This document shows positions 1-64,000 of a stretch of 64,000 nucleotides of DNA, piece by piece. Numbering within the stretch: the stretch's first letter is position 1; the number at the start of each line of letters is the position of its first letter. The stretch spans positions 1,178,001-1,242,000 of the forward strand of contig JAQGEQ010000186.1 in NCBI GenBank assembly GCA_034620365.1. Reading direction: 5' to 3'. The notes under the pieces were generated by a model. That model was given only the letters and a program-made list of their open reading frames with translations, had not been told where the DNA came from and did not search any database. The position numbers and the translations under genes were made by a program. Origin of the DNA: Pegea sp. RAD2-039 (Eukaryota; Chordata; Thaliacea; Salpida; Salpidae).

Positions 1-1211
1 TCCTTGGTCGACTCCAAAACGTAAATCTTTTCTGAAATAAAAATAAGTGAAAATTTTACAAAGAATAGTTGAATGTCGATCAACTACATCTAACATTTGT
101 GATAAATATTTATCTAAGTAAAAATAATGCAACAAAATAGGATCTGCAGATGATGATCATCAATCTAATCATAATTATTTATTTTATATAAAATTCTATT
201 GATGGATTCGAACAAAAAGTAATCTTCTTTCTAACTGTTAGTGCCAACATTAAAATTGTAATCTACAACTACATATCTTTTATATATTCACTAGTACAAG
301 TACTTACTTGTCTTTTTCACTAACGGCAGGAAGATCGACACTAATTCCTGGCAGATTAACTCCTTTACGAGATCCCAACATTCCCCCATTTTCAATTTCA
401 CAAATACAATGGTCATCAGCAAGAGTTTTCACTTTCAATGATATCAAACCATCATCAACAAAAATCTGAATCCAACAACCCACTTTTGCTAACCGCCAAA
501 ATAGTTCATATAAATACTTACTCTGCTTCCAACTTTAACTACTTTATTCAAGTTCGAATAATCAACATAAATACAAGAAGCAGTTCCACAGTCTTTATGC
601 TTCTCATTCAGCGACAGTTTAATTTCTTCACCACGAGTTAAAGCCACTTCAGCACTGCCGCCTCCCTTCAGAAGACCTGTTCTGATCTCTGGCCCTAAGA
701 ACAACATACGTCTTTACAAATATCTTTTAACATGAATAAGTATAAACTGCACTTTGGTCTGTATATAAAGTTTAGTGCTGAAAAGAGAAAGCAAAAAAAA
801 TAAGTTTGAACCTTTGGTGTCAAGGGCAATTGCAATTGGTCGATAAAAGATTGGGTTTTCACTAAAACTTTGCTCAGCAAGACGAACGTTAGCAATTGTT
901 TGTGAATGGTACTCATGAGATCCGTGGGAAAAGTTCATTCGTGCCACATTCATACCAGCTTTGATCATATTTTTCAAAGTTTCGACTTTATTTGATGCTG
1001 GTCCTGGAAAGTGAAAATCAGCAAATATAAAATTTGCTAAAAATTATTAAGTAGACTTACCAATGGTACATACAATAGATGTAGCTCTACATAGTAATGG
1101 TTCTACATCAATATCAAGACCAGCACAGTATTCTAATGAAGTTTCTAAACTTGAGCTGAATGCACCACGATTTTGAGCTTGATAAAAAGCATCAGCGTTT
1201 GATTGACTCAT
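1..1211 (-). CDS. PKM-like: Pyruvate kinase, 5' part (five coding exons, runs off window)
   Basis: Glycolytic enzyme converting phosphoenolpyruvate and ADP to pyruvate and ATP in the cytosol. Minus-strand exons with GT-AG borders and consistent phases are 1211-1061 (ATG at 1211), 1003-812, 694-522, 465-308 and 31 to beyond base 1. They encode about 235 of the roughly 530 residues usual for the family. Recognisable blocks include VARMNFSHG near residues 70-78, whose Arg, Asn and Ser match the phosphoryl-transfer and K+ site residues of animal PK. ALDTKG at 110-115 holds the K+-binding Asp-Thr. [15 protein letters not shown] and KGVNLPG follow from the TIM barrel and B domain. Introns are 276, 56, 117 and 57 bp. 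The C-terminal half, including the allosteric domain, lies outside the window. Identity rests on strong block matches to animal PK. Confidence 0.96.
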
Positions 1212-3590
1212 GATTAGATTCTAAGTTTAAAGTAATTAACAAAATAGAAATAAACTGTAAATGAAAATTAGTTTTCAATCAAGTAACTAACATCTAAATC
1301 TATTAAGCAAGCTGAAACTTATATTCATATAAAGTCAACATTTATTGATTTGCATAGATTTATTCAAAGTGATGTTTTGTCAAAAAAATGATAAACATTT
1401 TTTATAATGATAAAACACTTGCTTCATTCAAAGATTTTTGATGAACTTTTTCATTCTATCTAGAACTATACAAGCACATAAAGTAATAAAAACCTTTCTT
1501 ATATTCTTGCTTTCTAGTTTCTGCAATCATTTTTCAAACTAATTCTGCTTTAAAAAATCTATAGAAACTTTTCCACAGGACAACAACACAATAGGATACA
1601 CAAAGCAGTTATTTATACTAATAACAATGTCACTACTTATACAAAGCAATCATTAAACATTTTTTTGAATTAAAGACAAAACTTCAAATGTTAAATAAAT
1701 AGGATAACTAAAATAATCAAATAGATAAGATAAGAAATAAGATAACCAAATAGATACTTAAAATACAGTAAAAAAGGAAGAAAAATTAATTTAGGCTTAT
1801 TTCAAAATATATTACAAACTTTTAAAACTGTTTCCAACTTTTAAAGAAAAATGAGTTCAAAATGTTCTTAAATTCATTATGGTTTTTATAAGTCCTTATG
1901 GAGATTAAATATTTAATGTGTATGTATGAATAAAATACAAAAACAAAAATATTTTTCAAACTCACATTTACAAAGTTTCAAATAAATTAAAAAGTTCTGT
2001 ATTAAACATATAGTATAAATAATATAAATAAAAAGATTAAAATAACCAAAAAAGTTTATAATCAAATATTTCAACAGTTGAAACTTGAAAACAAAACTTT
2101 TTGTTCTAGGCTCTCTAAAATGTTTTATATTTGAATAAAATTTCATTTTATAATCAAATTAAGAGCCATGTCATTGACAAACAAGTCATAAATAATATTA
2201 TTCATAAATAATAGATTAACGCCAGCCTTCTACTAATAGTAAACAAATAATTCTAGCAAAAATGTCTCAGATCAAAGAATAATTTAAAGCTAAAATTAAT
2301 TACCCGTTAATATTAATAATACTTTAATTTAGTTTATGTATTATGAGACATCTAAAAGAAAGTTTTTCAGGTTTTATGATACAAACATAAAAAATAGTCG
2401 AAACAGTGAACGTTACAAACTCATATGTAAATTCTTCGACAGTATTTGAGTAATTATATATACAAAGTAAACAAAGTCACTTCAAAGTTATTACATGCTA
2501 ACCTAAAAATTGCAGAGAGAAAGTGAAAGGTTAAACTGTGTTATAAAACCCTTTGTCGGTCATAAACGAAAAAAGGAATTTTATTTAGCATAATAATATA
2601 TTTTTAAGGATTTATTTAAAACTTTTCTTAAAGATAATTAAAAAAATTAGTTATCACAATATCTTATTTCAACTAATTTTAAATCTAATAATTGGAGAAA
2701 AAACGTTTTCAAAAAAATAATTAGTGAAAAAGACAGTATTAAATACTTAAGTATTAATATGAAGTTTAAACATACTGTAAAATTGTAGGATATAGTCAAT
2801 TAGAATCTTAAAACATAGTAAACAAAGATTATCTACTTTTTAAAATAAAAAGATTATCATTTTACTTACAGAGCTAAAATTAAACTTTTTTCGATAAATT
2901 TTTATTTATTGCAACAGACCTGTTTTATAAATTTTCAGATTTTTCGTTTAAAACCATAAAAAGTGAATATCTTAAAATATTACTCATTTTTCTTTCACTT
3001 TGAAAATAAATACTTCTTTCATTAGCTACTGTGAAAGTTTTAATTTTAAGCAGTTATTTATAAACAACAACTCTTACAACCTCTTTTAACTTGAAAAAAG
3101 AATAGTCTTAAAGTATAAACATTGCTCAGTATAATAGATATTACAGTTCCTTTTTCTATAAATGTTATTGATATTTATATCTTCATAGACCATAGAAGCG
3201 AGTTGTTAATATTTTTCAAGCTACGCCAGCGGCTCTAAACTAAAGGTTTGATCCTTAAAAACCATTTACAAGAAGTCTTTAGTGAGTATTTAGTGGATGG
3301 CAAGAAACCCTTCAACTCCCAAAGCATGCATTAGAAATTCATTTTTTAGTTTTGATAACAGTTCTCTTTTTTAGATTAAGTTTTTAATTTATCGAATGTC
3401 ACATTACAATCAAAATTTGTTAGATTTTTTTAATAATCACTTTCAATTCATAATTTTGCAGAAATATCCAAATAGGAATTGTTGTCTCACTTATTTTTAT
3501 TTTTCAAAATGAAGGGGTGAGCGTCTAAATTGCAAACCGTAGTTACAAACAGCTTAAATAAATGAGGCACACTTATATTGTAAATATATT
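1212..3590. other. Gene-free AT-rich stretch
   Basis: This stretch lies upstream of pyruvate kinase. It is dominated by A/T homopolymer runs and short open frames with no protein-like composition. It should contain the PK promoter and 5' UTR, but no core promoter element could be assigned. No repeat with another copy in the window was recognised. Confidence 0.6.
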
Positions 3591-3596
3591 TGTAAG

Positions 3597-3754
3597 AACA
3601 GCTCTACTTCTAGCTAGGGAGTACCGGGTTCGACCCCAGGTGGATACATATTGATAAAACTCCTGAGAAAAACTATAAAAAATCTCGTGAGAATGTGTGT
3701 TAGCGAGATGTGCTCTCTTTAGGCACCCTCCTTCACATTTATATATATAAAAAA
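3597..3754 (+). mobile_element. tRNA-like SINE carrying the LINE-shared 3' tail
   Basis: The left half contains GGGTTCGACCCC at about 3628, which resembles a Pol III B box in a T-arm context. A convincing A box is not seen, so the head appears truncated. The right half (about 3690-3738) is nearly identical to the 3' end of the LINE copies elsewhere in the window: GTGAGAATGTGTGTTAGCGA, then a GTGC...GCAC stem, then CCTCCTTCACATTTAT. Sharing of a tail between a SINE and its partner LINE is an established arrangement for stringent LINE machineries. The assignment is inference from this single copy. Confidence 0.6.
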
Positions 3755-3759
3755 AGCTC

Positions 3760-4800
3760 AAAGTAACATGGAAATACTAGTTACTGATTTACAATTTCTT
3801 TTAAAGGAGTCATGTTCTTTCAGTCTCAGCTTAAAGGGAGAAGAACCATGGAGTAATGAATTTATTTACCATTTTGTGATTATAAGCATGATGTAATGCT
3901 CCTTTTATTTATAATAGAAGCATATATCAGACACTGTATTGGTAATAAGTCTATTTGAGCTTAAACTAAAATTGTAGTTTTTATTAAAGCAATCTACCAT
4001 AGGAACATTTTTATAGACATGCTTTATATGATGACAAAGTGTTAAATAGTTGATATTCTTGAGTTACTAGCAAGTGTGAATTTAGTGATAGTAGTTAATA
4101 TACAAAGAATTATTAAAAACCAATATCCAGATGAAGACAATTAAGTTGATATTAACTAGCGGGCCACATTCATTCCGCCAAGATTTCTTGTCTATCATAT
4201 GCCCGATACTATGATAACAAACAGGTCACATCTTCCTACTCAGACCAGATGTCTTTATGCTTTAATGTTAACATAATTGGTCTTCTTACGCGAGTGCTTC
4301 TTTTTTATCCATCAACTTTTTCCAGTCGCAATTTTCGAGCTCACCTCACTCAATTGTCTAGATTCAACAGATATCAGATATTACTAAAAGATTGATAATT
4401 ATTCCTAGAGGCTTGTGAATTGGCTTTTAACAAATAAAGCACTTGTGCTTCAAAACTTCTGTAAGTCAGCAAACACGGAGTTAAACTAAGTAACTTCAAG
4501 CACATGAAAGCTTTTTACAGCATTCTACAAGTTCTTATAAATTGGAACCTTCCTTTGTTGATGATCTTTGGGGTAAGATTTTTATCAAGGATCACAAACC
4601 GGGATTGCACCAAGCAGAAACTCAAATCGACCCAATTAACATATTCTAAAATAATTGGATCAGAATAATAGGTCATTAAACGATAGTTAATCTTTAACAA
4701 GTCAGGATAAATTTGAAGTAGCTGACTGATGATGACTTTCTACTACCTCAGCTAGCAACTTAGTCTTGCTAGCACATATGAAATACAAACAATTTGTATA
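3760..4800. other. Intergenic, no gene seen
   Basis: This spacer lies between the SINE and the RPS24 3' end. Base composition is less AT-extreme from about 4150 to 4760, which may mark an old unrecognised repeat. No frame gives a recognisable protein. Confidence 0.4.
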
Positions 4801-4808
4801 CTGGCATA

Positions 4809-4865
4809 TTTATTTACTCTAATGAAGACGAACAATTAAAAAAGAAAACGTCTCTTCATTAGAGT
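4809..4865 (-). promoter_or_regulatory. RPS24 3' UTR hairpin followed by AATAAA
   Basis: An inverted repeat has arms ACTCTAATGAAGACG (4816-4830) and its complement with a 2-base bulge (4849-4865). The loop is about 18 bases. It begins about 30 bases after the RPS24 stop codon. On the minus strand the hairpin is followed at once by AATAAA (4814-4809), a likely polyadenylation signal. A role in 3' end formation or mRNA stability is inference. Confidence 0.5.
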
Positions 4866-4894
4866 TTAATGCTAAGCAGATAGTGGTCAATTTT

Positions 4895-6517
4895 TTACTT
4901 TTTTTCACCGATCTTTGCTTTTTCAGCTGCACGAACCTTCTTACGTCGGTTTTTACGTTCTTTTCTCTGTTTACGTGAAGGTCTTGTTTTACGTTCAGCT
5001 AGCTTGTGGCGAACTAGTCGATGAGTAGGTTCAAACTTCATGCAATATTCCTTGGTGTCATAAATCAAGGCAAATCCAGTAGTTTTGCCACCTCCAAATT
5101 GAGTTTTGAAGCCGAAAGCGATGATGAGATCTGGGGCAACTTTGTACATCTTGCCCAGTTGTTCTCGTACAGCAACTTTGCTGACTGTCGCTTTTCCTGG
5201 ATGCAATACATCGACGACCATTTGCTTCCTCTGTTAAAGTAAATATGCAGGTTAGAAAAAAACATTAGTAGTATCTTGCAGAATCTTCATGAATGATTTA
5301 CAGAACCATAATTTAAATGTTAAATAATTCGGAGTTGTTATTATATTTATCACAAGATTATATATCATTCAGTTTTCATAGAATAAGGATTGGCAGAATA
5401 AATTAAATTATAAAATCATACAAGCGTCAACTAAATAAATACTGAGAGATAAATACTAAAATGATTAAAAATAATTTACCAATTGGGTTATAATAAAAAT
5501 ATAAATTTGAATAACAGATTGCTCAAATGATAGTACAAATAATAAAGCAATTACTTAATTCTTCCACTTTCAGCAGAAGTAGGTCATTATTATTATTAAT
5601 TTTTATTAAAAACTAAAAACATTATCAAAATAATCAAATAAAATGCATAACATGCTATATTACATAACTATGAGCAGTAATTAAATAGAAATTAAAAAGA
5701 TCACTCAAAAATGTTCACCAATTACATATGTTTAGATTTATAAAATTTATTTTTATAATTTATAGGTATAAACAATCAAGGAAATTGAATAAACAATACA
5801 TTGAAAAGATAAAACACTAAAAAGTTCAATTATAAAATAATCAACTCAGCAATTCTTTACACAAAATATTATTTTAAATTAAATGTTTAAGAAAGTAAAA
5901 TTAATTTATATAAAATATTTATTAAAATTGATAACTTTATTTTACAATAAAAAGTTTATAAATAAATTGATATTTTTAAAACCATGAAAACACAATTTCA
6001 GAAAACAGAAAAACAAAAAGTTAAAAAAAAATCATATAAGCATTGAACATATATGTAACTTAACAATGACTATAATTAAAAATATTTATTAGATAACATA
6101 TTTATAATATCCTAAAGTTCAACAAAAATTATTGAAATATTTTTCCACTCCTTGCCAAAAATATGAATAATTAACAGTAAGAAGTGTTAAGAAATTGTCT
6201 AAAACTTAAAAACAATTAAAAAATACAACTAGGTTTTAATTACAATCAGCATATTTAGCTTTATATTAAAATTTTGCAGTTTTTATTCTAAATAATGTTT
6301 AAACATTTATATATATTATAAAAAAAGCTGGCACTACAAATTACTTTCTAAAATTAACTGTATGTTAATAAAAATAATAATCAAAAATTATAATAAATCT
6401 TAACATAGAAAAAAATGATATTATTTTTCTAATACTGAGTCAAAAAACTTTTTAATTTACCTGAAGCAAACGATTAGTCATAAATTTGCGAGTTCTAATA
6501 GTAACTGCCGAAGACAT
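4895..6517 (-). CDS. RPS24: 40S ribosomal protein S24 (eS24), two coding exons
   Basis: Component of the small ribosomal subunit. Exon 1 (6517-6461) encodes 19 residues ending [12 protein letters not shown]. After a 1,230-bp GT-AG intron, exon 2 (5230-4895) continues [16 protein letters not shown] and ends in a lysine-rich tail. The product is 130 aa, close to the 130-133 aa of animal eS24. The conserved [14 protein letters not shown] and [11 protein letters not shown] blocks are present. The intron is phase 0. It is long for this window and no snoRNA was recognised inside it, although only a visual scan was possible. The start is chosen because [16 protein letters not shown] aligns with the family N terminus. 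Confidence 0.98.
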
Positions 6518-7920
6518 TCTGTTGTACTACCAACCAACTTCTTTACAAAAGGATTCGATGTAGGGCTGGTTTGATAAATCTCACAAAAAACACATAGAAA
6601 CACTATATCACTAACTTTCTGAAAATACCATAATCGTTGAAAAGTTAGTTTTGCCTTAATTAACTAAGATAATATTTATTTCTTTAAATATTCTTTTAGA
6701 ATTAAGAAAAAATATAAAAATTTATTTTTTAATTAATTATTATAGTAAAATCAATTTTAATATCAAGAATTTATAGCTGCATTAGAACAATTTATTCAGC
6801 AGATCATAAGTTTTTAAAATATAAATATAAAAGTAAATTAAAATTTATACCGAAATAAATTTATTTTTTAGTATTAAACATACTACCGTTTATTACAGAT
6901 TACTTTATAGTGAAAAGCAAAGTTTAAAATATAAATAACATTATTTTACTAAAATAATTATTTTTGTATTAGAATTGTAAAGCTTGCTTGATTAGAAACA
7001 ATTTTCAATAAATGGTATATAGCTTATGACACTGAAATACAATCCTGGTTTTTATGTAATTTTCACTATTTTGAATAAATCACTAACAAGGATATTTATA
7101 AGTTTGAAAAATTAATAATGAGATAATGTGTTTGATAACATGTCTTTTGTACTATTATAAAGTCTTGTGAGTAGTTTAAAGCTAGACTTTTTTATAGAAG
7201 CTGAGGCGATTTAGTATTGCCTGACTAGCACTAGTTAGTTGCTGTAGCACTAGTTAGTTATTAGTTTTTATATACATTAAGTTTGTTAGAACCTTCCAAA
7301 AACTAAAGCATCAGATAGAAGGTTCGACGGTTAACTATATTTCTTACAAATCAGTTTACTAAAAAGCATCTATTAATTCTGTTTTAAAAGAACTTCAAAA
7401 ACATACTTATTGAAAAAGTAAAATCAACTCTTGCCCACACATAAAGGCCTTCAACCAAATTTTGAAAATTTATATTTGATTTTGGAACTTTCTATCTAAT
7501 TTAAATAGCTGAAGAATATTACTTTTAAAGAGTATTCTTAAAAATTTATTTTCTCTAAAAACTCAGCAAAAGACGAATTAAACAAAAGATTAATTACTTT
7601 ATAACTGAATCGTTTGAATAAAGTCTGTACCGAATTCACTGTAAACTCATTAAAAGCCTGCCTGGGAAATTTCCAAGGTGATCTTTAGAACAATAAATTA
7701 TTCCTGAAATATTCGTCATTTAATTCATACAACAACTAATAGAAAAAGAATCTTTACAAGTTAAGATTGTTCTTTCAATTGTTTACAATATCATAAAATA
7801 AATAAGATTTATATGCAAATAATTTAAAATAACAAATTGATCACATTAAACTGCGCATTAGTAAAATCTCTTTAATTATGAAACTAGAAATAAATCCTTA
7901 TATTGTCGAGTAATGAAATA
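6518..7920. other. Spacer between RPS24 and HDHD2-like gene
   Basis: This should hold the RPS24 promoter just above 6517 and the HDHD2 3' UTR. A pyrimidine run CCTTTT on the minus strand about 30 bases upstream of the RPS24 ATG could be a TOP-like start, but that is speculative. A short direct repeat GCACTAGTTAGTT occurs twice near 7228-7261. No gene is seen. Confidence 0.4.
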
Positions 7921-9095
7921 TTATACAACACCCAAAATGAGATCTATTGCATCCTTAATATTTTCAGCAACTTTAAACAAACTTGGATCTCTATTGATTC
8001 TTGATTCATCTAGTTTTTGGTACTTTCCGGTTTTTACCAATATTCCTTTCATCCCAGCATCTAATGCTCCAATGATATCATCTTTGAAGTCATCTCCAAT
8101 CATTACACATTCATCAGGTTGAACCCTGAAAATTAACTTAATAAAAATGAAATATGATGAAAGCAATCTTTTATGATAATCAAAACAGATAAAAATGTTA
8201 TTTTTATTCTATTAATCTGTCTTAATCAGAATTATTTAGTAAATCAAGGCAAAATTAGTACTAAATATATTTTGTTTATTAATAAAATTACTACAAAAAA
8301 TACTTTATCGACTCATATGCGCATCTAAAGAAGTTTGTTGAAGGTTTTCCTATAAGGATACTTTTAGAATTAGTTGAATATTCCAAAGCAGATACAATCG
8401 CACCAGCTGCAATAGATAACCCATTTGGAGTAGCATAATATCTAAAGTTGATAAAAACAGTGATTATCATAATAATCCTTTAGACTTTTACAAACTACTC
8501 AGTTTTTAAACTAAAATATTAGTAATAAAAACAGCTGAATTTTAACAATAAACCAGAAATAATAAAAAACTTAATAAAATCAATTAAGAAAAAAAAATTA
8601 AGTGAAATATATTGAGCTGATTATGATTTATTATGTATTTATTTTATTATTAAAAAATCACCTAGCTTTATTGATTGCAATTAACTGGGCTCCTTTCATA
8701 ATTAATTGAAAAGCTTTGTTCAAATCTTGATAAGAGAAATCTTCACTTGGTAAACCAACTACAACAGCATTAGGATCATCACAATTAATCCCTTCAAAGT
8801 CTGACTTTGCATCATTTGATAATAAAAGCAAGGGCCTTTTGTTTTCATTTATAATAAATTGTTTTGCTGCAATTAGAGAGGAAAATATATCATCTGATTT
8901 TATTTGAAATCCTATCTTTTGTAGTCTACTTTCAGTAGAAGAGGAACTTTCTTTTGAATTATTTGTGATAAATCTAATCTTAATTCCAGATTCTCGAAGT
9001 AAGCTTAAACCTTGTATTGCTCCATTGAAAGGCTTTAAATCAATATATAAGGTTCCATTCAAGTCAATAAAAACAGCTTTTATGTTTTTTAGCAT
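7921..9095 (-). CDS. HDHD2-like: HDHD2-like haloacid dehalogenase-family protein
   Basis: HAD superfamily hydrolase of the HDHD2/LHPP/PGP-like group; the physiological substrate of HDHD2 is not settled. Exons are 9095-8662, 8441-8304 and 8125-7921, all GT-AG with phase-2 junctions. They give 258 aa against about 259 in vertebrate HDHD2. Visible motifs are motif I FIDLNGTLY (residues 9-17), motif II FITNNSKES, motif III Lys in ILIGKPS, and motif IV MIGDDFKDDIIGA followed by ILVKTGKY. The second acidic residue of the usual DxD in motif I is Asn here (D11-L-N13). HDHD2 relatives carry Ser there, so loss of this Asp is a family trait rather than a local defect. The cap region with DPNAVVVGL matches HDHD2 well. 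Confidence 0.95.
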
Positions 9096-9614
9096 AGTAC
9101 TGAAAAAATAACTTTCTAATGTAATATATTTATTAGTCTTATTACATTACAAATATTTATGACTGATAATTCAATGCATTACATTTTAAATTTTAGATTA
9201 TATTACTACTATGGCTTTTAAATAGTAAAATTACAATGCTATGCAACTTGAAAAATCCTTATTTATTTATCATCATAAGTCAGATGGAAAACATTTTAAT
9301 GTAAATAATTTTTGCTATTGATTCTAATGCCAACGATAAAAATTACTTAATTAAACTGCAGTACTAAATAATAGCTAAATATGAAAAAATTAAAGTGCTG
9401 AATCAGTATCTAAGAGTTTAACTATTTTTTGTTTAGATTTTACATTTAAATTTAGGTGGTTTCCCAAATCTGAAACTACTTGCTATATTATTTCAGTTTT
9501 TTGATAATTTAAATAGGTTCATAAATGGACATTAATATATCACTTAAGTAAATCTTACAAGAAGAAAATTATTTGTGATTAATCAATATTTTATTTATGT
9601 GATTATATATATGG

Positions 9615-10285
9615 TTTTTCGTCAACGTTTTCAAACTGTACATACGCCCTATTCTTGAATACAATGTCAGTGCATGGATGCCATATCAAGTTGGTGATAT
9701 CAGAAAAATCGAATCTGTTCAGGCAACATTTACGAGATTGGTTTGCAGGAAACTTAATATCAAATACGAGAGTTATAAGCATCGTCTCAGCTTCTTCAAT
9801 CTAGATACTTTGGAAATCCGAAGAATTAAATACGACCTTATTCTGATTTTTAAAATTATTCACAACCTAATTGATCTTCAGTGTGATGACTTTTTCTCCA
9901 TTAGTCCCTCCCTCAAGTTATATCAACTTAGAAGACATAAATTACATCTTAATAAGCCCACTCCACCAGCTACGTTAACCAGATTAAGTTTTTTCTCATA
10001 CCGCACAATCAGTACATGGAACAATCTGCCATCAGAGATTGTCATGTCAAAATCACTTATGCTGTTCAAGAAAAAGCTGAATTGTTATAATATCGCCAAC
10101 ATTGCCATTTCTAAACTGTGAATTTTTCTCTTTTACAATACTATGATTCTGTGCAATTCTTCATTGTCATGTGCTTTTTCGTTTACACGTCAAATAGATC
10201 TAATTTGTGAGAATGTGTGTTAGCGAGAGGTGCTCTCTTTAGGCACCCTCCTTCACATTTATTGTAATAAATAAATAAATAAAAA
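9615..10285 (+). mobile_element. 5'-truncated CR1/L2-like LINE, 3' end of RT ORF plus 3' UTR
   Basis: The frame is open from about 9621 to the stop at 10121. It encodes the C-terminal thumb and tail of a non-LTR reverse transcriptase: LYIRPILEYNVSAWMPYQ, then IESVQATFTRLVCRKLN, then WNNLPSEIV. These blocks are typical of CR1/L2/Jockey-related RTs. The 3' UTR ends with GTGAGAATGTGTGTTAGCGA, a GGTGC...GCACC stem, TTCACATTTATTG and a short TAAATAAATAAA tail. It is the least decayed LINE copy in the window and has no internal stop in the retained ORF. Truncation at the 5' end is typical of target-primed reverse transcription. Confidence 0.88.
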
Positions 10286-10419
10286 TATATTTGAATATAT
10301 ACGATAGTATTAATTTCAGCTACCGACAAATTTCTCTCACGAGTATCTTTTTCAAATCTTTGAATCAATTTTTTTGTAATAAACTCTGACTTATTTTATT
10401 CGCAACTACCTACTTTCTG

Positions 10420-11348
10420 AAAATCAATCTGGGTTCCTTCCGCAAAGATCCTACAGTGATCATTTGTTGCCCTATCTTCATTAGTGACCCTCAGCTAATA
10501 TTCTAACTACTAATAATATTTATAAAGACATTTGCATAGCTTTGGACTCAGCTTCATATCTCATTCAAGATAAAGTTCTATAAAATTTTATTTTATATAT
10601 CCCTACTGTTGTCTCTTGGATTGAGTAATTTTTATAAGATAGACAACGACAAGTTAGCATAGATAACTGTTCTTCAAATTTTCTTGGAGTTTTCTGTGGT
10701 GTTCCCTAGATAGCATTGATATCTCTCCAATATTTATATTAATGGTATTACAGAACATTCTTCAACTTTAAATGGGTTCGGAAACTTAATGCTCGTTAAT
10801 GACGATGCAAAAATTTCAGTGCTGACTCTATTCAGCCTGCCTGGACTTTACTGACCTGGCTTCAATCTAGGTAAATGGTTACCGATGAATTTTTTTTTAC
10901 TTTTTAAAAATAAGACCTCAAACTTTATGGTAATATCATCTGAACTCTATTGAAACAACAACAACAAAACCCCATAATGTTATGCCATTAAAGACTTGGC
11001 TGTTTTCTTCTATAATGGCTTAAAATCGACTTATCATGTTAACTACTTGTTCAGAGTTTGTTCAACTACTAACGAATTGTAAAATACTTTAAAGTCAGAA
11101 AAATGGATATTGTAAAATCTCTACACCAAATAAGTTTTCCTACGCTAGAATTCACCTCTTTTTATAGAGTCATAACCTTAAAAACGATGTTCATAAGCTT
11201 GAATCAATTCAAAGCTGTTTCCCTAAGATGTAGCATAATCTCTCCTCATGTAAGGACCATTTTGTATAGGTTTAAATCTTGCAATATCGACACCTTGACT
11301 TTGACCTCGAATTACAGTTTCAAACAACTAAAGGTTTTTCTTACCTAA
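10420..11348 (+). mobile_element. Decayed non-LTR reverse transcriptase core
   Basis: The plus strand gives broken matches to the RT fingers and palm. Near 10590-10740 a WIE-x-FL block leads to SSNFLGVFCGVP, resembling the usual SGVPQGSVLGP motif. YINGITEHSS follows, and VNDDAKIS near 10794 stands where LINE RTs have FADDTKL. DLAVFFYNGLKSTYHVNYL near 11000 resembles the conserved DLGV...LKFS.H region. Several stops and frameshifts interrupt it, so it is non-functional. It is probably an older copy of the same LINE class, into which or beside which the 9615-10285 copy landed. Confidence 0.7.
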
Positions 11349-14050
11349 ACTTTATGATTTCTAAAATGACTCATCTTATAGATTCGTTGTTCAAAACAAC
11401 TTGGTTTGAAATCTTCTTCCCGATTGCATCGCTGCAATAATTTTTTCATTAAAAAAAATAAGGTTAAAAAATACAATTTAAGTAATTTTGCTGACAAGAT
11501 ATTGATTATATATTCATCATTTTTTACATTTGCATATTTGTAATCTTTTTTGTTCTTATTTTTGTAATACTCACTGCGCTTCAATTTTTTCATATCAGTT
11601 TCCTTTAACTGTAGTATTTAAGACTTTTTTATCTGCCGTATATATCATGTTTTCTTCGCTACACAAGAACTGTATGATTCATCATCTGCAGCCATGCATT
11701 AAAGCAAGAAGGGCTATTTTAAGAGTAAAGTTGTTCATTATAAATATTTTTTCAGAAATCTTTACTGCATATTTCTAAATATAAATTAGATTTAAATTTT
11801 TTTGTTGAAGTTCAGCGAAAAAGTTACCAACCTTTTAAATTTTTTGAGTTACAATTTTATTTTTAACCTCAGTGCTGTTCGAGATTTTGACGTAAGCTAT
11901 TGAGTTTCATCTAAATTAAAAATGTTCTTCAATCACCAGTCCTTTGATATATAAAAAATAAGAAGAAATTTTATTTTAGTTTAAAAGTTGCACTTTAGAT
12001 TTTACTGTGCATGAAATTAATAACTTTTATGCTTGTTTGAATATTTTTCCTTAAATATAATCAGTAAACGATAAATACACTAAAAGTAAAATGTAAAGTA
12101 TGAATCATGCTTTTATTTGTTCAAATTAATCTTGCTATTTTATTAATGTAAGCATCACAAAAGTACGTTTTTATGCATATTTCAACTAAATTGTCAAGTC
12201 AACAGATAAGGTCTAGACAATATAGATGTATATATTACACTGGATAGTTTATAGATAAGACTAACAACTTAAGAAAAACGTTTTAGTTGGAAAGGTTGGT
12301 ACTCAGCAACCTAAAAAATTATTTTATTTTTTTTAATTATCAAAAATAGAATCGAGATTTATGAAAACTTGGCATTGAATAACTTTTTGTTTTGCCAAAT
12401 CCATTGGTCTGTGCTCGAGTGGGCCTGATAGCTATGTTAAAAACTATCAGTTGTAATAAATAGTAAACGCTATGACAATGAATATGTGAATAAAGTTATT
12501 ATTATTAAAGGTTAATTTTGTCATAAATTTAGAATTTATTTATTTGAGTATAAAATAAAAACTTCAATATTATTACAGTAATTTCTATACTTTTAATCTT
12601 CTGTTTAGTGAGCTGTAGATAATCATATTTTTATTCAGGGTTCTGAATAGCCAGTCAAATTTTCTGTTTTCTTATACAACTTTTAAAAGTATTTGAAGTA
12701 CGAACTGAAGTACTCATATCTTTAACTACCTCGATAATGACTGAAAGAATTCTGGGATAAACCTTTAATCGCAGTAAAACCGAAAATTAATTAATTTGTT
12801 TGTAATAAAAGAATAAAATGCTAAAGTGTTTTTTTAGATCAAGTTAGAAATATATTTTAGATAATTAAATTAAATTTAAAAATCAATTAAAAAAAATCAT
12901 CAGTAAAAAAATGTTCAAACTCTTTCATTGTATGGTCAGAATTCAAAGCAAAAAAATTTGACGAAATCATCATCAATTATTTAATCTTCAAATTTATCTT
13001 TTGTTATCTCTTTGTATACTTTGTTTAATACTCCCACCTTTTTTAAGACTTTTCAGAGATTTACAAATATTTGGTCAACCTTTACCTTTTATTTAGTGTT
13101 TGGTACATTATTTTTGACTTTCTTGCTATTTAAATGCTCGCCATTTGATTTATAATTTATGCTTGACCAGTCATCTGTTTCACAGGCTCTCATGTTACTA
13201 AATATATATTCACTTAAAAAACAAACAATTGAAAAAATGATGAGGAAATTTTGTTTTTATTTATTTTTAAACTTTTCTGACTTTAAATTTTGATATCATC
13301 GTTACAATACATCAAAAAGTTTTTAAAATATTCTACTTCTGAAACTGTTGCTAGCAAAAGCAATCTTACTCATCATAACCAGTTTAAAAATTATCTAATA
13401 ATTGTCACGTGATGGCTTAACAGAAGATCATCAATCCGTAAAATTTAGTTTAAAACAGACATATCTATACTATTGTAGGCCTTTTGTGCAGTCTATAGTG
13501 GTATTGTAGTTCCAATTACTAGGTAAACAATGCCACTACCTTGTGGTTGATTTGAAAAAAGCAAAGGATATCAGTGGAACCCAGATAGAAATAATTCAAT
13601 ACATTGACTTTGATGTATCAAGTAACGAGTTGAAAATCTTCTTCCATCATAGTTACATTCCATGAGTAGAGACATGTATGGTTGGTTTAAGGATTAAGCA
13701 TTTAAGCTTAACCTTAAAATAGAAAAAAAGAAGTGTTCAATATTAGTTGTTGTTCATATTGTACGCAATTTATTATATAGTGAAGGTCTCTGAAACAGCT
13801 ATTATCATTTCAAACAATTGTTATTTTTATAACTTAAACAGATTGAACTTAATATAATATGTATAGTTAATAGATGTTAAATAGATCAAGCTAATATAAA
13901 TAGTTTTTTTTTTAAATTCATTAGCTTAAACAATTCATTGCTATTATTTCAGAAAGTTAGCTTGTTTTTATATACTTTATTACAGAGTTAAAGTACACCT
14001 AAATATTTTATTTAATCTTTTTCTAAGGTAGCTTTAAATCTATTTTTACA
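11349..14050. other. Intergenic, no gene recognised
   Basis: AT-rich spacer upstream of the fucosyltransferase. Short open frames at 11345-11778 on both strands have low-complexity composition and no recognisable domain. No repeat from elsewhere in the window was clearly matched. Confidence 0.5.
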
Positions 14051-17000
14051 ATGACTAATTTTGCATTAGATTCTGTTATAAGAAGATCAAAAGATAGCTC
14101 AAGGAAGCTTATCTATCTTACTTTTTTGTCTTTCTTATGGATTTTTGGTGCATACTATTTTTATCAACCCTGTAGACAGTTTAGTAAAACATTTCCATCA
14201 ACAAAGGCATCTATATTAACTTCCTAGTAAGAGTTTTTATTTGATTAAAATAACTTCTATCTTTACTTTTCTACATGAAACTGTTTTTTGTTTTGAGCTT
14301 TTAAATTAAATGTTTTCATCAATTTCATATTTTTAATTATATTTTTTCAACAGCAGCAAGCAGAAAAACGTTTCAACCAAACAACAAGAAAACAAGTTTG
14401 AACCGTAAAAGATTTTATTGTTTTTCATAAATTTTTTTACCTAACACAAATTACTCGTAATTAATTTTGAGTAATTTATTTACGCAAAACCAACAAACTT
14501 TATTTTGTATCTCACATCTACCTGTTAAGTAAACAGAAAATTGAAAATGAGTAGAGTTAAAAACAATAACACACTTAGATAAATACCCATATCAAAAAGA
14601 ATTTGCTGAAAAAGTCAAACAGAAGATTGTAGTACAATTAAGTTTTCTATAAAGTCAAATAACATCCTTTTAAAATAATGTTTAAGTATTTTTAGAACTA
14701 AGTATACTTATATGACTGTTACAACTACCACTTTAATTACACAAGGCACCAAAAACCATTGATATTGATCTGGCAATATCTTTACGATCTTCCGAGTGAA
14801 GGACCTTCACCTGGAGACTTAAAAGAAGGATGTGTCTTTTCTAACGATCACAAAGACTTGCCAAGAGCTTCAGCTGTAATTTTTGAGTACACTGCATTGA
14901 AAAAAGAAACTTTACCTTGGACACATTACAGGTAAAACATTTCTGCTTTTATTCATCAATTTCCAAAAGTTTTTGCTATTAACAATTTATTAAATGAGAA
15001 AAATGAATGAAAAACATATGTTGACTATATTGATGTAGAAATCAAATTGGTTGGTTCTATTCATGTTTATTTCTGCAGTAGATTAAGACAAAAAACATTT
15101 CTCCTAAACTATAAAATCCATTTTGAAATGAGAAGATTAAAATTTCAACAGTTTGGCAAAAGTTGAAAGAATTTAAAATCACAATTCTCAAACTTTGTAA
15201 TGATTTAAGTGATCTAAGATGTTAAAAAAGAATAAAAAAGCAATATTTTTGTCTAAATTTGTTTCTTTTGGTTCTAAAAATGAATGAAAAGAACTTCAGG
15301 AAAAAGAATTTCAAATCACAATTATCAAAATTTTAATTTCGCATTTCATATTAATGTCAACATTCTTCAAAATATAAAAACATTCTGTCTAATTAAACAA
15401 ACATTTCATAAATTTATGTCTCTCATATTATAAAGCCAAGAAAAGTTCCTCAAACTAAATCATGATATATTTAATAAAACTAAGTTGAAAGATCGTCTTA
15501 GACTTTTATCGTCTTGAATAGCAGCAAAATTTGCTTTCTTTTTTGCATAAAATCTTTCGTCTGAAATATTAGACTTCGAAAATAATTGAATTTAATCGAT
15601 GTTTTTAGGCATTCAGACCAACTGTTTGTTCTTCGGTTATCAGAGAGTCCTCCATCAATGAAAAAATGGTTTAAAGTTGATCTTGATAAGTTTGGGAACA
15701 ATTTTATTAACTGGACGATGACTTATCGTAGAGATTCAGATGTTTCTTGTCCTTACAGTGAATGGGTCAGATTTCATCTGGGCTCAAAGAACGAAGAAGA
15801 AGAAAAGATTGAAAAGATCATCTCTTCAAAGTCTAGAGATGCCGTGAGTTTAACTAAGCTTTAGAAATGAATCAGCTTTTTTAAGTTAATAAAAACTCTT
15901 CAAAATAATTTGCTATAAAATGTAAAGGTAATAACATTTTTTTGAAAAAACGTTTCGTAGAAAATACTTAGTCATACTTCCTCAATCTTTCAAATAGTTT
16001 TGAAATCAGTGAGCACTGAAGCTGAAACAGTTTTGTTTGAAAAAAATCTTCGTTTTGTAATACTCAAAGAGTTTCTCTTTCTATTTAAGTATCTTTCTTA
16101 AAAATAACTTTTTCTTTACTAGGTTTAAGTTTCAAATAAACTCTTGAAGAACTCTTTTAGATGAAAACTTATCAGCAGATACAAAATGTCATTAAAATCA
16201 TGAAAACATCAAAGCTTGAAATAAAAGTCTTTTAAATAAAACAGTTTTAAAAATAATTTGAAACAAATGTAGATTTTAAAGTTAAAATGGTAGAGACTTA
16301 CAACCATCTGAGTTCTATCACTTTCAAATTATTGACTTTACAAAAAGTAAACAGATGTTTTACATGATTACATTTTTATTGGATCGTAATTAAACAATTT
16401 AAATGTTCCAACCCGTTGGTTTACAACTAATTATAGCTTTTTAGGTTTGCACTACTGTTGAGCCAGTTCAGTTGTAGTCAGTATATTTCTTAAGTTGCAG
16501 TATGGTTGAATACTACAACAATTTTGTTAATCAGTTAGTCGGTCAGTGTAATGATGATAACTATTTTAGAGAGCTTTGTTCAATTATAAAAAGCGCTTAA
16601 CAAAAGATAACAAAGACAAACAACACTACTTTACACTATACAATAGATTATATATATCATGTGCATGTTTAGACCTGGTCCAAATGACATTTACGCATGC
16701 GGTAAAATGGTCTTGTGCAGTACATTTCAAATATATCACATTATATGTTTCACTGTTGTAAGAAATTGTGGCAAGTTGCTGCTTAGTGAGAAAATGTCTT
16801 AGAAAAATCCTTGGGTCAAGTATAAAAAATACTTTAACCGTAAAAATAACCTTCTTTGTTAAAACTTCAGCTTTTTTTAAAACTTTCTTTTAACATATAA
16901 TTTCACGCTTCACCGTTTCTAATTTTATGCAAATTTTGCAGCTTTGGGTTGTGAGCAACTGTGGAGACAATGGCTCTCCTGGTGCAAAAAAACGAATGAA

Positions 17001-17520
17001 TTTAGTTCGTTCGCTTATAAATGAAGGACTTTTAGTAGAAACATATGGAAATTGCTTCAACAACAAAGAAATTTACAACAACATGCCACTAAAAGAAAAG
17101 AAATCTTTTAGATTTTACATCGCTTTCGAAAACTCTTATCATTGCTTAGATTATATAACAGAAAAATTTTGGAAAAACTCACTTGAAATGGAGATGGTTC
17201 CAATTGTTTGGGGCCCATCTAGAGAGGATATGGATCGGTTAGCTCCTCCTAACTCATATATTTTTTATGAGGACTTCCAAAATGAAAAAGATCTGGTTGC
17301 TCATATAAACTTCTTATCAAAAAATCCAATTGAATACCGCAAATATTTTGAATGGAGAACAAATGAAAAATGGAGAAACTTTATAAATAAACAAAAAGAC
17401 ACTTATGGAGCTGAAATTCTTTGCCGAAAGATCAAAGAAAAGATTTTACCAAGAAAATCCATTCCTGATATGGCAGCATTCTGGTATCAAAAAGAAAGAG
17501 AAGATTGTATGAACTTATAA
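14051..17520 (+). CDS. Alpha-1,3-fucosyltransferase (GT10), five exons
   Basis: Golgi type II enzyme that transfers fucose from GDP-fucose to N-acetylglucosamine in glycans. Exons are 14051-14226, 14354-14404, 14746-14931, 15609-15843 and 16942-17520. Phases agree throughout, giving 408 aa. Residues 1-19 are basic and cytosolic, 20-38 form a membrane anchor, and a short stem follows. The N-terminal GT10 domain contains KPLILIWQY and LPRASAVIFEY. The hallmark block INWTMTYRRDSDVSCPY is in exon 4. Exon 5 carries VVSNCGDNGSPGAKKR and the donor-binding FYIAFENSYHCLDYITEKFW, then VPIVWGPSREDMDRLAPPNS. The family is clear, but which FUT subtype cannot be told. A solo LTR lies inside intron 4. A candidate AATAAA is at 17813-17818. 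Confidence 0.95.
16547..16740 (-). repeat. Solo LTR (Gypsy-like family) within the fucosyltransferase intron
   Basis: Read on the minus strand it begins TGTGATATATTTGAAATG and ends near TTATCATCATTACA. It shares with the 59942-60119 LTR the order: TATATT start block, a GCGGTAAAAT-type block, an AATTG/AATAAAG-like Pol II signal region, and a TTATCATTACA end. Divergence is considerable and no target-site duplication is evident. It lies in the antisense orientation inside intron 4 (15844-16941) of the fucosyltransferase. Confidence 0.6.
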
Positions 17521-18335
17521 ATATCTCCTTTGTCTAAAATACGTTTATGTGCAACAAATTTCTTTTTCTTCATTTATCTGCAATCAATTTTATTTATTGA
17601 AAGTCAAGTAGTGACTGAGATAAACATTTTAATTTAGAAAACATCAATCTTTTATTCATTATTTTAAATCAGTATCAACAAATTTCTTCAAAAATCTTTG
17701 ATATTTTTTCTGTTTTTCTTTTTTCTTTTTAATAATTTTTTATGAAAAATTTTCTAGAGGAAAGTAGATTCAATTATTTATGAATATTGCTTGTTACAAT
17801 GATTTCGGACTTAATAAAACAGTTTTAACAGTGTATAGTTTATTTGGGTTTGATAAAATTCGAAAATTTGAGCTAAGATAATTTTTATAAGGATTTTGTG
17901 TTTAATTTAACAAATACTGCTCATAAATAAATTATAATTGATAAAAAAAGTTTTTACAAAAACATATATTTTAGTCTTGATTTTCATCTTAAAATGGTAG
18001 TGTAGTTAACCCATTTATGGTTGAATGCTTTAAAAGAATTTGAGAAACTACAATTTATAGTATAAAGTTAAAATGAATTTGATACTTAAAGTTTTGAACT
18101 TATTGATTTTGTTTAATAAATTGCACGTTTAAATGATATACAGAAATAGTTTTATTAAATATTTCTTTGAAATTTCATGTTGTAGATATTTAGGTATTAA
18201 AAGATAAAATGTTTAAACAACCTATCACTATAAGTTTATTGACTGAATAGTTTTTAAAAAAGAATTGATTTTTTATATTGAAATGTGAATTAAAAATATA
18301 CCTCAAACCTTCTTTTAAAAACTTAATTTTTCAAG
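17521..18335. other. Fucosyltransferase 3' flank, no further gene
   Basis: This holds the presumed 3' UTR, with AATAAA at 17813-17818, followed by AT-rich spacer. Nothing else was recognised. Confidence 0.5.
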
Positions 18336-18339
18336 AAAC

Positions 18340-20069
18340 TGAACCATGTGATGGTAGATGTCTCTATTGCGGACAAGGTATTTAAGGCTCTTATTGATAC
18401 CAAATCATCGAAGAGCTTTGTGAACAGAAGGTTGCTTAAAACTGAAAGATTTACTTGAAATCAATTTAAAGTAAAAATGGCTCAGTCTTCTAAGATGTAG
18501 AGAATAAATAAATTTTAAACCTCCATCTGTTAAAAGAAACATTATGTAAATTTGAATCTGTTTGTCATGGAGGGCTTCCGTGTAGAGGTGGTACTGAGAA
18601 GGGATTTCCCTGAAGCTCATAAGAAGGTTGTGTTTGAGTTAGGAGGTCCAAAAAAGATTTAGTGGTACATACTAAATATGTAACCAAGAAACAAACACGA
18701 AAATGTCATGCCAAATATCATAGATGTGAGCAGAGAGGACATTATGTCATCTATGTGATGTTTAAACTAGATAATTTAAGAAGCATCTGCATATGAAAAG
18801 AAATAAGAGAAGAGTTGCGATGATGACTCAGATCAGAACTGAGTATATGCGCGCTACTCAGCTTAATGAAAGGGCATCCGGACGTTCTTGTAATTATAGG
18901 TTTAAAAAGCTAAAAAAAAGAAAGATGAAGAAGAGATTCTACTTCAGGTTGTAAAGAACAAACAATGGAAACCACTGGATATAACCAGGGATCAATAAAG
19001 AGGCATACATTTTCTCGCTGCGAGGTAGAGTAGGTTGGAAGTATTCACAAACGGCAACGGGAGAGATGTCATCGTTTTTCCGAGATTAATAGTGAATTCC
19101 ATAAAAGTTGTTACAACCACGGCGGTGATAGTGGAAGCGGGACAACATACTTTGTAGCGCTGAAACTTTCTTCCTATCCTTTTTATTGTTGCATTTCGAG
19201 TTGTTCTTTCATTCAGTATACAAGTGTTTGGTAGAACAGCTCCGTACCAGCCAAAGCTCATAGGTCCGTTGAAGACACAAAAATGATCTTGAATGATTTT
19301 ACAGTGCATGGCGTAAAAGAGCCTTGTGTGGAGTGAGATCAAGTTAAGCCTGATCTGGAGAGTTTGAATTTTCTAATAAATCTTTAGCTCCTTACAAATC
19401 CAAGTCGGTGCAGCGAGCGTAGGGGCGTTTTTGCTTATGAAGATGGTTATGTAAATTTTTGGTTCATTAATTCTCCTTGAGAGAGAAATAGATTTGACGA
19501 AGCAAAAAGAGATCTTCATACTATCACTTAGGAAAAAGAGATGTTACGAGTTCTTGTCCTTATTCTGGCCAATAAACATGGGGATGATGATGTAAAGAAG
19601 TTGAACTGCTGGAGGCTAACGCGATGTACGCGCGAGTCCGCTATCCGGATGGCACGGAGTCTTGCATTTCATTGAGAGATCTAGCCAGATACCCAAATGC
19701 TAAGGAACAGGACTTTGGAGTTCATTCAGGACGATGTAATAAAGAGAATAGCCCCCGACGGGTTTCAATAAGTGATGTAAGGGGGAATCCCGATAACAAC
19801 ATCATGACTAGAGAGAAAGAAGATGAAGAGAGGGAGGCATCTAGCGTGCAGGTTTTCAATCGGAAAATGTGGTTAAGCTTTGATAGTTTGGGTGCCAGTT
19901 CTGGTAACTTCATCCCGAAGAGCGGGAGAAACAGAGGAAGGGAGGTTTGGCGGTCTGCCAGCTTATTTAAAGGTGTACCTCCAAAGCGCTACGGATGGGA
20001 CTAATTGGCGTTGGTCGTAATCGTGGCACAACATGAGGTCTGTTGATCTAACTAGTTGATTAGGGAGAA
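18340..20069 (+). mobile_element. Decayed Ty3/Gypsy-like element: protease relic and pol C-terminal tail
   Basis: At 18345-18660 the plus strand encodes a broken retropepsin: KVFKALIDTKSSKSFV, then a later block ending KKVVFELGGPKK. The latter matches the C-terminal part of Gypsy-type proteases. The active-site triad reads DTK instead of DTG. At 19600-20003 lies a pol C-terminal tail containing MYARVRYPDGTESCISLRD and ending near PPKRYGWD, as in Gypsy integrase tails. Only about 1 kb separates the two parts, so RT, RNase H and the integrase core are deleted or replaced. A 116-aa frame on the minus strand at 18992-19342 has no recognised function. A purine run GGGAGAA just before 20070 is the expected polypurine tract. 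Confidence 0.7.
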
Positions 20070-20260
20070 TGTTAGTATATTTGAAATATATATCAGAAGA
20101 ATATTTTATCTTATGTTGTCGTGTTGTCAAGCTATGATGGCGCCTTCCAAAATACTAATTCATTCTGTCGTCGTTCATTCAATCGTTGCTTACCGTTGTA
20201 ACTATTCGCTTTTTACAATCAAAGCTCTCTTAAAGAGTGGTTACCATTATGACTACAAAG
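20070..20260 (+). repeat. 3' LTR of the Gypsy-like element
   Basis: It starts TGTTAGTATATTTGAA directly after the purine tract. It follows the order of the LTR at 59942, with an AGAATATTTTA block, a CTTTTTACAAT block and an end near ACCATTATGACTACA. The 3' boundary is approximate. Confidence 0.55.
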
Positions 20261-21850
20261 TAACAGTTGAAGAACAGATGAAGAAGATTAAGTTGTTTTT
20301 CGAGACTAATTATGACAAGTTTTTTGATCTGTAAAAAATCCCTCATGTAAAATTTATTTTATGGTTTAACAAAAGAAACATATATATTCCATGAATTTCA
20401 AACTAGTCTTTTGGAAATAAACCTAGAAACCCCATCAAAACTGGTTGTAGTGAAAAATAATAGTGGTCTTTCATATTAGGACCCATAATAACAAGAGTAG
20501 TAGAGAAGATAGTTTTGATCTAGTTATATGACATCAGCCATATCGCTAAGACTTTAGATATGCTAGTGGTATAACAACCTGTTATTTTATAATTTTATTT
20601 ATACGACTGTTTATATAAGGTTGTATTAAGTTATATAATTGAATTTTAACTTAAATTTTCTTACAAAAAGGCACCTGATTTTACAAGTAAATAGCTGATT
20701 CTAAATTTATAACTTTATTCATTTAAACTATTTCTCTGCAATCTTTTTAGTTTTTATTATTATATCTTAGTTTTTGTTTAGTTGTATTTACCATTTATCA
20801 AAGTTTCGCTGAAACTTAGCACGTTTAGATTGAATATAATTGTAGAGATTTATGATTCTTATAGACTAAGCTCCAATCTGATATCTGACTTACAGCGTCA
20901 ATTAGACCTATTTTTATACTTCTACTTTTAAAACGCAAATATTTATAAATAAATAAGTAATGTAAGATAAATTTCTAAAGATAAAAATAGTATTTCATAT
21001 ATTTTGTTATCAATTGTATGTCAAAAAATGAATAAATTTTGATTCATAAAAACTCAACTCATCGTAACAATTATGCTTTTCAAGACAACATTTATGGTAA
21101 GAACATACAGAGCCTTTTGGAAGCTTTAGTAAGGGACAGTAAGTATGGCTCCATTTGAAGAGCTAAAACTCACAAAAACTTATTAAAGTGTATCCTCCTT
21201 ATCTAAAATTATTGTTTCTTTTGATTATTTATTTATCGTTGGTATTCTAAAAGAATCTTTATCTTATCACACAACAAGCAAACTATAATAAACAGAATCT
21301 CTAATCACAGATTTGCTAAATATTTTAGTAAAAAGAATTTTTCTTGTTAGAAAAAGATATTTATATAAATATAGAGCAAACTTTAAACCGTTCTAAGTCA
21401 TTAAAGGCCGCAAAAAGTTTAAAACTTAATAATAGTAAATAAATTAATAGTAAATAATTAAATGTGAATGATATTAATAAAAAGTAAAATTAACTTCATT
21501 TGTAACAGATCAACTATTAAGAAAACAATTTGATTTGCTAAAGCATAACTTTTAAATATATTTAAAATTTTTAAATATAGTTCAAAAGTATTCAAGCTAC
21601 ACGTCAAAATCTTTTCGAAAAATATTTGTATTTTGGACAAAAGCCAGCAATTTATGAAAGCACTCATTAGTGAGTAAGATGATGCTGTAAATAACTGATG
21701 TATGCTCAGACATACTAAGATGTAAATTTTGTGGTGAAACTAAACGAAAAACTTCTTCCAAATAATTACGAAGATTTTGGTAAAGTAATATTATCAGATA
21801 AAATAGAAAATAACATTTATATACTTGAAGAAAAATTCTGTAATTTTAAA
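20261..21850. other. Intergenic AT-rich spacer
   Basis: No gene or matched repeat was recognised. Confidence 0.5.
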
Positions 21851-21854
21851 TTTT

Positions 21855-22190
21855 TATTTTTATTACAATAAATGCGAAGGAGGGTACCTGAAGAGAGCAC
21901 CTCTCGCAAACACACATTCTCACAAATAACATCTATTTAGTCAAAAATATAGAAAGCAAAAGATGTAACACATGGTATTTCGATATCACTCAAAGCATAT
22001 AACAGTGAACAATTACATGGAATGTTAATAATATAAAAAAGAGAAAAAATCCGCAGTTTAGAAATGACAATGTTGGCAACATTATAACGATTCAACTTCT
22101 GTTTGAACAATGCGAGTGACTTCGACATGGCAATGTTTGATGGCAGCTGGTTCCATGTACTAATTGTGCGGTATGAGATTATACATAGTA
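21855..22190 (-). mobile_element. 5'-truncated LINE 3' end
   Basis: Reverse-complement copy of the LINE 3' end at 9615-10285. It begins within the SYRTIS/WNQLPS region of the RT ORF and runs through NRYNVANIVISKL to a stop. The 3' UTR with GTGAGAATGTGTG, GAGGTGCTCTC and TTCGCATTTATTG follows. A second scrap of the same tail, AATAAATGCGAAGGAG, sits at about 22552-22567. Confidence 0.85.
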
Positions 22191-23403
22191 TTAAGATTTA
22201 TAAAAATTTAAACCATAATTTAGAACAACTTTAAAGAATATAAAACTATTTCGAGTTTAATTTAGAAAAATAAATTGAAACAAATCTTTACTTTCAGTTA
22301 AATTCTTTAAAAAAAATTATGAAAAAAACTAAATATTAAAATTAACTAAAAACACTGAGTTAATGGACATCTTAAAGAGTATATTTTAAACAAAAAGATT
22401 GTTGGTCTTTATACAATGATTTGAGATTACTACCGACACCTCAGCCAATTCCGAAACAGCTTTTGTCATTTTTATACAATCTTGTAAAAAAGTATAATTA
22501 TAAAAAAATCAACTTCTGTTGGGAACATCTACAAAATACTTTATTTATTTCAATAAATGCGAAGGAGAGTTAATGAAATTTAGTTAATAAAAAGATAATT
22601 GAAATATATAAAATACTGAATACCTCTTCAAAGTTATTAAATCTAGCTAGTTTAAAATTGAAAGTATTTAGAAAATTTAGATTATTAACGAGAGAAGGGA
22701 TATATGAATATATCTTACATATCATTAAATTTATTTTCATATGTATGTCGACATGAGATTTCATAAGCATTCAAGCAGTAAGTTCTATTTAAAGCTCAAA
22801 ATAAGCTACTTGAAGCGAATCAAGTTTCTATTCATCATTGATTTTAAATCAAATCTCTCTGACTTTTCCTAAAACTTTATTTGAAATTAAGTCAACTATA
22901 GGCAGATATGAATAAATGATTTAGTATCTAGAAAACATTATTAGAATTGGACTATTTTATTACAATTTGTAAATTCAAGTGTGAATTAAATCTGAAATTC
23001 TTTTAAACAGCAATTGTGCTGACATACAGAATTAATAACTTCAGAATAAAATAATTCTTCAAATATTTCGAAAGTTTTTCAGGATGTATAATTCTTAAAA
23101 AAAAACAGAAATATTTGGACTGGCTGATGAAAGATTTGATACAAATCATAATAATCCGGCTTCAAGCAATCTTTGAAATTTTATTCAGTTAAAAACTGGA
23201 GTAAACACTGTGAGCTGAACAAGCTAAAAGATAGCCTATTAGAAACTTATCATCAGATCATTATCTAATAAATATAAAACTATTGAGTAATTGAAATTTG
23301 GTTAAAATGTTCTAGAAAATCACATGCGATAGTAAACTCATTTTATCATCCTAAACAAACTGAACAATTCAAAATGGAAACTTAGAAATTGAAAATAATT
23401 AAA
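22191..23403. other. Spacer downstream of prefoldin 2
   Basis: AT-rich, with no gene recognised. The prefoldin 3' UTR should lie in its right-hand end. Confidence 0.5.
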
Positions 23404-23891
23404 CTAAGCAAAAGCAGATGTCACCAAAACACCAGCACCACTCGTACTAGCTTTATCGCCATCAGCCTTCTCAGTATTTGTGTTAGTAGCGTCAGGAACT
23501 TCAGTCCGCAAAATCTTATGTTGTTCACAGAACTTGTAAATACTTTTATCTTTTTCATTTAATTGATGTTTCAGAGTTTCTCCACAAGCAGTCAACTGTT
23601 TAAGATTATTTTCTAAAGCTGGAATAACTTCCGCAACGCTTCTTTCAATCAAGACTTCTCCAACCAATCGGAAGCAAGTTCGATTAACATCGACCTGTTG
23701 AAACATGATAAATAATCACAAAAATCATCATCAACTTCATCTTTTACCTCTTTTAGAGCTTCAATCACAGTTTGGTGCTCAGACTTCTCAGATTCAAGCT
23801 TAGATAATTGTTGAAGAATTATTCTCTGATCTTTTCTCAGCTTATTAAAATGCTCTTCGATTTCCTCATTTGATGGTTTTTTATTCGACAT
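23404..23891 (-). CDS. PFDN2: Prefoldin subunit 2
   Basis: Beta-type subunit of the hexameric prefoldin chaperone, which passes unfolded actin and tubulin to the TRiC/CCT chaperonin in the cytosol. Exon 1 (23891-23748, 48 aa) holds the first coiled-coil helix with FNKLRKDQR and HQTVIEALKE. After a 53-bp phase-0 intron, exon 2 (23694-23404) continues VDVNRTCFRLVGEVLIERSV. The second helix follows with PALENNLKQL and LKHQLNEKDK. A low-complexity tail ends in GAGVLVTSAFA; vertebrate PFDN2 has a similar AGVLVS end. Total is 144 aa against about 154 in vertebrates. Both exons run past their splice sites as open frames, so the intron is easy to miss. Confidence 0.96.
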
Positions 23892-24527
23892 TTTCGATAT
23901 TTTATGAACTATTTCAAATGACCTGATATACAAATAAACTTTAGAAAAGTTGAATAAAATATTTATAAAGTCTAAACACAAGCTGTTAAAGTAAATAGCT
24001 ACGTATGTTCAGGGGAACGAATTTGGTAGCATTTGCATTACAATTAAAATGAACTGCAACAAAATTTAGAAATATAAAATGTATAATAAATCAATAAAAT
24101 AAACTTCTTTATAAAAACCATAAATAGAAATAAGGGGATGATTATATAAATACTTCTCACGCTCATAATTAAGATAACGACAGTAAATACAAAAACTCAT
24201 TAAATCAAGTGAAAAATAATTAAGAGTAAATAAATCAACATATCATAAAAGTTAAATATATGCATAAGGAAGAAAGTGACTAAATTAATTAGGCGAATGA
24301 CTGATAAAATATATCAGCATTTTATCAAAAATTAACTTGTTCAGAATTATAAAGATTATCAAAATAAGTTTAATGTTTTCGATGAATAAATTATAAGATT
24401 TTAAAATGTAAACCAAATTACTCCAGGAGTTATTAACATATTAGTAAAAAGTGATACATTTTGCATATTTAATCCATTACTAAGTTCTAGTTAATAAACA
24501 CATACATAAAAAATATATAGTTTGAAA

Positions 24528-25733
24528 TTATAATTCATCAGGAAGAAAAACATTTCTTTTATTCCCTGATTCCTGTTCTAGTTCATCTTTAAAATATTTG
24601 ATTGTCCTAGAAATTCCAAGGTTTAAAGGAACCACAGGTTTCCAATGTAATACTTTTTTAGCTTTTGTTATATCAGGTTTCCTACGTTTAGGGTCATCTG
24701 TTACAGGGTCTTTAATAATAATTTCAGAACTGCTATTTGTGACTTCCTTTATAGTTCTAGCAAATCCCATTATAGTTAACTCTGATGGATTGCCTAGATT
24801 AACAGGAGTACTTTCATCACTATTCATCAATTTAATCAAACCATTTACTAAATCACTAACATATTGTAAAGATCTAGTTTGGCTACCATCACCATATACA
24901 GTAATCTCTTTATTCTGAAGAGCTTGTAAGATAAAGTTTGAAACAACTCTACCATCAGCCATATGCATTCGTGGTCCATAAGTATTAAAAATTCTAGCCA
25001 CTCTAACATCTACACCACCTTGACTAGCATATGCATAACACATAGTTTCAGCAACTCGTTTACCTTCATCATAACATGCCCTAGGACCAATAGGATTAAC
25101 ATGCCCCCAATAAGTTTCTTTTTGAGGATGTTCATCAGGGTCTCCATAAACCTCAGATGTTGAGGCTAGTAACATAGTTGCACCAACTCGTTTAGCTAAT
25201 CCAAGCATGTTCAAAGTCCCAAGACTTGATGTTTTAATAGTTTTGATTGGATTATACATGTAATGAGGTGGCGAGGCAGGACAAGCTAGATGATAGATCT
25301 GATTTACTTCAATGTATAATGGCATAGTAACATCATGGTGTAAAAGTTCAAAGTTTTCATGACCAATCCAATGTTCTACATTTCTTTTTCTGCCTGTAAA
25401 GAAGTTATCTACAACTGTAACTTCATGACCTTGTTGCATCAACTTATCAACTAAATGACTTCCTACAAATCCTGCTCCACCGGTAACAAGTATTCTTTTT
25501 CGGTCTTTTTCTGCCAAAAATTTGACTCTAGGAAAGCTTTTACTTTTTGCATTTACTGCCAACAACTCATTTTTTAAATGTTCGTTTTCATTTCTTAGAT
25601 TATTGATTTGCAACATTACTTGTTTAAATACACCTTGTGTTCCTTCTGATGTAATCTCATTATGAGCGAAAGCTACAATAACAACTAAGACTAATATGCC
25701 AAGAACGACTTTGATCTTAGTTGTAAATATCAT
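24528..25733 (-). CDS. UXS1: UDP-glucuronate decarboxylase (UDP-xylose synthase), intronless
   Basis: Golgi/ER-lumen enzyme that decarboxylates UDP-glucuronate to UDP-xylose. UDP-xylose is the donor for xylosylation of proteoglycan core proteins and other glycans. It is a single 401-aa open frame; vertebrate UXS1 is about 420 aa. Residues 5-23 form a membrane anchor and 35-62 a predicted coiled coil. The NAD-binding Rossmann loop [11 protein letters not shown] is at 84-94. Other blocks are the substrate-binding [12 protein letters not shown], the catalytic STSEVYGD (Thr192) with Y221-xxx-K225 in CYDEGKR, and [10 protein letters not shown] at 247-256. All expected catalytic residues are present. 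It lies 636 bp upstream of prefoldin 2 on the same strand. The lack of introns is unlike every other gene here. Confidence 0.97.
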
Positions 25734-26870
25734 TTCTATTCAAAGATTTTTAACTTATAGAATAAATAACTGCAAAATACAAATACTTTTTTGAAACTAA
25801 TATTATAAATTAAACTATTAAAAGTAATTATTCATCATAAGACACTCATTTTTGGTATAAAAAAATTTAATTTATTAAATAAAACTTGCATTACCAATAA
25901 ATAAGTTAAGAAAATAATGTTGACAAAAAGATATAATAAAAAATTTATATAATAAAAACTTAATTAATATTCAACAAACCCTATAAAATTTAAATATAAA
26001 AAAGTTTTAAAAAATATAGGATAGCTCTAAAATAATAATAAATAATATTCATTATCATCATATTTATTAATTATTAAATAAGATAATTTATCATTTTCAA
26101 ATCTATCTAGATTGAAACTAAAATAACTAAGGATTTATTTGAAGTATAGATAGCACAAAAAGTGAACCAAAATGTAGCTTATAGTTTTATAGAAAAATAA
26201 GTTTAAGACTTTTAGATAGGATATAAAACAAAAACAATTAAAATTTTTTTATTTCTGGTTTTAAAAGATCTAAGAAATAATAACGACTATCTAAGAGAAA
26301 ATCATAAAATCTCAAAAAATTTAGTTGTACTATCTTTTAGCTAGTATATTTTATCAATAATCTATATATAATTACAATTGACGGAAAAAAAACAAAATAT
26401 AACAAAATATTACATATTTCAAGAATTAATTTTGTAAAAAATAGTGTACATTATTATGTAAAATTATTCTATACAAATAAATTTAATAATTACTTTGAGT
26501 AGTTTAAGTAGGCATGTAGCTTAATGAAAAGTTTTCTACAAAATCAAAAGGTGAAAAACTTGACACAACAAATTTTTCAAAAAATTAAATGGTCAAATGA
26601 AAACGAAAGAGAACAATATTCTTGGAAAATGTCAGTTTAAATGCGAGCTTAAAAACATTTCTTATCATGAAACTGTTAGGTACAATTTTTTATTCGACAT
26701 TCAGTAAAACTATTCAGTAACTGCTTAAACATTTCAGAAAATATTATAACAGATTTTTTGTTTAAACATTCAACTGACAAACAAAATTCTTTCTTAGTAA
26801 ATAAAAAAAATTACCGAAAATACATTATATAACAAGTATAGAGGTATATGGTAGTTTAATAAATAAAAAT
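25734..26870. other. UXS1 5' flank, no gene
   Basis: Extremely AT-rich. It should contain the UXS1 promoter, but no element can be assigned with confidence. Confidence 0.5.
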
Positions 26871-26874
26871 TGAT

Positions 26875-27545
26875 ATTTCTTGAATACAATGTCAGTGCAT
26901 AGATGTCATATCAAGTTGGTAATATCAAAAAATCGAATCTGTTCAGGCAACATTTACAAAATTGGTATGCAGGAAACTTAATATTAAATATGATAGTTAT
27001 AAATATCGTCTTAGCCTCTTAAATTTAGATACTTTGGAAATTAGACTGATTAAATACGACTTAATTCTTATTTTTCAAATCATCAACAATTCAATTAACT
27101 TTATATTCGATGCTTTCTTTTACATTAGTCTTCCCTCAAGTTATATCAAATCAGACGACACACATTACATCTTAATAAGCCCATATCACCTGGTACGATA
27201 ATTAGAGCAAATTTTTTCCCATACTGCACAATTAGTAATTGGAACCAGCTGCCATCAAATATTGTCAGGTCAGAATCACTCGTGTTGGTTAAGCAGAAGT
27301 TGAACCGTTATGATATTGTCAGCATTATCATTTCTAAACTGTGATTTTTTCTCTTTTTATATTATAACATTCTATTCAATTGTTCACCGTTATACGCTTT
27401 GAAGACTACTGAAATGCCACTTGTTACATCTTTTTCTTTCTATATTTCTAATTTAATAGGTATTATTTGTGAGAATGTGTGTTAGCGGGAATTGCTCTCT
27501 TCAGGCACCTTTCTTCGCATTTATTGTGATGAATAGATAATTTGT
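26875..27545 (+). mobile_element. 5'-truncated LINE 3' end, decayed
   Basis: It aligns over its length with the copy at 9615-10285. It starts at the CTTGAATACAATGTCAGTG block and passes LVCRKLNIKYDSYKYRLS and RLIKYDLILIF to a broken RT tail. The GTGAGAATGTGTGTTAGCG 3' end and CGCATTTATTGTGATGAAT tail follow. A stop replaces the conserved Trp of the SAWMPYQ block, and frameshifts are present. Confidence 0.85.
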
Positions 27546-28269
27546 CATACTAAAGACCCCAGTTTGAGCTCTGCATAAAGCACAGACAAAAATTAGAAAA
27601 TCGATTATATCAATTTCACATCTTTATCAGTAAAGCCAAGAACAGTAATAAAAATACACGTAGTGAGAACTCTACCTTTATGATAGCTTTATGTCTCTTA
27701 ATAATTTTTATATTAGACAATCATTGATTAAGCTACTTTATATAGTATTAGGAAATAGATAAAATTCTTGTAAAAACATTATCTTTTGATTATGTCATCC
27801 TGAATGCTTACAACTTTTTTACAAACTTATCTACTTCTGTTTTTGTGTTTTGATTTGTTGAAGGTGATATTTACCGACACTATAATTGCTTAATGATGCA
27901 CAAAGAAAGATTTAATTAAGTAGTTAAGAGGCTTACAAAAAATATAAATAATATTTATACTACATTAAATAAAATCATGCAAACATCAGTTTACTGTTTT
28001 AAGAGTCTGTTGCAGCTATTTTGAATTATTCGATTGTATTTTGATTAGATTTTTAGCTTATCATTAATAATTTTTGCTGCTAACCTAGGAATGCAAATCC
28101 AACCTCGGTTTTTAAGATACGGCATGCTGCCATATAAATGCGCCGAGCATTAACGAAAATTAAATTTCTCAAATATGTATTAATAGTTTCACTACTCTGT
28201 AGTTTCTTCGGGAGAAGCAAAGGTAGTGAGAGTAGACTCACATAAGTTATCTACAATCCGTTGACCTCG
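27546..28269. other. Spacer
   Basis: No gene seen. Base composition is slightly less AT-rich near 28080-28270, next to the solo LTR. Confidence 0.4.
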
Positions 28270-28466
28270 TTTAATGATAATAACTTTTTAAGAAAGCTTT
28301 ATTCAATTGTAAAGGCGACTAGCAACAGCTTAAAGTAATAACGGTACACGCTATGAACAACACCACAGTCATTTACAGGATGAACTAGATATGTACAGTA
28401 ATAGGGAATGACGAATTTGCGTAGGTGGCAAAATATTATACTGTTACTTAATTCAAATATACAACA
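28270..28466 (-). repeat. Solo LTR, Gypsy-like family, minus strand
   Basis: Read on the minus strand it starts TGTTGTATATTTGAATTAAG. It contains TAGTTCATCCTGTAAATGAC, GTGTTGTTCATAGCGTG, then TTTACAATTGAATAAAG, and ends near GTTATTATCATTA. Each block has a counterpart in the LTR at 59942-60119. No internal region is adjacent on either side, so it is a solo LTR. The end on the 28270 side is approximate. Confidence 0.7.
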
Positions 28467-28469
28467 CCG

Positions 28470-30124
28470 CGATAACATTGTCCCATGTCACCGAATAGCA
28501 GGTCTAAAGTAGGTTATTCAAAATACGCTGCTATCCACTATAAATAAAGCCTATACGCAAGTAGAAAGGGAGTATGATTGTCTATTTTCTTTCAGATACT
28601 ACTTGGACCTACAAAGTTCAAACTAATTATAGTAATAAGTTTTTTATATATGCATGTCAACGATTGTTTTACCCTTTAAATATATAGTAAAATACATTTC
28701 CAAGATTTATTGTTGAGATTTTTTATTTTCAATAGACCATTTGAAATGATTTGTCTCTTTAAACATAAAAAGTTAAGTTTCTTAAAACTAATACCATTTT
28801 ATTTTATGTTTCATTCTGCTGTCTTTTAAAGAATTTCTATATTTTAATCGATTAGAAATGCTTTCAATTTGCTTAGCTTATAGATTGATTAAACTGCAGT
28901 GAAGTATTTCTTGAAAATCTTATTACAAAACTTTTTATAAATTGAAGACTAACTTTAACAATTTAGGTTTTAATATTAAGCCAAAATTAATCGGAAAAGT
29001 AAACTTTTTGAGAAAATATCAAGTATATGAAATATTGATGCATAATTTTCTCTAGATTAAATAATTAAAATTATGTTCGTCGATTTTTTGCGATTATTTT
29101 TGACTAAATTGTTTTAAATACTTTTGTGCTCAGAAATATTTTGTTAAAGAATACTATAAATTAATTCTGCGCGTAATCAAATAATATTTTTAACGAATTT
29201 GAAAACATTAAAAAATATTAAGTTTAATTTACTTTATTTAAAACAATTTTCATACTGCAATTATAATTTTGAAAAATTTACGGCCTATCACAAAATTATT
29301 AGTCATTTCATTATTTCAGGTTTTGTTGACTAGTTTTTGTTCAGGCCAAGTCACAACTAATCATTTCCTAGAACATGGTTTTATTAGTTTTATGTCTATT
29401 TGATTTAAATTATTTTTAAGATGTTTTAAAAAAATTTTAGTCATATAAAAAAATTTGAGTCAGAAAAGTGTTGTGTTTTAATAATTAATCATAGTCTATG
29501 TCTAACAGATTTTTCTTAATCTTTCGCAAATAATTACTAAATTTATAGCAGATTTTTTGTGTTTTTACATTAAATGCAATTATAAATTTGATTTATTGTA
29601 GATTATGTATTGAATGAAAAACTATTTCTACACTCATTTTGATAATTTAAAAAATTAATTTTCAGTTTATTTTTGAATATTAAACTAATTTTTTTATGTT
29701 TCAAAAATATTTCACCTAAATTAATTTTGAAAATAGTATAAGTTTGTATATTAGAAATTTTTTCTTTGGTAACCAAAAATGTTTAATTGTGTAAATTATA
29801 TTTTTTAGTGATTAAGTTTTTAACTTTTAGTTTTTAAAAATCTTAATATTTGTTAATAAGGATCATAAATGTATTGAAACTAGTAAGAAATAGTTTTGTT
29901 GTTTATAGGTATCATTTATATATTTTTTAATTTTTATATATTTGTATATTTTATTATTATTTATTTTTTATAATATATAATTTGTTATAGAAATTTAGTT
30001 TTTCGAAATTATATGCCATAATTTTTTTAATTGAAAGCTTTAAATGATGGGTGATAATAACATTCCTTTTCTTTACTCTTTAGAATTTCAATTTTTTTAT
30101 TTTAAATCTTGAAATTAGAACATT
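28470..30124. other. AT-rich spacer upstream of CHTOP-like gene
   Basis: Long T-rich and A-rich runs with no recognisable gene. The CHTOP promoter and 5' UTR should lie at its right end. Confidence 0.5.
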
Positions 30125-33100
30125 ATGCATGCTCCAACAAAGATCACATTGAAAAATCAAACTAAGATGACATTAAATGATCGGTAAGTGTTTCAATTAC
30201 AATTAATTTTTAATAAAATAAATTTATATAAATAAAACTTCTATAAACTGCTAAAATATAAAAATATTTTTTCTATTTTTAATTTGATTATTGATATAGT
30301 ATTTATTTATATTTTATATTTGTATAAGTTTTAGGTAATCATTTTTATATGACATATATAATCTTTGTTTGGGATGAAAATATGCTTAAGATATTGTTAT
30401 TCTTTAATGGCAGCTAAAAATAATTGATGACTTGTGGTTAAGATCTGCAAAAAGTTTATTTATCTAAATATTTAGTGTTTAAATTTTGTTATAAGTATAT
30501 ATTAGTTCTTGACTTCGATAATATCATCTCAATCATAAAGAGTTTGAATGAGTAAATTGTTAAATGTAGTATCAGAATCTGAGAGAATTGGATTTATATA
30601 TTATTATAAATACTTTTGGATACACTTTACTCATCAAAAAATAGTTGGTGTTGAATGAACAATTATGATAATTGAATTTTCACTGTTGAGTATCAACAAT
30701 CAAAAGCTTTTATCCTTTTCTTTGCCCAATAAAACATTTAAACTTTGGACTCACAATTTATGGACCTTTTAAGACGTTGCCTTTTGGACCCTCACCTCTT
30801 ATTCATAAATGGAATCTTTACTTTCAAACTCCAAGCAAAAATTTTTATCCAAGCTTTTTCTTCAATCAACCATCCAACAGTTTATGTGGATTTTTTATCC
30901 TTCAAATCGACCTAGAAGATACTTTTCTGTTATAATGTTCATAACTACATCAAATTATGGATATTACATATTATAAAACAAAAAGTCTAAGAATAGGAAA
31001 CTAAACAAATTATATACACTCTAGTTTAGTGGATATTTTTTTTGGTTATGTAATGGACATATCATTTGAAAGGATGCATCCAAACTCTGCAAAGATTTTC
31101 AAACATAACTTCTATATCAATTTTGTTGAATATTCACTTAATTAAGAATTTAAAAAAAATTAAATTTTCCTTTTCCCATATGAAGTTTTACGGCCATTAT
31201 GAAATCATCGAAGAATTTGACTCCGCATCACTCTCATCAAGCAGAATCTTCCCAAAGACCTGCTAGTGAAAAAAATCGTAGACTAGCTCAGCAGATGGAA
31301 AAGAGAACTTATACTGGAAGTATTGAGCAAAGGCCTACACCTTCTGTTTCAAAGGTAATTATTCAGATATTGATGGACAGTTTCACATGTATATATGTTG
31401 AAAAATTCCATTTAGGTATCAAGTTTTTCTATTTATATACTTTATTATCTTAATACTTTTTTGTACATATTAGAATTATTAAGATTCAGTCTCATAGTGA
31501 TTTTTCTCAATTTAAGAAAGTCCCTTGTTTAAAGTTCGCATCATGTATTTTTATGGAATATCTGAAAATGAAAAACCCCAAATTGATAACTTTAGTTGAA
31601 ACTGTTGGGCTTATCATTGGATAAATGAACTAAAAGCTTCAATCTTTCAATCAATTTCTGAAATCTTATTTGAGTTGACTTCTGGTTTTTATATCTGCCT
31701 GCTTAGCTGCATGAAATATTTCTTACAGTTGTTGGTGCTTTATTTCCTTATCTTAAGATCAAATTGATACAATTTAAACCCTGGATTGGTAAAACTCTTC
31801 AAATCTTCTTAAAATCCAAATTGAAATGAAATGATTTGTCTTGTAGACATTTATTTCACTATCAGCCTAGTGGTTGAAGGTGCTTGGGACTTGCTCCATG
31901 CATTACACTGCAAAGTTGATAAGCAGTGATCATATTCATCAATTGTCTTCTCTTTGTACAAAACTTCTTTTCTAGCCTACTTTGTTTCTTTATCATTCTA
32001 GAAAGAAAATATATTTCTATCACTTTATTGTATTTAAAGTGTATTGAAATAAAATTGATTTTGGATGGCTTTTTATTCTTTTTTGGAAATATCAAATTTC
32101 TTTCTTACTAGTTTGGTCACTTGACCAAAATTCAAATGGCTAATAATTTGGTCACGTTTTGACGCCTGCGACTTGCTAGTAATGTGAAAGTTGCACAAAA
32201 AGTTGAAACAAACCTCATATTGAATATACTTTATTTGATAAAGTTTTTTGAAATTGGTTTCATGTGGAAATCTTGTGAAGTTACTTTATTTTGTTTACTG
32301 AAATTAATTACAGTAAGTCTTAAAACTTGTCTTGATTTCTAAAACATCATCAAAACCAAGATGGTCCTGGACCAGTAGTTGTACCACGGAATACGTTTGT
32401 GCTCTCACTGGTCAAGTTATTTTGCTTATGAATTTCCTAGCAGTTATGAAGTGAAGATCTTTTTTTGGTTTCACTGCTAGCTTCAAAAAGCGTTTGAATG
32501 GATTGTAAACCCAGCTGTCTCTTAACTTATCATTGAAACTATTTTCTGAAGTTTATTTTGAGTCCAAATCTTTGATGCTTGCATCAAATACCCACAAATA
32601 CAAATGCTCATCATTTCCTAAGCATTTTGGCATTTAAAAGAAAACTATCTCTAATAACAAATGCATTTCTACTACTAGAAGACTTGTTATCCTATCACTT
32701 TCACTAAAGTTCTGCTTTTGGAACAGAATTTAAAAGTATTCAAGAAGTGTGGATTTAACCTTCAGAATTTTTGAATTATATATCCCAAGTTTTTCCAATA
32801 TCCAACTGATCTTCTAATGTTGTTGAGTAGGTTTTAGTGATTGTTAAAAGTAGCAAAACTGTTTGGTCTAGTCAGTTTTTGTACCTGTCCTCATTTTAAA
32901 TGTATCTTTTTTATTGGAATCTAAATTTGTGAAGATTTTTGGTGAATTTGTTTTAGTGAAACTTTCTATTGACTGACTCACGGGTTTTGATGTACTTTGT
33001 AAAGTCTTCTTCAAAAAAGTTTTTATAAGTCAGAGTAAAAATCAGAATTTGATTATTTATTTAAAGCCTTAGTTATATTTCCTCAAATTTACTGACAGTT

Positions 33101-33681
33101 ATTCCAGCTTAGATTGTAGATGCAACAAATTGAAGTTTATATTTAGGATATGTTCAAATTAATCCAATTTAGTGTGTTAGTATCCAGCTATCGAATCGTA
33201 AATTTTTTTACAGCCTTCTGTGTTGGAGCGACTTGGACAACGAAGAGGAGGTGTGATACCTCATGTTTCAGTTGCAAGAGGAAATAATCGTGGAAGACGA
33301 GGTAGACTTTCTTGTATTTCATTTCAAGTAATAGTGATTCTGATAAAGAAATTATTTTGAAACTATTTTTTATCAAAAAACTAATATTTGTTGATTAATA
33401 TCAACAGAGATATTTCGTGGAGGTGTTCAAAAAGCTTTTGGGAATGGACGAGGTGGTGGGTGTTTGAAAAGTTTAATTTGCCAAATTTCAAGCTTTTATT
33501 TCGTATAGGACATTTTACTGGTCGATTTAATTCTCGTCGAGGTATCAGAGGTGGTTTTAGAGGTGGACTAAGAGGTCGTGGTGGTCGAGGTCGAGGATCT
33601 TCTACAAAATCACTTTCAAAGGACGAATTGGACCAGGCTTTGGATTCATATATGTCACATAAGGCCAATACAGAAGCCTAG
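30125..33681 (+). CDS. CHTOP-like: CHTOP-like chromatin target of PRMT1 (FoP domain protein)
   Basis: Nuclear RNA-binding protein of the TREX mRNA-export complex and an arginine-methylation target in vertebrates. Exons are 30125-30183, 31186-31354, 33214-33301, 33408-33452 and 33509-33681. Phases are consistent, giving 177 aa; human CHTOP is about 248. Exon 1 reads APTKITLKNQTKMTLNDR, matching the family N terminus. Exon 2 contains SEKNRRLAQQMEKR, a hallmark block. Exon 5 is a GAR region (RGIRGGFRGGLRGRGGRGRG) followed by SLSKDELDQALDSYMSHK, the C-terminal FoP helix. The exon 4 donor is ambiguous: GTGGTG after 33452 or GTGGGT after 33455, differing by one Gly. The GAR region is shorter than in vertebrates. 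A probable AATAAA is at 33803-33808. Confidence 0.9.
31862..31935 (+). repeat. Possible tRNA-like SINE head within CHTOP intron 2
   Basis: GCCTAGTGGTTGAAGGTGC at about 31865 resembles a Pol III A box in a tRNA D-arm context. A degenerate B-box-like AGTTGATAAGC lies about 45 bases further on. There is no second copy of the same segment in the window, and the match is weak. Confidence 0.3.
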
Positions 33682-34520
33682 AAACAAACTGTCAGCTACT
33701 GAGTTTTTGTTTGATGTTACACATGTAGTAAAAATGGTCTGCTACATATTTGGCTTCATGATTATGATATCTTGATATTTTTTAATTTGCCCGCACCTGT
33801 AAAATAAACTTTTCGTTTTTACCGATATTTTCGGTTAAGTAAAATACTTTACTTGTTGATAATTAACTATTTTTTTAGTGATTTCAAGTTTAGATATTTT
33901 GTGTAATTAATGATGTTTAAATGAATACTAGTTCTGAAGCTTGAGGTATTTGTTAAAATTCTGAATAACAACTTTTAATAAAAGTATTTTTCATAATTTT
34001 TTTCCTATTTATTTACCTAAGACTGTTTAACATTTAAGAAAAGGCTTTTCTAAGATTTTTAATGAATTTTTATTGAAGAAACCTAATTGATGTCTTTGTT
34101 GTCACTTTACACTTTTTTCTGTAGAAAAGTGACGAAATCGCCTATCATATGTCAAAAAGTTCAAATATGACTTAGTAAATTCGTGGCTACTAGTAGGTCA
34201 AAATTAAATACATTTCTCAAAAGCAAATTGCTAAATTTGTAAACAACATTTAGGTCTTATAGAAGTACTGACTCGGTTTGTTTCTAAATGTGTTTAAAAA
34301 TAGTCGAATTTTTAAGTAAAAAAAATTATGCATATATGATGATGCTTAGAAATTTGATCAGAAGACACCTAGATATGATGCTTCAACATTGCATGCATGA
34401 TGATGCAGTCTTAGCAAACCATCATGACTGTTATCAGTCGAAGTAGGTCATTATTATTAGCCAGTCATCTACCAGACATATCAAGAGCTTATTAGCAACT
34501 TGGTTGACGAATTCAAGCAT
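33682..34520. other. CHTOP 3' flank
   Basis: It contains the 3' UTR with AATAAA at 33803-33808, then AT-rich spacer. No further gene was seen. Confidence 0.5.
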
Positions 34521-34524
34521 CATA

Positions 34525-34745
34525 TTTATTACAATAAATGCGAAGGAGGGTGCCTAAAGAAAGCACCTCTCACTAACACACATTCTCACAAAAACATCTA
34601 TTAGATTAAAAACATACAAAGCAAAAGATGTAACAGATGGGATTTCAGTAGTGCTCAAAGCATATAACAGTGAACAATTACATAGAATGTTAATAATATA
34701 AAAAAGGAAAATTCACAGTTTAGACATGACAATGTTGGCAATATA
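34525..34745 (-). mobile_element. Short LINE 3' end
   Basis: Minus-strand copy covering only the last codons of the RT ORF (the ACATTGTCATGTCTAAACTG region) and the 3' UTR. It ends with GTGAGAATGTGTGTTAGTGA, the GGTGC...GCACC stem, CGCATTTATTG and TAATAAA-like sequence. The 3' UTR agrees closely with the copy at 21855-22190. Confidence 0.85.
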
Positions 34746-34749
34746 TATA

Positions 34750-37700
34750 GATGAGATGATTATTTTCCTATAACGGTATTGTTTGTTAGATACAAAACTA
34801 CAGTTTCTAATCTTATTTCAATGTAATTGCTCGAAATGCAATCAGATTTTGAGATGAATCAATAGTATCTACTAGTTGATTTATCAGATTTTCCCCCAAA
34901 ATATTCTAATTTAAAATAACTGCTTTCTGCATTTCGTGGAAATAACATTTAATTAACAACATCACAACCGACTGATTGATTTAAGCATCTTAAAAACCGT
35001 ATTTTACGCAATTGACTAGTGCCGCTTCAGCATAATGTTTTGAAATGAAAATAAATCTTAAGTTTTATAATAAAATGACACTGATTGTACTTTTGGGGTA
35101 TTACTTGTATAAGTATTTGGTTATCTTTCAAATGAAATAAATCTCTATTGTATGAATATTTGGTTATTTATTTCCTGATGATACCAGGGCCATCGTAGCG
35201 GGAAAAGGGAAAGCGTAAGGAAGATAAAGGTTCCACTGTTACTCAGAAATTACAAATTATCAGACCCCTCTGGAAAGTGCGGCTGGGCATGCCTTTCGCG
35301 CATCAGCTTATCCAGTAACGATATACATCATATAGTAACCAATCTCTATTTCTTTCTGTCGCTTTTTCCTAATATTTTTTATTATTATTATTCTGATTTG
35401 TATCTCTTTTTTTCCATTCATGAACATTAAATACTGCCAATAATTTGGTTATCAGTGAAGTTATTACATTTCTCTGAATTTTTTATTGTAAAACAATTAC
35501 GGGTACAAGATACAATACTTGTTAGACGATTGAGAAATAATCTGTTATTTATTGTGCTAATTGAAATATTATTAATATTCAACTTTTCATGCAGACAGAC
35601 TTTTAAGTAAACATTTTAAAACTTAACCATAAATTGCTTTAGGCAAGAAAGAGATCTAATATTTGCTTTCATTTTCAGGTTCATTTCATAATTAAATTAT
35701 ACTGATTATAAATAAGCTTATTTTTATTACTTTGAAAATATTTTTTCATTAATTTAAAAAAAGTGTTGTCTTGTATAAACAGCTTGAAAGCCAATCACAG
35801 ACTGACTATTAATAATTGAGTTATTTTACTATTATGTATATTTATTCAAGCAGTATTACTTTAAATTTGAACTTTGTTTGGATAAATGGTTTGTTAAATA
35901 TTTGATCGTCAAACCAATAAGAAGTAGAAAATAGTTTTTCTAAATTTATCAACTTGGAAAACTGTGAGTTTCTGAATACTGTTATCACACAGATTATTTA
36001 GATTTAAAGTCAAATTTGAGTTTAATTAATAAATTATTTAAGTTGTTTATATTTTATTAAAGCGTATTTATTGCAAAATATAAACGATGAAAATAAAATT
36101 GTTATCCAAAAAATAAAGATTTGAGAATATAAGAATTTAAAATAGTGAAGTAGTCTCGAAAATGATTTGAAAAAATTCAAACTAATTTGAAAAAAATAAG
36201 TAAAGGAATCAACTTATAAGCAACAAGAATAAGAAAAAAATATAAACTAGTTTTACAGACTCAATAAAAGTTAAAGATTGAACTTAAAAGTTGACACAAT
36301 AACAAATATTTATTATATTAGTTCAATAAATGAAAGTAAAAACAATAATACCAAAAGGACAAATAAAAAATGTTGCTTTTTTTCAAAGTGAGCCACCCTG
36401 AACTAAAATCGAATATATGCAATCTTGAAACTAGGCAGCAATACGTTAACCAATCATGATAAAAGTACTCAAAGTTTTGTTTTAATATTTCATTAACTGA
36501 TAAATAATTAAATACATAATTAGTTACATATGGCATAATATGATATCTTTGCTTTTTATAAAATACTGATAAAACAATAATAGTACAATATTAGTAGTAT
36601 ATACAAAGTACTTACTTAAGTAAATAAATATACGGCGAGTATTTATCCTTTTATAAAAATAGCAAACTTTAATCTTAAAAGAACAAAAAATGTTAACACA
36701 GAGAGTAAAGTCGAAGCATTACTAAAATTATAGATGTCCATTAAGATTTATAATGTTTAATATTATTAGAACAGTTATGATTTAATAGAATAGCGATTTT
36801 AACATGCAGCTGAACCAAAATATTAGCTTTTAACTGGTAAAAATTAGATTTGTTATAGTTAAAAAAATTAGTTTCGACATTTTATAACGCTATGATTGTT
36901 TGTTTACACTAAAAGTAAAATTCAGTTTATAATAGGATTATTTTAGATTAAATGCGAATTTAAATTTGTGGTACATTCATATTTCAAAACTAAAAAGCTT
37001 CCTAAAAAGATCACATTGAATCAGATGATTTATAGTCCAAGAAAACTTTAATTAGAATCATAAGTCTAAGAATCTCCTGAGGGTATACATACTCTTCGAT
37101 AAAAGGATCATGATAACAAATATCAACCAAGTTTGATAAAATAGATTGGTAGAAGTTTTAAGGGGGTATGAAAAAAGATCAATTACAATTTTAAAAGTAG
37201 AAGAATCATTTCAGAGTGTGCATTGCTGCAAGGATGTTTACTTTAATTACGTAAAAATATTCCTTTCAAACTAAAAGATAGTTATTTAGAGAATTAGCTT
37301 ACTTCTAAGTCTTAGGTTTTTTTAATAGCATCTTTGTAATATTCGTTGAAGTGTTTTGTATCATCTTTTGATGTGAAGTAACTTTCCATACCTTTTTCTG
37401 GCTTATTTGTAGATTGACAAATTCTTTTCTAATTTTTGCAATAAATTCATGGCTGTCTTTCTTTAGTTAGATTAGCAAATTGTCTGACTTTCATTATCGT
37501 ACAAAACCAAATCAAGCAAAGTGTTTTATTAAAAACTTACAGTAAAGTTTAATTTTTAAAAATAATTAGCTGTCTAACAATGTTGTGAATAAAAGTAGAA
37601 CCAACTTTTTCTTAAACCATAATTTCTCATCTGTCTGGCTTCTAATTTTTTTGTACATTGAAGTAGCTTTTTCAAAAAATATTGTTTGCATTTGGCTTGA

Positions 37701-40548
37701 GCTTTTCATTCATTTTTTATAAATCATAGTTGATTTGATTATTAAATATTTAAGTGTAACTGATTTACATCTTTAAATATCGTTATGTGGTGCAATTTTC
37801 TTGGCAAATATGTATTTACGATGTAGAATAAATAAAATAAATCCTAATATTGTTTGTTTTTCAAACTCACTAAAATGATATAATTTATAATTCTAACTTG
37901 CTATGATAGGTATTACCTTAACAATTTAATTCATTATTCCATATAAAATATATTGTTTTTTATAGACTGCAAAGCTTGAAGATAATTTATATATTAATAT
38001 TATAATTACGTAATATGAATATATATTTGTTTAATGAAATCATCAGTAAAATTGAAAAAAATCCAACATCCTTAATTTTAAGACTATTATCCTATGGGAT
38101 AAAAATTTAAAATCCTAATTTCATGTTGAACACTTTGATTAAAGTAATAAAAAGAAGAATTTTCACTTTGTAATTTTACTTCATTTCATTTGAAGAATGG
38201 AATTTTTTATATATAAATTATTTTATATTACTTTTTAAATGCTTGAAATAGTTTAATTTAATGATAATATTTAGCTAATAACTATTTTTTTTAAACCTTT
38301 TTATTGATTTTTATATCAGGAACTTATTCTAACTTAATCAAAATCAATGATAACCAACCAAGTTTTTGGTTTTTATAAGCTTTAGGAAATATTTTACTTA
38401 TTAAGATTTTTTGGCACTTTCTTAGAGACCTTATATCAGAAGTATTGCCCACATAGAAATTATTTTTTATTATAATATTCATTAGTTTGTGTTATTAATA
38501 ATCTATTCAAAGAGTCCTATATAACACCAAATTTTACTATTATTTACTCTTCTGAATTTTTAGGGTTTAGTTTGATTAAATTATATAAAAAACTAATGAA
38601 AGTAGTTTTCTACATTAAATATTTCTTAATTTTAATTTATTTTATTTGTTTTTGTAGAAATTATAAATATTTAGCTTGAATTCATTTTTCAATTTAGGAA
38701 CAGTTTTAGATATTTAAGTTCATCTAATAAAACTAAAATTATCTATAATTTTTTTATAAAATATAAACTTTAACCTTTTTGTTAAAAATTTAAATTGTTA
38801 AAATTTTATTTCTAAAATTTTATCATAGTATTTATGTAAACATTATGGTATAATATGAAGTTTGTTTAAATGTAGCAGCTTAAGATGATTTAGTTGGTTT
38901 TGAATATTGAAATACTATTATGTATAAACCTGTTATTATTTATGTTTATTTTTCAATTTTATCAGCATTTTTTTGGATAAAAAGTAAAGAAATTAATTAG
39001 TTAATTTTCACATTATATCATTTAAAGTTTTCATCTGAAATTTAAGTTTGAATTTTTGTCAAGAAATATGTTAAACTGATTTTGTTTTAATTAATTTTAT
39101 TTTAAGTTTAAATTTGGAGAAGTTATTGCTTTAAATTCAATATTTATTGATGTACTATTTGTTTATAGTTTATTTTTAATTTAGTTATTATATGATTTGA
39201 TTTATAAAAGTGATTAGCTTGGTTAAATTTAGTTGTATAATTATCAGCTTGTAATATAAGATTATTTTTCTATTAAGTTAATTATTATTAAATTCTGAAC
39301 AGTTTGCTTTATTCTGTTATTCAATGTATCACTTAGCCATAAATAAATAAAGATTATTGCCAAAATTGTAAACTTTTTTGTTAATTTCTTTTAAGAGTAG
39401 GCTTATATTTGTAAAAAATATGACTTCATAAACATTTATATCAATTTACTTCATTTATTCCTTTAATTTTTTGTTAGCATAAAAGTAAAACTATAATTTA
39501 TTTTTTATAATAATAATCTTTTTATAAATTACCAAGGCTTCACTGCAGTTTTAAAGCCATTATTCTTATAAAGTATATTGATTATTCATTTTAAAGCTGT
39601 TTTTAGTTGAACTTTATACTCATAATTTCAAAATATGTAAAATATATCTGTTTATGATTTAATTTAAATCTTTACAATAAAAAACATTTTTATAACTCTT
39701 TTTACTTTATTTTTAGTTATTTTTAAAATAATATTTTGAGTAATTAAAGTTTTTATTTAATTATTAGCATGTTCTTTCTCGTAAATGATTAATTTTGTAG
39801 TAAGTAGTTATTTTACAAAAAAGAATTTTTTTCTTATACAAATGTAATTTATCATATTTAATTATTAATTTATATCAATTTAATATATTATATTTCAGAA
39901 ATATTTACATTAAGATTCTTATAAAGTTTTATTTATTTATAATAGATTTTATTTCAATGAATTATGTTTAGTTATATAATCAGTATATATAATTAATTAT
40001 ACATTTAACTAATAAGTTTATAAATAATATAATAAGTTGAGTATAACTTTAAACAATTATTGTTTTATCAATCAATAAAATTCAGCATTTGTACTACCCA
40101 AAAATACTTTGATAAGCGCTGTATTTATACATAAATACAATTTGATGATTTAAAGTATTGTTAATTATCTTTTAACTGAAATTAAAATCATCTTTTACAT
40201 ACTATTTCTAATAAGACTTTAACATGCTCCAATATTTAACATTTAATACCATTTTGAATTAATATATTTGAAGATGTAATCTTTTTACAGTTTAAGGTTT
40301 ATTTGATGATACTTAAATTGCTTTTGTTTCAGATACACTTCTAGCTGGTGCCCGAATATTAGTTGCTAATTTAGTCTTGTTTATATTTTTATTTTCTTCA
40401 ATAAAGTTGTGTGGAGTTTCTTGAGCCATAAGACTCCAACTTCTCGTCTAAATTACCAACAGTTCATTGGTCAGTTGGATTTTTTATTGACTTTTTTACT
40501 TTTGTTAACTTCCTGATGTTCTAATTGTTTGAAAATCTTTTTTTTCAG
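34750..40548. other. Long AT-rich gene-poor region
   Basis: Apart from the GC island at 35180-35345, nothing was recognised in roughly 5.8 kb. I looked specifically for PDZ-coding exons of the downstream ARHGAP21/23-like gene (GLGF-like and GGPA-AGL-GD blocks flanked by AG and GT) and found none. Confidence 0.5.
35180..35345. other. Isolated GC-rich island of unknown origin
   Basis: About 150 bases here have clearly higher GC and several CpGs (for example GAAAGTGCGGCTGGGCATGC and TTTCGCGCATCAGC). The flanks are very AT-rich. The plus-strand frame following CAG at 35187 is open for more than 60 codons but matches no family I recognise. It could be a fragment of an unlisted repeat or a small RNA gene. 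Confidence 0.35.
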
Positions 40549-40583
40549 ATCTTACAAAAAGAAATTGTTGTTTAAAAAGTGTA

Positions 40584-43500
40584 ATGGTAAGTTTTTATGT
40601 TAAATACAATTAGTTTGAAATGTAATTATACAATTAAGTTTGAGTATACCCAAGTAGTTTTTGTAATGGTAATTATAAGTAAGTTATTTAATAATAAGTT
40701 ATTGCTTAAGTTAATAATGTAATTTTAGTTTTTTATAAAAAAGAATTTTTTGTAGTGCTATAATATTTTTACAAAGCTATAAATTTATTGTTGTAAATTA
40801 GAAAGTAAAACTATTTATGGCAATTTTTGATATCCGTTGTCATAAAGTTGATGTAATTAATATCCGTTTTCATATAATTGCAGATGTTGTTAATTTAAAT
40901 GTTAAGTAGTTTTAAATCTTCCTATATTTACTGAAGCAATCTTTTTAATATTTTCATCTCTATTTTAAGTTTGTTATATTTAAAACTTTCTTATCACCAC
41001 ACTAATATAAACAAGATTATCTTTTCACAATTAAAATCAGTTCAATAAGAACGCTAAAAATACTTGTACGAAGCTGAAAGCACCTCTTTCATAGTGTTTA
41101 CTAAAATCTTCATCACTAATTTAAGAGTGAATGGTATGAATGAGCAGAAGCAAAATACTTTAGAAAGATGCACGTAGATGACTTGTTTTGAGAAATTCCT
41201 TTTATAAAACTGGCTTTCGTGGTTTAAAGTGCGTGAAGTCACGCGTGAACGATTTTCGTTACATAAATTTAGTGTTTTACTTTGAAAACTACTTTATAAT
41301 AGAAGTTATACCATCAAAGTAAGCTGAACAGTTTTTCTCGATTAATCAATTATTTTTTTATTTATTATTTGTTTTTATTTATTAATAACTTTGTTGATGT
41401 TTATATGAGATCATTTTGTTAACTCTTCTTACTCCTATGATTTATAAAAGATTTTTATAAGAGTTTACAAGCTTGTGTTAGTAAGTTGCCTGGGGATATT
41501 TGACTACAAGGTCTTTTCGTTGAGCATGTACGTTAAAATGATGATTAGATTTCAAGTTCTTTTGTTAGAAAGTCTGATGTAGTTACTTTTTGGATGTTAT
41601 GCACTTGAGAAAATCTTTGAACCAACCTTTAATAGAATTTAATTTGTGTGCCAATACAGTTGACTTGTTGGTGCTTATTCAGTCTTAAATTCATCTAATG
41701 CTAAAATTGAATTTAACTAACCGAAAGTGCAGCTCAATGCTCTATTAAGATAGCTTCTTTGCATTTCATCATTTTATTGAGAAATATTTTGATAATCGAA
41801 TCGTCTTCTGTCAAAAATTGAAGATAGATGCTGACTCATCTGGTAAAAACCTTTCAAATAAGGTACTAAAAATGCCTGTTGTATTTCATATCTGTCTAGA
41901 TACCATTAAAATGTTTAAAGAACAAACTACAAACTGAGCAAATGAAATTTTGACCACTGCACAGTTTGAAATCTCTTTTTATTATTCCTAGCTTTGCTTT
42001 CATAGAATGTTATCACTTCAGCAACTACTACTGCTAACAAACGTAAAATTCAATGTTTTTTTATCATCACTTTCATTGTGTTCAGCTTTTTATAAGCTCT
42101 ACTATTTTTAGATGTCTAAATACACACGATTTCATGCTATTTAGATTCAAGCTATTAACTCTATTGAAATTTGTTTTTTTGCATATAGGCTTACAGAAAA
42201 CCACTATTTGATCATCAACAAACCACTTCTGTTAAAAACCGGACAAAGTTTTTTGAACAAGAAAAAATTGTAAAAAAAGATTTACTGCCAGCCACGAAAA
42301 GCCCTTTAAAAGCAACAGCTGAAAATAACTCGAATAATAAAACATTTGAGAAATTGCATTTTGGTGACAGCAAATCAAACTACGAATCATATTATGGAAC
42401 TCTAGACTCGGCTTATGAAACCGGTTCATCTGCATATAACACAGTTGATTCTACTTTTAGTTCGAAATCAAAAAAACATTTTTTATTTGAAAATACTCCG
42501 ACCAAATCTAGTGACGATCTAAACAAACAATCACCTTCGGCCACAATCAAATCGCCTTCTGAAATGAGCTATGTACCATCATATATTAAGCCAGTTGAGC
42601 CTGTATTTTCTCCAAATGTCCCAAGGAAGCCTAAAGTACCAGCTAGAAACTTTACACTGTCAAATGACAACAGTAAGTTGTGAGACCCGCTCAACAATCA
42701 AAATTTCTTTTTCTTTTTCTTTTTGAAGTAACTGTTCGAAGCCTTAAGTCAAGAGAAACTTTGAAAAACGACAAGCAAAATTTAAGGTGGTGATGCAATC
42801 TATATTTTGAGCTAAAGTGGTTTTGAAATTTTTCGAATTTTTATCATCAAAACAATTAATCTATTTTACTTATAAACTAACAGAGAAAAATATGCAAAGA
42901 AGCAACAAGAACAACTCTCTGGCCGAAAGTCGTTAAAAGAAAGATTACAGAGTTTAGAGAATGGTGCTGATGTGAAATTAAAGGTATTTTCAACTAATTC
43001 CGAATCAAGTTTGACAAGTGGATTTGTTTTTTATTAATATTTAATTTGTTTTGTTGCTTAGCTGCTTGTAGTAATTGGCATATTTAATTTGATAATTGAT
43101 TCAACTTAATAATCTAAAGTTGGGAAATTTACAAATAGTTTTTAGTTGTTATGATAAAAAGTAAATTCGCTCACACCTAAAACAGAAAAAAGAAAGTCCT
43201 TATTAAGCCACCAAGTAACCAGCTGCAAAAACAACTAATATATGATGCAACTAATGTTAATAAATACCTCTTTTATATAATTTAGTTTTGTTGTGTTGTC
43301 ATTCACTAAGCTTTTACTTCTACAATTCATCTTTTTTGTGTTCTACTTCATAAATTATTTCCGAGCACACCCGGATAAGCTTTCTACCACTCTCGCAGTT
43401 TCGCTGTTCAAAAAAAGGTCTTTATCGTTGGCTTGTTGTCTAACCGCAATTTTTCTTTTGATTTAAATGATTTTGTTTGTAGTTAGTTGGTTCATTGCAC

Positions 43501-46500
43501 ATTCAAGTAAAATCTTCATGAAGTTTATCAAAATGTTCACTTCAATTAAATTATTCACTGATTTTAAATTGAACAAATTTCACAGCTTTTTCTACTCTTC
43601 ATATTTTTATTACTTTTCTTCTTACAGCAAGTTTCAGTAGCTTCTAAACGTCGTCTGGATATCCAAATGTTACAGATCAAGCGCCCCATAATTCCTACAC
43701 ACCCAGAAAGTCTTGAAGATGAAGATAAACAACAAACAAAATATGAGAACGATTTAACCAATCAACGAATCAGAACTGCAGAAGATCAAGTAATAAACCA
43801 ACTTCATCATTATGAACCTGATCACCTAAATGTTTATTGAGATGGATTCTAAGTTAGCAATTTCCTAACCAAACATCTTGCCCAGCTAATATGTGAAACA
43901 GTTTTCTTCTTCAAGTAGATATTTATCATAAACTTCTAATAAGCTTGTATTTGTAACTAGTTTTTTATTTGATCTTCTATAAAATCTTCTATTACATCAT
44001 GGATGTTCAACAAATGTATTTGTTTTTGAGTTATTTTTAAGCCCTCTTCTTGAATTACTAAATTTTTGTTGATTTAAGACCCCAGTAGATACTTAAAGAA
44101 GTTCTACTTTTAAGTCTAATACAAAAATAAGGTTGATATATATTCATCTAATTGAAAAGGTTTATATGAGAATTGATAAAACCTACTTGGTGGATTTCAA
44201 TTATCTCTAAGATACATCAAAGAAAAAAAAAGCCCCAATAAAAGATTTTGAAATCTTTGGAACCTTTATAAGTTGAAATAGTTGCTTAGTGGACAGATCA
44301 TCAAGTTCTGTTGCTAGTAGCTCAACTTGTAGAGATATTTTGATGTTAATTTTTTTGCATGAAGCATTTAGATAAAAATAATTGAATGATTTAGTTGCTT
44401 TTATTTTAATCAATTGCTGTAATTACAAAAATATATTTTCATAATTGTAATTGCTATCAAACATTTGCTTGTATTTTTTTTGCTAGAGTTCTTCTGCTAA
44501 AGATCTGAACAAACCGAATTGCGATGAAAGTAAATTGAATATCTGCAAGCCTGAAGCTCAAGTCGAAGCAATGGGTAAAAAAGTAGCTGATGATACTATA
44601 TTTGATGACATGAATAGCTGCAAAGTTAAACCTGCTGCAATAAAGTGGAAGGCAGTGAAAAAAGCATCACCAACTCCAAAGAACAATCCAGAAATTGCTT
44701 CATCAGCCAAGCAAGATGTCTTAAAAACTCCTTGCTCTAGTAATACAAGTCAAGAAGAAGTGATTAAAAAAGATGAAAAATTACTGCAGTGGAGAAAACT
44801 GTCTCCTGAAAATTTGACTTCATTACAATCTCGTCTTGCTGCTTCAAATACTGAAGAAAAATCTTTTGACTGCGCTGAAGATAGTTTAACAAATTCTGAT
44901 GAAGTGAGAAGTTTTTTATTAATAGTAATAATTAGATTAGTAGCTAAGAAAATTGTTTTGATTTCTATGTGAAAGTTTGAAATAAAGTTTTTTTCTTTTT
45001 AACTTTATTTACAATAAATTCAATTTTGTTTTGTATATTTTTTCACTGTTTGTTTCATTTCTAAACTGAATGTTTATTTATTCATTTATTTAAATAAAAG
45101 CTTTTTTTTTATGAAAAATTTTAGTTAAAAAAAGTTGAAATTGTTTAGCATCAGTAGAAATATTGTTTGTTCTATATTTCAACTTCTGCCACCTTATGAT
45201 CTTAGCATTCCATAGATATCTTTTAAAGATAACATTACCATTCATTTCATATTTTCTTTATCATGAGATCTAAAAATATTTGGTATTCTGTAAACATCAT
45301 AATTTACATTTGCTAACAAATGACTTTAAACCGAAATATTATTCATTTTGCAGATAAATGTTTCTAATGAAAGCAACCAGAATAAAGAGCTGAATACAGT
45401 TGCATTAAGTAAGTAGTTATCTCCATCAACACATATTTAATAAGCACTTTTTTATCTTCTTTTATTTACCTGTCAAATATTGCCCAAAAAAAACTTCAAA
45501 AGCTATGATCAAACAATTAAAAAAAAACTAATTTGATAATTGATAAAATAAGTATTTAACAAATAAAACAGTTCAAACAAAACCACCAGCCTTCTTATTT
45601 CAGCTCATTGTTTTGATATATTTAGGAAATCGTCCTTGTGCAAAAAGCAACATGCCCCCATCTCTAACGATAGATGTTCATACCTCTGATGAAATTGTTG
45701 TTCCTGTCGAACTACGTTCACCTCGTTCAACTAAACCTGATGTAAATGATGAAATCGGTCGAGTTAATATGAGAGAGAAGCGTAACGCAAGGGTCTTCCA
45801 TCTTCCTTTCCCATCTGAAGAGCTTTCTGAAGCTAATCAATCGTGTTTAGAAGACACAAAGAAGAAGTACTTAAGCGAAGAAAATCTCAATGAAAAGTAA
45901 TTTATTTGATAATTTGAAAAGAAACCTTTTTCTGTTTGTAAACTTCTTTTAACAATAAATAAAGTCTACTAGCAATTACCAGAACTTTTTTTACTAATAG
46001 ACCAACCTTTAATGTAATTTCATCTTGTTAATTGAAACCTTCAGTTCTGTAGTCGCCATATAAGGACATATTTATATCAATTGTTACAATCAAAATGTCA
46101 AAATAGTAAAATTCATTCAAAGCCCAATTACTTTTGATAAACCATAAAAGGACTCTATTGGAAACCACTTCAGCCAATTTGTTTGTCTTATTACTTGTTA
46201 ATATTAAAAGGAAATTTCGAAAGATAAAACAAACGTTATCAGCAAACTTTCATCAATTTATATTCATCTAATCTGATAAATTAATCTTGAAAAATCAACT
46301 GACAATTTGGAATGAATATTTATTCACCTCAACCATCGGCTTCAACTTATTTTCTTACTGTTTAATTATTAACAATATTTTTTTTTGCAGGAATCACACG
46401 GCTCCAGTAAAATTTTTTCCAACTGTACTTTATCGAAACTATTCGAATCGAAAGAATTTAGAATCCAAATCCAACTCTTCATCAACTACTTCTTTAACCA

Positions 46501-49500
46501 CAGTTACTTCTAATCTTCCAACATCCATAAGATCAACTTCTCCGACCTTCTCTGTCAGTTAACTTTGATTAATGATCAGTTTTAACTTGTACTTTTCTGC
46601 AGGTTACACCAAAAATAAATAAACGGAATCTTGACAAGATGCAACAGTCAATTGCAAGGTAGCTGATTGGTTGATTAAATATTTACTAATTAAAGTTAAA
46701 TAATTGAGTTTATTGGATTAATGAGGTGATTGCTTCCACAGTTCACCTAAAATTGGAGCAAATCGAAAAACAAAGAACAAATGTCAGCTCTTGGAAAGTG
46801 AAAACCAACAAAAGTCAGAGAGATTAAAATGTGATGAAAACTCCACAAACAAATCTCATGACAACATGCCACCTACAAAAAGGTTTTCATCTTTCTAATC
46901 ATTCCATTTCTACACTTTTTATTTTACACCTTATGCTTGAATTGTTGTAAATTAGCAAATTTTCAAATTTAATTCAATCTTTTCATAAATAATTCATCTA
47001 ACAATATTATAAAGCTCAAATGATCAAATATATATCATAAAATCGACAAAATCTTCTTCAATTGATGAATATTTGTTATTTAGTTGTACTGAAGAAGCTA
47101 CTTCAAGACATATCGAGCAGTAAGTCGTTAATTTTTTTTACAAATTTGTTTTTTCGTCTGTAATCTCATAAAGTTTTATTTGCTTCAATTTCTATTGCTT
47201 CAAAATTGTGTTATTTTGAAAAGAAGAAGTTCTCGATATAAAAATTGAATTATTTCACAAATATCACTTTTCTAAGTCCTTCTTCTTCAAATGTTTTTTT
47301 ATCAAATCAATCTTTGTTCCTCTTCATCTTTTCCAAATCTGAAAGATCAAATATAACTTCCTGATTCTTGATTGAAATCTTTCAGTTTATCTTTACAACT
47401 GATCAGTTTTTAATAAACTTTAATAATTACATCTTTTTGAACATACAAGATTAATTCAATTTGGAAACATCAAGAAAAACTTCCTTTCTTTTACATTTTC
47501 AATATAATTTGAATTTGACAAAAAGCCATCAAAAAAGTGAATTAGGAGAAAGTCTCTTGGTTCTGTATAAACTGGTTTTTGTTAAAACATACAAAACAAA
47601 AAAAATAATTGTAATGTTTACTTTCACAATCCATTAGTAAATTATCAACTAGCCCAAATGAACGACACTTGGCAATTTGATTATTAGTTTCAAACAAGTA
47701 AGTGGACAAAATGCTTCGAACTTTTGTCTCTGTTTTTCTTGAGATGATTTTTCAATTTTTATTTTTTTATCAGTTGTTTATGCGAGAAAGAATATTAAAT
47801 TGTGATGTGACAGCTTTTTTTATTTTATTGTCAGCTTGATTCATGTTTACATTTTATTGATGTCTTTGAAAAAGAACAAATTTGAGAAACTTTTCGAATT
47901 TTTTTCTTCTAATTACTTTCATCTGATTTTCATGAAATTCTTATTTATTATTTTCATTTGACGACCAGACAACAAAAATCGATAAATTTATTTCAGTTGT
48001 GATATGTCGCAAGATTTAGATGAACAAATGTTAAATTATCACGATAATCAGCAAGAATCAACCCTGCCTTCACCCCAAGATCTTCAATTAACCAATTACA
48101 GTGGAAACACGAAGCGAGCACCTCTAGCAGACGATGAAATACCTTTTATTGATGAAACTTGTGTTGAAGCATCTAATAGACAAGTAACTTAAACTGATTA
48201 ATTATTAATTACAAACTGTCTTAATAACTTTCCTAATTTTTTTCTATTTATTTGTTTAAATTTCTCTCTTTTGTAACTTCATTTCTTTTTGTCTTTCTTC
48301 TCTGTCACCTCTGATATAATCTCTCTTTTTTTACTATTTGATATTCACCGACAACTCGTTATTTATAGAAATGTACTGATGACCCAGAGGACACACAACC
48401 CTGTCCATCAGGGCCCCAACTACATACAAAGGTCAGTTCACATCAGATTTCAACAAAATTCTTTTTTCAAAAATTCTTTTTCAACTTTTTATTGAAATTT
48501 TATTTTTTTCAGACTGAACCAAAACCTGAAGTTAAGCTGCTAGCCGTAAAAATACCAATGTCCAGAGGTTGGTGCCCCTAGCCCTAGCACTGCCCCTCAA
48601 CTAATCAAGCTTATTTACAGGAAGCAGCATTAAACGAAGTGCATCAGCTGAAAGTGTCTTATCCACAAACGATCGTCCCTTAACTACTGACCCAGTGCGA
48701 AGACGGACCACTCGGTCGTGTAGTGCTGGTTAGTGGTCCACAACACGTGACCAACTGTCCCAATCTCATTGTCCACTTCTCACAGATCGGAACAAATCGG
48801 TTTTGAGGCATTCATATATGATGGCCACTGGTATTACCACTTCACCTTTGCCGGACACCACCCCCATTAATCGGACGCGGTCCAGGTTAGTTGGACCACT
48901 CACAGCTGTGTCATGACGTCATCGCTTCATTTTTAAAATTCTGGCAAATTAAAATCGATTGATTGATCAGCTGTTGATGACGTCATCACTATGACTCGCG
49001 AGAAACTGCCGATAATTAGTAGCGACATCGATGACAGTTGGATATCGAGCGGCTCTTTATTCCAACATTTTAATTTCTCTCAAAATCCATAAACGAGCTG
49101 ACATCATCATCATCAGCAGCTCGTGTTATTTGCTCGCCACATCGCCACCTACCGGCAGTTTTTATCTTTGATTTGTTTGTTTTCAGATCTTCTGGACGTC
49201 GTTTTAGTCTGAAAAAGAAAAAAGAGTCGAGCTCGTCGGAGGTTGTGAGTCATTCCTCTAATCTTCATCTAATCATCTTTAAAATCTTAGATCGCCAACG
49301 TCCGCAAACCCATAGGATCTTCATCGACAGAATCTTCAAAAGCATCCGGGGTTAAAAAAGAGGGTCTCCTCAGCTTCAAGGTCAGTCTTCATCTTTTTCA
49401 CGATGACGTCATCACGAAGTATGACGTCACAGGTGGCCACTATCGACCGTGGCAAGCGGACAAGCGCCCAGAAGTGTTGGAAGCAAGTCTGGGTTATTAT

Positions 49501-52500
49501 TCACAATCATTTGATCTTCTTATGCAAAGAAGTTAAACAGGTAAGATCAAGGGTCCATCTTGATCCGGTTTCTGATCCTTTATCATCTTCAGGATGCTTC
49601 TACTTCAAATGGATCTCCTTGTGAAGAAAGAAGTAGCAAGACGCGAAGATCTGGGGTTCATGGGTCAAATCCTGCTGAAGACGAACGCCCCTTGAATCTG
49701 ATTGGCTCTTTAGTTTCGATCGCGTATAATTACGTCAAACGTCGAAACGTTTTTCGATTGACGACCGGAAACGGATCTGAGTATCTCTTCCAGGTGCTTC
49801 ACGCCCAAAACCGCTTCTGAAATCCACATTAACCGCGCGATTATGACGTAGGCGGATGACAACAACGACATGTTGTCGTGGATCAACGCCATCCAATCTG
49901 AATCTGCTCACGACGGTCAAGTGACCATCAACAAAGCCCTGATACTTCGTAAAAGCAGCCAGTTTGATTCCGGGTTAGTTTTGACGTCATCACTATTCGT
50001 TAGCGGGCGCTAGACAGCGGCGTGATCACGTGACACGCTGACGTCATTACTTCCGGCTTAGTGTAGTTCTAGAAGTATGAACAAATCGAAATTATTTACA
50101 GTTTGTTCAGTTTTCGATATTTTTGTTATTTTTTTTTATGAGATGTGTTTTTAGTGAATTTGTAAATCGTGTTTTCGATGCCACGTCGAATCGTTACTTA
50201 TCATCCGTCCAAATTCACTTCATTAGCAGCTTACAATTCAATGTACTGCACTAATGATGACGCAACTACTGCGCGAACTGTGACGTCATCAGTTTGTCGG
50301 TCACTTTCTGATTCATCACCGCGAAGTTATAGCAATCAAATATCAGACCAGCAGACCGCCCACCAGCCACCTGTCCCTGTCCTAACCCTGTCCTCACCTG
50401 ATCTCAACCAACTGAACGACGAAAAGCAGTTTGTAGATCCTCTTTCTTCGGTAGTGACCAGAAGAAACAAAAATCGATCAAAGCTTCAACCTTCGGAGCA
50501 ATCCCGGAGACAAGGGATCGTTTTCTCGACCGGAAGTTCATCTTCTGTACCTCAGGTTAATCTTGAAGTGAAGAGTAGCAGATATAGAATGGCTGAAAAG
50601 ATTCAAAAAACAATTCGAGCTTTATATGATAGTAAATCGAGTAGTAGACAGTTAGAGGTCAATGTGGACCATACTTACCGCCCTCATCAGTCAACTAGTA
50701 GTCAGGGCAGTATTCATCCGAGTTCTTTAAGACGTCAGGCACTTTTTAATGGTCTAAGGTAGGTTTTGTTGGTTATCTACTGATTTTTGTCGAGTACTTG
50801 ACACTCTTATATGTCGATTGGCTTTTTACTGTCTCTGTTAATTGCCATCTTCATCTACAGTCATTTATCTCCTCCTATGTCACCTCCAGATACTACAGAC
50901 TCATATTCTTATCAAAGGTATACCTCTGCTGCTGACAATTACCTTTTCAAATGTAATTTTCTCCAGCAATCAATAGATTCCGTCATTTTCAGCTTAAAAC
51001 TATTTAATTTGAAACTTCTGTAATCATATGATTTGAGTAATTTGTTGTTGTTGTGTTTATTCTTGGAATGATAACAGATTATATTTGATCTTATCAAATT
51101 TGCATCGATAACTTGATAAAATATTTCCATTTTATCATCAATTTACTGATTGTTGAGTGATTATAGATTTTGAATATTACGAAATATTCTTGCAATATTC
51201 CTTCGTCATCATATTCTGTTTGAAAAGAAATTATTGAATAGTAATTGCTCGATTTAATTCAGTTGCTATTTGTAGTTATGCAACTCTTCATGACACTTTC
51301 AACGTATTTCCTTCCGTTATTATTTCTTTTCATTTCTGAAAATTTTCAACATAAATATAAGTCGCAAAAGTAATTTGAGCAACAATAGAAAGTAGCAATT
51401 TTTTTCATCTTTTTCTTCTATCTTATCAAATTATAAAATCATTTCTTATCTTTTAGCCCGAAACCAGAGAAAAGAACTGCTCCAAAGAAGCGCTCTCCTA
51501 AACTTCCCAGACACTCAATAGCTACAACTAAAGATGGTGAGTTATCTGATATGATCTTCATTTCTGTCAGATCACATTTAGAAGCCGTTTATGTTTGAAT
51601 GAATCATTGCATCCTATTCAAGACATCAGTATCATTCACAGGCAATCTAACCTCTAGAATGAGTCGGAAAAAATCTCTTTTACTTCGCGGTCATTCATTG
51701 AAATTTACTTCCAAATATCGAACAGTTCCAAGTATTAAAGGTTCTGTTGGTTACTAAGCAACTATTTGACCAAAAAAGTTGTCGTTGTCAGTTCCACACT
51801 TGCTGGAAGCTGCATGATTGTTTATGAGTGTGTCATCTACCTCATCTTTACATCAGTTGCATGATCTGTTCTTGGACTTCCACTCCTTCCATCTCATCTT
51901 ATCTATTTTTCAGTTGATGGATCGAAACGTTTCAAATGGCGTGGAAGTGTAAACAAAATTGCTAAAAAGTTTGTACAAGGCAACGCTCGTGTAGGGGGTA
52001 CTTTCGGTGCACATTTAGAGGACTGTCCGACCACACGTGAAAATCATGTAAGTACATCTCATGAAGTTGACTTCAAATCATCCTCTAAAACCTCCGCAGT
52101 TGATCCCATTCGTCGTTGAGCTCTGTTGTCGACTCGTCGAAGCCAAGTGGATCAGATATACTGGCATCTATCGTGTACCTGGCAACAATGGCACCTTAAA
52201 CTCTCTACAAGATGAACTGAACCAAAAAGGTCCTGATGAAATTGATGTGGAAACAGATGAACGATTTCATGATGTCAATGTTGTTTCTTCTTTATTGAAA
52301 CTTTACTTTCGGATCTTACCGGACCCTCTATTCACTAACGGTAACTTCATCTTAGGTGGATATTCGATTTGATTTCATGAAATTCATCTATTTAGAGTTG
52401 TATACTGATTTCATCATCACAAACCGCAAACCCAATTCAGAAGAACGACTAAACGGTCTACGAAGACTGGTCCACATGCTACCTGGTCCTCATTATGAAA

Positions 52501-55500
52501 CCCTAAAGTTTCTAATCACACATCTGAAGAAGGTTGCGGACCACTCAAGTGACAACCGAGTAAGTGTCAGGAAAGTCGACCCACCGACCAATCAGGTAAT
52601 TGATTTATATATCAGATGGATGTTCGGAATCTTGCCATTGTATTTGGACCAACATTGGTTAGAAGTACAGCTTCAGATAATGTCGAGTCGATGGTGACAG
52701 ATATGAGCGACCAATGTCGAATTGTTGAAAGTATCTTGCAAAATGTGAGTTAATTTCAAGCGTGTTGCTTTACTACTAATTGCTTGCTCTAATCTTCTTC
52801 CTCTAACAATATTAATTAAACAATTAAAACTTTGAAGTCTCCAGTTCTTGGCTGAATCCTATGTTGTTGTCTAACTTGAAATCACTGTGTAACAGGACGG
52901 TTATTTTTTCTCTGGCGAACATGAAGAGATACCTACCTTTGTGCGGAGTTTTCTCGCCTAACCTTTTCAACTTTAACAACAATCTTAACTCTGGAACTAA
53001 TTTCTTTTTCATTTTTTTGTTCTTGCATTTGTCTGTCTTCTTTCAACATAAACTTTTTATGATTTTTTTATGTTAATATACACAACATTTCAAGTTAGGT
53101 TTGCTCATCACTTAATTTGCATATATTGGTTATTTTTTACTTTTTATTTTTGTTGGGGTTGTACCCGTGTCTAGGTCATTATGATTTCTGTTCATGGTAA
53201 TATATGTGCATGTTATAAATGTGCAATACAAACAACAAACTGAATAGTAACTTGGTTTTTGGGGTACAACTGAACAGATAATAAAGAACAGCTCACTAAT
53301 AAGTTTTTAAAGTTTATTTAAAACTTTTCTCTTTGAAAATAGACAGTAGAGAAAGATGAAAAACTTTTTCTAATAAATTAGAACATTGCAACAATCTATC
53401 AGCACCAGTTTCAACCTCTACTAATTATTGATTGAATTTTTACTTCTATCATAACAGCTACATTTAATGAAACCAATCACATTTCTTATCTAGACTTCTT
53501 TTTGTTTACAATTAAAAACTTTTTACTGAATTTTGTTGTTGTTAATTTCTTCATTTGTTGTCATGATAGAAATTTTTGTTGACAGAAACAAAATTTCCAG
53601 AAACTTTTAAACTTTTTTTATTTCTCAGGCCGACTGGTACTTTGCTAAAGATGAAGAATCAGTAGAAGCTCCATTTCCAACACCAGTAGACACCACCCAA
53701 GAACAAATTGTACCAAGCATCGACCATCTTCTGGTCAATGTTGGTCGGACAGCTGATAATTCAGGTTTTAATTTGATCTTTTAGTATTTTACAATAATTG
53801 CTACAATTGAAGATGCACATTAAATCATTTCAATCTTTTTCGTTTATCTTCTTTCATAGTCTTCATCTGATCAGCAAATCATTTACAAATATTTTTATTT
53901 GATCATTTAATTTTATCACATCTTCATCTTCTGATTTTATTCACTTATCATGCTGCCCCCTCTAGTGGCTGGTAAGCGCGTTTATCTGTCTTCTATATGA
54001 CGTAATCCTACTCATCATCAGGTTTTGTCGGTCATTTTGTTGTTAAATGTTGTTTGTTGCATGAAAATATCTTCGCTGTAATCTCATCGCTTCAGTAACT
54101 TCATTTTTCATAATTTCTTTTTCCTTTTTGTTTCAGATAATACAAGTGAATCCTCAAAATCCAAGGTGAATACATAAACTTAACACACATGCGCCATCTG
54201 GTGGCTTAATTAACATTCTTCTTCACTTAATCTTCATCATCTCACCATTTTCTTTCTTTACAGCACTCTGGGGTGTCTGAGAAGGAATCTTTTTCACGAG
54301 ATGTCATCAGTTCACTGTTTGGGAAGAAATGGAAGCTAACTGGATGGAATAGACGAGAGGGGAAAGAAACTGAAGCTCAAAGTAGTGATGATGAATTTGG
54401 TTTTAAGGAGATGGAGAAGAACAGATCAAAACATGTTCCTGAGAAAACGAAATCAGAAGATAATGTTGCTTTGATCAGTTCAGGTGTTGAAGAAGATACA
54501 AATGCTCCAAAAAGTGCTCGAGAACTTCGACGATTTGTAAGTCAATCAGAAGAAGAACCCCGAAAAGTCCCTACTCCTTCAATTGCTCCTTCTGATCATT
54601 CATCTCATGTTTACAACTTCTCTCATGAACAACTTTCCACCTCATCATCAGAGGTGACGTCATCACCGCGCGTCACACCCGCAGATCAGTTACTTCAACG
54701 AGGCGATTTGCTTCGTGCTTCAATGTCAGCCGCGACGCGACGCAAACACCAGCCTCCTAAAATTCCCAACATCCCGATTACTTATCACTATAGCAACGTG
54801 TACAAGTACGGAGACGCGCCGCAAAATCGTCGTTTCACGCGCGATCCACACTACGAGCGCAACCTCCTTCCATTTGTCATTGTACCCAACTCTTCGACCC
54901 CAATCTCCACTCCCATCACCATCCATCCGCTCCCTAGTCCTCCTCAAGATAACATCCCAGATGTAGCTCGCACTGATCCCAACATCCGCTTCAATGGAGA
55001 CACTTTCGAAGAAAAATTAAAGAATCTCACCAATCTCGATAATGACGTCACATATCATCACCCAATTGCTGATGACGTCGAAATCGCGATTCCTTTCGTC
55101 ACGGTCCATCGACAACAAGCTCCTAGGCAACGCCTCAAACTCAGTGGGCCATCGATGAAAGCGGGTGCGGTATTACGTCATCAAGATGACGTCATTGGAC
55201 GCAAGACTTCTATCGATTTGTTTCATGAACGAAAGATAAGAAGACAGATGCAGCGAGACCGGAAGAAGATGTCGCGCGCGTCACGATTTGCCGGGAGTCA
55301 TCTGATCACAAGATGTGCATCTGAAGAGAATGTTTTTCAATCTGCATCTGAAACTGCTCCTAATCCTTCATCTCATCCGTCTTCTCGCATCCGTCGACGT
55401 CATACTCTCGGTTCAGGCGACTCGCTTCCCGATAAATCCCAACAAAAACCTCATCAGGCCCCAAAACAGCTCATTAGCAATCCTCCCCACTTTTACCCCT

Positions 55501-55655
55501 GCCCCAAACCCCAATCTGGTGCTACTGCCATGGAAAGACTCTGTCCTCGTGGACAAGTGTCCATCAGACCAATCCATCAGCCCCGTGTTGATCAATTTAC
55601 GAGACATTTAAACTCTGTTCGAAAATCATCGCGAAGAACTGAATCTTATCTGTAG
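40584..55655 (+). CDS. ARHGAP21/23-like: ARHGAP21/23-like Rho GTPase-activating protein (PH + RhoGAP), about 31 exons
   Basis: Stimulates GTP hydrolysis by Rho-family GTPases; relatives act at Golgi membranes and cell junctions. Proposed exons: 40549-40586 (ATG is its last codon), 42189-42679, 42884-42983, 43628-43789, 44487-44903, 45354-45408, 45626-45896, 46391-46553, 46603-46658, 46742-46882, 47084-47119, 47997-48183, 48369-48431, 48513-48567, 48621-48728, 48786-48885, 49187-49244, 49291-49380, 49433-49540, 49593-49793, 49852-49973, 50155-50758, 50861-50917, 51457-51536, 51642-51740, 51914-52047, 52100-52340, 52396-52559, 52616-52744, 53629-53764, 54137-54165, 54264-55655. Total is about 2,016 aa. 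A linker block DEIPFIDE matches ARHGAP21. The PH domain runs from [10 protein letters not shown] to [18 protein letters not shown] and [10 protein letters not shown]. The RhoGAP domain has [12 protein letters not shown], arginine finger [28 protein letters not shown] and [13 protein letters not shown]. Downstream blocks [10 protein letters not shown] and [12 protein letters not shown] are ARHGAP21-like. No PDZ is seen, and the 50155 exon has a frame conflict. AATAAA lies at 55854-55859. Confidence 0.93.
49143..49155 (-). promoter_or_regulatory. CTCF-like motif 1
   Basis: The minus strand reads CCGGTAGGTGGCG, one mismatch from the CTCF core CCASYAGRKGGCR. It lies in an intron of the ARHGAP-like gene, just before the exons encoding the PH domain. 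Confidence 0.4.
53955..53968 (-). promoter_or_regulatory. CTCF-like motif 2
   Basis: The minus strand reads CCACTAGAGGGGGC, one mismatch from the CTCF core. It lies in the intron between 53764 and 54137. It overlaps the possible 6-base microexon at 53966-53971. Confidence 0.45.
54191..54204 (-). promoter_or_regulatory. CTCF-like motif 3
   Basis: The minus strand reads CCACCAGATGGCGC, a full match to the CTCF core CCASYAGRKGGCR. It lies about 235 bases from motif 2 in the same orientation, in the intron between 54165 and 54264. Confidence 0.5.
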
Positions 55656-55859
55656 AAGATCATCTGAAGATTTTTTGTGATCTTTTTGTTGATCTCTAAG
55701 AGTATTTTGCATCTGATCTGCTCTATTTGCTAAGATCTGTTGAAAAGACATCAGTTTGTATTGACCAATCACTCTCTAGCAATTTGAGAGGTTTTATATT
55801 TTTCTCGTTTATTTTTTTTCTTTAGGTTTTTTGATGGTTTCTTTTCTACTTCTAATAAA

Positions 55860-56640
55860 TTAATTTTGAAAATTACTTTTTGATTTCAACAATTAAATAA
55901 CCAGTTTGCGCTTCAAAACTAGAAGTTAAGTTTGTAGAAATTCAATTCAACGGTTTTATGCTTTCAAATAAATTGATAAATAAAATAATTAATTTCGTTA
56001 AAATTAACTTTTAACCAACTTCTAATTTAAAATGAGTGTAGTTTGATTCTATTTTACTTAAATATTTTCATAAATTTTCAATTTAAATTATTTTTTAGTG
56101 AAAAGTAATTGAATAAATACAAATCTGGTTTTATGTAGAAAATTTGAATTTAATTTTCTTAGCAGTATACAACATCTAAACTAAAAAATTTTTAGTTGTT
56201 AAACTTACAAAAGTATCAATTTAGAACATCTTGAACAACGAACAATTCCTAAGTATTCATATTAACTGTAGGACATATTGAACAGTTTAAATAAGATGAA
56301 CATATTAACTGCATTTCATTAAACAATTATAAGACTAACTGCTAAATAGATTAATTAAAAAATTGTTTCTTGAAGTGTAGAAAGAATCGGGCAGTTTCGA
56401 GCTTGAGAGAAGTTAATGTAAACTTCGACACGCCCCTTATAATCGTACAATGCCTTAACACTTTCGCTCACTAAGTACACGCTTGGTCTGTAACACAAAA
56501 ACTTTTGAAGTCAAGGCTTAGTGATACTGTTCAAGAAATTTAAATGTCTTAGTTCTAAATTAATCTATTAACTTTTCTTGAACTTATTGACACAGGGTTT
56601 GAATCAGTTTTGGTAGTGTTACTAATTAAAGTCTTAGAGC
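55860..56640. other. Spacer after the ARHGAP-like gene
   Basis: AT-rich, beginning after the AATAAA at 55854-55859. No gene was seen. Confidence 0.5.
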
Positions 56641-56844
56641 CTATGCAAAAGAAGAAGTGGCCTGTTTCGGCCTAGAACAGCCATGTTGTGTGTCAGAGCA
56701 GAAATCATGGAGATTCAGTTGTTGCAACAGGATTCTACTCTCCAAATCAACAAAGTATACAGCGGAATAGAAGGACTGATGCAGCAACACCCAGCTTGCG
56801 TCAAAAGAACTGCCGGAACAACACTGAGTACAGTAACGAACTGT

Positions 56845-57535
56845 TTCAATCTTTTCCAATTGTACGTATGTCCAATTCTTGAATACAATGTTAGTGTATG
56901 GATGCCATATCAAGTTGGTGATATCAAAAAATCGAATCTCTTCAGACCACATTTATGAAATTAGTATGCAGGAAACTTAATATTAAATATGATATCATCT
57001 CAGCTTCTTCAATTTAGATGCTTTGGAAATTCGACGGATTAAATACGACTTAATTCGTATTTTTAAAATTCTCCACAATTTAATTGACCTTCAGTTTGAT
57101 GATTTCTTTTCCATTAGTCCTTCCCTCAAGTTATATCAACTCAGACGACACACATTACATCTTAATAAGCCCATATCACCTGGTACGTTAATCAGAGCAA
57201 ATTTTTTTCTCATACCGTACAATTAGAACTTGGAACCAGCTGCCATCAGACATTGCCATGTAGAAGTCACTCGCGTTGTTCAAGCAGAATTTGAACCATT
57301 ATAATATTGCCAACATTGTCATTTCTAAACTGTGATTTTTTCCTTTTGATATTATTAACATTCTACATAATTGTTCGCTGCTATATGTTTTAAGGACTAT
57401 CGAAATGTCATGTGTGGCATCTTAGGCTTTCTAACTTAATAGATAGTATTTGTGAGAATGTGTGTCAGCGAGAGGTGCTCTCTTCAGCTACCCTCTTTCG
57501 CATTTATTGTAATAAATAAATAATAAAGAGATTCC
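56845..57535 (+). mobile_element. 5'-truncated LINE 3' end
   Basis: The RT tail begins around FNLFQLYVCPILEYNVSVW and continues MPYQVGDIK. After frameshifts, IRRIKYDLIRIFKILHNLID follows, then a broken WNQLPS region. The 3' UTR has GTGAGAATGTGTGTCAGCGA and GAGGTGCTCTC, then CGCATTTATTGTAATAAATAAAT. The roughly 200 bases upstream (56640-56845) are not clearly part of the LINE and are open on both strands, but match nothing I recognise. Confidence 0.85.
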
Positions 57536-57657
57536 TTAAAGATTCTCTTGTTGAAATCTAAATCTTTATCACCTTCTAGACTAATAAAGAGACTTATATC
57601 AACTGAAACCTCTAGTAATAAGAAATTATGGCAAGCTATTTTCTTTAAAGTCTAGAC

Positions 57658-57810
57658 TTTGGAATGGATTTGAATTGGGTGACATTAGAATATTTTGTTC
57701 TTTACACACCTAGTTGATTGTGTAGCTGACTGTGGTATTGTTTGTAGCGTGTAAAGGTATTGCTAAGTCGTCTTTTACAATTAAATAAAGTTTTATATAA
57801 ATAGACTACA
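57658..57810 (+). repeat. LTR, Gypsy-like family, plus strand, shortened
   Basis: It has the same block order as the LTR at 59942. TTTGAATTGGGTGACATTAG is followed by the shared CTAGTTGATTGTGTAGCTGAC block, TTTGTAGCGTG, TTTTACAATTAAATAAAG and an ACTACA end. It lacks about 20 bases present in the other copy. It ends exactly where antisense gag-protease sequence begins. Confidence 0.6.
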
Positions 57811-57814
57811 CAAA

Positions 57815-58995
57815 ACACTTTAGCTTCTCAGATGACACAATTTGAACATCACATGAATGACTATGATATCTTCTTTGCTGATATCTGAAACATGACCATT
57901 TTGTGTTTATTTCTTGGGTACATATTTAGTGTGTATCACTATAAATCCTTTTTTAGACCTCCTAACTCAAACACAACCTTTTCATGAGTTTTAAGTCCCT
58001 TCCCAGTACCACTTCTACACCGAGGCCCTCCATGACAAACAGATTTATATTTTTCTACTGTTTCTTTAACAGACGAATTTGACTTTGCACAATTTATTTA
58101 TTTTGCAAATCTTAGATGACTGAGCCATCTCTACTTTAAACTTATTTTGAGCTTTCTAAATCTTGAAATTCCGAGCAATCTTTCCACTTACAAAGCTCTT
58201 CCAGGATTTGGTATCAATAAGAGCTTAAGTAGCTTACTCACACAATAGCTTAGTCATTGCGACTCTCTCCCTGACTGTTTCTAAGGAGACCTTTTCTGAA
58301 GATGACATGCTTGACTATAGTGTCCCTTCTTCCCGCATTTGCTCGACATTTTTCAAAATCATGAGGTTTGCTTCCTCCACATTTTAAACAAAATTCTTTC
58401 ATGGCCGCTACTGTCGGTTCCGTTTGGTCCTCCGACTTGAGCTCCATTTAATTTGCTTCTTCTGCAGCTTCAACCGACCTACCAGCCCTGAAGTATCGGT
58501 TGTTCTGCCAGGTATCCTCCTGTATCACTGTTGGTTAAAGGCTTCTTCTAATGTTACAGTTTGACGCTTTAAAAATCTTTGCCTTATATTTGATGAGGAT
58601 AATCCATCTATAACTGAATCCCTGACCATATCGTCCCTGTGTTTTGTTGCCGTGACACTTTTAAAATTACAGTTCTTGGCTAGACGTATCAAAGTGCGCA
58701 GAAAGTCTTCTGTAGATTGACTTGGTTTCTGCTTCTCTGTGCGCAACAGATGCCATGCAAACATTTCATTGGGGTTCTTTACATACAACCGTTCCATCAT
58801 AGCTTCAGCTTCTAAATAAGTCTGACAGCTCTCAAAGTATACGTCTTCGGTTGTGCAGTTAACCAGCGCTGCTAATTTTATCTCATTAGTCCAATTTGAC
58901 TCATACTGTTTTAGGTAATTAGAAAAGTTTCATTCCACTGACATCATTTGCTGGATGCCGGCGGGCTATTTGAGCCTTTAGACAGCTTAATTGGT
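57815..58995 (-). mobile_element. Ty3/Gypsy-like gag and protease relic (minus strand)
   Basis: Minus strand, right to left. The putative gag start near 58990 reads MDQILEPIKLSKG and is soon frameshifted. A capsid-like segment (58900-58525) carries NEMFAWHLLRTEKQKPSQS, LIRLAKNCNFKSVTA and VIDGLSSSNIRQRFL, closely patterned on Gypsy-type gag. A zinc-knuckle region near 58380-58290 follows, with C-x2-C-x5-H-x4-C and a second CGKKGHYSQAC-type knuckle in a shifted frame. A protease relic lies near 58230-57950 with ALIDTKSWKSFV, where DTK replaces the catalytic DTG. It also has the VVFELGG C-terminal block. Stops and frameshifts throughout make it a pseudo-element. RT and integrase are absent. Confidence 0.85.
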
Positions 58996-59223
58996 TCCAA
59001 TATTTGATCCATTTTTTATATTTAAGAAGACTTTGTTAGAGTAAAAACAACTAATATACTTATTCGAATAGAATCTTATTCAAATCTATACTAGGTGTAG
59101 CAAAAGGAAACTATCGTAACCGCTGCTAAGATTTAACTGTAATGACGCGTTTAACTTTAATGACGCCAAAACAACTGGCAACAATTCGCCGAAGAAATAA
59201 ATTATAACAATTTTATTAGATTT

Positions 59224-59365
59224 TAATGATAATGACTCTTCATATGAAGTTTTATGCAAATTAATAAGGCGACTAACACAGCGATAAATATATTGACGAT
59301 ATGCACTATCGCCCGACAAGCCTATGACCGAATAACAGTCGTTCATACATTAGTCACATTCAACA
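59224..59365 (-). repeat. Probable 5' LTR of the minus-strand gag-protease relic
   Basis: Read on the minus strand it starts TGTTGAATGTGACTAATG. It has GTTAGTCGCC and AAGAGTCATTATCATTA near its end, resembling the 3' half of the other LTRs. The 5' half is poorly alignable. Its position upstream of the gag start fits a 5' LTR. Confidence 0.45.
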
Positions 59366-59408
59366 CATTTACGTTAGCGGTTAAATACTTTACTGCTTTA
59401 CCACGACG

Positions 59409-59750
59409 TTGAAAGTTCCTGTCCTTTTCTCAGCCGATAGACGAAATGATAATAGTGTAAGAAAAGTTGAATTACTGGAGGCTAACCTGATGTACGCGCG
59501 AGTTCGCTATCCGGATGGCAGGGAGTCTTACGTTTCATTGAGAGATCTAGACAGATACCCAAATGCTAAGGAACAGGATTTTGATGTTCATTCAGAACGA
59601 TGTAATAAAGAGGATAGTCCCCGACGGGTTTGACCAATATAGTGAGAATCCAGATAACAACATCATGACTAGAGAAGAAGAAAACAAAGGGAAGGACTAT
59701 TGTGCATGTTTCAAATCGGGAAAGAACTTTGATGGCTTAAGAATCTAATG
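59409..59750 (+). mobile_element. Gypsy-like pol C-terminal tail relic (plus strand)
   Basis: It encodes VRKVELLEANLMYARVRYPD, GRESYVSLRDLDRYPNAK and EQDFDVHSERC. It is colinear and highly similar to 19600-19780. A stop after SPRRV and a frameshift interrupt it. A GGGGAGAG purine tract precedes the LTR at 59942. It is in the opposite orientation to the adjacent gag-protease relic. Confidence 0.8.
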
Positions 59751-59941
59751 TAAGCTTGAAGGTCGGCATGGAGTTTTAGCGGTCTTCCAGATCATTTAGA
59801 ATTTTATCTCTAAGGCGCTAAGGATTGAACCCTTTTAGTTGGATACTTCCAAAGCGCTACAGTTAGGACTAATTATCGCTGATGAGAATAATGAGGCAAC
59901 GCACGATCTTCACTTCTCGGCCCAATACTTTTTGGGGAGAG

Positions 59942-60119
59942 TGTGGTATATTCGAATTGAGTGATAGTAGAATATTTTACCGCTTATGTAAATGTGTCAA
60001 CCCCCTTACTACTTTATATACCTAGTTGATTCTATATCTGACTGTAGTGTGTTTGCAGCATGAACCGTTTAACTTCACGTTGCCTTTTACAAATTGAATA
60101 AAGAGTTATTATCATTACA
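59942..60119 (+). repeat. 3' LTR, Gypsy-like family (reference copy in window)
   Basis: It starts TGTGGTATATTCGAATTGAG directly after the purine tract. It contains an AAATTGAATAAAG polyadenylation-type block and ends TTATCATTACA. Length is 178 bases with a TG...CA structure. Confidence 0.75.
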
Positions 60120-60724
60120 CACTTTCTGATTTGCTACTGTTGACAAAATACAATTTTGCTACAACTTTTGGCTTTTTTGTGGGTTTAGTCTTTTCGTGGA
60201 TTGCTTATTTCTTTTCTAAAATATGATTCAAGCTTTGTATAAAAAAATTCAAAAGGCTTCAAGTAAAGTATATTTTAACATCAGTGCTTGAAGGCTTAAA
60301 GTTAGAGCATATCTACGAAAAGGAAGTATATACTAACGATATACCAAGAAAGAGTCACACAAGGAAGGGTAGAAGGAAGGGAACACGCCTTTTGTCTATT
60401 AGGGAAAAAACGTTGGTGAATAAATAAGTGAATGCGCAAGAGATACAATCAACAGCATTTTGTCGCGATGTGGTTGAGATTGCCTGGTGACTTCGTTTTG
60501 ATAAAGCGTCGGCTATGATTTGGTTCTTAAAAGATATTGACTCAATATTGATGACTATTCTTCATGTTACACGATCTGCTACAAGTTAAGACATATGAGA
60601 GTTTTGTATAATACGAGAAGATAACTGCTTCTGTGTACCTTTTGGACCGTTGTTGTTACAGCTAGATGAGAGGTTGTCATGAAATACAAACCTCAGTAAG
60701 CTAGTACTTCCCATTCTAGGTACG
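60120..60724. other. Less AT-rich spacer, probably old repeat
   Basis: No gene was recognised. Composition resembles the flanking TE relics rather than the AT-rich spacers. Confidence 0.35.
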
Positions 60725-61020
60725 TGACCGATTCAACAAAGTCTGTATTTTGTACGTCTAGTTTTGATGCGGTGCAACTTAGCTTTAACAAGCACAATGA
60801 TATCAGAGATGAAGACCCACCATTTAACGCGTAGGATGTTTTGGATGCAGCGTTGGTGGAAACAGTTCAGAAGCCACAAGTAGCGACCGCGTAAAACCAA
60901 GAAGTTGATCCGTACAAAATTATACGATACTCTGAACAGATTGATTTTTGTTTCAGTTTTAAGCTGCTTGCTATTCCAAACTTCATCTGGAGTCGACAAA
61001 AGAGTTTGTTTACCTTCGCT
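60725..61020 (-). mobile_element. Fragment of a second LINE family, RT C-terminal region
   Basis: The minus-strand frame reads WNSKQLKTETKINLFRVSYN, then LNCFHQRCIQNILRVKWW. The pattern KTKINLF ... ETW ... FHQRCLRRILGVRWW ... VL is characteristic of the RT C-terminal region in RTE-like and related LINEs. It differs from the CR1/L2-like copies elsewhere. Only this segment was recognised. Confidence 0.6.
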
Positions 61021-61049
61021 AAATTATTGCCTATTTCCCTGTCCATTAT

Positions 61050-64000
61050 TCAGATGGAATACATAAAGTGAAAAACACGCCTGAATCTGTTGATGATGAA
61101 ATGAGAAAGATGACATTTGTGATATGGAGCAAGTAGGTAAAGAAATGTTGTCTTTTTGAGGCTTACTTCAAGTCAGAAGATTATTGCAGTCTTCGTGAAG
61201 CAAGATGTCATTCTTTGCTGCAGCGATTTACAATTTACCACTAAAGTACTATGATCAAAGAAATAAAATAAAACTATTTTTAAATATATTCAAAGATAAC
61301 TCAAACAATTCACAAGGCAACAAGAGCTATAAATAAAGGGTTTGTTTATTAAATAAAAGTATAAGTTGATACTGGTACACTATTAGATTCATAGAGTTAT
61401 AAAAATATAAGTTGTTGTTTGATAACAAGAAGCGTTTAAGATAGCATTAATGCAGAAAATAGATGTTAGATAAACAGATAAAAATCAACTTAAACCAACT
61501 TTAAAAGTAAAACATCGTTCCAAAAAAAGAAAAATAGTTTTAACTTCTTATAGAGATGTATTTGTGTAATCAAATAATCAGATCTAACTGCGGTTGTACG
61601 GTAGGTGACTCTAGTACATAAGCTTTATAAGGTTTAAAATCATTTGGCAAAAATATTGAGAACTTAAAATGTATGAAGACTACAATTTAAAATGTTTATT
61701 TCAAAATTTAACTTGTTCATTAATAAGCTCAAATGATGATTAATTTAATTGAAAAACGCTTACAGTTCAACGGATTAACTTTTTTTCAAAATACAAGAAG
61801 TATGAAAATTTTTATTGAAATTCTTCTAGTTAGCCTTTTTTGCAAAGCTTTTTTCCGCACACTAAAAAAATATTAACTTTTTAGCGAGCTTGATACGCTT
61901 TTAAAAAGTTAAAACTCCTTTAAACCAAATAATTCATCCGTAAAAAATAACAAAAGGCTGAAAAAGTAATTCTTTATACAATTTCTAACTCAGTGAACAA
62001 TATTTAGATGATTATAGTGTTAAATGATAATTCAAAATAGAAAATTGAGTTTAATTACAAACTTTTTAGGCACTTTATTAAAAATTATTTAAAATCATTT
62101 TCGTTTTGTTTTGATAAAACGAGTTTGGTTTATAGTTTAGAACTGATCGATTGACTATGAGCAATAGGTTTACTAATTTACATATAAGTATATTAAAAGA
62201 TTTATATCAACGATTTTAACGACGCAAAGAGCTTTATAACTAAATATTTTTATTGATGACTGAAAAATCAGCAAATGTTTTTAAAAATTGAAGAACAAAA
62301 ACAAATTATTATACTTTAAAAGTTAACTTTTTTTGAAGTTTAAGGACAAAGTTTTGTAAGAAATCTTTCCACATAAATAAAACAAGTTCTCAAGAATTTG
62401 ATATCACAATTTGTCGAACCCACGCATTGTGCAAAACTATGTTAAAATGTGTGGGACACATCTGATCGGTTTCAACTAGTTACTCAAGTTGATTTCATTG
62501 TGGGGGTAATAAAAATAAAACTTAAAGTACCCAATTCTACATCTTACTTAAAAAAGACTAAAAAAAGTTTCGTTTTTTAATATTTACCTAAAAATTTCAG
62601 TTTTTTATTTATAGTTTAACTATTGAGCAATTATAATTGTACAGATCAATAATTTATTATTTCTACTTATAATAATTCTTGATACATTTCAAAAAGTTAA
62701 ATATCAATTGACATATCATAAAAGATATCTACTTATAATGAAAGATTTTATTTTTTTAGAACTTATTTCGATCTTTTATCTAGGCCTCTAAATCTTTAGT
62801 TTATACTTGCATTTACATAGAAGAAATCTATTTAAGGAATATATTTATTGATCATATTATTATTCAATTGGTTAAATATTAATCTAAGCATTTGTATTTT
62901 TTACTACATATATTTTTCTTACTTTCTTTTTGTGAATTTAAATTTTGGCATTAAAGTTAAATCATTATGTGAACAAATTGTTTGTTTGTTTTCTACTGCA
63001 CTCATTTTTATTGAGAAATCAATGATCAAAAGCCTGCATAACAACTTGATTAAATAAAATGATCATGGGCAACTGCATCAGCATTAGATTTGTTCTTTAC
63101 TTCTCCATTTTCAGACTTTTCAGGTATTTTGGTTGCTTATGTGTATGGAGTTGATTTGGTAACTAAATAATTGAGAAAATATTTATTCAAACAAAACTTT
63201 GTTTATAAATATCAAATATAGTAAGAAACTATTTATAAGTAGTACCAAACAATTTTTGCTCACTAGTTTAATTTCTGTTTATAACAGACCAACATATTTA
63301 TTCTATTCGTTTGAACACTTTACTTTATTTAAAAACTATTTCTAAAAGTAACATATTAGAAAAACATATCATGGCCATAAATTTAGTCGAGTTAAAATAA
63401 GTTTTATCTTGATTTTAAAGTGTGTAACATACTATTACACAGATGATAACACTGATGAGATAAAAATCCTTTTTATATATATAAAATCAAAAGATATACT
63501 TTTAATATAGAGTTTTAAAAATAATTTAAGAGATATTGGATTTAAAAATTTTAACTCGACAGCACAATAATAACTTCTTAAAACAAATTTCAAATTGAAA
63601 AAGTAACAGGTATTTTCCCACAAAAAACAGGTATTATTTTGGATATTCTACTCATATAACATTGTTGTTATTAGTTTTAGAAACATTCTTATGGTTTTAT
63701 ACCAAATTAATCATACACTTGTATTAATTGTTAAAGTTTATCTAACTACCTTAATCAATTTGATAAATAATTTACTTTTTCTACTAAAGTTTAACACCAA
63801 GATAAAGTTTTGATTTATGCTATTAGTAATTCTGTTTCATATTCTACATGAACTAAAGAAAAGTAAATGAAAATCAGTTAGATTGCTTCTACAGTAAAAA
63901 ATCCTTAATAAAATTTAGCCAAAAAAAGGTTTGAATGTGCTGAGGAAACACGCGGCTAAGTTTTGTCCTGCTTGGTGTAAATATTCTTGGAAAAAGTTTG
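61050..64000. other. AT-rich terminal stretch, no gene
   Basis: Short frames at 62848-63057 and 63435-63623 are hydrophobic low-complexity translations of AT-rich DNA and have no splice or protein support. Nothing else was recognised. Confidence 0.5.

Follow-up and report, generated by a model that had tools for sequence, protein, structure and literature searches.

Octamer sites at a RhoGAP-domain locus

The window (the whole 64-kb stretch of DNA that was analysed) contains two overlapping open frames that encode a RhoGAP domain, and on both sides of them lie copies of the palindromic octamer TGACGTCA (Table 1). From strand and order we infer that the RhoGAP exons and the motif-bearing frames form one gene. 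The frames flanking the 52-nt intron presumably encode a PH domain resembling the one in ARHGAP21/23, and the open frame 49291-49533 gave no Pfam match; the 474-aa frame likewise gave no Pfam match.

The ten sites reported in the initial annotation were confirmed. The window held 10 copies against a shuffle mean of 0.31 (100 shuffles, largest 2), and none was present in the 64 kb beyond those in Table 1. Within the GC-rich part alone (47.0-61.0 kb), the Markov expectation for these 10 copies was 0.21 at order 1, 0.74 at order 3, and 2.26 at order 4; at the higher orders the sites themselves form part of the training sequence. The sites had also been said to occur in introns, in exons, and in more than one frame, and this holds from a reading of the sequence: those at 49404 and 49422 are intronic and four lie in long open frames, where their starts fall in two phases (50281, 54655, 55043, and 55187, within two frames). 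The palindromic context GATGACGTCATC is real, but it recurs only to the extent of two of the ten sites.

Table 1. Octamer sites and associated features in the window
Feature	Position	Strand	Context or evidence
TGACGTCA site	48914..48921	.	context GTCATGACGTCATCGC
TGACGTCA site	48978..48985	.	context TTGATGACGTCATCAC
TGACGTCA site	49404..49411	.	within 52-nt GT-AG intron (intron read by eye)
TGACGTCA site	49422..49429	.	adjoins 3' splice site of the 49381-49432 intron (TGACGTCACAG, then G; intron read by eye)
TGACGTCA site	49982..49989	.	directly 3' of probable 5' splice site (GTTAGTTTTGACGTCA; splice site read by eye)
TGACGTCA site	50039..50046	.	probably intronic (read by eye)
TGACGTCA site	50281..50288	.	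in open frame 50166-50759, reads ..TVTSS..
TGACGTCA site	54655..54662	.	in open frame 54231-55652
TGACGTCA site	55043..55050	.	in open frame 54231-55652
TGACGTCA site	55187..55194	.	in open frame 54231-55652
Putative intron, 52 nt, GT-AG, two motif copies	49381..49432	+	read by eye
Exons of the RhoGAP domain (two open frames that overlap)	52052..52694	+	PF00620, E 1.1e-17 and 1.7e-12
Open frame, 474 aa, three motif copies	54231..55652	+	no Pfam match
Stretch with mostly raised GC and CpG, all ten sites inside	48001..56000	.	1-kb bins, GC 0.29-0.44

The octamer is abundant genome-wide

The 105.7-Mb genome contained 27,792 copies of TGACGTCA, a count that includes satellite copies (a 33-bp array on C1), compared with 969 for the reversed word. 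The excess was steeper for longer forms, with GATGACGTCATC found 3,824 times against 4, and TGACGTCATCAC 4,178 times against 2 with both strands summed. In three motif-holding sets the octamer exceeded the expectation of Markov orders 1 and 3 by 6 to 183 fold, and by 1.8 to 6.6 fold that of order 4, a model whose training includes the motif. The octamer thus defines a class of palindromic site far above chance across the genome. The genome mean of 0.263 copies per kb corresponds to 16.8 in 64 kb. The window with its ten copies falls below this mean, and the gene-specific reading was dropped for this reason; an array peculiar to one gene is not supported given the 27,792 copies. The confinement of the sites to one gene segment, as originally described, is true within the 64-kb window but not genome-wide, where another stretch holds 54 copies in 10 kb. 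The best explanation of the ten sites is that they are one modest patch of the genome-wide class, located in a RhoGAP-domain gene. No earlier report was found among the papers listed in the literature surveyed, which consisted mostly of sources outside subscription journals. A second palindrome, TCACGTGA, is likewise in excess, and therefore something broader than one factor may act. The TTAGGG telomere repeat was seen in 99 of 100 places among the matches listed, and one GH6 exon lay just above the cut-off; on these grounds the source is most likely a larvacean tunicate. With this telomere repeat a nematode or an arthropod was set aside; an SL1 search gave no match, and neither did its controls.

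The copies are clumped. In 10-kb bins along the first 1.57 Mb of C1 the mean was 0.64 copies with a variance of 2.3, and 107 of 157 bins were empty; the patches had raised GC and CpG. Over 226 one-kb bins with the motif removed, 46 of which come from five loci in or beside motif-dense places, the motif count correlated with GC (Spearman 0.46) and with the CpG observed/expected ratio (0.43). Among the options offered by the initial annotation, a genome-wide property of GC-richer tracts is therefore the best supported. GC-rich bins were unequal, in that three of the eight bins in the window whose GC was about 0.39 or higher held zero copies. Beyond the window, the comparison at matched GC is weak because, of the ten unselected 1-kb bins with GC >=0.38, eight come from the window itself, and beyond the window and the five loci only two bins reach GC 0.38. 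Pair distances up to 130 gave no clear period, whether as fixed spacing or as helical phasing. The one duplicate pair compared was identical over 294 bases.

Copies lie in introns and in coding sequence

Many copies were located in introns and open frames, with open-frame densities as high as 15 per kb. At L010, two open frames carried 13-15 copies per kb, compared with a density of 12 per kb for the 1-kb bins holding them. Copies also entered conserved domains: five of nine copies in a BTB frame were inside the domain match, which spans 71 residues, as were two of six in a methyltransferase frame and two of five in a tropomodulin frame, one of the latter two in an intron read by eye. Eight copies inside these three matches read as coding. 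In frames with SAM, PARP, FH2, ankyrin, and RCC1 domains none of four copies was inside the domain match, both copies of the FH2 frame being outside it, so coding intrusion at strongly conserved sequence was seen for few domains. The peptides encoded over the motif include DDVI and MTSS. The few introns read here were GT-AG, in contrast to Fritillaria borealis, in which only 5% of introns are canonical according to PMC13326754; this species was set aside as the source, and Appendicularia sicula or another larvacean may be the one sequenced.

The 159 copies analysed share little more than the site, tandem arrays excepted. On C1, a 33-bp satellite carried the motif in 27 of 32 units. Across L010, L012, and L047 it occurred in 7 of 24 tandem-repeat rows, in units of 19, 20, 20, 23, 33, 36, and 46 bp that are otherwise unrelated. 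The motif thus appears in unrelated tandem units as though additional copies were favoured.

Flanking bases and variants of the core

The copies conform to the consensus RTGACGTCAY, with TGATGACGTCATCA as the best form. In 318 flank sides from 159 copies, tandem copies included, the next base was T in 65%, C in 26%, G in 7%, and A in 2%, so that the base next to the core was a pyrimidine in 91%. The second flank base was C in 47% and the third A in 61%, with little preference beyond. Since the flanks are free beyond three bases, the copies share a site and not a longer repeat.

Variants of the core were then compared with intact copies. With the flanks fixed, changes of the outer core C numbered 373 (control 11) versus 3,824 intact. 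Among the 100 matches listed, 70 had A, 18 T, and 12 G, so the commonest change yields TGACGTAA (70), compared with 18 for the transition product TGACGTTA. Decay at this position should favour T. The variant TGACGTAA is compatible with bZIP binding, and the spectrum at the outer C appears to agree better with protein recognition than with decay. Changes at the CpG were commoner (772, control 34, versus 3,824 intact), and here the transition was the most frequent, at 67 of 100 among the matches listed (counted by eye). This transition excess is also predicted by decay and counts against a reading based on bZIP selection. As an origin of the variants, mutational decay alone accordingly did not fit at the outer core position but did at the CpG. 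The initial annotation had also suggested a bias of mutation or repair; in its simple form this fits less well because the outer core spectrum is not that of decay.

Intact words outnumbered each single-base core variant measured by a factor of about 7 to 85, as estimated from proportions among the 100 matches listed, scaled to totals. The 12-mer form of the motif had 8,156 copies with one mismatch, whereas flank-only changes, as calculated from the 159 copies, predict 5,419; core variants are therefore rarer but not absent. Flank variation alone was rejected as the source of all one-mismatch copies, as it accounts for 5,419 of the 8,156.

Discussion

Dimers of CREB/ATF and AP-1 bZIP proteins favour RTGACGTCAY or TGATGACGTCATCA in published in-vitro consensuses, with a purine before and a pyrimidine after the core. 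Matching bZIP proteins are encoded in the genome: there were 12 PF00170 matches; a CREB-type basic region was read in L036, over two frames, and JUN- and FOS-type basic regions in L035 and L038, the types being named by eye. We propose that RTGACGTCAY, at best TGATGACGTCATCA, is a putative DNA-level site for at least one bZIP dimer of CREB/ATF or AP-1 type, and that very many such sites may be held genome-wide in patches of about 1-6 kb inside genes, where they would occupy introns and tolerant positions of coding exons. A bZIP dimer would read the site, selection on binding would keep the copies, and the bound patches would be intragenic regulatory or open-chromatin elements. Taken as a whole, the reading that bZIP sites form a genome-wide population maintained at the DNA level is one to which we give an even chance. 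The CREB/ATF idea of the initial annotation survives in so far as it fits both the variant spectrum and the extended form of the consensus; the part that made it the control array of one gene gives way to a genome-wide class. Against the bZIP reading, open-frame densities of up to 15 sites per kb are far above what one gene should need from one factor.

Compared with CREs, the site has the identical 8-bp core, the same purine/pyrimidine flank preference, and the extended TGATGACGTCATCA form, and CREB-, JUN-, and FOS-type regions are encoded. Known CREs occur singly or in small groups at promoters and enhancers, whereas the word is present here 27,792 times in 106 Mb and attains 15 per kb within an open frame.

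Several other processes could produce so many copies. The intact 8-mer may be kept by drive, or by repair, replication, or conversion, as an iterated palindrome comparable to HIP1, with most copies having no local regulatory role. The open frames at L010 that are as dense as their whole patch, the five copies within the 71-residue BTB match, the flanks unrelated beyond three bases, and the rarity of core variants all speak for it; even so, we think it unlikely, as strong clumping is unexpected under uniform drive and the extended consensus resembles bZIP specificity. The cyanobacterial HIP1 (GCGATCGC) is an 8-bp palindrome that occurs genome-wide far past chance and is tied to methyltransferases in bacteria, as described in PMC4390886, and this tie also weighs against the comparison. 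The likeness lies in an 8-bp palindrome iterated genome-wide far past chance and partly in coding DNA; the word here differs, is clumped, and is in an animal genome. The even spread through coding DNA that is a trait of HIP1 was not found; some copies lie in coding DNA, but the copies overall are strongly clumped. Another genome-wide palindromic word, TCTAGA, is the male promoter element of the larvacean Oikopleura dioica in PMC6389100. Like the octamer it is a short palindrome found across the genome, and it differs in being another word, in promoters, at a fixed distance to the start site.

It is distinctly improbable, though conceivable by analogy, that bZIP-bound CRE-like sites mark meiotic recombination hotspots, where GC-biased conversion would lift GC and CpG nearby. 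The sequence ATGACGT, which with Atf1 forms the fission yeast M26/CRE meiotic hotspot, occurs in about 65% of copy sides. There are also kilobase patches of higher GC, such as L010 5-8 kb (GC 0.31-0.37, CpG ratio 0.87-1.33), where the adjoining bin on one side has GC 0.26 and a CpG ratio of 0.18. On the other side, however, L010 4-5 kb has a CpG ratio of 1.04 at GC 0.28, and therefore the patch edge is not a clean step. Moreover, conversion from the uncut homologue would be expected to remove a break-attracting motif and not to add copies of it. The shared word, the proposed bZIP reader, and the raised-GC patches resemble M26. M26-type sites are not known to be over-represented to this degree.

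That satellites, intron-like mobile elements, or plain GC make the word common as a by-product has a slim chance. The C1 satellite and other short tandem arrays do carry the motif, and the motif count does track GC, but the 159 copies share little past three flanking bases, and the word exceeds the Markov expectation at orders 1 and 3 and, to a lesser degree, at order 4. The first 100 listed matches of TGACGTCA and of TGACGTCATCAC, all on C1, were irregularly spaced, while another match listing does reach the C1 satellite. A signal at the RNA level, with the word acting in pre-mRNA, for example in the splicing of short introns, is very improbable. Several copies touch or adjoin splice sites read by eye (49422 in the window and tropomodulin-like introns in L012), and in gene sense the asymmetric TCA extension favoured the right side over the left (38 versus 16, p = 0.004). 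However, the core is palindromic and also present inside coding domains; four of six loci lean right (15-2, 5-2, 12-5, and 4-0) and two left (2-4 and 0-3); copies within one locus are not independent, and L010 and L012 have tandem copies. The introns read are short, which places every intronic copy close to a splice site.

Returning to the putative bZIP site, a wider reading by analogy is that it could be an animal counterpart of HIP1. A bZIP consensus in 27,792 copies would have been pushed by selection or drive into tolerant gene-body positions, coding exons included, where it would mark patches for a task at the scale of chromosomes (licensing of germline chromatin, meiotic recombination, or replication) instead of per-gene regulation, and would reshape proteins (DDVI, MTSS). 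We put this forward tentatively and consider it doubtful. If the word fills parts of gene bodies to 7-15 per kb and enters a conserved domain, a demand at the DNA level would set amino acids. If true, this compact chordate genome would offer a natural test of how binding sites for transcription factors, constraint on coding sequence, recombination, and composition are balanced against one another.

Genome-wide occurrence of the palindrome

The palindrome TGACGTCA occurs exactly 10 times in the window against a shuffle expectation of 0.31, as far above chance as the initial annotation had claimed. The excess remained under the third-order Markov model suggested there: models of orders 1, 3 and 4 fitted to the site-bearing stretch, the higher orders partly trained on the motif sites themselves, expected 0.21, 0.74 and 2.26 copies. 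The motif was not, as proposed, specific to one gene segment. The assembly from which the window comes (105,744,746 bases, 387 contigs) has 27,792 copies, versus 969 of the same word read backwards (ACTGCAGT, control). The motif thus averages one copy per 3.8 kb, a density that the window does not reach. The longer palindromic context GATGACGTCATC was found 3,824 times (control, 4) and TGACGTCATCAC 2,054 + 2,124 times (controls, 1 + 1). The annotated recurrence of GATGACGTCATC was present, but it surrounds only two of the ten window sites.

Copies of TGACGTCA are clumped across the genome. Eleven 10-kb stretches picked by coordinate held 7 altogether, and three picked for density held 31, 19 and 54. 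Beside the densest of these, 8 kb held 12 copies and 6 kb on the other side none; a further 8-kb stretch picked for density held 14. When contig C1 was divided into 10-kb bins over its first 1.57 Mb, 107 of the 157 lacked the motif and one held 13.

The site-bearing stretch exceeds most of the window in GC and CpG, and a genome-wide property of GC-richer tracts is the best supported of the annotation's suggestions. With motif letters taken out beforehand, the 184 motif-free bins among 226 one-kb bins had a mean GC of 0.279 and a CpG ratio of 0.62, compared with 0.374 and 1.09 in the 14 bins with at least four motifs, an effect size that is only indicative because five loci were picked in or beside dense places. 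Motif bins of L010, a motif-dense locus, had GC 0.31-0.37 and CpG 0.87-1.33; adjoining bins had GC 0.26 and CpG 0.18 on one side, and 0.28 and 1.04 on the other.

Placement of the motif in genes

Judged by strand and order, the motif-bearing gene of the window probably contains a RhoGAP domain (Pfam), and its upstream part, for which Pfam gave no match, resembles by eye the PH domain of ARHGAP21/23. Two of the ten sites lie in a 52-nt intron read by eye, one adjoining the splice acceptor, and four others fall within long open frames, where two phases are used; to that extent the annotated placement in introns, exons and more than one frame stands.

Motif-dense genes look ordinary in kind (see table), the one with RCC1 and BTB domains being presumably IBTK-like. 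Among ten hand-picked open frames, which can span an intron so that not all copies are necessarily coding, density was 15.5 per kb in the BTB frame and 13.1, 7.7, 7.1, 6.8, 5.5, 2.8, 2.1, 1.7 and 1.4 in the others. Copies fell inside the domain match in the BTB (5/9), methyltransferase (2/6) and tropomodulin-like frames (2/5, one of the two in a short GT-AG intron, read by eye, that starts GTAATGACGTCAC), and not in the SAM (0/1), PARP (0/1) or FH2 (0/2) frames. The ankyrin and RCC1 frames examined had no copy anywhere, nor had either of two coatomer-zeta-like frames of the methyltransferase locus, one matching the clathrin-adaptor small-chain family and the other named by eye. Conserved coding sequence has thus taken up the motif at some points, the BTB domain being the clearest case, and lacks it at others. 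Against solved structures, the BTB frame matched over residues 144-185 alone, to a second BTB-like stretch (E 0.0025). Because its third phase is a stop, the motif is limited to two coding phases, and it encodes DV(I/T) and (M/V)TS.

Loci and coordinates of features (window, 64-kb stretch; L0xx, loci from its assembly; C1, C21, C37, contigs)
Feature	Locus	Position
Ten TGACGTCA sites	window	48,914-55,194
Dense gene, RCC1 and BTB domains	L010	
Dense gene, ankyrin, SAM and PARP domains, tankyrase-like	L011	
Dense gene, tropomodulin/leiomodin-like	L012	
Dense gene, METTL21-family-like lysine methyltransferase	L022	
Dense gene, FH2 domain (Pfam)	L023	
33-bp satellite with motif in unit	L047	41-1101 (C1:6114740-6115800)
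434-aa open frame over 57-bp-period array	L012	5627-6928
TCACGTGA	L001	1460, 2481
TCACGTGA	L003	1694
TCACGTGA	L004	1516
TCACGTGA	L018	3976, 4384, 9252
TCACGTGA	L023	2069, 3074, 4797
Dispersed repeat	window	57044-57523, 27055-27540, 21852-22176, 34523-34749
Parts matching dispersed repeat	L018	1561-2051
Frames resembling LINE-type reverse transcriptase end, gag-type protein (by eye)	window	9603-10118, 58528-58929
Identical 294-bp pair	L045	C21:1488155
Identical 294-bp pair	L046	C37:190728

Repeats and features of the host genome

Of the 32 units of a 33-bp satellite near the C1 end, 27 contain the motif, and 6 of 23 tandem-repeat rows of L012 and L010 carry it in unrelated units of 19, 20, 20, 23, 36 and 46 bp, the other 17 being motif-free. 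Part of the genome count is therefore tandem; among the sequence read, dispersed copies predominate. A tandem-repeat scan found no motif-carrying array in the window's site-bearing stretch. An 18S match is located some 16 kb away from the satellite, and a motif-free array with a long open frame sits mid densest patch. A second palindrome, TCACGTGA, at times adjoining TGACGTCA, was roughly tenfold over first-order Markov expectation (6 versus 0.61 in the eleven arbitrary stretches, 7 versus 0.71 in dense ones). The window's dispersed repeat is 86-90% identical to parts of L018, and Pfam gave no match for the two transposon-like window frames.

The telomeric repeat is TTAGGG, and the few complete genes readable in the loci look intron-poor. 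One exon matched GH6 (PF01341, E 1.2e-4, 27.5 bits, cut-off 27), a search of 14 control genomes gave no PF01341 match, and the surrounding frames appear by eye to resemble the tunicate enzyme; that enzyme is not known from animals other than tunicates. Taken together, these features point to a larvacean as the source of the genome. Of four 18S matches, two rDNA copies (L030, L031) were 88.9% identical over 2,144 bases, spacers included; L030 is without part of the 18S stretch present in L031 and is preceded by a long, AT-rich repetitive region. L045 and L046, whose identical regions include an exon that by eye is of ATF6 type, are either a duplicate or an unmerged haplotype.

Proposed recognition of the motif and alternative explanations

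Flanks were tallied for 159 copies (318 sides, tandem copies counted in). The first base past the core was T in 65%, C in 26%, G in 7% and A in 2%, the second C in 47% and the third A in 61%, the preference then fading; the consensus is RTGACGTCAY and the best form TGATGACGTCATCA. In 58.9 kb of patch sequence, two arrays of L012 left out, 121 intact words were found versus 55 for all 24 single-base variants pooled, among them TGACGTAA (17) and TGACATCA (15). When the flanks were fixed and the whole genome searched, 373 copies had another base at the outer core C (control, 11) and 772 at the C of the CpG (control, 34), versus 3,824 intact.

These variants bear on the earlier proposal of a mutation or repair bias. 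Among 100 matches listed, the CpG C was replaced by T in 67, A in 26 and G in 7 (counted by eye), a spectrum allowed by decay and by recognition alike. Mutational decay is expected to favour T at the outer core C, but among 100 matches listed A replaced it in 70, T in 18 and G in 12 (A versus T, p = 2e-8), several A copies coming from tandem loci and three T copies from the satellite. This excess of A is therefore read as a sign that the outer-C variants retained are those a protein accepts. An RNA-level role would fit the bias seen in sense orientation, 38 versus 16 (p = 0.004); however, copies within one locus are non-independent, and the bias was reversed in 2 of 6 loci. That role, a drive-like process spreading or keeping the motif, and a link to meiotic recombination were all given lower weight than a bZIP site.

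The closest counterparts among known systems are HIP1 of cyanobacteria (PMC4390886), the M26/Atf1 hotspots and, in Oikopleura, the TCTAGA element (PMC6389100); a literature search that paired Oikopleura with TGACG gave no paper. The best supported explanation is that TGACGTCA is a putative bZIP-recognised site kept at the DNA level, which retains the CREB/ATF part of the suggested regulatory array, but genome-wide rather than in one gene. Candidate readers are encoded, with CREB-, JUN-, FOS-, CREB3-, ATF6-, XBP1- and C/EBP-type regions named by eye. Dimers of such bZIP proteins would recognise the motif, the site would be preserved at the DNA level, and the bound patches may serve in gene bodies as regulatory or open-chromatin elements.
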